From Bacillota bacterium (lineage in GTDB: Bacteria; Bacillota; Limnochordia; DTU087), in assembly GCA_012798695.1 (NCBI GenBank), contig JAAZMR010000114.1, forward strand, positions 1 through 34,995: a stretch of DNA of 34,995 nucleotides, written 5' to 3'. Below, in pieces: positions 1 to 34,995 of this stretch (its first letter is position 1; each line of letters opens with the position of its first letter). The notes under the pieces were generated by a model. It saw nothing but the letters and a program-made list of their open reading frames with translations, did no database searches and was not told the DNA's origin. Both the position numbers and the translations under genes were made by a program.

Positions 1-84
1 CCACCAGATGCTGTGCGAGAGCATTATGGGCTAACAGCAAGCAAGATAGCGGAAAGCGTACAGGCTTTCATCCGACGCAACTAG
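1..84 (+). CDS. Transketolase C-terminal fragment (partial, 5' end outside window)
   Basis: The first 27 codons are open from base 1 and end at TAG 82-84. They encode a peptide containing VREHYGLTASKIAESVQAF. This resembles the extreme C-terminus of transketolase (or its C-terminal subunit), which usually ends with a 'GLTA..I' helix. Transketolase moves two-carbon units between sugar phosphates in the cytoplasm. The gene sits 58 nt upstream of a sugar kinase on the same strand, so the two may be co-transcribed in a sugar-catabolic operon. Only the tail is visible, so the call rests on one short motif and its context. Confidence 0.55.
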   Translation, partial: PPDAVREHYGLTASKIAESVQAFIRRN

Positions 85-142
85 TCGATAAAGTTAGAAG
101 GCAAATGAGCATTTTGAACAGCTAGTGGAAAGGGGAGCTTCC

Positions 143-1639
143 GTGGGCGAGCCTTGCATTATCTCAGTAGATGAGGGTACAACAGGTACTCGGGCGCTGC
201 TTGTGGATGGGCATGGGCAGGTGATCAAGCAGGCATATCGCCGGCTGAACTTGTTCTATCCCCACCCCGGATGGGTAGAACAAGATGCGATGGAAATATG
301 GGAGAGTACACGGGTGGTCTTAGCTGAAGTCATTGACGCAGCGAGGGCGATGTCACGGGACATAGTCGGTTTGGCTATCACCAACCAACGGGAGACCGTG
401 GTCATGTGGGATGCCACAACCGGTGAGCCCCTGCATCCGGCTATCGTGTGGCAATGTCGCAGAACCGAGAAGATCTGTGATGGGCTAAAGGCCGAAGGCC
501 TTGAGGAACTCATCCGAGCCAAGACAGGCCTTCCTATCGATCCTTATTTTTCAGCTACTAAGATGGCATGGATGTTAACAGCAGTCGATGGTGTGGCCAG
601 ACTTGCTCGGCAAGATAGGGTCTGCTTGGGAACAGTTGATAGCTGGCTGGTCTGGAACCTCACCGGGGGCAAGGCGCATGTAACAGATGTAAGTAATGCG
701 GCTAGAACGCAATTAATGGATATTCATACTTTGAGCTGGTCCGAGACTCTGGCTGAAATCTTTGATGTGCCGCTAGGGTGTTTGCCTAAGATTGTCCCCA
801 GTGGTGGGGAGCTGGCAACTACCAGCCAAGTGGAAGGCATTTCTGAGGGTATACCGATTTTAGCCATTATGGGTGATTCTCAAGCTGCGCTTTATGGAGA
901 GGCGGCATTTGAACCGGGAGATGCCAAGGTAACCTATGGTACGGGTTCTTCCATTTTGGTCAATACTGGGAAGCAACCGCGGCCTCCAGAGAACGGCCTG
1001 GCGACAACTGTAGCTTGGCAAGTTCATGGTGAGACCTTCTATGCCCTGGAAGGAATCATACATAGTACTGGTGCCGGCCTTGAATGGTTACGAGAGGGGT
1101 TACAGATCATCTCCGATGCGGCAGAAAGTGAAGCCTTGGCACAAAGTGTTCCCGATGCCGGTGATGTGTTTTTTGTGCCTGCCTTTGCCGGCTTAGGGAC
1201 ACCTTGGTGGAATGCCTCAGCTCGGGGCGTGATTGTGGGTATTACCAGGGGCACCAAGCGAGAGCATATTGTGCGAGCTGCACTAGATGCTATAGCTCTG
1301 CAAGTAAGAGATGTGTTTGATGTCATAGATGCCACTACCTCTGATGCAGGTGGAGTAGTTTATTGCAGTGGCGGTGGTTCACGCAATCGCTATCTGATGC
1401 AGCTGCAAGCAGATCTTCTGCAACGCCCGATTATTACCGCAATGAACCCTGAAGCGTCGGCCAGGGGAGTCGCGACTATGGCTGGGTTGGTTGCCGACCT
1501 CTGGAGCAGTCGCGAACTCGTGGAGTTGCATAGATCCTTATCCGGAAAACACTATGTGCCCAAAAAGACGTCTGCGGAAATGGAGCCCATGGTAAGCCGC
1601 TGGCATGAGGCAGTAAAACGTTCATTGAATTGGTCGTAA
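143..1639 (+). CDS. FGGY-family carbohydrate kinase, glycerol-kinase-like
   Basis: An ATP-dependent polyol/sugar kinase of the FGGY family, closest by eye to glycerol kinase (498 codons; GlpK is about 500). Visible motifs are SVDEGTTGTRA (phosphate-1 loop), ITNQRETVVMWD, AIVWQCRRT, DPYFSATK, MGDSQAALYG and FAGLGTPWW. Counting from GTG 143, residue numbers match E. coli GlpK: R83, E84, W103, Y135 and D245 (catalytic base) are kept. Position 246 (Gln in E. coli) and position 270 (Phe) are both Ser here. Those two residues contact glycerol, so the true substrate may be another polyol or ketose. GTG 143 is chosen because an AAAGGGGAG Shine-Dalgarno lies just upstream and the numbering fits the family; GTG 125 is also in frame. 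It lies between a transketolase tail and a nucleoside-hydrolase-like gene. Confidence 0.85.
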   Translation: MGEPCIISVDEGTTGTRALLVDGHGQVIKQAYRRLNLFYPHPGWVEQDAMEIWESTRVVLAEVIDAARAMSRDIVGLAITNQRETVVMWDATTGEPLHPAIVWQCRRTEKICDGLKAEGLEELIRAKTGLPIDPYFSATKMAWMLTAVDGVARLARQDRVCLGTVDSWLVWNLTGGKAHVTDVSNAARTQLMDIHTLSWSETLAEIFDVPLGCLPKIVPSGGELATTSQVEGISEGIPILAIMGDSQAALYGEAAFEPGDAKVTYGTGSSILVNTGKQPRPPENGLATTVAWQVHGETFYALEGIIHSTGAGLEWLREGLQIISDAAESEALAQSVPDAGDVFFVPAFAGLGTPWWNASARGVIVGITRGTKREHIVRAALDAIALQVRDVFDVIDATTSDAGGVVYCSGGGSRNRYLMQLQADLLQRPIITAMNPEASARGVATMAGLVADLWSSRELVELHRSLSGKHYVPKKTSAEMEPMVSRWHEAVKRSLNWS

Positions 1640-1716
1640 TAGTATCTATATGGTAACTGCCCTCATGTTGGTGAGGGATATGTTAAGAAAACAAAAAAGT
1701 GCAAGGAGTTGAAGAC

Positions 1717-2601
1717 ATGGACATACGCTTTCCCAAAGAGAAGCAAGCGAGGGTGATAGTGAATACTGATGCAAAAAACGAAGCTGATGACCAGTTCGCT
1801 ATTGTACATGCATTACTAACACCTAGCTTTGATCTTCACGGTATCATTCCTGCCCACTTTGGGACTCGGAAAACTGCAAGAAGCATGGAAGCAAGTCGAG
1901 CTGAAGTGGATAAGCTACTTGAGCTGATGCAGTGGGAGGGAAAGGTTGTAGTAAAAAACGGTGCTCCTAGTGCTATCCCAGACGAGCAGACACCGGTACC
2001 ATCTCCTGGTGCAGAGCTCATTATCGAAGAGGCACTACGTGATGATCCGAGGCCTCTACACGTGGCTTTTTATGGACCTTTGACTGATATGGCATCGGCT
2101 CTGCTGATGGAGCCCAAGATTGAAGAACGAAATATTCGCGTGGTGTGGATTGGTGGGGGGCCATGGCCGATTGGAGGCCGAGAGTACAATCTCTCCAATG
2201 ATATCAATGCTGCCAATGTAGTTTTTCGGTCTAGACTTGAGGTATGGCAGATTCCCAGTACTGTATATCGATTGATGCCAGTCAGCTATGCAGAGCTCAT
2301 GGAAAAAGTTTACCCCCATGGTCCATTAGGTCGCTATTTGGTAGAGCAATTGCTGGAGTGGAATACAGCAAACGTTGCTGGTCATATAGAACATCGCTCC
2401 TTGGGTGATTCCCCGGCTGTAGGGGTGATCATGTATCCAGACTGTGGCTGTTGGAATTGGCGCCCGGCTCCGGAATTCGACCAACAGATGCACTATATCC
2501 ATACAGGAGCTCATAGGCCGATTCGGGTTTATGAGTCTGTTGATGCACGATTTATCCACGAAGATTTCTTCGCTAAATTGGCGCTATTTGCCAGAAAGTG
2601 A
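1717..2601 (+). CDS. Nucleoside-hydrolase-fold (IUNH-like) protein, catalytic His missing
   Basis: A 294-residue protein of the inosine/uridine nucleoside N-ribohydrolase fold, no signal peptide. The N-terminal metal loop reads NTDAKNEADDQFA, with D18, D24 and D25 as expected calcium ligands; the loop is two residues longer than the usual DPGIDD. The second signature is EYNLSNDINAANVVF (156-170), which fits the substrate-binding E..N of the family. In the C-terminal half the usual His-Asp pair is replaced by GDSPAV (G230, D231), so the metal Asp remains but the proton-donor His is absent. It may hydrolyse an unusual N- or O-riboside rather than common nucleosides; that is inference. ATG 1717 is chosen because AAGGAG lies 8 nt upstream. 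It is followed by a sugar ABC importer on the same strand. Confidence 0.8.
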   Translation: MDIRFPKEKQARVIVNTDAKNEADDQFAIVHALLTPSFDLHGIIPAHFGTRKTARSMEASRAEVDKLLELMQWEGKVVVKNGAPSAIPDEQTPVPSPGAELIIEEALRDDPRPLHVAFYGPLTDMASALLMEPKIEERNIRVVWIGGGPWPIGGREYNLSNDINAANVVFRSRLEVWQIPSTVYRLMPVSYAELMEKVYPHGPLGRYLVEQLLEWNTANVAGHIEHRSLGDSPAVGVIMYPDCGCWNWRPAPEFDQQMHYIHTGAHRPIRVYESVDARFIHEDFFAKLALFARK

Positions 2602-2748
2602 TTGGAGTTGGAGCAAGAGTCGTACTGAAGAAAGGAGAGATGCGCATAGACTATCTGGGCGAGTCGTGGTTTCTGTAGATGCATGAGACTTCGTTGTTTG
2701 GGTGGTTGTGGAGCGAAGCGAATACCATTAAAGAAGGGGTTGAATAGA

Positions 2749-4021
2749 TTGAAGACTAAGTCGTGGAACTTCAGATTAACGGTAGTAGTGCTGACTCTAT
2801 TGATCATGGCAATAGGAGCAGTACAATCGTACGCGGCACCCATTACTTTGCGAGTTATGACCGTATGGGGTGGAGAAGCAAAGCCGTATCTGGATCAGCT
2901 ATTTGCTGAATACAGTAAAGTAAACCCCAATGTGAAAATCGTTCATGAGGTAACCGCAGGTGCAGGAGCTGCCACCTACCAGGAAGTCCTGCAGACAGGG
3001 TTCGGAGCAGGAAGCGGTCCTGACGTCTATTTTGAGTGGAGTGGAGAATTAGCCGGCTACTTCATCGATTCAGGATTTGCAGAGCCTCTGGAGCCTTATT
3101 ATGAGAAATATGGTTGGGATGAAATACTAATCCCCTGGGCAGTAGAAGCGTTGAAGCGGAATGGCAAGGTATATGGTGTACCTATGTCAACACATGGGAT
3201 GACATTTTGGTATCGGGTTGACCTCTTTGAGGAACTCGGCGTAGAGGTACCGACCACCTATGCCGAATTTGGAGGCTATCTGCGAAAAGGCTAAGGCAAG
3301 GGGCTTATACGGTCTGTCCTTAGGTGGGAAATACGATTGGCAGACCATGCGCCTCTTGGATTTCCTGATTGAGTACGCCGCGGGTCCAGAACTGCGCAAT
3401 AAACTCAATGCCCTAGAAACCAGTTGGGATTGTCCTGAGGTAGTAGAAGCCTTTACGCTCTTCAAGAAGTGGGTTGACAATGGGTGGATCACTCCTGGCT
3501 TCCTAGCAGTTGCCCCTGATGATGCCAGAATGCCTTGGTATCAAGGAGCTGCCTTAATGGTATTTGAGGGAAGTTGGATGGAGAGAACACTGGTTGGCGA
3601 TGGACAGGATCCCTTTAACTTCGGTTTCTTCCTCAACCCGACCGGGCATAAACCCCTTAGGATCTCTGGGTTCCCGGAGCAGTTCATGATCTCTTCAATC
3701 TCCAAACACAAGGATGAGGCGGCCGCTTTCATTGACTGGGTAATTCAGCCCGAAATCCAGCAGAGGGGTTTGGGGACAGCCTTCGGAAGTACTGGGACGA
3801 TCGGAGTTGCACCTGACAAGAATGAATTGCCAAACACCTATAAGTGGCGTCAGGTTCTAACTACTTTAGAGGATACTTATCCTCCTTCTGACCAAGTGTT
3901 CCAAGCTGAGCTGTTGCATGATTTCTTCGAAGTCCAGGATGGGCTCGTAATCGGAGATATCACCCCTGAACAAGGCGCAAAGCAGTTCCAGAAAGCTGTG
4001 GAACAGTGGCTTAGCCGCTAG
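2749..4021 (+). pseudogene. ABC sugar-binding protein (family 1, MalE/UgpB-like), broken by +1 frameshift
   Basis: The substrate-binding subunit of a carbohydrate ABC importer, split over two frames. The first part has a signal peptide (MKTKSW, hydrophobic core, YAA cleavage site) with no lipobox Cys, then LRVMTVWGGEAKPYLDQLF and a segment ending VPTTYAEF. The second part resumes with EAICEKAKARGLYGLSLGGK and runs to the normal C-terminus. Removing one G from TTTGGAGG at about 3269-3276 joins the halves into a protein of about 423 residues, a normal length for the family. TTG 2749 is preferred as start because AGAAGGGG lies about 9 nt upstream and it opens directly into the signal peptide. 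It could be a real inactivating mutation or a sequencing error; all downstream family features are intact. The two permease genes follow. Confidence 0.8.
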
Positions 4022-4049
4022 TAGAGATGACTAGATTGATATGATCAGG

Positions 4050-4081
4050 TCCTGGTCCCACACAACCGTGCGGGACCAGGA
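4050..4081 (+). terminator. Strong hairpin between binding-protein and permease genes
   Basis: The arms TCCTGGTCCC (4050-4059) and GGGACCAGGA (4072-4081) form a perfect 10-bp stem with a 12-nt loop, starting 29 nt after the binding-protein stop. Only TATTTAC follows, so it is not a classic full terminator. In binding-protein importers such a hairpin commonly protects upstream mRNA and lets fewer transcripts reach the permeases. That role is inferred. Confidence 0.55.
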
Positions 4082-4137
4082 TATTTACTCAACTCTACCG
4101 GAGTCGACAATTAGTGGATAGGTAGGTGCTAGACACT

Positions 4138-5004
4138 ATGCAGTTACTAAGACAGGCAAAACGTTATTGGTTCTTGCTTCCGGCATTATTGATTTACGGT
4201 GTTTTCATGATCTATCCTATGCTGCATTCGTTCGCTATCAGTTTGCATGAATGGAATGGATTGGCTCCCGAAATGACGTTTGTTGGATTCCAGAACTATG
4301 TGAATTTTTTCCAGGATCCCGTGTCCTATAGAGTACTGAAGAATAACCTAATCTGGATCGCCTTTTCACTAATCTTCCCTGTTAGTTTGGGCTTGCTGTT
4401 AGCGGTTGCTGTGAACCAGAATATTCCGGGCAAGACCCTCTTTCGCTCGATTTTTTACTCCCCGGCAGTATTGCCGATGATATCCGTGGGTATTATTTGG
4501 GCGTGGATCTATAACCCGATGTTTGGTGCTCTCAATGCTGCCTTGAGAGAGGTTGGATTACACTCATGGACTCGAGGTTGGCTAGCGGATCCAAAGACAG
4601 CTCTGTATGCAGTAATCGCTACAGGAATTTGGAAGGGTACTGGATTTCCGATGATTCTGTTCCTGGCGGGGTTGCAGGACATCCCAAAGGAACTATATGA
4701 ATCGGCGCAGATTGACGGAGCGGGGCGGTTTCAGGTATTCAGACATATCACAATCCCTCTACTACGAGAGACCTTCATTATCGTGATTTCCTTGGTCGTA
4801 GTTGATTCATTGAAAGTTTTCGATCTGGTTTATTCTATGACTTGGGGTGGCCCAGGTCGTGCCACACAGGTCTTAGCAACCTGGATGTATTTCAACACGT
4901 TTCTATATAACAAGGCTGGCTACGGATCTGCTATCGCGTGGATAATGACTGCAATTAGCCTTATCATTGTGTTCCCATATATTAAAGTCATGTCACAACG
5001 ATAG
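4138..5004 (+). CDS. Sugar ABC transporter permease, MalF/UgpA type
   Basis: An inner-membrane permease subunit (288 residues) of the carbohydrate uptake CUT1 class, with about six hydrophobic segments beginning at WFLLPALLIYGVFM. The cytoplasmic EAA loop that docks on the ATPase reads ELYESAQIDGAGRFQVFRHI followed by TIPLL. It pairs with the next gene to form the heterodimeric channel for the binding protein upstream. ATG 4138 is preceded by GGATAGGTAGG at somewhat long spacing; GTG 4126 is an in-frame alternative giving four more residues. The substrate cannot be told from sequence. No ATPase gene is linked. Confidence 0.9.
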   Translation: MQLLRQAKRYWFLLPALLIYGVFMIYPMLHSFAISLHEWNGLAPEMTFVGFQNYVNFFQDPVSYRVLKNNLIWIAFSLIFPVSLGLLLAVAVNQNIPGKTLFRSIFYSPAVLPMISVGIIWAWIYNPMFGALNAALREVGLHSWTRGWLADPKTALYAVIATGIWKGTGFPMILFLAGLQDIPKELYESAQIDGAGRFQVFRHITIPLLRETFIIVISLVVVDSLKVFDLVYSMTWGGPGRATQVLATWMYFNTFLYNKAGYGSAIAWIMTAISLIIVFPYIKVMSQR

Positions 5005-5020
5005 TTTTTGGCTAGGGGGT

Positions 5021-5860
5021 ATGAAAGTGAACTTTCGACATAAGGGCGAAACCATTCTTCTATATCTAGTTCTGATACTAGTCTCAATGCTTTTCCTGTT
5101 TCCGTTTGCCATAGTAATTTTTACCGCAATCAGAACTCAGAAGGATATTGTCATGAGGGGTGTTTTCGCTTTACCGGAGAGTATTCATCTAGAGAGCTTT
5201 CGTGAGGCTTGGTCTCTTGGACGCTTCAATGTCTACTATCGTAATAGTCTATTGATAAGTCTCATCAAGGTTCCGGCAGGGATTCTCGTGGCGTCCATGG
5301 CCGCTTTTCCCTTGGCGAAATGGCAATTTCGTCTACGTGATACGATTTTCCTATTGTTCTTAGCAGGGATTGGAATTCCAATACACGTCACCTTATTACC
5401 TAACACTATTTTACTGAACAAACTTGGTATCCTGGATACTTTAGTAGGTCTGTTCTTCCCGTACATAGCATACGGGCTGCCTCTACAGATATTAGTATGC
5501 CGCGGCTTTTTCCGTACCATACCTGATGAACTGATGGATGCAGCATATATCGATGGTTGCTCAGATGCCAGGATATATTGGAGCATCATTCTACCTTTGG
5601 CAAAGCCGGCTTTGGCTGCTTTATGTATAATTGACTTCCTTGGTACATGGAATGAATTTATGATGGCCCTGATCTTTATTCACTCTGATAAGTGGAAAAC
5701 AGTTCCCTTAGGGATGATGTATTTCCAGGGGCAGTTTTCTTCGTCCTATCCGGTGATTAATGCTGGTGTATTAATATCAATCGTTCCAGTACTCTTGATC
5801 TATATTTTCCTGCAGAGGTATTTCGTCTCTGGGATTACAGCTGGTGCTGTCAAGGGCTAA
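5021..5860 (+). CDS. Sugar ABC transporter permease, MalG/UgpE type
   Basis: The second CUT1 permease (about 280 residues) with a first hydrophobic segment LLYLVLILVSMLFLFPFA and the EAA loop ELMDAAYIDGCSDARIYWSI followed by ILPLAKPAL, as in MalG. It begins 16 nt after the partner permease. A GGGGGT ribosome site ends next to ATG 5021, so GTG 5027 (two codons in) has the better spacing and may be the real start. The gene is the last of its operon; a good terminator lies about 100 nt downstream. Confidence 0.9.
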   Translation: MKVNFRHKGETILLYLVLILVSMLFLFPFAIVIFTAIRTQKDIVMRGVFALPESIHLESFREAWSLGRFNVYYRNSLLISLIKVPAGILVASMAAFPLAKWQFRLRDTIFLLFLAGIGIPIHVTLLPNTILLNKLGILDTLVGLFFPYIAYGLPLQILVCRGFFRTIPDELMDAAYIDGCSDARIYWSIILPLAKPALAALCIIDFLGTWNEFMMALIFIHSDKWKTVPLGMMYFQGQFSSSYPVINAGVLISIVPVLLIYIFLQRYFVSGITAGAVKG

Positions 5861-5957
5861 CATAATGGGTGATCGGTTAGCAGCAGTAATTGGTGAAACG
5901 CGGTTTCTTTCAAGAAGAGATTGGTGCCTGTGAGCAGCATTAAAGCCATTCCTGGGG

Positions 5958-5988
5958 TAGTGGCAGCCTTTCGGCTGCCACTATTTTG
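5958..5988 (+). terminator. Intrinsic terminator between convergent genes
   Basis: TAGTGGCAGCC (5958-5968) and GGCTGCCACTA (5973-5983) form a perfect 11-bp stem with a TTTC tetraloop, followed by TTTTG on the plus strand. It lies between the plus-strand importer operon and the convergent minus-strand gene ending at 6031. The symmetric stem may also serve the minus strand, but there is no U-tract on that side. Confidence 0.8.
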
Positions 5989-6030
5989 ATCACTGTTTCA
6001 ATGCCGCCGAACGTTTCGGATAACAAGCCA

Positions 6031-7371
6031 TTACTCTACAGTAGCAATAACGCGCCGGTACCTTGTCAGTGGTGGAGTTCCGGAATCGGTCACTTCCAAT
6101 ATGATATGGATGGTGTCTCCTGGAATCACGTCTTTAGGGACAATGAAGTAAGCGTCTTTATTGTTTGCGTTACGAATATCCACTGTACCATGGTATGTAT
6201 CCGCATCACCATATTGCCACCAGCGGTAGCTGAGTGAGTCGTTATCTGGATCGCTGGCTGTACCGCTTAGCCCAACTGTCATTCCAGGTCGTACTATAAG
6301 ATCTTCCGGGTGGTTTAGGTGCACGACCGGAGGATGATTGGCTTCGTTGAAGTCCATTATGCACCAGTCTGCGCGGCTAGCCCAATCGTTCTGGAACGCT
6401 TTCGCCCAGCGCCAGATGGGCTTATTTATGTCACCATCATCCCATGCATTGAGCCAATGGTTCCCGTAAAGCGGCGCTGGTCCATTGGTAAAGGGCGTGT
6501 CTGCAAAGGGATAGATCTGGACAAAGCGTCCACCCCATCCACCATATGAGGGATGCTCGAGGCTACGGAGGCCAACATCAATCTGATGCATGAATGCGGG
6601 CGAATCACCCTCAGAACGGAAATCGTTTTTCTCAAATGCTAGAGTAGTGTCAGCAAACCTTTGGGTGTGGTTTTCTGTATATGCCTCATATAAGGCCATC
6701 AAGGGACCATGTCCTTTCAAGATATTTTTCTCCATCCATGGACCCCGAAAGTACTCTGCCACATCTGGTGGCATGCTTCTTTTCCAAGCGTAGGCGATGC
6801 ATCCGAATTGCTGAATACTATTCAAAACTTGGATTGTAGGCCAATTGGGAATGATATATTCCATGAGTGTACGATCCTGATCCAGGATCACGTAGAGAAT
6901 AGCTTGCTTGGAGACTCTCTCTATCTCTAACGAATACTGTTCTTGGATGGTTTTAAGGGCTCGCGCGATAGTGTTGGTACCACCCCATGCTTGTAGGTAT
7001 ACTGGGCCAGGCTTTTCGTCTAGAAGTACTTCCACGATACGATTCGAACCAGGTGTCTCTTTTCCCATCTCCCCTACGTGGTAGGTGTTGCCCACAAACG
7101 TGACATTCCTGAGGTACTGCGGAGCCGGATAACCATCAGCATGTTGCTTCAGATTGTCATAGACTTGTTCATATCGATCGATCCATCGTTCGATCCAATC
7201 AGGTGGCTCCCAGTCGTGACCGTCCCAGTGAAACATCGAGCTGCTATTGATAATCCCCTCAATTTCAAACTCATTAGCATATTGTAAGAAACGTACCATC
7301 GAACAGCGATCATCGATCTCACCATCAGTAGTCACAATAACGCGGGGTCTGGGATTTGCGACAGAATTCAT
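6031..7371 (-). CDS. Sde182-type cellulose-binding nucleoside-hydrolase-like protein (DUF1593)
   Basis: A 446-residue protein of the DUF1593/Sde182 family. The N-terminal nucleoside-hydrolase-like domain (about 10-265) starts with RVIVTTDGEIDDRCSMVRFL, where D16, D20 and D21 match the metal-binding Asp cluster, and contains QAWGGTNTIARAL. The C-terminal domain (about 350-446, HPPVVHLNHPEDLIVRPG onward) is the beta-sandwich found at the end of Sde182 homologues. The family name comes from a Saccharophagus protein reported to bind cellulose; its enzymatic role is unclear. There is no signal peptide, so it appears cytoplasmic. ATG 7371 is chosen because GGAGGAG lies 5 nt upstream; TTG 7374 is an alternative. 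It is the only minus-strand gene here and lies between two sugar importers. Confidence 0.8.
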   Translation of the reverse strand: MNSVANPRPRVIVTTDGEIDDRCSMVRFLQYANEFEIEGIINSSSMFHWDGHDWEPPDWIERWIDRYEQVYDNLKQHADGYPAPQYLRNVTFVGNTYHVGEMGKETPGSNRIVEVLLDEKPGPVYLQAWGGTNTIARALKTIQEQYSLEIERVSKQAILYVILDQDRTLMEYIIPNWPTIQVLNSIQQFGCIAYAWKRSMPPDVAEYFRGPWMEKNILKGHGPLMALYEAYTENHTQRFADTTLAFEKNDFRSEGDSPAFMHQIDVGLRSLEHPSYGGWGGRFVQIYPFADTPFTNGPAPLYGNHWLNAWDDGDINKPIWRWAKAFQNDWASRADWCIMDFNEANHPPVVHLNHPEDLIVRPGMTVGLSGTASDPDNDSLSYRWWQYGDADTYHGTVDIRNANNKDAYFIVPKDVIPGDTIHIILEVTDSGTPPLTRYRRVIATVE

Positions 7372-7633
7372 CAATACTCCTCCTCACCTTTTGAGTAGTT
7401 CTCCGGGCTTTCAGAACTTGTCTGACTGATATGGAGAATCCTCATCATAGATGGTAATCGTCATGAACTAAGGTGCATGGGGAAACCTAAGAAAACATTC
7501 GTGGACAGATCTAGAAATGCCTTCCCTCGGCGCCTCAAACATCCTGTAGATGGCCGGTTGAGCAAGTCTGTGTTAGCCAGGGACAATTTACTATATGGTC
7601 AACCAACAAAGAACGAAATTCTTAATGAAGAAT

Positions 7634-7653
7634 CATATACAATGCTGTATATG
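7634..7653. promoter_or_regulatory. Perfect palindrome, candidate operator
   Basis: CATATACA and TGTATATG (8-bp arms) flank ATGC, giving a 20-bp inverted repeat. It lies about 52 bp upstream of a TATAAT at 7706-7711. The size and symmetry fit a dimeric regulator such as a LacI- or GntR-family sugar repressor/activator, but no regulator gene is nearby and the assignment is inferred. Confidence 0.45.
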
Positions 7654-7682
7654 GGAGGAATCAAATAGAACGGGACGAATGT

Positions 7683-7711
7683 CTTATACATCAGACCAAA
7701 AAGCATATAAT
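7683..7711 (+). promoter_or_regulatory. Weak sigma-A-like promoter candidate for the second sugar importer
   Basis: A perfect -10 hexamer TATAAT (7706-7711) lies in AT-rich DNA. At 17-bp spacing the -35 position reads CTTATA, which is poor, so activation by a regulator would be expected. It would give a leader of about 210 nt before the binding-protein start. Confidence 0.3.
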
Positions 7712-7929
7712 ACAGATATAAAACTAGTATACAAACCAAGAGAAGGGGGGTACAGATTCTTTTAGGAAGAGCGACGTGTGTGAAAGGTACGGGTGATTTG
7801 GGAGAAAACTTATGGGTTAGGGAGTGTTGTGAGCGATGCAGAAATGTATGTTTTGGAACTATCTTTTGGGAAATCATAAGCTTTTGGTGAAGTCCCGTGG
7901 GGTTACTAATGATAATGGGAGGTAGTAAA

Positions 7930-9210
7930 ATGTTCAAAAAGGTATTATATATGGCCTTGGTCGTCTGCTTGTTAATCTCTGGCCTTGCGATTACTGCAAT
8001 GGCGGCCGAGAAGACAACTTTACAGTTCTGGGTTTCTGCCGCTACTCCAGAGTCTTCTAAGTGGTATCGAGAGGAAGTCTTCCCAGCTTTTGAGAAGAAA
8101 TACCCCCACCTCAAGGTCGAGTATCAGGAAATGGGTTGGGGAATTCAGAGAACCCAGAAGCTGACTGCAGCTTATGCAGCAGGTGCGGCACCAGATGTAT
8201 ATGAAGCTGGTTCCGAACATATTCTGGACATGTATCTCAGAGGAGAGATATATCAAGGGTTTGATAAGTACCTGTCTGCATGGGATGGCAGAGATAAGGT
8301 GTTCCCGTATGCTTGGCATTCAAATACCTGGGCTGGAAAGCATTTCGGTATTCCCATGTATACAGAGATTCGAGCTCTGTTTTATAGGAAATCGTTCTTC
8401 AAGGATGCAGGTCTAGATCCAGAGATGGGCCCACAGACCTGGGAGCAGCTCAAAGACTATGCCGAGAAACTGACCGTTCGTGAAGGGCGCCGGCTCATAA
8501 GGGCAGGTTATGATTTCTCACGTCTACAGGGGCTAGCCGGTGTTCAGGAATTCATGACATTTCTGTGGCAGAATGGTGGAGACTATTTCGATGAGGATAG
8601 GAACATCATGATTGACAGCCCGGAAGGGATGGAGACTCTGCGTTTCCTAGCAGATCTATATCAGGCTGTATATCCTACCGGGACAGCTCCTTTACCCAGT
8701 GGTACCATACCGAATTTCCCAGCTGGGAAACTAGCCATGGCTCACGGTCCCTGGAATATCTTCCAGATGATTATCTATAACCCACAAGAACTAGATGATG
8801 TCGGCATTACTATTCCACCGGTAGGTAGGAAGAAGAAGGTCGTGTCTACGTACACGAACTGGCTGACAATATCTTCTCAGTCAAAACATCCGGATGAGGC
8901 ATGGAAACTGATTGAATTTGTTGCCACAGCGGAGCGAATGGGTACCCTTGCAGCTCATCTAAATGCCGTCCCGGCAAGAGAAGATGCCGTGGATGTAGTC
9001 ATCAACAAGTATCCAGTCATTAATGATCTAGCGATACTGGGCGAGGAATATGGTGAGCCGAATCGCATATATCCCGAATTCGAGTACTTGAACACAGTAT
9101 TGGGAGACAATATCGATGCGGCTTGCATGGGCCAGAAGACTCCTGAAGAAGCGATGAAAGATGTAGGAGACAAGTGGAGAAAGAATCTGACTGGCGCCCG
9201 TTGGGAGTAA
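7930..9210 (+). CDS. ABC sugar-binding protein (family 1)
   Basis: The extracytoplasmic solute-binding protein of a carbohydrate importer, 426 residues. It begins with a signal peptide (MFKKVLYMALVVCLLISGL, AMA-AE cleavage) without a lipobox Cys, so it should be free in a periplasm or secreted rather than lipid-anchored. The mature part opens with TTLQFWVSAATPESSKWYRE and keeps family features such as AAGAAPDVYEAG and GKLAMAHGPWNI. ATG 7930 has GGGAGGT 6 nt upstream; longer in-frame starts would spoil the signal peptide. It is followed by a hairpin, two permeases and a GH5 enzyme, suggesting an oligosaccharide of plant beta-glucan type as substrate (inference). Confidence 0.9.
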   Translation: MFKKVLYMALVVCLLISGLAITAMAAEKTTLQFWVSAATPESSKWYREEVFPAFEKKYPHLKVEYQEMGWGIQRTQKLTAAYAAGAAPDVYEAGSEHILDMYLRGEIYQGFDKYLSAWDGRDKVFPYAWHSNTWAGKHFGIPMYTEIRALFYRKSFFKDAGLDPEMGPQTWEQLKDYAEKLTVREGRRLIRAGYDFSRLQGLAGVQEFMTFLWQNGGDYFDEDRNIMIDSPEGMETLRFLADLYQAVYPTGTAPLPSGTIPNFPAGKLAMAHGPWNIFQMIIYNPQELDDVGITIPPVGRKKKVVSTYTNWLTISSQSKHPDEAWKLIEFVATAERMGTLAAHLNAVPAREDAVDVVINKYPVINDLAILGEEYGEPNRIYPEFEYLNTVLGDNIDAACMGQKTPEEAMKDVGDKWRKNLTGARWE

Positions 9211-9223
9211 TCTATGGTAATAA

Positions 9224-9247
9224 GCGGAGGGCTGTTAAGCCCTCCGC
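9224..9247 (+). terminator. Hairpin between binding-protein and permease genes
   Basis: GCGGAGGGCT (9224-9233) and AGCCCTCCGC (9238-9247) form a perfect 10-bp stem with a GTTA loop, 13 nt after the binding-protein stop. No U-tract follows. Its position and form match the hairpin at 4050-4081 in the other importer, so a role in limiting permease expression or stabilising upstream mRNA is likely. Confidence 0.55.
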
Positions 9248-9295
9248 ACCTGCAATATGATGCCATAAAGATCGATTACGGTAAAGGGTGTATCA

Positions 9296-10186
9296 ATGAT
9301 GCGAAAATCTCATAAAGAGGCATTGGAAGGATATCTATTTGCCTTGCCATGGTTCATTGGCTTTGCAGTCTTCTATGCATATCCTACGATCGCGTCTTTA
9401 GTATTTAGCTTCTTCGACTATGATGTCTATAGTCGGATGGACTGGGTCGGGCTGAACAACTATGTACATTTATTTACCGACGATGATTTGTTTTGGAAAT
9501 CTTTGTACAATACCCTTTATTACACGGCTTTCTCCGTTCCCTTGGGCATGATAGTCGGCTTATGTATCGCGCTACTACTCAATCAAGATATCAAGGGATT
9601 AACGTTTTTTCGCACGATCTACTATCTGCCCTCAGTTCTTTCCGGAGTGGCTGTGAGCATTTTGTGGATATGGATCTTTGACCCGGGCTTAGGCCTGCTC
9701 AATATTGCCTTGGAGAAGATAGGAATCTGGGGACCAAACTGGCTCAGTGATCCAGCTTGGTCTAAACCGGCCCTCATCATCATGAGTTTGTGGGGGGCCG
9801 GTAGTAGTATGATCATCTATTTGTCTGGCCTGCAGAGCGTGCCAACTGAGTTATATGAGGCTGCCCGTGTAGATGGAGCGAATGCTTTCCAAAATTTCAT
9901 CTACATCACACTACCCATGATCTCCCCGGTACTACTATTTACCTTGATTACAGGGATTATCGGTAGCTTCCAGGTATTCACACAGGCTTTTGTGATGACC
10001 GAGGGAGGGCCTCTCAATAGCACACTGTTTTACGTGCTGTATCTGTATCGAAAAGCTTTTGGTTTTCTGCAGATGGGTATGGCCTCAGCAATGGCCTGGA
10101 TATTGGCGATCATTGTTGCTGTAATCGCCTATTTCATCTTGCGAACATCTGATGTGTGGGTTCACTACCAAGGAGGCCTAGGGTAG
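9296..10186 (+). CDS. Sugar ABC transporter permease, MalF/UgpA type
   Basis: The first permease (about 296 residues) of the second CUT1 importer. Hydrophobic segments start at YLFALPWFIGFAVFYAYPTI; the family loop after the third segment reads FFRTIYYLPSVLSGVAVSIL, and the ATPase-docking EAA loop is ELYEAARVDGANAFQNFIYI. ATG 9296 has AAAGGG about 7 nt upstream; ATG 9299 is equally possible. Its stop codon directly abuts the start of the next permease, so the two are translationally coupled. Confidence 0.9.
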   Translation: MMRKSHKEALEGYLFALPWFIGFAVFYAYPTIASLVFSFFDYDVYSRMDWVGLNNYVHLFTDDDLFWKSLYNTLYYTAFSVPLGMIVGLCIALLLNQDIKGLTFFRTIYYLPSVLSGVAVSILWIWIFDPGLGLLNIALEKIGIWGPNWLSDPAWSKPALIIMSLWGAGSSMIIYLSGLQSVPTELYEAARVDGANAFQNFIYITLPMISPVLLFTLITGIIGSFQVFTQAFVMTEGGPLNSTLFYVLYLYRKAFGFLQMGMASAMAWILAIIVAVIAYFILRTSDVWVHYQGGLG

Positions 10187-11044
10187 ATGAGGAGTTGGAG
10201 ACACAGCGTTTCTCTGCAGCGTACAATCAGCCGTATTCTGGTATATGTACTGATCATAGCCGGGATGATTATGTTTCTTTTTCCGTTGTTTTGGATGATA
10301 TCTACTTCATTGAAATCGAATGACCAGGTATTTACCTACCCGATTCAGTGGCTTCCTAAGCCACCTCTCTGGCATAACTATGTAGAAGCATGGACTGAAT
10401 ACTATCCATTTAGTCGGTTTCTGCGCAACAGCCTGACGATTGCTTTAGGAGCTATTTTGGGTAATGTAATATCTGTTCCTATAGTTTCGTATTCCTTTGC
10501 CCGATTGCGTTGGCCGGGGCGGGACTTTTTCTTTTTTCTCGTCCTATTCACGATGATGGTGCCTTATCCGGTTGTGATGGTACCTCAGTTTGTATTGTTC
10601 CATAAGCTAGGGTGGATCAATACTTATCTACCGTTTATTGTACCAGCATTTTTGGGCGGTTCGGGGTTCTACATTTTCCTGATGCGTCAGCTCATCATGA
10701 CCATACCACGGGAGCTAGATGAAGCCGCTCGTATAGACGGGTGTAGCACTTTTGGCATATACTGGCGCATAATATTGCCGTTGATTAAGCCTGGCCTTGT
10801 GGCCATTGCCATTTTCGAGTTCATCGCAAGGTGGAACGACTTCTTGGGCCCGCTGATCTACCTCACCAAGACAGACTTGTTTACTCTGCCTCTAGGGCTA
10901 AATGTTTTCAGAACACAGGAAGGCATCTACATGAATTCATTCATGGCAGTCAGTTGCGTAAGTATAATACCTTCGATGGTCCTGTTTTTCGTGGCGCAGA
11001 AGTATTTCATACAGGGCATAGTGATCACTGGTCTGAAGGGATAA
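10187..11044 (+). CDS. Sugar ABC transporter permease, MalG type
   Basis: The second permease of the importer, 285 residues, with hydrophobic segments beginning at ILVYVLIIAGMIMFLFPLFW and the EAA loop ELDEAARIDGCSTFGIYWRI followed by ILPLIKPGL. ATG 10187 follows the previous stop TAG without a gap; AAGGAGG lies inside the end of the upstream gene. A 146-nt gap leads to the GH5 gene, with no strong terminator in it, so the enzyme is probably in the same transcription unit. Confidence 0.9.
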   Translation: MRSWRHSVSLQRTISRILVYVLIIAGMIMFLFPLFWMISTSLKSNDQVFTYPIQWLPKPPLWHNYVEAWTEYYPFSRFLRNSLTIALGAILGNVISVPIVSYSFARLRWPGRDFFFFLVLFTMMVPYPVVMVPQFVLFHKLGWINTYLPFIVPAFLGGSGFYIFLMRQLIMTIPRELDEAARIDGCSTFGIYWRIILPLIKPGLVAIAIFEFIARWNDFLGPLIYLTKTDLFTLPLGLNVFRTQEGIYMNSFMAVSCVSIIPSMVLFFVAQKYFIQGIVITGLKG

Positions 11045-11190
11045 AGTTAGATCAGTACCCCTAGCCCGTCCATCCCATGGTTCTGGGCGAGCACCTGAAA
11101 TCGCAAAATAGTAACACCTGTAAGAGTCGACACTGCGCAAGTTAATGCAATTATGACGAACAAGCCACACTATGGAAAGGATGGCGGTCT

Positions 11191-12588
11191 ATGCAGTTCC
11201 TACAAGTGAGTGGAAAGTATATTGTGAACGAGCGTAGAGAGAAGGTCTTTCTGCGGGGTGTGTGTTTTGGTGGCTGGCTCAATATGGAGAACTTCATCAT
11301 TGGTTACCCAGGTACGGAAAGCAATGTAAGGCGAGCTGTTCGAGATGTTCTGGGTGAAGAACGCTACCAAGCATTCTTTGAGAGTCTACTAGAATCTTTC
11401 ATCACCGAAGGAGACTTCAAGTTTCTCAAAGAGAAGGGTGCGACAGTAGTGCGTGTTCCCTTCAACTACAGACATTTTGAGGATGACATGAATCCCGGGG
11501 TCTATGACAAGAAGGGATTCCGATTTCTCGATAGAGCTATCGAGTTTGCCAAGAAACATGGTATTTACGTGATTCTCGATCTACATGCGGCTCCTGGTTG
11601 GCAAAATCAGGGCTGGCATTCCGACAACCCGCATGCGATTTCCTTGATGTGGACCCAGCGGCACTATCAAGAGAGAGTTACTGGCCTATGGAGATATATA
11701 GCTGACCACTATAAAAATGAACCGGCAGTGGCTGGTTACAATCTGCTGAATGAGCCGAATGCCCCCAACTTTGACATATTAAACAGGCTGTATCGGGAAT
11801 GGGTAGGAGCGATCAGGGAGGTCGACAAGCGCCATCTCATATTCTTAGAAGGCAATACTTACTCCCAGAAGCTCGATGGCCTAGATGATCCCTTTGATGA
11901 TAATTTGGTCTATAGCTGCCATAATTACAGCCTGCCTACACACCGTGCCACCGTCTATCCGGGGACAGTATTTGGAATATATGCCGATGCCAAGCACCTA
12001 GAGGAAGCATTCCTACAAAGAGCTCAGTGGATGCTAGATAAAGGTGTCCCGGGATGGGTGGGTGAATTTGGAGCCCTCTATGATAATGGGGCAGCAAATC
12101 CAAGCCCCAGTGATTTGGCTCGCCTGAAGGCTTTGGAAGATCAGCTGCAGATCTTCAATAAATATGATCAGCACTGGACTATTTGGACATATAAAGATGT
12201 AGATGTGCAAGGATTAGCGGTGCCCAAGGCAGATAGTGAGTATATGTGCCGGATTAGGCCGATACTTGAGATGAAGAAAAACCTAGGCCTAGATGGATGG
12301 ACTACTGGTAGTACAGGAACTCTGACCACCAAGATATCCCAGGTGGTTGACTTAATGATGGTTATGCTTAAAGATTCCAGCCTGGATGCCATGGGCCTAA
12401 AGCGTTCCCTTGGACAGGAAGCCGTCTATGGCACGATAGCAAGTTTTCTGGCACCGCTCTATGCCCTTAGGTTTAGAGACATGTCTGTAGATGAGATTCG
12501 GCAGATGCATGAGGAGGCCTTTTTCTTCGAGAATTGCCAGCAGAGAGACTATTTGGTGGATGCTCTGGAAAAAGCCTTCAAAGGATAA
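11191..12588 (+). CDS. Glycoside hydrolase family 5 enzyme, cytoplasmic
   Basis: A 465-residue GH5 (cellulase/exo-beta-glucanase superfamily) enzyme that cleaves beta-linked glucosidic bonds by a retaining mechanism. The barrel opens with FLRGVCFGGWLNMENFI. R88 lies in VVRVPFNYRHF, and ILDLHAAPGWQN matches the conserved His-containing strand. E188 in LLNEPN is the proton donor, H244 is in YSCHNY, and E292 in WVGEFGA is the nucleophile. A helical extension of about 110 residues follows the barrel (about 355-465). There is no signal peptide, so it should act on oligosaccharides already imported. It lies directly behind an ABC sugar importer, which fits this role. ATG 11191 has GGAAAGG about 10 nt upstream. 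Confidence 0.88.
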   Translation: MQFLQVSGKYIVNERREKVFLRGVCFGGWLNMENFIIGYPGTESNVRRAVRDVLGEERYQAFFESLLESFITEGDFKFLKEKGATVVRVPFNYRHFEDDMNPGVYDKKGFRFLDRAIEFAKKHGIYVILDLHAAPGWQNQGWHSDNPHAISLMWTQRHYQERVTGLWRYIADHYKNEPAVAGYNLLNEPNAPNFDILNRLYREWVGAIREVDKRHLIFLEGNTYSQKLDGLDDPFDDNLVYSCHNYSLPTHRATVYPGTVFGIYADAKHLEEAFLQRAQWMLDKGVPGWVGEFGALYDNGAANPSPSDLARLKALEDQLQIFNKYDQHWTIWTYKDVDVQGLAVPKADSEYMCRIRPILEMKKNLGLDGWTTGSTGTLTTKISQVVDLMMVMLKDSSLDAMGLKRSLGQEAVYGTIASFLAPLYALRFRDMSVDEIRQMHEEAFFFENCQQRDYLVDALEKAFKG

Positions 12589-12672
12589 GCAGAGCCCCAC
12601 TCGCGGTTAGACTAGGGATGGTCACCGACAGGGTTGAACCCCCTAATCACAACACAATCCCAAAAATAGCTG

Positions 12673-12701
12673 TTGACAGGAAAAACTGCTACTGCTATAC
12701 T
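12673..12701 (+). promoter_or_regulatory. Sigma-A promoter for the methionine operon
   Basis: TTGACA (12673-12678), a 17-bp spacer and TATACT (12696-12701) form a near-consensus housekeeping promoter. The predicted start of transcription, around 12708, lies about 33 nt before the SAM-I aptamer. This is the best promoter in the window. Confidence 0.85.
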
Positions 12702-12740
12702 TGGTCTAACGACAAAAACTGCAAATGAGTAAGTTCTTTG

Positions 12741-12846
12741 CTCTTATCCAGAGAGGTGGAGGGACTGGCCCGATGAAACCCGGCAACCGGCGCTTGGCGC
12801 AAGGTGCCAATTCCTGCAAGTGCCTTTAGGCACTGAGAGATGAGAG
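12741..12846 (+). ncRNA. SAM-I (S-box) riboswitch aptamer
   Basis: The leader contains the S-box conserved blocks in order: CTCTTATCCAGAGAGGTGGA, GGGACTGGCCCGATGAAACC, CGGCAACC, AAGGTGCCAATTCCTGCA and GAGAGATGAGAG. The closing helix P1 pairs CTCTTATC (12741-12748) with GATGAGAG (12839-12846). S-box RNAs bind S-adenosylmethionine and stop transcription of methionine genes when it is abundant. AGACGGAG (12845-12852) can pair with TTCCGTCT (12872-12879), forming an antiterminator that excludes the downstream terminator, so ligand binding is expected to switch the operon off. Confidence 0.96.
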
Positions 12847-12863
12847 ACGGAGTTGTATTATAT

Positions 12864-12895
12864 AAATCCTCTTCCGTCTGGAAGGGGATTTTTTT
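12864..12895 (+). terminator. Terminator of the SAM-I riboswitch
   Basis: AAATCCTCTTCC (12864-12875) pairs with GGAAGGGGATTT (12880-12891) around a GTCT loop, followed by a run of T. It is the off-state structure of the S-box switch and competes with the antiterminator that uses 12845-12852. It lies 35 nt before metN. Confidence 0.93.
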
Positions 12896-12929
12896 AAGCA
12901 GTTGTCTGAGCTTATAGGGGGTGGGGGAG

Positions 12930-13949
12930 TTGATTGAGATTCGCCACTTAACCAAAATATTCACTGATGGCCAGAGGGAGATACGGGCTTTAGACGATGT
13001 CAGCCTGCAAGTCAAGCCTGGGGAAATCTTTGGCATCATTGGCCTGAGTGGTGCAGGTAAGAGCACTTTGGTTCGCTGTATTAACATGTTGGAAAGGCCC
13101 CAGCAGGGGACGGTCATGGTCAATGGTATCAATATGACATCCCTCGGCAATCGGGAGCTTCGAGCAGCTCGCCAACACATCGGCATGATCTTTCAGCATT
13201 TTAACCTCTTGTCTTCTAGGACGGTATTTGGCAATATTGCTTTCCCTTTGGAAATCACTGGTGTCTCCGGAGACGAGATCAAAGAGCGGGTCTTGGAGCT
13301 TCTGAAGTTAGTTGGATTAGAGGATAAGGCGAGCAGCTACCCAGCTCAACTCAGTGGGGGACAGAAGCAGAGGGTAGGTATAGCCCGAGCTTTAGCTAAT
13401 CGACCGCGAGTTTTGCTTTGTGATGAAGCAACATCGGCTTTGGACCCAGAAACAACTACGGCAGTTCTAGATCTGCTGCAGGACATTAATCGCAAAATGG
13501 GACTAACTATCTTACTTATTACCCATGAAATGCCGGTGATTCAACAGATCTGTGATCGGGTGGCGGTAATCGAAGATGGCCGCATCGTGGAAAACGGGCC
13601 GGTTCTGGAAGTGTTCACAACACCCAAAACTGACCAGGCTCGCCGCTTAGTGCGGGGCGTGATCGACATCGAGATTCCACCAGACCTTCTGGAGCGGCAC
13701 GCCAATGGGGACAGCATGTTACTAAAGATCTCCTTTATCGGTACTTCAGCCGGAAAACCGATTATGGCGGCCCTCATGCAGCGTTACCCCGTGGTAGCCA
13801 ATATCCTGTTTGGCCGTATTGATCACATCAAAGATACACCTTTCGGGACTTTGGTAGTAGAATTATCCGGTGCCAGTACTGCACTAAGTGAAGCCACGGA
13901 GTTTCTAGCAGGCCAGGATCTGCAGGTGGAGGTGTTGTGGGATGCTTAA
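12930..13949 (+). CDS. metN: Methionine ABC transporter ATP-binding protein MetN
   Basis: The ATPase of the D/L-methionine importer, 339 residues. Walker A is GLSGAGKST (38-46), the Q-loop Gln is in MIFQHFNLL (Q89), the ABC signature is LSGGQKQR (141-148) and Walker B is [12 protein letters not shown] (161-172). The C-terminal part (about 260-339) fits the NIL ligand-binding domain that lets internal methionine inhibit transport. TTG 12930 is chosen because AGGGGGTG lies about 7 nt upstream and the product then begins with the usual MIEI; GTG 12921 is an alternative. The gene overlaps metI by 8 nt and is governed by the SAM-I riboswitch. Confidence 0.95.
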
Positions 13950-14598
13950 CCCCATGATTTGGCGGCTGCTCTGGCAGGCTACAGGTGAGACTCTTTATAT
14001 GGTGGGAGTAGCGGTAGTTCTTGCCGAGCTAGTGGGCCTGCCTCTAGGGATTATTTTGGTTACTACTGAACAGGGCCACGTATTGGAAAATCAAGCTTTG
14101 AACCGTGTCCTAGCCACAATTATTAACATCGGTCGTTCAATACCTTTCATTATCTTGATGGTAGCGATTATTCCTTTCACTAGGAAAATCGTCGGTACTT
14201 CCATCGGAACAACCGCAGCTATGGTGCCCTTGACTATCGCAGCCATTCCCTTTGTGGCTCGGCTGGTGGAAACAGCGCTCAAGGAAGTCGATGATGGTGT
14301 GGTGGAAGCGGCTTTAGCCATGGGCGCTTCACCGCTTCAGATCATCAGCAAGGTACTCATTCCTGAAGCATTGCCATCCTTGGTATTGGGGTTGACTATT
14401 ACGGCAGTCAACTTGATTGGCTATTCTGCCATGGCGGGGGCTGTAGGAGGAGGTGGATTGGGCGATTTAGCCGTTCGCTACGGATACCAGCGCTTCCGGA
14501 CGGATATCATGCTGCTGACGGTGATCATTCTCATCGTCTTAGTACAGGCAATGCAGATGCTGGGAGACTGGGCTGCCAATCGTTTATCTAAAAAATGA
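13942..14598 (+). CDS. metI: Methionine ABC transporter permease MetI
   Basis: The inner-membrane subunit of the methionine importer, 218 residues, the usual MetI length, with about five hydrophobic segments. Family landmarks are [20 protein letters not shown] and the ATPase-docking loop [20 protein letters not shown], then [18 protein letters not shown] near the C-terminus. Its start ATG 13942 lies within the end of metN (ATGCTTAA overlap), indicating translational coupling. metQ follows after 24 nt. Confidence 0.95.
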
Positions 14599-14622
14599 TT
14601 CTACTTTGGGAGGTTTAGTTAC

Positions 14623-15411
14623 ATGAAAAAAGTCTTGGTAATCACCTTGATAATCGGCTTATCGCTCCTAGGCGGCACTTTCCAGGTCGCAGCTGAAACA
14701 TTGAAGGTAGGGGCTACTCCTCGGCCTCACGCTGAGGTCCTCAATCTGATCAAGCCAGACCTAGCGGAGATTGGGATCGAGCTTAAGATCATTGAGTTCA
14801 CTGATTATGTACAGCCAAACCTAGCCCTGGCCGAAGGAGAGCTCGATGCTAATTACTTCCAGCACATTCCCTACTTGGAGACCTTCAGTCAGGATCACAG
14901 GCTGGATCTAACCTATGCCGCCAAAGTCCATATCGAACCGATGGGTGCCTATTCTGAGAAAATCACGCAGCTCGACGAGTTAAACAAAGGTGCCCGTATC
15001 GCCATTCCTAACGATTCTGTCAATGGAGGGAGGGCTCTACTACTCTTGGCCGAAAATGGCCTGATCGAGTTAGATCCTGAGGCCGGCATCACCGCAACTT
15101 TGCTGGACATCACCTCCAATCCTATGGGCCTTAAGTTCAGCGAACTCGAAGCTGCGCAGCTGCCCCGGGTATTGCCCGATGTAGAGCTGGCCATCATCAA
15201 TACCAACTATGCCCTAGAGGCTGGTCTGGCACCACTAAAGGATGCTCTGTTTATCGAGGGCAGTGAGTCTCCGTATGTTAATGTCCTGGCTGTCCGCAAG
15301 AGTGACCTAGAGCGGGGGGATCTAGCAAAACTTTCTGAGGCTCTGCTGTCGGATAAGGTAAGGGATTTCTTACTAGAAGAATACGGGGGTGCCGTGGTTC
15401 CCGCCTTCTAG
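14623..15411 (+). CDS. metQ: Methionine-binding protein MetQ (NlpA family), without lipobox
   Basis: The substrate-binding subunit of the MetNIQ importer, 262 residues. The mature part starts LKVGATPRPHAEVLNLIKPD and contains YFQHIPYLETF and NTNYALEAGL, typical of the NlpA family. The signal peptide (MKKVLVITLIIGLSLLGG, VAA-ET cleavage) has no Cys, so no lipid anchor is expected; most MetQ proteins of Gram-positive and enteric bacteria are lipoproteins. This suits a cell with a closed periplasm. ATG 14623 has GGGAGG about 8 nt upstream. The operon hairpin follows at 15440. Confidence 0.93.
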   Translation: MKKVLVITLIIGLSLLGGTFQVAAETLKVGATPRPHAEVLNLIKPDLAEIGIELKIIEFTDYVQPNLALAEGELDANYFQHIPYLETFSQDHRLDLTYAAKVHIEPMGAYSEKITQLDELNKGARIAIPNDSVNGGRALLLLAENGLIELDPEAGITATLLDITSNPMGLKFSELEAAQLPRVLPDVELAIINTNYALEAGLAPLKDALFIEGSESPYVNVLAVRKSDLERGDLAKLSEALLSDKVRDFLLEEYGGAVVPAF

Positions 15412-15439
15412 CTAGGAGATTGATGGTCATGAGTAGAAT

Positions 15440-15475
15440 AAGTGGGTGGTGGGGTGATCGCCACCCACTTTGCTA
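15440..15475 (+). terminator. Hairpin after metQ, probable terminator or attenuator
   Basis: AAGTGGGTGG (15440-15449) and CCACCCACTT (15461-15470) form a perfect 10-bp stem with an 11-nt loop, followed by TGCTATTTG, a weak U-rich tail. It lies 35 nt before the start of mtnP and may reduce read-through into it. Confidence 0.6.
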
Positions 15476-15504
15476 TTTGCCCACTGATAAAGGAGGTCGC
15501 TTAA

Positions 15505-16311
15505 TTGACACATAAGGCGGATATCGGCATTTTCGGCGGATCAGGTTTCTATGAATTCCTACCCGATGTGGAGGAAGTCTGGGTAGAGACTCCTTATGGA
15601 CCACCTAGTGATCAAATTGCTTTAGCTACTATTCGTGGTAAACGGGTGGCCTTTCTTCCTAGGCATGGGAAAGATCACCGTTTCCCTCCTCATAAAATCA
15701 ACTATCGTGCTAACCTATGGGCCATGCGCGAGCTAGGTGTAACTCGATTGATTGGGCCTTGCGCGGCAGGCAGCCTGCAGGCTCATATCAAACCGGGAGA
15801 CTTTGTGGTAACCGACCAGTTTGTCAACAGAACCTGGGGTCGAGAGGATACCTTCTTCGATGGGCCGATTACGACACATATTAGTGCTGCTGATCCATAT
15901 TGTGAAGAACTGCGGCAGATCGCCATCACTGAGGGCAAGAAGCTGGGAATCCCTATTCATGAAAAGGGAACTGTAGTAGTTATTTCAGGACCCCGCTTCT
16001 CGACCCGGGCAGAAAGCCGAGAGTTTCAAAGTCATGGTTGGGAAGTAATCAATATGACCCAATACCCGGAAGGGATGCTGGCTCGGGAACTAGGCATCTG
16101 TTACGCTAATATTGCATTGATCACTGATTATGATGCTGGCTTGGAGGATGATCCATCCATTGAGCCTGTTAGCCATGAAGCAGTATTGAAGGTCTTTGAG
16201 GAGAATAACCATAAACTGAAAGACCTCCTATATAAGATGATTGCCGCCATACCTGTGGAGCGGGGCAGTCACTGTGAATGTGCCGGTGTTTTGAAATCGG
16301 CACGGGGCTAA
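15505..16311 (+). CDS. mtnP: S-methyl-5'-thioadenosine phosphorylase
   Basis: A 268-residue cytoplasmic enzyme that splits methylthioadenosine, a by-product of polyamine and related synthesis, into adenine and methylthioribose-1-phosphate for methionine salvage. Family motifs are GIFGGSGFYEFL (phosphate loop), LPRHGKDHRFPPHKINYRAN, CAAGSLQ, ISGPRFSTRAESRE and NMTQYPE. TDYDAG keeps the Asp that recognises adenine; methylthioinosine phosphorylases differ there. TTG 15505 has a near-perfect AAAGGAGGT 7 nt upstream. Its place behind metNIQ links methionine uptake with salvage, although a hairpin separates the two. Confidence 0.93.
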   Translation: MTHKADIGIFGGSGFYEFLPDVEEVWVETPYGPPSDQIALATIRGKRVAFLPRHGKDHRFPPHKINYRANLWAMRELGVTRLIGPCAAGSLQAHIKPGDFVVTDQFVNRTWGREDTFFDGPITTHISAADPYCEELRQIAITEGKKLGIPIHEKGTVVVISGPRFSTRAESREFQSHGWEVINMTQYPEGMLARELGICYANIALITDYDAGLEDDPSIEPVSHEAVLKVFEENNHKLKDLLYKMIAAIPVERGSHCECAGVLKSARG

Positions 16312-16331
16312 CAATAAATACCAACTGAGTG

Positions 16332-16355
16332 GAGGCAGCCGGTAGAAGCTGCCTC
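16332..16355 (+). terminator. Hairpin between mtnP and degS-like gene, possible terminator
   Basis: GAGGCAGC (16332-16339) and GCTGCCTC (16348-16355) form an 8-bp stem with an 8-nt loop. It is followed by TGGTGGTGTTTTG, only partly U-rich. It lies 20 nt after the mtnP stop and plausibly ends the methionine unit before the two-component genes. Confidence 0.5.
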
Positions 16356-16460
16356 TGGTGGTGTTTTGCAGTCCTGGAACGAAAATGGGGCAGGAGCTGC
16401 TGCTCTGGGTAGCGAATGTCTGTGAGAAGGTTGAGTGGCAGACAAAGGAGAGCGGTTTTT

Positions 16461-17624
16461 ATGGCCCGCAAACCGGCAATAGATATGCAGGGTATTGATC
16501 AAATTTTTCAGCAGACTGTGGCGGCCCTGCGTGATGGTCGAGACTCGATATCTGGCATTGCGGAAGCGGCACAAGATGAATATGAACGGTTGCAGATCCA
16601 ATCTGAGGAAATTCGCCATGAGACAGCAACCTGTGTAAAACAAGTGGATTTGCTGGAAAAGCAATTGCGGAAAGCCAAGACCCGTTTGGCTATCGTCAAT
16701 AGGGATTTCGAACGTTACGGAGAAGAGGAGATCAAACAAGCTTATCATGAGGCTCAGGCTTTGCAGATCGAGGTTGCCGTAGCTCGAGAAAGAGAGGCGG
16801 CTCTGCGGCGAAAGCGTGATGAGCTAGAGCGCAGTCTCCGCAACTTGGCCCAACTGGTGATTAGGGCCGAGAATATGGTGAAACAGGTCGGCGCGGCTAT
16901 GAACATTCTGGCCGGCAATCTGGAAGATGCCTTAGTTCAGATCGAGAGCCTGCAGGAAAAGTCGGTACTGGCTACTAGGATCATCCAAGCTCAAGAAGAT
17001 GAACGTCGTCGTGTTGCCAGGGATATTCATGATGGGCCGGCTCAGTCCATGGCCAATGTGGTTCTTAGGGCAGAGATCTGTGAACGGCTGTTAGATGCTG
17101 ACCGCAATGAACTGGCCCAGGAGCTTGCAGAACTGAAAACTATGGTAAAGAAAACCTTGGTCGATGTCCGGCGGATAATCTTTGATTTGCGACCGATGGC
17201 TTTAGATGATCTGGGCCTGGCTCCAACACTGCGTCGTTTCATGGAATCGGTCAAGGAAGAAACAGGCATCAATGCCGATCTAATTGTTCTCGGCAAAGAG
17301 CAGCGCTTAGCGGGGACGGTGGAGGTTACCGTCTTTCGTCTAATCCAAGAGGCGGTCAACAATGCTCGCAAACATGCTAAAGCCAATCGAATCATGGTCA
17401 GACTGGAGTTCACTGATAACCTCATAAACACCCAAGTGGAAGATGATGGTGTCGGTTTTGACCTGGAAAGAGCCCGCCAAAGGGCCAGGAATGCAGATAG
17501 TTATGGGTTGATGTCCATGGAGGAGCGGGTGGATCTACTAGGTGGAGAACTGCGGATAGTCTCTATGCCTGGGGAAGGCACTACAGTATCTGCTCGTATA
17601 CCACTGGGCTATACCGAAGAGTAA
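16461..17624 (+). CDS. degS: DegS-like cytoplasmic sensor histidine kinase
   Basis: A soluble NarL-type histidine kinase of 387 residues, nearly the length of B. subtilis DegS (385), with no membrane segment. Residues about 20-185 form a long charged coiled-coil sensor region as in DegS. The HisKA_3 dimerisation block is ERRRVARDIHDGPAQSMANV with phospho-acceptor H190; a second landmark is IIFDLRPMALDDLGLAPTL. The ATP-binding domain has the N-box EAVNNARKHA (297-306), DDGVGFD and SYGLMSMEERV. ATG 16461 is chosen because AAAGGAG lies 10 nt upstream; an upstream in-frame start adds 15 unsupported residues. It is 28 nt before the partner regulator, and both precede the Tad pilus locus, which they may control. 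Confidence 0.88.
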   Translation: MARKPAIDMQGIDQIFQQTVAALRDGRDSISGIAEAAQDEYERLQIQSEEIRHETATCVKQVDLLEKQLRKAKTRLAIVNRDFERYGEEEIKQAYHEAQALQIEVAVAREREAALRRKRDELERSLRNLAQLVIRAENMVKQVGAAMNILAGNLEDALVQIESLQEKSVLATRIIQAQEDERRRVARDIHDGPAQSMANVVLRAEICERLLDADRNELAQELAELKTMVKKTLVDVRRIIFDLRPMALDDLGLAPTLRRFMESVKEETGINADLIVLGKEQRLAGTVEVTVFRLIQEAVNNARKHAKANRIMVRLEFTDNLINTQVEDDGVGFDLERARQRARNADSYGLMSMEERVDLLGGELRIVSMPGEGTTVSARIPLGYTEE

Positions 17625-17652
17625 TACATATCTAAAAGAGGAGGGTGGCTTT

Positions 17653-18393
17653 TTGGATCGGATAAAGGTACTTATTGCTGATGATCATGCACTGCTGCGG
17701 CAAGGTTTGTGCCGTATCTTGGAACTAGAAGAGGATATCGAGGTGGTAGCCCAGGCAGCCGACGGCGAAGAGGCAGTGGCCCTAGCCCAAGAGCTACACC
17801 CTGATGTGATATTGATGGATATTAATATGCCGGGCCTCAATGGCCTGGAAGCCACTCGCATGGTCAAGGAAGTGGCTCCACAGAGCAAGATTCTGGTACT
17901 GACTATTCATGATGATGATGAATATGTGTTTAAGGTCATGCAAGCAGGTGCCAGCGGCTATGTGCTCAAGGATGTGGATCCATCCAATCTGGCGGAGGCG
18001 ATTCGCACGGTCAACCAGGGACATGCTTATCTCAGATCTCCCTTACTGGAAAAAGTATTAGAGGAATTCGGACGACTTTCCCAGGTTCGGGAGGAGGTAG
18101 CTGCCACTAGAGAATGGCAAGGCTCAGCCATTACTGATGACTCAAAATCTGAGGAGCCCGACAGCGGAGACCCGGGGTTGCTTGCTCGCCTTACGGCCAG
18201 AGAAAGGGAGATTTTGGAATGTATCGTGGGTGGACAAAGTAATAAGGAGATCGCCGTCACCCTAGTGATTAGTGAGAAGACAGTCAAAAACCACGTGAGC
18301 AACATATTGCGGAAACTGGATTTGGCTGACCGCACTCAGGCCGCTGTCTATGCCTTGAAGAAAGGGGTAAATGGTCGACGCATAGAGGACTAG
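17653..18393 (+). CDS. degU: DegU-like response regulator (NarL/FixJ family)
   Basis: A 246-residue response regulator. The receiver domain (1-125) has the acidic pair D10/D11 in LIADDHALLRQG, phospho-acceptor D56 in LMDINMPGLNG (same position as DegU), T84 in LTIHDDDE and K106 in YVLKDVDP. A linker of about 50 residues, longer than usual and acidic at its end, leads to a LuxR-type helix-turn-helix (about 180-240) with LTAREREILECIVGGQSNKE and EKTVKNHVSNILRKL. TTG 17653 is preceded by GAGGAGGG at about 8 nt. It is the natural partner of the DegS-like kinase. DegU-family regulators govern motility, biofilm and secretion genes elsewhere; the adjacent pilus locus is a likely target. Confidence 0.9.
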   Translation: MDRIKVLIADDHALLRQGLCRILELEEDIEVVAQAADGEEAVALAQELHPDVILMDINMPGLNGLEATRMVKEVAPQSKILVLTIHDDDEYVFKVMQAGASGYVLKDVDPSNLAEAIRTVNQGHAYLRSPLLEKVLEEFGRLSQVREEVAATREWQGSAITDDSKSEEPDSGDPGLLARLTAREREILECIVGGQSNKEIAVTLVISEKTVKNHVSNILRKLDLADRTQAAVYALKKGVNGRRIED

Positions 18394-18400
18394 CATATCT

Positions 18401-18435
18401 ATGCAAAGGCATCCCCCGCCCCCTTGCCTTTGCAT
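18401..18435 (+). terminator. Hairpin after the regulator gene
   Basis: ATGCAAAGGCA (18401-18411) and TGCCTTTGCAT (18425-18435) form a perfect 11-bp stem with a C-rich 13-nt loop, 8 nt after the regulator stop. CCCCTG follows instead of a U-tract, so it is an atypical terminator or an mRNA 3'-end stabiliser. Confidence 0.5.
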
Positions 18436-18659
18436 CCCCTGCGCAAATTCCACCTGTTCTCAACTCCTAGCTCAAGGTTGCACTACTCGGCTCGTGGAGG
18501 CAGCCTTAGGCAGGAAGGAGTAGGGCAAAAGTCCTTTTTACAGATATTTCAGCAAATAGAACCGGATCATTAGTGCTTCTTTCCCTCTTGAATTAAGCCC
18601 TTCGCAGGATTCCTTTCCAGCTCGCCTTATGAGAAAATCAATATAACAAGAAAACCTAG
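18436..18659 (+). other. Leader upstream of the c-di-GMP aptamer, no gene seen
   Basis: This stretch should hold the promoter of the Tad operon. TATAAC near 18645 could be a -10 box, but no good -35 hexamer stands 17 bp upstream, so the promoter may need an activator such as the DegU-like protein. A short inverted pair CTACTC/GAGTAG flanks a GGCAGCC-containing segment around 18484-18523. No coding frame looks real. Confidence 0.4.
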
Positions 18660-18761
18660 CTTCCGATAAAGGCAAACTCTTCGAAAGAAGAGGACGCAAA
18701 GCCACGAATCTAAAGCGGTTCAGAGTGCCGCGGAACTGCTATGATGGTCGGGCTGCCGAAG
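18660..18761 (+). ncRNA. Cyclic-di-GMP-I (GEMM) riboswitch aptamer
   Basis: The class I c-di-GMP aptamer blocks are present in order: AAAGGCAAA, a perfect CTCTTC-GAAA-GAAGAG hairpin with a GNRA loop (18677-18692), GACGCAAAGCC (18693-18703), CTAAA, a second hairpin GCGGTTC/GAACTGC, then TATGATGGTCGGGCTGCCGAA. The GNRA loop and the ACGCAAAGCC block are the hallmark of the family. CTTC (18660-18663) can close with GAAG (18758-18761), giving approximate boundaries. The aptamer is followed by an intrinsic terminator and then the flp pilin gene, so the second messenger should control Tad pilus expression. Confidence 0.92.
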
Positions 18762-18861
18762 AACGGGATAATCACCCGGCTATGGGTGTGTCGTATATCA
18801 CCCGTATCCACCTAAGAAGGAACCCGTTTGTCCAGGCCGCCGCCCAGCAAACGGGCTTTTT
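18762..18861 (+). terminator. Expression platform and terminator of the c-di-GMP riboswitch
   Basis: CCCGTTTG (18823-18830) pairs with CAAACGGG (18848-18855), followed by CTTTTT: an intrinsic terminator. AACGGG at 18762-18767, directly behind the aptamer, repeats the terminator's 3' arm and can pair with CCCGTT (18823-18828) to form an antiterminator. In between, CACCC (18773-18777) and CACCCGTA (18799-18806) compete for GGGTG (18784-18788). The layout fits transcriptional control; whether ligand turns it on or off cannot be read by eye. Confidence 0.8.
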
Positions 18862-18930
18862 GATTGGAGAAGGGTTTGCCTTTCAGGAGGTGAAGGGCTT
18901 GCGGCTTTACATAAGAGGAGGTAAGCAAAT

Positions 18931-19134
18931 ATGTTATCAACACTATGGTTCTATCTGAAGACCTGGTTTGTCATGGATGAAGAAGGACAGGGTATGGTGG
19001 AGTATGGGTTGATATTGGCGTTGGTGGCTGTAGGGGTTATCATAGCTTTAGGTGCTTTAGGTACGGACTTAAGCGGCCTCTTCCAGGGAATCGCAAACAA
19101 GGTTGGGGCGGAGACAACAACTCTAGGAACTTGA
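18931..19134 (+). CDS. flp: Flp/Fap-type major pilin
   Basis: A 67-residue prepilin, the structural subunit of the Tad pilus. The leader MLSTLWFYLKTWFVMDEEG precedes the processing site G19/Q20, and the mature protein begins QGMVEYGLILALV with Glu at +5 and Tyr at +6, the Flp signature, followed by one hydrophobic helix. A class III/type IV prepilin peptidase is needed for maturation but is not encoded in this window. ATG 18931 has GAGGAGGT 8 nt upstream. It is the first gene after the c-di-GMP riboswitch, so the pilin is the most directly controlled product. Confidence 0.93.
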   Translation: MLSTLWFYLKTWFVMDEEGQGMVEYGLILALVAVGVIIALGALGTDLSGLFQGIANKVGAETTTLGT

Positions 19135-19230
19135 GTGGGTTTCTGAGAAGATGATTCACTGCATGCAAAGGAGCTGTTGTGAGTCTCAGCGACAGTCTCC
19201 TCTACTTCTCGCAGAATTGGCGGGTTTAGC

Positions 19231-19629
19231 ATGACACAAAGGTTTTGGGGGCGGGATGACAGGGGTCAGGCCTTAGTGGAACTGGCCCTTGTCCTAACCA
19301 TCTTATTGACATTGCTTTTGGGAACGGTGGAGTTTGGCCGCATCGGCCACGCCTATCTCACAGTACTCCATGCTTCGCGGGAGGGGGCCCGTGTGGGAGC
19401 TTTGGGGTATGAGGATAAGGATATCACCGCGCGGGTGAGGGCCGCGGCTGCATCTATCCCTGATGAGGAGCTGAGCATTCAGGTATTACCAGATAAGGGG
19501 CAGCGGTTTATTGGTGAACATATAGAAGTCTCTGTTTCCCACGATGTGCACTTAGTGGTTCCCTTCTTCTCTGGGATTCTGCCAGACCCTTTTCCTGTAA
19601 TCGGCAGAACCACGATGCGCATCGAATAG
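19231..19629 (+). CDS. tadE: TadE-like minor pseudopilin
   Basis: A 132-residue TadE-family protein. After a short basic leader, RGQALVELALVLTILLTLLL gives a prepilin-like site (G12/Q13, with Glu at +5) and one transmembrane helix, continuing into VEFGRIGHAYL and HASREGARVGALG, typical of TadE. The rest is a small extracytoplasmic domain. Such pseudopilins help pilus initiation or surface presentation. ATG 19231 lacks a strong ribosome site. The 96-nt gap before it contains an imperfect long inverted repeat, perhaps setting the high pilin to low pseudopilin ratio. Confidence 0.85.
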   Translation: MTQRFWGRDDRGQALVELALVLTILLTLLLGTVEFGRIGHAYLTVLHASREGARVGALGYEDKDITARVRAAAASIPDEELSIQVLPDKGQRFIGEHIEVSVSHDVHLVVPFFSGILPDPFPVIGRTTMRIE

Positions 19630-19666
19630 ATAACTGTAGGTAGCAAGTGCCTGGGGGTGCAAAGCC

Positions 19667-20620
19667 ATGCTGGGTAAGAAACACCGAGCATTTCTCCATA
19701 GAACACACTCCAGCGGCGATGATGCTGGTGCCGTCCTAGTTATGACTGCACTCTTCTTGGTAGTCCTTCTCGGTTTTTCCGCTCTAGTAATCGATGTGGG
19801 CCTTTTATACATCAACCGTTTGGCCTTGGTCAATGCCGTGGATGCTGCGGCTTTGGCCGGAGTGCAGGATCTACCTTACAGCCCTACCATGGCCATAGAA
19901 AACGCCAAACGCTATGCCGCTACCAATGGGGCTGACCGGGATGGAGTGAGTGTCTTAGTGCGCGATAATGATCATGAAGTCCAGGTTACCGCATTCCGGG
20001 ATGTACACCTTTATCTAGCCCGAATCTTTGGCAGAACCGAGCAGCGCATAACGGCCTCTGCTACCGCTCGAGTAGGTAGTATTCGTGCCTATAGGGGTGT
20101 TGTGCCCTTCGGCATAGAAGCACAAGATTTTATCTGGGGCGAGCAATATATCCTGAAACTTGACCCTCACGTTGAACCGGGCCCTTTTCGCGGCAATTTC
20201 CAAGCACTAGCTCTAGGTGGGCAGGGGGCCTCCGACTATGAAGAAAACTTGATATATGGTTATCAAGGGGTGCTGGAAGTAGGAGACTGGATTGATACCG
20301 AACCGGGGAATATACGGGGAAAGACCATCAAGGCAGTCAGAACCAGGATCAATCAGTGTCCACACTATCCCAAATGTACTTGGGAACATGTGGAAAAGGG
20401 ATGCAGCCGAGTGGTCATCACCCCGGTGATCAAGTCCTTTCAGGATGCAAAAGGGCGGAGTGAGAAAGTGGAGGTTGTGGGCTTTGCTGCCTTCTTCCTG
20501 GAGGGTACGCTTCAAGGAAGTGACAGTGCTGTTGTCGGCAGATTTCTGCCCATCGTGGTCACCGGCGAATTGGGGGATGCCGGAGATTTTGGCCTGAGGG
20601 GATATAAACTTGTCAAGTAA
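19667..20620 (+). CDS. TadG-like pilus assembly protein
   Basis: A 317-residue membrane-anchored protein. The N-terminal TadG/TadE-type helix reads AVLVMTALFLVVLLGFSALV, followed by IDVGLLYINRLALVNAVDAA and ALAGVQDL, the typical 'pilus assembly TadG-like, N-terminal' pattern. A typical pseudopilin Glu is absent. The C-terminal part is extracytoplasmic and contains three Cys (in QCPHYPKC and KGCSR) that may form a disulfide or bind metal. No von Willebrand A domain is evident, unlike full TadG proteins, so I give no symbol. ATG 19667 has GGGGGTG 8 nt upstream. It follows tadE by 37 nt. Confidence 0.82.
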   Translation: MLGKKHRAFLHRTHSSGDDAGAVLVMTALFLVVLLGFSALVIDVGLLYINRLALVNAVDAAALAGVQDLPYSPTMAIENAKRYAATNGADRDGVSVLVRDNDHEVQVTAFRDVHLYLARIFGRTEQRITASATARVGSIRAYRGVVPFGIEAQDFIWGEQYILKLDPHVEPGPFRGNFQALALGGQGASDYEENLIYGYQGVLEVGDWIDTEPGNIRGKTIKAVRTRINQCPHYPKCTWEHVEKGCSRVVITPVIKSFQDAKGRSEKVEVVGFAAFFLEGTLQGSDSAVVGRFLPIVVTGELGDAGDFGLRGYKLVK

Positions 20621-20658
20621 TTATCGCCGGTAAGGAGCAGCTAGAGGGAGGGGCCAGG

Positions 20659-21504
20659 ATGAGAAAAAGAAAGTTACTTTTGATTGCTGCCGCCTTGGGC
20701 TTGCTGGCGGCTGTATTGACTTATACATATATTCGTTCTATGGAAACCGATAGTGTCCAGCAGGTCAAGGAAGTAGGGGTAGTGGTTGCCATGGCTGACA
20801 TACCCTCTGGCACTACCGTTAGTGCCAACATGGTGCGTCTTACTCAGATTGCCCAGACAGCCTTGCATCCGGAAGCCGCGATTACAACCAGTGAAGTCAT
20901 TGGAAGAATCACCAAGACTCCCATAGTTCAAGGGGAACAGATTCTGCGCAACCGTCTCTTGCCGGCTGGGGTGAGACCCTCCCTCTCCTTCGCTATCCCC
21001 AGCGGTAAGCGGGCGGTTTCTGTGGCGGTCAATGAGGTTGTGGGTGTAGCTGGCTTCGTCAAGCCGGGGGATCGGGTGGATATCTTGGCTACCATCGAGG
21101 ATCCGGATCTGGAAGATACGGTAACCAGTACCGTCTTGCAGGATGTAGAGATACTGGCTATAGCTCAGGACATGGAAGAACAAGTAGACAAAAAGCCTAA
21201 AGTGACGACTACGGTTACATTAGCGGTTACCTTGGCTGAAGCCCAAAAAGTGACCTTAGCTGAAGAAACCGGAGTGCTCAGATTGGCATTGCGGCCGGTA
21301 ACTGCGGCAAATAGGGAATGGGTAAACCCCACAAGTAGTGACCAGTTGGCTAAGACAGCAGCTCCCCAAGCGGCCCCTCAAGTGGTTGTGAAAACCATAG
21401 CACCCCCCAAAACGGTATCTCATCCAGCCAGGCCACCTCAGGATCATCAGGTGGAGATTATCCGGGGCACAGACCGGGAGTTAGTATCGGTGAAATCAAA
21501 TTAG
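20659..21504 (+). CDS. cpaB: Flp pilus assembly protein CpaB/RcpC
   Basis: A 281-residue inner-membrane-anchored periplasmic protein. Residues about 5-27 form a hydrophobic N-terminal anchor. A SAF/CpaB domain follows (VVVAMADIPSGTTVSANMVR), then the RcpC core SGKRAVSVAVNEVVGVAGFV and KPGDRVDILATIED. The C-terminal tail (about 225-281) is rich in Pro, Ala and Gln and looks disordered. CpaB is thought to act with the secretin in the periplasm, and the gene stands just upstream of the secretin as in Caulobacter. ATG 20659 has GAGGGAGG closely upstream. Confidence 0.92.
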   Translation: MRKRKLLLIAAALGLLAAVLTYTYIRSMETDSVQQVKEVGVVVAMADIPSGTTVSANMVRLTQIAQTALHPEAAITTSEVIGRITKTPIVQGEQILRNRLLPAGVRPSLSFAIPSGKRAVSVAVNEVVGVAGFVKPGDRVDILATIEDPDLEDTVTSTVLQDVEILAIAQDMEEQVDKKPKVTTTVTLAVTLAEAQKVTLAEETGVLRLALRPVTAANREWVNPTSSDQLAKTAAPQAAPQVVVKTIAPPKTVSHPARPPQDHQVEIIRGTDRELVSVKSN

Positions 21505-21520
21505 GGTAAAGGGGATTGTT

Positions 21521-24500
21521 GTGGTGACGACTACAAGCAGAAAGTGGCCCGGTCTCATACTTATTCTCATCATTCTTTTTGCGCTTTTCTCTGGTGTAGC
21601 TGAGTCCCAAGACTTCACCCTCCCCCCTCATGGTGAGCTATTAGTTCTACCTCGGGGGGAGTCTTTACTACTTCCTGTCTTTGAGCCCAAACGAGTAGCC
21701 GTAGCAGATCCACTGATCGCTGATGTAGTAATTGTCAATACCGAGCAGATCTTAGTCAATGGAATCAATGTGGGGACTACCACTCTGCAGATTTGGGAGA
21801 ACAATGGAGTGGCTTACTATCGAGTACGAGTGGTCCCCAACCCAGATGCCTTAGTTGCGGAATTGAGGAAGCAGCTGAATCTACCGGGAATCAAGATCCA
21901 TATCCTCAATGAAAAAGTGATTCTTGATGGCATCATTGAGAGCAATGCAGATCGGGAGCGGGCTCTCAAGCTGGCAGGCGCCTATGGTGAAGTAATTGAC
22001 TTGCTGCAGGTAACGGGGGCCTTGGCAGAGTCAGATCTTGCTCAAGAACTAGCCGAGGTTATTCAGAGGCCAGATATACAAATCAGGGAGATTAATGATT
22101 ATCTAGTGCTAGAAGGGGAGACCTCGTCTCTAGAGGAACGTCACCGGGCAGAACTGCTAGCTTCTACCTTTAACCGGCCGGTACTCAACTTCCTGAAGAT
22201 CCCTTCTGATGAGCAGCCCATGGAGCTGTTAGCTGGGGAGATCGCTCAACATATTGCCATTCCTACTATCCAAGTGAGGGTGATTGCCGATCAAACCTTC
22301 CTCTTGGAGGGCGAGGTCCCTGAACTTGCCTTAAAGGAAAGAGCTGCTGCCATTGCTCATGCCTTTGGTCAACCGGTAGTTAACCTAATTCAGGTGCAGG
22401 AGAAGCCTTCACCGGTTGCGGCAGGCACTACTGATGTGGTAGCCAAGAGTGACTCTCCTATAACTGAGCCTGGCGCTGTGGCAAAAGCCAAGCCGGGGGA
22501 TGATTCTGGTATGACTGAAGCAGTAGCGCCAGAACCTGTAGAAGCACTCCCTGCTGACACAGAAATCGCTGAGCCAGATATTCATGCCTGGGTACAGGAA
22601 ATGAAAAAGGAAATCGATGACCCCGATGTCTCTTTGCGGGTTATTCAGGACACGGTACTTTTGGAGGGTATGGTGAAATCCGAGTATGCTCGGGAGCGGC
22701 TCATCGCCATAGCTCAGCTATATCCAGTGCGCATCGTGGATTTATTGCAGATGGAAGACCAGCCGATTGATCACCTGACTCAGGAAAGAGAATGGCTGGT
22801 GCGATATATCAATGACCCGAATATCCAGGTCACCTTAGTACACAACACTGTACTTTTGGAGGGGGAAATTGCCTCTGAGCTGTCACGGCGGCGGGCGGTG
22901 GCTGTTGCCCGGGCTTTAGGGCTGGAAGTTGTAGATTTGCTGGAACTCAAGGCAGATATACTGGAAGCAGATCATGTTGATGGCTTCACGGAACTAGATG
23001 ATGCGGAAGTGACTACACCAGATTTATGCCAGATAGTTCCAGATATGAAGGCGGCTTTGGGCGAGGAAAACCTCCAGATCTTCGAACTAAATGGGTTGAT
23101 TGTGATTGAAGGACAGGTGCCCAACGAGTTTCGCAAACTGAGGGCAGAGCGCATCGCCGCTACTTTTCAGGTGCCTCTCTTGACCCTTATTCAAATTGAG
23201 CATTCCCCAGTAGAAGAGGCGAATGAGCAGGTGAAGCCCACGGAACCGGCAGATATGGCACTCGTCGAACCGTCGGGAGAGCCTAAAGCAACACCCAAGC
23301 AGTCCACGGTGGCGATGGAAGCAAGTGATATAGCCTCAGAAGGAACCGAGCCAGAGGGCATGGCGGTCCCCTTGGAAGGATCTGCTGAACAACATGAAAC
23401 TGATGCAGCTCGAGAAATCGAAAACGCCGTCGGCCTATCCGGGGTGGTTGTGCACATGATACAAGGCGCAGCCGTTTTGGATGGTTTCGTGCAAAATGAA
23501 CTAGAAGCCCAGGGAGCGGAAGCCATAGCCGGGCTCTTCGCCGATATGGTAGTCAACCGCCTACAGATACTCCCCCCAGCCGAGATCCCCGGTCCCGGGC
23601 TTTGTGAAATGATCAGTGAGGTTCTGGCTCTACCCACAGTCCAAGTGAATTTAGCTGGCGAAAAACTGCTCTTAGAAGGCGTTGTCTCCGATCAGAAAGA
23701 GTTGGAACGGGCAGTGAAAATCGCCGGTGCTTTCGGAAAAGAAGTGATCAACCTGATTCGGGTAGAGGCACCTCTGCAGGTACTGCTTAAGGTCAAGGTA
23801 GTAGAGGCCAGCCGAGTGGATCTAGATCGAGTGGGCATCAGTTGGGGCTCCCTGGAAAGGGGAGTACTCATTCCCGATGTTGTGTATATAGGAGAACTGA
23901 TGATTGATGAGCCCTTAGAAAGGCTGTATCCCATTGGAGCTAGACTGGAAGCACTAATCGATGAGGGTAAGGCCCGGCTTCTGGCTGCACCGAGCCTACT
24001 TACTCTTAGTGGCAAGGCAGCTGAGTTCTTGTCGGGAGGCGAGATCCCGGTAACAGTCCCTAAGGATGGAGATTTGCAGATCCTTTGGAAGGAATATGGA
24101 GTTAAGCTCAACATCCTGCCTGTTGTGGTAGATGAAGATGCTGTTGAGGTGATCGTAAGACCGGAAGTCTCTACTTTGGACTGGGCGAATGGCATCCGCA
24201 TTGATTCCTTGACACTGCCGGCCATGAAAACTCGGAGGACAGAGACAGTAGTCTATATCCAAGATGGTACGACCTTTGTGATCAGCGGCCTTTTGGCAAA
24301 CACTGACTCACAGCAGGTACATAAAGTGCCATTGCTTGGTGATCTGCCGATTATCGGGAAGCTGTTTCGCAGTGAGCAGTTCAAGACTGATCAGTCAGAG
24401 TTGATCTTCTTCGTTACACCCCACATCCTCAGGGGCAATGAACCAGCTATGGATCAGGAACTTTGGCGAGATGAGGATATACAAAGAAGGGAGGGACTCA

Positions 24501-24535
24501 CTTGTGCGCCAGCGGTTGCGTCTTTTGATTGCTGA
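21521..24535 (+). CDS. cpaC: Secretin CpaC with about eight BON-like repeats
   Basis: The outer-membrane channel of the Tad pilus, 1004 residues, roughly twice the usual CpaC length. A signal peptide (about 1-29) precedes an N-terminal pilus-secretin domain (about 36-106, PKRVAVADPLIADVVIVN). Then come about eight BON-like modules of roughly 58 residues at 108-164, 171-227, 234-292, 352-411, 418-476, 500-560, 627-684 and 691-748, each with a core like 'I-x-V-x-x-I-x-x-x-V-x-L-E-G' and an ending like 'VVDLLQV'. Acidic Pro/Ala/Glu-rich linkers lie at about 293-350 and 562-625. The secretin domain spans about 750-972, with AAPSLLTLSGKAAEFLSGGE, IPVTVP, VPLLGDLPIIGKLFR and ELIFFVTPHIL. GTG 21521 has AAAGGGGA upstream; GTG 21524 is possible. 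Its presence implies an outer membrane. Confidence 0.93.
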   Translation: MVTTTSRKWPGLILILIILFALFSGVAESQDFTLPPHGELLVLPRGESLLLPVFEPKRVAVADPLIADVVIVNTEQILVNGINVGTTTLQIWENNGVAYYRVRVVPNPDALVAELRKQLNLPGIKIHILNEKVILDGIIESNADRERALKLAGAYGEVIDLLQVTGALAESDLAQELAEVIQRPDIQIREINDYLVLEGETSSLEERHRAELLASTFNRPVLNFLKIPSDEQPMELLAGEIAQHIAIPTIQVRVIADQTFLLEGEVPELALKERAAAIAHAFGQPVVNLIQVQEKPSPVAAGTTDVVAKSDSPITEPGAVAKAKPGDDSGMTEAVAPEPVEALPADTEIAEPDIHAWVQEMKKEIDDPDVSLRVIQDTVLLEGMVKSEYARERLIAIAQLYPVRIVDLLQMEDQPIDHLTQEREWLVRYINDPNIQVTLVHNTVLLEGEIASELSRRRAVAVARALGLEVVDLLELKADILEADHVDGFTELDDAEVTTPDLCQIVPDMKAALGEENLQIFELNGLIVIEGQVPNEFRKLRAERIAATFQVPLLTLIQIEHSPVEEANEQVKPTEPADMALVEPSGEPKATPKQSTVAMEASDIASEGTEPEGMAVPLEGSAEQHETDAAREIENAVGLSGVVVHMIQGAAVLDGFVQNELEAQGAEAIAGLFADMVVNRLQILPPAEIPGPGLCEMISEVLALPTVQVNLAGEKLLLEGVVSDQKELERAVKIAGAFGKEVINLIRVEAPLQVLLKVKVVEASRVDLDRVGISWGSLERGVLIPDVVYIGELMIDEPLERLYPIGARLEALIDEGKARLLAAPSLLTLSGKAAEFLSGGEIPVTVPKDGDLQILWKEYGVKLNILPVVVDEDAVEVIVRPEVSTLDWANGIRIDSLTLPAMKTRRTETVVYIQDGTTFVISGLLANTDSQQVHKVPLLGDLPIIGKLFRSEQFKTDQSELIFFVTPHILRGNEPAMDQELWRDEDIQRREGLTCAPAVASFDC

Positions 24536-25730
24536 TGATTCGGCTCCTACTCGGGACAGCCTCAAGAGGCTGCTGGATTTTGAACAAGATATCGAGGTCG
24601 TCGGCGAAGCAGCTGATGGAGAAGAGGCGATTGCCCAAGCAAGAGCGCTGCTGCCTGATGTGATTTTGATGGATATCAACATGAGTCCGGTGGATGGTAT
24701 CACCGCCACCGAAGTGATCTCCACCGAGCTTCCCCGCATTGTGATCGTGATGATGTCTGTTCAAGGGGAACAGGAATATTTGAGGCAAGCCATGGCCGCA
24801 GGGGCTAGGGATTATTTGACCAAACCGTTTAGTGGTGATGAACTGGTGCACACTCTTCATAATGCCTATGAACTGGAGTCTAGACGCTGGCTGCACTTAG
24901 ACAAGGATTCATCGCTCTCCCCGGATTATAGTGGAAAGGTGATCACTATTTTTAGTGCCAAAGGTGGGGTCGGCAAGACCACCATCGCCACTAATTTGGC
25001 TGCTCTCCTCAGCCACGAATTGGAGAAAAACGTGATCATAGTTGACCTGGACCTGCAATTTGGCGATGTACCGGTACTACTCGATTTTGTGCCCCGCAGA
25101 ACTATAGTTGACCTCACCCAAGCTGTTGATTGGGGCAGAGATGAAGTTCAACATTGTCTTTACCAGTATTCACCTAACCTTAGGGTGATGGCTCCACCCA
25201 CGCGGCCCGAAGAGGCGGAATTGGTAACAGGGAGCCATGTCAAACAACTGATCGGTACCCTAAGGCAACTGGCAGATTACGTGGTCATTGATACTGCTCA
25301 GAGCTTCCATGAGCCGATCCTAGCGGCTCTAGATGAATCAGATTATATTGCGATCATTGCTACCTTGGATATTCCTACGATCAAGAATGTACGGCTTTGT
25401 CTGGAAGTCATGCAGGAAGTCTTGGACTATCCGGCAGACAAGACCAAACTGGTGGTCAATCGGGCCGCCGATGATATTGGCATCAAGGCCACTGAACTGG
25501 AAGAAAGGCTGGGTATCAGCATTTCGGCCAAGATTCCCAGTGATGGACGCCTGGCAGTCCAGGCAGCCAATACCGGGATTCCCTTTGTGCTGTCTAACGC
25601 AAAATCCGATCTTAGCCGGGGAATTCGCCAGTTGGCTGTGAAACTAGCCGGTGATACTGAGGCTGATACTCCAGAGGCAGCACCGGGTTGGGGCCTTCTA
25701 GGTAGGCTTTTACGGCATGGTGGTACATAG
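24504..25730 (+). CDS. cpaE: CpaE/TadZ: receiver domain fused to MinD-like ATPase
   Basis: A 408-residue protein that positions the Tad machine. The N-terminal receiver domain (1-120) keeps all phospho-relay residues: D11/D12 (LLIADDSAPTRDS), acceptor D57 (LMDINMSPVDG), S85 (VMMSVQG) and K107 (YLTKPF). Many TadZ receivers are degenerate, so this one may be switchable. The C-terminal ParA/MinD ATPase has the deviant Walker A SAKGGVGKTTIATNLA (151-166), VIIVDLDLQFGDVPVLLD and YVVIDTAQSFHE. GTG 24504 is chosen because GGGAGGG lies about 8 nt upstream; the gene then overlaps the cpaC end by 32 nt. Confidence 0.92.
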   Translation: MRQRLRLLIADDSAPTRDSLKRLLDFEQDIEVVGEAADGEEAIAQARALLPDVILMDINMSPVDGITATEVISTELPRIVIVMMSVQGEQEYLRQAMAAGARDYLTKPFSGDELVHTLHNAYELESRRWLHLDKDSSLSPDYSGKVITIFSAKGGVGKTTIATNLAALLSHELEKNVIIVDLDLQFGDVPVLLDFVPRRTIVDLTQAVDWGRDEVQHCLYQYSPNLRVMAPPTRPEEAELVTGSHVKQLIGTLRQLADYVVIDTAQSFHEPILAALDESDYIAIIATLDIPTIKNVRLCLEVMQEVLDYPADKTKLVVNRAADDIGIKATELEERLGISISAKIPSDGRLAVQAANTGIPFVLSNAKSDLSRGIRQLAVKLAGDTEADTPEAAPGWGLLGRLLRHGGT

Positions 25731-25796
25731 CCAAATATGGAAAGTGTAGAGAGACGAATGAGGGATGATTATTTGTAATGAGAGGTGACTGGGAAA

Positions 25797-27185
25797 GTGT
25801 CTTTACTGAGGCGTTTGGAGCAAAAACACAATGTGCAGGTTACAAAAAGCGCCGAGCAATCCCAGCCAGCCGCGGCGATCCCACCAACTAGGCCGGTGAT
25901 GAGTCGCAAAGTCGATCCTTTCGTAAAGCTAAAAAGCAAGATCCATGAGGAACTGGTGGCTGCAATAGATCCATCCCTGCTGACTGGGTCGGAAGATCCT
26001 GCCAAGAAGCAAGAGCTCGAACGAAAGCTAGAAGAGATCGTTGAGCAGATCATTGACGAAGAGGCTCCTCACCTGACCAACACCGAAAGACAGCGGATCA
26101 TTACCGATATTATCGATGAGGTAATGGGGTTTGGCCCGATTACCCCACTGCTGACCGATCCCAGCATTTCCGAAGTGATGGTCAATGGCCCTAAACAAGT
26201 CTATGTGGAGCGATCGGGCCGGCTGGAGATCACCGATGTAGGCTTTCGGGATGATGCCCATGTGATGCACATTATTGAAAAGATCGTGGCTCCTTTAGGA
26301 CGCCGCATCGATGAGAGTATGCCGATGGTTGATGCCCGGCTGCCTGATGGCTCCCGAGTTAATGCCATCATCCCTCCGCTCAGTCTCAATGGTCCGGTGA
26401 TCACGATTAGGAAGTTCGCTGCTGATCCCTTTACGGTGGAAGACTTAATCGAGTTCGGCACTTTGACATCGGAGGTTGCAGAATTTCTGAAAGCTTGTGT
26501 TCAGGTGAGACTAAATATAGTGGTGTCTGGGGGAACGGGTTCCGGAAAAACGACTCTGCTGAACGTGTTATCCTCCTTTATCCCCACTGATGAACGGATT
26601 GTGACCATTGAAGATGCTGCCGAACTGCAGCTGCGGCAAGAACACGTAGTATCCCTGGAAAGCCGACCTCCTAACATCGAGGGAAAAGGTGCTATTGCCA
26701 TTCGGGATTTGGTACGCAATGCTTTGAGGATGAGGCCTGATCGAATCGTGGTAGGGGAAGTCCGGGGTGGTGAAGCCCTGGATATGCTGCAGGCCATGAA
26801 TACCGGCCATGATGGCTCCTTGACCACCGGTCATGCCAATACCCCTCGGGACATGTTATCGCGACTGGAGACCATGGTACTGATGGCCGGGATGGAGCTG
26901 CCGGTAAGAGCCATTCGGGAGCAGATTTCCTCTGCCATTGATGTGATTGTCCAGACCATTCGCCTGCGGGATGGCAGCCGCAAGATTGTGCAGGTCACTG
27001 AGGTTCAGGGGATGGAAGGAGATGTGATCACTTTGCAGGATGTGTTCGTGTTTGAGCAGCTAGGTGTCGATGAAGCTGGTAAGATCCAAGGCCGTTTCTA
27101 TCCCACCGGTATTCGCCCCAAATTCATGGATCGGCTGGAGGCTGCCGGGATCAGGTTGGGACCGGAACTATTTGGCGGCTATTAA
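25797..27185 (+). CDS. tadA: Tad pilus assembly ATPase TadA/CpaF
   Basis: A 462-residue hexameric secretion ATPase (VirB11/GspE superfamily) that drives pilus extension and, in Tad systems, retraction. The N-terminal part up to about 100 is helical; the all-beta domain has [13 protein letters not shown]. The motor has Walker [17 protein letters not shown] (243-258), an Asp box IEDAAELQL, Walker [17 protein letters not shown] and the His box [18 protein letters not shown] 25797 is chosen because GAGGTGA lies 8 nt upstream; GTG 25785 would add four residues. It follows cpaE by 66 nt and is followed closely by the two membrane platform genes. Confidence 0.95.
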
Positions 27186-27200
27186 GGAGGCACAAGGCCT

Positions 27201-28169
27201 GTGATCTGGGTGCTGATCAGTTTTGTAACTGTTACCTGTCTCGCCTACTTTCTGTTGGCTGCACAACTGGATGAAGCCAGGCTGCAGCGCCGGTTGGAGC
27301 GGGCCACCTTTGGCAGGGTTGCCGCAGAAAGTGAGCCATTGCGGGATACCCAAGGGCAGGAAGATAAGCCGGGATTTTGGCACAGGTGGCAAGGGCGTTG
27401 GGGCAAACTTACCTCGGTTGAACCGGGCGGGGGGTTAGGCCTGCGGCTCCACCGAGCGGGCATTCCCCTCAAAGAAGGTGAGTTTCTGGCCTTCAATGCC
27501 TTCACTGGATTAGTTGCCGGTCTGCTGGGCCTCATCTTCACGCGAGGGCGGCTCTTGCAGACCCTGCTTTTCTTGCTCTTAGGACTCATTTTGCCCCAGT
27601 TTTACCTTTTGCGCAAAGAGAAGGCCTCGATGTCGGCTCTCAGTGGTCAAATCGCCGATTCCTTGATCCTAATGGCCAATTCTCTGAGAGCCGGTCATAG
27701 TTTCCTGCAGGCCATGGAGATGGTAGCCCGGGAAATGACTCCACCTATCTCCCGGGAGTTCCGGCGAGCCCTACAAGAGATGAATCTGGGTATCCCTGTG
27801 GAAACAGCCCTAGCCGCCATGGGCCAGCGGGCCGGCAATGAGGATCTGGAGTTGATGATTACCGCGGTACTTATTCAAAGGCAGGTAGGAGGCAACTTGG
27901 CGGAAATCCTTGATACCATCGCCGAAACCATCAGGGAAAGAGTGCGAATTCAAGGTGAGATCAAGACTCTTACGGCTCAAGGCCGCATATCTGGTGTGAT
28001 CATTTGTCTCTTGCCCTTGGCTATAGGTGGGTTCATTTTTGTGCTTAATCCTGGATACCTGAATCTTCTCTTTACCGATCCTTTGGGCAAGACCATGGTG
28101 GGTATTGGGGTTGTCGGTCAGTTGGCAGGGATCTTTGCCATCCGGAAGATCATACAGATCAATGTCTAG
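27201..28169 (+). CDS. tadB: Tad pilus inner-membrane platform protein TadB
   Basis: A 322-residue type II secretion F-domain protein forming half of the inner-membrane platform on which TadA works. There is one N-terminal membrane segment (LISFVTVTCLAYFLLAAQL), a pair in the middle (about 93-130), and a C-terminal pair including GVIICLLPLAIGGFIFVLNP. The cytoplasmic T2SSF domain lies between about 140 and 265 (SLILMANSLRAGHSFLQAME, NEDLELMITAVLIQRQVGGN). GTG 27201 has AAGGAGG 11 nt upstream, directly behind the tadA stop. tadC follows after 14 nt. Confidence 0.92.
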   Translation: MIWVLISFVTVTCLAYFLLAAQLDEARLQRRLERATFGRVAAESEPLRDTQGQEDKPGFWHRWQGRWGKLTSVEPGGGLGLRLHRAGIPLKEGEFLAFNAFTGLVAGLLGLIFTRGRLLQTLLFLLLGLILPQFYLLRKEKASMSALSGQIADSLILMANSLRAGHSFLQAMEMVAREMTPPISREFRRALQEMNLGIPVETALAAMGQRAGNEDLELMITAVLIQRQVGGNLAEILDTIAETIRERVRIQGEIKTLTAQGRISGVIICLLPLAIGGFIFVLNPGYLNLLFTDPLGKTMVGIGVVGQLAGIFAIRKIIQINV

Positions 28170-28183
28170 GAAGGAGGGTTCAT

Positions 28184-29098
28184 ATGCCTCTCTTTTTAGG
28201 GGCCATCGCCATCACGGTAACGGTAATCGTTTATCTGGTGGCTATAGCCATGTATGAACCCAGAGAGCGGGTAGATCGCCGTCTTGACAGGGTATTTGGC
28301 CAATCTGCACAAGCTGCTTCTATATCTGTACCCGAAGAACCCTTTTTCCAGCGGGCAGTCTTGCCATTACTGACTGATCTGAGCCGTTGGGTAATCCGCA
28401 TCACACCTGTAGGCTGGCGCAATTCCGTACGCTACAAGCTCATCTTGGCCGGGAACCCGGGGGGCTTAGAAACCGGCCAGTTTATTACTCTTTACTTGCT
28501 GGTCATGGTGGCATTGACCTTAATTTTTTTCCTGCTCACACAGGGGACCAAACAGCAGATGCTGTTTAGCTTTGTCGGTTTTGGGTTTGGTTTGCTCATA
28601 CCGGATTTCTGGTTGAAAGGGCGCATCCAGGCCCGCCAAGGAGCTATGCGCAAAGCACTACCCTCTTTTCTGGATTTGCTGACAGTCAGTGTAGAAGCAG
28701 GTCTAGGCTTTGATGCTGCTCTAGCTAGGGTAACCGCCCGGGAATCAGGACCGCTGGCAGAAGAGTTTCAGCGGGTCTTGCAGGAAATTCGGATGGGTAA
28801 ACCCCGGCGTGATGCCCTCAAGGATCTAGGTGGCCGTACTGAGGTAAAGGAGCTTTCCGGTTTTGTAGCTGCCCTTGTGCAGGCAGATCAGCTGGGAGTG
28901 AGTATTGGTAATGTCTTGAGGGTACAGGCTCAACAGATGCGCCGTTCCCGTCGGCAGCGAGCTGAAGAAGCTGCTATGAAAGCACCGATAAAAATGCTCT
29001 TCCCCTTGGTTTTCTTTATTTTTCCCAGCCTATTTATTGTGCTGCTCGGGCCGGCGGTAATTCAGTTGTTGGGGACCTTTGGCCAGATGACGCGTTAG
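28184..29098 (+). CDS. tadC: Tad pilus inner-membrane platform protein TadC
   Basis: A 304-residue T2SSF-domain partner of TadB. An N-terminal membrane segment (LGAIAITVTVIVYLVAIAMY) is followed by a middle pair around 100-145 and a C-terminal segment near 265-300 (PLVFFIFPSLFIVLLGPAVI). The cytoplasmic domain holds ALPSFLDLLTVSVEAGLGFD, ALARV and a LVQADQLGVSIGNVLRVQAQ stretch, typical of TadC. ATG 28184 has AAGGAGGGT about 6 nt upstream. It is the last core Tad gene; the surface-protein genes follow on the same strand. Confidence 0.92.
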   Translation: MPLFLGAIAITVTVIVYLVAIAMYEPRERVDRRLDRVFGQSAQAASISVPEEPFFQRAVLPLLTDLSRWVIRITPVGWRNSVRYKLILAGNPGGLETGQFITLYLLVMVALTLIFFLLTQGTKQQMLFSFVGFGFGLLIPDFWLKGRIQARQGAMRKALPSFLDLLTVSVEAGLGFDAALARVTARESGPLAEEFQRVLQEIRMGKPRRDALKDLGGRTEVKELSGFVAALVQADQLGVSIGNVLRVQAQQMRRSRRQRAEEAAMKAPIKMLFPLVFFIFPSLFIVLLGPAVIQLLGTFGQMTR

Positions 29099-29123
29099 TG
29101 CTTTTGACTAGGATGAGTTACCC

Positions 29124-32100
29124 ATGAAAAGAATGAGCAGCTGGTCAAAAATGCAGAAATCAGGATGGTTAGCTGTATTGGCTGCAATCTACATGCTGCT
29201 GTTTTGCTGTTCCCTCTCGGTAACCGCTGCTACGGTAGTCTCTGGAAGAATTTCCAGCAGTGTTCGCTGGGTACCGGAAAGCAGTCCCTATATTGTCAGT
29301 GGAGATATCATCGTAGCTCGAGGGGCGACTTTGACTATTGCTGCCGGTACGGAAGTCCGCTTTCGCCGCTTTCCGAGCTCCCAACCATATACTAATCGAG
29401 GAGTACTGCGGGTGCTCGGGACGCTGCAGGTAGAAGGAAATAAGGATAAGCGGGTCTATTTTGGTTTGTCTGAGAATGGGGCTATCGGTGATTGGGGTGG
29501 CATTTGGGTCGATGGATACTATGGTGGCCGAGTAATCATGGAATACGCTGAAGTAGAAAATGCGCAGCGGGGCATTTATGTGTCGGGCGGCAGTCCTGTG
29601 ATTAAGCATAGTCGCTTTAGTTCCAATTTCACCGGCATTCATCTAGAGCAAACCACTGATTTCAATGTAGAGGGCAATATCCTCAGTGGCAATGATTATG
29701 GCATTTACCTAGATAGCTCTCAAGGGGCTGTACACAAGAACTCCGTGATCAGCAATCCCTGGGGGATCTACTCTTTCCTATCAAAGGGTGTGGCTATTAC
29801 TCACAATGCTATCAAGAGTAATGTGTTTGGGATTATCAATGACGGGGGTAGGCAAGATGTCATTGAATACAATGATTTTAGCATTCGTCAGCCCAATAAT
29901 TATGGGGTATATCTGGTTAGGGGCAAGCCGATCCGCATTAACCATAACAACTTCTTTTATGATCCCGAAATAGTGACCGATCCCCGCCAGGTATTCTGGT
30001 ATATCTGGAATGACGATAATGCCGGGGAAGTAAATGCCAGTAATAACTGGTGGGATACAGTCAAACCGGAGATTATCGAAGCCTATATCATGGATCGGCG
30101 GGATCGCTCTTATCTAGGACTAGTCAATTACTTGCCTTTGGCCTCGAGGCCCATCAGGGGCACGGCAGATGACATCTCTGCCCCTGTGGTCAGCATCAAT
30201 ACACTTAGCCCCTTTTCACCAGTTGTGGACGAATATGGCAGAGTGCCTGAAATGCATGTAACCTACAGCCTATCCGAGACGGCCAGTGAGCTCACAGCTA
30301 GGGTGATTGATATTAATGGGTTGATGGGCAGCAAGGGTAGAGTCCTGTGGAGTAAGACGTGGCAAGGTGCGGACAAGCTTTTGCGGGATGGGCAGCACAG
30401 CTGGACTTGGAACGCCCGTTTGGCTGGTGGCCAGGTACTAGCTGATGGCACATACCGCATAGAAGTGGTAGCTGAGGATAGGGAAGTACCTGGGTTGCTG
30501 AGTGACATAGCTCGCACCCGCCTGGTGATCGATAGCGTTCCTCCGGTCCTTACCATCATATTTCCGAGAAATGATGAAACCGTCTATTCCAATCGCTTGA
30601 TTGCCCGGGGCACAGTAGAAGATGACCACTTGGTGGGAGGGTTCGTGCTGGTTAGAGAGACGACTTTATTGGGCAGCACGCGGGCCGGTCTCGATGGAAT
30701 TCAGTGGAAAGCTCTGATCCCCCGGTTGCGGGAGGGTGTCAATGTATTGGAGGTAACTGCCTATGATGGGGCCGGCAATAAGACAAAACAGCAGACTAAA
30801 GTGACCTATGAGCCGGTATTGGATCTGCAAATCACCAGCCCCACCAACGTAGATGCTCAGGTAATTCGGGGCACCATCAGGAATGAGTTCCTCAGTGAGA
30901 TTGGCAGAGTGGATGTTAAGGTGAATGGGCAGCACTATGCCACCAAGCTAGATGCTGACAAATTCGCCACCTCCATAGCAGTGCCGTTGGTTGTGGGAGA
31001 AAACACGATTGAAGCTTTTGCCTATGATCACTCAGGTGCTGCTCGCGGAGATGTAATGGCCGTAATCGAGTATGATCCTTTGTACAATATTACGGTAGAA
31101 GGCAGCTTCCCTGCGGGGCTGCAAATGGTGTCTGTGCCAATGACACCCTTTCAGGATGATCCCACTCGTATCTTCAAATCTGCTGTAGCTCGGTGGGGTT
31201 ACTTAGAAAATACAGGGCCCGGCTATATCTATACAGGAGAGGACCTGGAACGGGTGACCCCTTATCGCGGTTACTGGTGGAAACCCGATACGCCTAAGCG
31301 TATAGAGGTTACCGGTAAGGCCTATGACCCGGCCAAAGGCTTCCAGTTCCCCTTGGAGGTTGGGTGGAATCAGATCGGGTGTCCTTTCTTACAACCTGTG
31401 CAGTGGGACAACGTCAAATTCACGGTCGATCAGGGTCGCTCTCTTACGTGGTGGGAGGCAGTGAAGGAAGGTTGGATATCTCGGGGCCTTTGGACATATC
31501 GAGATGGTGGCTATCTACCCAGCACGACCTTACAGCCCTGGTCTGGTTATTGGGTATTGGCTCGGCGTCAGCTTGAGGTAGTGATTCCCGCGGACGCGGC
31601 AGCCTCGGGCAACAGTAAATCCTTGGCTTCAACTAAGGGGGTGGCGGCAGCGTCACCGGTCCGGCGAGGCGGTTTGGCCGCCGCAGATGGTGTCCAGACA
31701 ACGTCAGGCTTGGAGCCCAACAGCTGGAGCATGCAGTTATCCATAGTGGCTGGCCAGATACAGGATCGGTATAACTACCTAGGAGTAGTACCAGGCGGGA
31801 AAAGAGGTTTTGATCCAGAGCATGATTTGGAGAAACCGCCTCCTGCCGGGGGGCCCACCCTTTGGCTCGAGTCAAAACCAAGTGCCATGGCGGCAGCAGC
31901 CAAAGCGGTGTCATCCAATTCAGCTGAAGCTCTAGGTGCACAAAATGGATTGCGCTTAGCAGCTGATTACCGGACTTTGGATGAAGTGCTGGTCTGGGAT
32001 ATCTTGATCGAGAATGATGCAAACACCGAAGAGGTAGTGCTTTCTTGGGCTGGTAATTGGGAACCCAGCCAGTGGCAGCTTGCTCTGCTCGATCCGGCTA

Positions 32101-32507
32101 CCGGGAGTCAACTCCTGCTCACTGCTTATGGAACCCGGACCCTGAGCTTAGCTTCCGGTGAAATCAAACATCTACAGGTACACGCCACTTCAGTGGGAGG
32201 AGAACTGTCCTTAAGAGATGTACTGCCCTATCCTAACCCCTGGACCATGAGCCGGCCTTTGAGACTGGGATTTACCATTACTCAGTCTGCCTTGGTGGAA
32301 GCTCGCATCTATGATGTGGCCGGTAATCTGGTGCGGATCCTACCGACAGAGAGAAAAGCCGCAGGCCGGCACTATTTCCAGTGGGATGGCCGCAATGGCC
32401 GGGGCCGCATCGCAGCCAATGGCCTGTATTTTTACCAAGTCAAAGCCCGTCCCTTGGCTGGGGGTAGAAGTGTCAAAGCTCAAGGAAGGTTGGTCATCCT
32501 ACGGTGA
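29124..32507 (+). CDS. Secreted beta-helix/Ig multidomain surface protein, candidate adhesin
   Basis: A 1127-residue exported protein with a signal peptide (hydrophobic core about 14-31, cleavage near VTAA). Residues about 40-345 look like a right-handed parallel beta-helix with NosD/PbH1-type turns (GIYVSGGSPVIKHSRFSSN, GNDYGIYLDSSQGAVHKNSV). About 350-470 is a FlgD-like Ig domain (SWTWNARLAGGQVLADGTYR), followed by two Ig-like domains (about 472-563 and 565-650). A 'PYRGYWW...GWNQIGCP...GYWV' region (about 660-820) comes next, then an Ala/Ser linker. The C-terminal FlgD-type Ig domain is at about 1030-1127 (YPNPWTMSRPLRLGF, YDVAGNLVRIL, WDGRNGRGRIAANGLYFYQV). No LPXTG or lipobox is seen. 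ATG 29124 has TAGGATGAG upstream, 25 nt after tadC. It may be a pilus-linked adhesin; the substrate is unknown. Confidence 0.75.
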   Translation: MKRMSSWSKMQKSGWLAVLAAIYMLLFCCSLSVTAATVVSGRISSSVRWVPESSPYIVSGDIIVARGATLTIAAGTEVRFRRFPSSQPYTNRGVLRVLGTLQVEGNKDKRVYFGLSENGAIGDWGGIWVDGYYGGRVIMEYAEVENAQRGIYVSGGSPVIKHSRFSSNFTGIHLEQTTDFNVEGNILSGNDYGIYLDSSQGAVHKNSVISNPWGIYSFLSKGVAITHNAIKSNVFGIINDGGRQDVIEYNDFSIRQPNNYGVYLVRGKPIRINHNNFFYDPEIVTDPRQVFWYIWNDDNAGEVNASNNWWDTVKPEIIEAYIMDRRDRSYLGLVNYLPLASRPIRGTADDISAPVVSINTLSPFSPVVDEYGRVPEMHVTYSLSETASELTARVIDINGLMGSKGRVLWSKTWQGADKLLRDGQHSWTWNARLAGGQVLADGTYRIEVVAEDREVPGLLSDIARTRLVIDSVPPVLTIIFPRNDETVYSNRLIARGTVEDDHLVGGFVLVRETTLLGSTRAGLDGIQWKALIPRLREGVNVLEVTAYDGAGNKTKQQTKVTYEPVLDLQITSPTNVDAQVIRGTIRNEFLSEIGRVDVKVNGQHYATKLDADKFATSIAVPLVVGENTIEAFAYDHSGAARGDVMAVIEYDPLYNITVEGSFPAGLQMVSVPMTPFQDDPTRIFKSAVARWGYLENTGPGYIYTGEDLERVTPYRGYWWKPDTPKRIEVTGKAYDPAKGFQFPLEVGWNQIGCPFLQPVQWDNVKFTVDQGRSLTWWEAVKEGWISRGLWTYRDGGYLPSTTLQPWSGYWVLARRQLEVVIPADAAASGNSKSLASTKGVAAASPVRRGGLAAADGVQTTSGLEPNSWSMQLSIVAGQIQDRYNYLGVVPGGKRGFDPEHDLEKPPPAGGPTLWLESKPSAMAAAAKAVSSNSAEALGAQNGLRLAADYRTLDEVLVWDILIENDANTEEVVLSWAGNWEPSQWQLALLDPATGSQLLLTAYGTRTLSLASGEIKHLQVHATSVGGELSLRDVLPYPNPWTMSRPLRLGFTITQSALVEARIYDVAGNLVRILPTERKAAGRHYFQWDGRNGRGRIAANGLYFYQVKARPLAGGRSVKAQGRLVILR

Positions 32508-32520
32508 AAGGAAGGATAGG

Positions 32521-32934
32521 ATGCCGCAAGGCAGAAAGCTGCTCTCTATATGGCTAATTTGCGTGCCGCTAGTTCTTGCTGGTTGTTCCTCAGGTGGCAT
32601 TGGGGGTGGGGGAGCCGGCTTGACCAGCATTGATGGTCGGGTGGCCTACTATGACCTAATGGGGCAACCAGCACTACCTGAGGGTATAACCGTGGGTGTA
32701 GTCGGCACAAGCACTTGGGATACCCTGGTAAATAGCTCTACGGGATATTATAAGATCGAAAACATCCCGGCTGGGTCTTATCAGGTGGTGGTGAAGCAAG
32801 TGGAAAGCTTGCCTCCCGAAGCCATATTCCTGATGAGCCCACCAGATGGATGGCACATCGAGGTACAGGCTAGGATTCCCATGACTAGGGTGGATCTCGA
32901 AGTCACGGCTATGCCCTGGACACCTGAACTATAG
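32521..32934 (+). CDS. Small lipoprotein with carboxypeptidase-regulatory-like fold
   Basis: A 137-residue lipoprotein: the signal peptide ends in the lipobox LAGC with Cys22, followed by a flexible Gly-rich segment (SSGGIGGGGAG). The rest looks like a small beta-sandwich of the carboxypeptidase-regulatory/transthyretin-like kind, with GRVAYYD and the diagnostic STGYYKIENIPAGSYQVVVK. Such domains are often surface-adhesive or structural. ATG 32521 has AAGGAAGGAT directly upstream and begins 13 nt after the large surface protein, so the two are probably co-translated and may work together. It shows that lipobox processing exists in this organism. Confidence 0.75.
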   Translation: MPQGRKLLSIWLICVPLVLAGCSSGGIGGGGAGLTSIDGRVAYYDLMGQPALPEGITVGVVGTSTWDTLVNSSTGYYKIENIPAGSYQVVVKQVESLPPEAIFLMSPPDGWHIEVQARIPMTRVDLEVTAMPWTPEL

Positions 32935-32964
32935 GAGAGTTGCAGCATCGGAAGGAGAAAAGTA

Positions 32965-33321
32965 ATGCCAAACCGATGGGTGAAGGTCATCAACAAGACC
33001 CGGGGGGTCGCTTTAGGCCAGCGGGTACGCAAAGCGGATTCTTTCTGGACCAGGGCTAAAGGGCTTTTGGGCAGGCGAGGCCTGGCTGAAGGTGAAGGCC
33101 TTCTGCTGTATCCCTGTCGGGGTATTCACAGCTATGGTATGTGGTTTGATTTTGATGCTGTTTACCTTAATCGGCAATATAAAATAATACATATAATAGA
33201 GTGCCTGCCGCCAAATCGCCGCGGCCCTATGCTAAAAGAAGCCTATGCCGTCCTCGAACTGCCCCCCGGCAGTGTGGCCGCTACGGCAACTGCCATCGGT
33301 GATCAGCTAGTTATCAGCTAG
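32965..33321 (+). CDS. DUF192 family protein
   Basis: A 118-residue protein of the DUF192 family, small beta-rich proteins of unknown function. Landmarks are DSFWTRAKGLLGRRGLAEGE, the core PCRGIHSYGMWFDFDAVYL, and the closing AVLELPPGSVAATAT. Unlike many relatives there is no signal peptide, so it is predicted cytoplasmic. DUF192 genes are recurrent neighbours of Tad loci in Gram-positive-type genomes, to my recollection. ATG 32965 has GGAAGGAG about 8 nt upstream, 30 nt after the lipoprotein gene. Confidence 0.85.
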   Translation: MPNRWVKVINKTRGVALGQRVRKADSFWTRAKGLLGRRGLAEGEGLLLYPCRGIHSYGMWFDFDAVYLNRQYKIIHIIECLPPNRRGPMLKEAYAVLELPPGSVAATATAIGDQLVIS

Positions 33322-33384
33322 GGAACCAATCCCCCTGCCCCTGAATAGGATGGAGTAAGCGGGAAGAGGGGCGGGGGACTACCG

Positions 33385-33675
33385 ATGGAAAAGGCACGCA
33401 AATTCAAACAGCTCAATGAATCTGGCAAGCCGCTGCCGGAGGAAAAGTGCAAACATGGGTTTCCCGCCGGGCTTACCCCTCGGGAAGTAGAAGTTCTCGC
33501 CTTGATAGCTACCGGTATGACCAATGCCGAGATTGCCGACAGCTTATTCATCAGCCCGCATACGGTTAAAAACCATGTGACCAATATTTATAAGAAATTA
33601 CAGGTGGAAGACAGAACTCAGATTGCCCTTTGGGCGATTGCCTATGGTTTGGCCGGCGAAACACCTTCTGATTGA
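33385..33675 (+). CDS. Stand-alone LuxR/NarL-type DNA-binding protein
   Basis: A 96-residue protein that is essentially one LuxR-type helix-turn-helix (about 28-88): [20 protein letters not shown], then [20 protein letters not shown] and [14 protein letters not shown]. It has no receiver or ligand-binding domain, only about 27 polar residues in front. The HTH resembles that of the DegU-like regulator at 17653 (both share TVKNHV.NI..KL and the DRTQ motif). It closes the Tad gene cluster and may act as a constitutive or competing regulator of the same promoters (inference). ATG 33385 has a G-rich region upstream but no clean ribosome site. Confidence 0.8.
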
Positions 33676-33766
33676 GTCTCTCATGCCCCCTAGGTGCCCC
33701 ACAGCAGGACTTGACTGTACTTGTAAGGAACAATGCAATGAAGCTGGTAGATCCGGGGGGAGAAGT

Positions 33767-34995
33767 GTGTTGGATTTGGAGATCTTGGAAGGAACCGTTG
33801 AGCGCATCACGTTTCGCAATGAGGAAAATCTCTATACAGTGGCGCGGCTGGCGGTAGAGAGCTTTGGGGAACCGGTCACTGCTGTGGGCAGATTTATTTC
33901 GATCCATCCGGGAGAGAGTTTTAGGCTGCGGGGAGAGTGGACAACCCATCCCCTCTATGGGCGGCAGTTTCAGGTAGAGGAAGCAGAACCAATCATGCCG
34001 GTCACTATCGAAGGCATCAAGAATTACCTGGCATCAGGCCTGATCAAAGGTGTAGGGCCAGCCACCGCTGACAAGCTCGTGCAGGCTTTTGGTCTGGAAA
34101 CACTGGAGATTATCGATCAGCAGCCAGAGCGCCTACAAGATATAGAGGGCATCGGGCCTGTGAAAGCAGAGGCCATTCGAGTGGGGCTGGCAGAGCAGCA
34201 GGATATTCAAAATGTCATGGTTTTTCTGCAAGGGCAAGGGATTAGTACGGCCTATGCCAACAGGATCTATCGCTGCTATCGGCAGGACTCCATTGCTGTC
34301 TTAAAGCAAAACCCTTATCGGTTAGCTGATGAGGTGACTGGGATTGGCTTTCGCATCGCCGATCGCATCGCCGGTAACTTAGGGATCGCCAATGAAGCAC
34401 CAGAGCGGATTCGGGCAGGGATCAAGTATACTCTGGAACAAGGCTTAGAAGAAGGGCATGTGTTTTTGCCCGTAGAGGAGCTGTTGGAGAAAGCCAGCGA
34501 GATCCTAGAACTGCCTGCGAATCTGATCAGGCAGGAACTGGGAGCCCTTACCAGTGCTGGAACTATAAATAGTGATAGCATTGGGGGAGAAGAGGTCATC
34601 TACTTACCTTTCCTTCAGGCCATTGAGCAGGAGATTGGTGAGCGTCTGCGGGAATGGTCTCAGATCGCCGCTGCTCAAGATACGCTTCCACTCAATTTAG
34701 GTCCCTTGCTGACCGATATGGAATCCAAGGTTGGGCTTCAGCTGGCAGACCAGCAGCGGGCAGCTGTCCTGGAAGCGTGTCAAAAGCCCTTACTCATTAT
34801 TACTGGGGGGCCCGGGACAGGCAAGACCACGATTGTGCGTGTCATTCTGGAAATGTATGATACTTGGGGCTGGAAAACCTTGCTCGCTTCGCCCACTGGG
34901 CGGGCTGCTAAACGCCTGGCAGAAACCACCGGTCGGCGTGCCCAGACCATTCACCGCCTGCTGGAATTTGGTTATGAGGCTGATATGGGCCTGCG
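33767..34995 (+). CDS. recD2: RecD2-type DNA helicase, N-terminal part (3' end outside window)
   Basis: The frame stays open to the window edge, giving about 409 residues of a SF1B 5'-3' DNA helicase of the RecD2 family, which acts in DNA repair and recombination without RecBC. The N-terminal domain opens with LEILEGTVERITFRNEENLY, followed by HPGESFRLRGEW and YGRQFQVE. The helix-hairpin-helix region has LASGLIKGVGPATADKLV and IEGIGPVKAEAI. Then come the Q-motif LADQQRAAVLEA and Walker A ITGGPGTGKTTIV, followed by SPTGRAAKRLAETTGR and AQTIHRLLEF. GTG 33767 (or TTG 33770) is chosen because GGGGGAG lies a few bases upstream and it matches the family N-terminus; an in-frame ATG at 33683 would add 28 unlikely residues. 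Confidence 0.93.
   Translation, partial: MLDLEILEGTVERITFRNEENLYTVARLAVESFGEPVTAVGRFISIHPGESFRLRGEWTTHPLYGRQFQVEEAEPIMPVTIEGIKNYLASGLIKGVGPATADKLVQAFGLETLEIIDQQPERLQDIEGIGPVKAEAIRVGLAEQQDIQNVMVFLQGQGISTAYANRIYRCYRQDSIAVLKQNPYRLADEVTGIGFRIADRIAGNLGIANEAPERIRAGIKYTLEQGLEEGHVFLPVEELLEKASEILELPANLIRQELGALTSAGTINSDSIGGEEVIYLPFLQAIEQEIGERLREWSQIAAAQDTLPLNLGPLLTDMESKVGLQLADQQRAAVLEACQKPLLIITGGPGTGKTTIVRVILEMYDTWGWKTLLASPTGRAAKRLAETTGRRAQTIHRLLEFGYEADMGL

Follow-up and report, generated by a model that had tools for sequence, protein, structure and literature searches.

Does a single RNA element that responds to c-di-GMP control the Tad/Flp pilus operon in this Bacillota genome, and does the ligand switch the operon on or off? 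The original prediction, made from the window (the whole stretch of 34,995 nucleotides analyzed here), placed a c-di-GMP-I riboswitch directly upstream of flp, with an intrinsic terminator and a possible antiterminator between them. The sequence blocks that it named (GAAA, GACGCAAAGCC, CTAAA, TGGTCGGGCTGCC, AACGGG, and CCCGTT), together with the terminator and flp, were all located at the claimed places, and the leader runs in the order aptamer (18660-18761), 61-nt linker, intrinsic terminator (18823-18861), and flp (from 18931). The best explanation of this arrangement is a transcription-attenuating c-di-GMP-I riboswitch acting on the Tad operon, most likely as an OFF switch, a reading to which we assign a probability of roughly 0.65.

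Table 1. Features of the riboswitch leader and the Tad gene cluster in the window
Feature	Position	Strand	Basis
Aptamer P1	18660-18665 with 18757-18761	+	Covariance-model match; conserved in nine same-family leaders
GAAA tetraloop of aptamer P2	18683-18686	+	Sequence
Aptamer P3, with 11-nt tetraloop-receptor-like sequence and ~23-nt P3 extension	within 18660-18761	+	
Aptamer block GACGCAAAGCC	18693-18703	+	Sequence
Tetraloop receptor on P3, CTAAA / TATG	18710-18714 / 18740-18743	+	Sequence
Aptamer 3' strand TGGTCGGGCTGCC	18745-18757	+	Sequence
G20-equivalent ligand contact	18671	+	Alignment; G in 138/138 distinct aptamers surveyed
A47-equivalent	18698	+	Alignment; A in 138/138 aptamers; RF03167 consensus is G
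C92-equivalent ligand contact	18756	+	C in 134/138 aptamers
Antiterminator 5' arm AACGGG	18762-18767	+	Abuts P1; invariant in nine leaders
CCCGTT, used both as antiterminator 3' arm and at the base of the terminator 5' arm	18823-18828	+	Invariant in nine leaders
Intrinsic terminator	18823-18861	+	Stem 18823-18830 with 18848-18855
Terminator loop decamer GGCCGCCGCC	18835-18844	+	Identical in nine family leaders
Terminator 3' arm CAAACGGG	18848-18855	+	Sequence
Terminator T run	18857-18861	+	Sequence
flp, pilin	18931-19134	+	PF04964
TadE-like pseudopilin	19231-19629	+	PF07811
TadG-like	19667-20620	+	PF13400
RcpC/CpaB	20659-21504	+	PF16976
RcpA secretin with BON domains	21521-24535	+	PF00263
TadZ-like (receiver domain and ParA-type ATPase)	24438-25730	+	PF00072, PF13614
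TadA/CpaF ATPase	25785-27185	+	PF00437
TadB	27201-28169	+	PF00482
TadC	28184-29098	+	PF00482
Large secreted protein, 1127 residues, beta-helix and FlgD_ig domains	29124-32507	+	PF05048, PF13229, PF13860

The search of the 2.7 Mb genome matched 18660-18761 on the forward strand to the c-di-GMP-I (GEMM-I) family RF01051 (clan CL00126) with 83.7 bits (E = 5e-17), the top score among four c-di-GMP-I aptamers, and cmscan of the window reported the same segment as RF03167 (c-di-GMP-I-GGC) with 72.5 bits (E = 1.6e-15). Both scores lie above the gathering cut-offs (35 bits for RF01051 and 59 bits for RF03167), so that the significant covariance-model hit on which the original prediction had staked its riboswitch was obtained with either model. 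The GNRA tetraloop on P2 and the receptor on P3 that the class requires are both present, with relatives carrying CTAAG, the usual receptor form, where the window has CTAAA. The presence of a c-di-GMP riboswitch upstream of the Tad genes is, in our judgment, nearly certain.

The bases at 18671, 18698, and 18756 are those that we take to correspond to G20, A47, and C92 in the numbering of Vc2. A47 of c-di-GMP-I aptamers is the intercalating base, stacked between the two guanines of the ligand. Among 138 distinct aptamers surveyed, drawn from relatives and six other Tad loci, 134 have G, A, and C at the three positions, and the other four deviate at the third base only. The identities of these bases in the window therefore make c-di-GMP the predicted ligand, which the aptamer would be expected to bind, and the six GGDEF genes of the genome indicate that a source of the ligand is present. 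A variant aptamer that recognizes something else, either cGAMP or whatever the GGC group binds, is very unlikely. The cGAMP riboswitches have A at position 20 (the G20A change), whereas the window has G18671, and a GEMM-Ib identity was rejected on this ground. The GGC identity was rejected as well, even though RF03167 was the family that cmscan reported, because A18698 stands where the distinguishing consensus base of that model is G; the A at this position therefore points to an ordinary c-di-GMP-I identity, and RF01051 gives more bits. The pilus genes of Geobacter carry cGAMP riboswitches of the same family (PMC9262584), which favors the variant reading, but the window retains all three of G20, A47, and C92.

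Downstream of the leader, Pfam matches for flp, tadE/G, rcpC, rcpA, tadZ, tadA, tadB, and tadC identify a Tad (type IVc) pilus operon, complete and co-directional and directly preceded by the riboswitch, as had been proposed; no prepilin peptidase was found among the Pfam matches of the cluster. The nearest relatives of its TadA are from Bacillota metagenome-assembled genomes, which puts the window itself in Bacillota. The genes from flp to tadC and the gene of the large beta-helix protein, which starts 25 bp after tadC, are co-directional with short gaps. Between 18380 and 34995 there was no convincing intergenic terminator (13 terminator-like sites versus 15.4 by chance in shuffles), and the gene-end hairpin between flp and tadE was unremarkable (z = -1.3). 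Because the terminator-like sites do not exceed the shuffles, nothing speaks against one long transcript, and we infer that the whole operon is co-transcribed. It is plausible, as was suggested, that one RNA switch serves the entire Tad locus; sole control is another matter. The genes directly upstream of the leader (16416-18393) encode a DegS/DegU-type two-component system, consisting of a DegS-type kinase and a response regulator of the LuxR type. The non-coding sequence from the response-regulator gene to the aptamer (18509-18654) is conserved, with 70 of 146 positions invariant in eight genomes, which suggests a promoter or regulator sites, and a scan of it gave no good sigma-70 promoter match. 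Elsewhere in the genome, contig C112 carries a further, unlinked RcpC gene of the Tad type, with no c-di-GMP-I aptamer found on C112. Given these three observations, the riboswitch is one control layer on one of two Tad-type loci.

Further elements were noted around the cluster. The C-terminal sequence of the same response regulator also precedes a Tad riboswitch in another family of the class (f3; L015 and L010), and downstream of the Tad cluster, 33385-33675 encodes a 96-residue stand-alone LuxR-type HTH protein without a receiver domain. A SAM riboswitch at 12741-12846 (89.6 bits) lies upstream of what is probably a metNIQ methionine importer, with genes for a NIL-domain ABC ATPase, a permease, and a substrate-binding protein; an MTA phosphorylase-like gene comes after these.

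The terminator hairpin has a folding energy of -18.4 kcal/mol (z = -2.2 versus shuffles) and had escaped a simple consensus scan because its loop is longer than 8 nt. An intrinsic terminator is accompanied by a conserved antiterminator with which it is mutually exclusive, which is the hallmark of a transcription-terminating riboswitch, and control of the leader by termination is very probable. The same leader occurs in nine genomes of the family of the window (f1; the window, L019, L024, L025, L028, L031, L032, L035, and L040), that is, in 9/9 same-family genomes with a high-scoring RcpC locus (E about 1e-31 to 1e-33), including two draft assemblies (G001 and G004) in which RcpC and the leader lie on different contigs; it was not found in the two family genomes without a high-scoring RcpC (G003 and G005). 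When the nine leaders were aligned, all 12 positions of AACGGG and CCCGTT were invariant, in comparison with 6 of 55 in the spacer between them; the pairing therefore exceeds chance, which supports its proposed role as antiterminator. The terminator stem carries a compensatory change from U-A to G-C in four genomes and several G-U changes, all with pairing kept. In covariation score and in paired cells, the whole structure stood above all 500 shuffles, a result that is supportive and not a formal probability, the sequences being related. That the leader is decayed or constitutive, with a terminator that sets a fixed expression level and a ligand without effect, is the least probable of the alternatives considered; four of the nine leaders do have one U-U mismatch in the P2 hairpin, but across all nine genomes the aptamer core does not vary and the structure persists, despite divergence of the spacer.

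Conservation is not required of terminator loops, and the loop GGCCGCCGCC is nevertheless the same throughout the family. Pairing of this loop with GGCNGCC in the 3' strand of the aptamer was rejected as its role, since loop-shuffled leaders do equally well. An extended antiterminator of the window (GA.GAACGGG with CCCGUUUGUC) is not kept in L019, L024, L025, and L028, where other registers are found. On the 3' side of the terminator there is a further conserved block (AAGGGTTTGCCTYY..AGGAGGTGA, 18870-18893). Within it, 18885-18893 match the Shine-Dalgarno sequence perfectly, about 37 nt upstream of the start of flp and in addition to the GGAGG of flp itself; the block may represent a leader ORF or an additional control element.

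The sign of the switch is the less certain part of the reading, and OFF at high c-di-GMP is probable rather than ON. When c-di-GMP is low, AACGGG just 3' of the aptamer would pair with CCCGTT, and this antiterminator could displace the free aptamer by extending into the 3' strands of P1 and P3; the terminator would not form in time, and the Tad genes would be read. When c-di-GMP is bound, P1 and P3 would be held in the aptamer, leaving only a weak antiterminator of six pairs, which the 3' arm of the terminator would displace, and RNA polymerase would stop near 18861. The terminator and the aptamer have no base in common and can coexist. In a published comparison, coexistence of this kind characterizes the OFF switch Cd1, whereas the ON switch pilM has a terminator that overlaps its aptamer (PMC9262584). 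In folding calculations, as long as the 3' arm of the terminator has yet to be transcribed, the antiterminator forms whether the aptamer is present or absent; in the full-length RNA, the aptamer lowers the competitiveness of the antiterminator by 1.0-6.5 kcal/mol in seven of eight leaders. The barrier from antiterminator to terminator is 11.5-20.7 kcal/mol in the free RNA versus 2.3-8.0 kcal/mol with the aptamer (8/8 leaders), but the mean difference was reached by 5, 14, and 16 of 100 shuffled terminators, depending on the type of shuffle, so that the OFF preference is weakly above controls. The rise in aptamer cost was no larger than in shuffles. It is the coexistence of terminator and aptamer, together with these calculations on the antiterminator, that leads us to lean toward OFF.

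Leaders of other families add to this picture. In f3 (L015 and L214), the complementarity of the terminator 5' arm and loop to the 3' strand of the aptamer exceeds that in shuffles (p = 0.003-0.01), as it does in L084 (0/300 shuffles, p < 0.003), and it is marginal in two leaders of family f7 (p = 0.03-0.04). Judged by these pairings, the predicted design of the f3 and L084 leaders, which precede the same type of operon, is unambiguously OFF. In the family of the window, the antiterminator exceeds chance only in its segment beyond the aptamer, and not in the segment overlapping the aptamer (p = 0.10-0.82).

A less likely but still serious alternative is that the same riboswitch acts as an ON switch. 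Without ligand, the aptamer 5' strand UUCCG (18661-18665) would pair with CGGGA (18764-18768; about -5.8 kcal/mol) and hide the antiterminator arm, so that the terminator forms; bound ligand would hold the strand in P1 and free AACGGG to pair with CCCGTT, and the Tad genes would be read. The minimum-energy fold computed for 18655-18822 contains this pairing, every leader that covers UUCCG and CGGG has them unchanged, and AACGGG abuts P1 without overlap and could stack on it. Fredinandcohnia onubensis (L067) has, by eye, a six-pair match at the same place (UUCGAU with AUCGAA) and lacks OFF-type complementarity (p = 0.48). However, UUCCG:CGGGA does not stand out in strength among 137 aptamers, of which many have a normal P1 extension there, and in the calculations the antiterminator still forms without ligand, most leaders paying 0-0.5 kcal/mol for it; the UUCCG pairing is therefore no block. 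Precedent exists on both sides: Bc2 of Bacillus thuringiensis is a class-I ON switch, but all seven functional class-I switches of Clostridioides difficile are OFF (PMC6366702).

For the OFF reading, the closest known system is Cd1 (Cdi-1-3), a class-I riboswitch of the C. difficile flgB operon, which has the same aptamer family as the window and is an OFF switch by experiment; in Cd1 the terminator is compatible with the aptamer and the antiterminator competes with it (PMC9262584, PMC6366702), a competition that in the window is a computed one. Cd1 controls flagella, whereas the leader of the window precedes Tad pili, and the antiterminator core of the window lies just outside the aptamer, unlike that of Cd1. 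The pilM riboswitch of Geobacter metallireducens (GEMM-Ib) likewise combines a GEMM-I aptamer with a terminator upstream of pilus genes, but it senses cGAMP, its terminator overlaps the aptamer, it is ON, and its targets are type IVa pilus genes (PMC9262584). Cdi-2-4 of C. difficile pilA1 is likewise a c-di-GMP riboswitch that acts on a pilus operon via termination, but it belongs to the unrelated class-II aptamers, is ON, and controls type IV rather than Tad pili; Bc2, on the cap gene of B. thuringiensis, shares the class-I aptamer, transcription termination, and an adhesion target, but it is ON and acts on a single collagen adhesin (PMC6366702).

Two other leaders in the genome of the window were noted. 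One (L002; contig C23, 15621-15709) is a c-di-GMP-I leader before a flagellar operon that starts with an FlgB-like and then an FlgC-like gene, a target that it shares with Cd1, with a terminator and an antiterminator that overlaps P1, a more Cd1-like overlap than in the Tad leader. The other (L004; contig C86, 28726-29024) consists of tandem c-di-GMP-I aptamers before a gene for a secreted protein and then a Wzz-like gene; the first aptamer is followed by a terminator whose loop is able to pair with the aptamer 3' strand, and the second lies directly before the ribosome-binding site of the secreted protein, making a mixed transcription/translation pair.

The association of such aptamers with Tad genes extends beyond the family. 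In the class, two f3 genomes (L015 and L010/L214) and three f7 genomes (L209, L210, and L138) have c-di-GMP-I aptamers before flp. Tad-type RcpC genes without a linked aptamer were found in other members (G016, G028, G030, G031, and G051), and the link is therefore not universal. Among 80 Tad loci of named genomes, fetched by their TadA protein, six have a c-di-GMP-I aptamer upstream of the Tad genes: directly before flp in Neobacillus muris (L079) and F. onubensis (L067), before a putative prepilin peptidase gene and then flp in L084, L111, and L113, and, in L069, as two tandem aptamers followed by another gene ahead of flp. The expression platforms of these six differ; L079 has no terminator, and L069 is tandem.

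We found no paper on a c-di-GMP riboswitch of Tad/Flp genes in the open-access literature, an absence that is weak evidence, and Tad genes are apparently an undescribed, recurrent target of c-di-GMP-I riboswitches. Work on how c-di-GMP controls Tad pili has mostly dealt with proteins. An RNA switch conserved upstream of the Tad operon, present in three families of one class and at six further Bacillota loci, would link c-di-GMP directly to Tad transcription. Since c-di-GMP usually promotes pili and adhesion, the suggestion that it governs attachment here, made without a sign, holds in so far as a c-di-GMP-I switch precedes a pilus operon, but the evidence leans toward OFF at high c-di-GMP, contrary to what that suggestion implied. 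Against OFF stands the known c-di-GMP riboswitch of the C. difficile type IV pili, an ON switch (PMC6366702), and the sign matters because ON is what has been described for c-di-GMP or cGAMP switches acting on pili of other types (PMC6366702, PMC9262584). An OFF switch on the Tad operon would group the pilus with the flagellum, whose flgB-type leader (L002) is in the same genome, as a low-c-di-GMP function and, if true, would reverse the usual expectation for c-di-GMP and pili.
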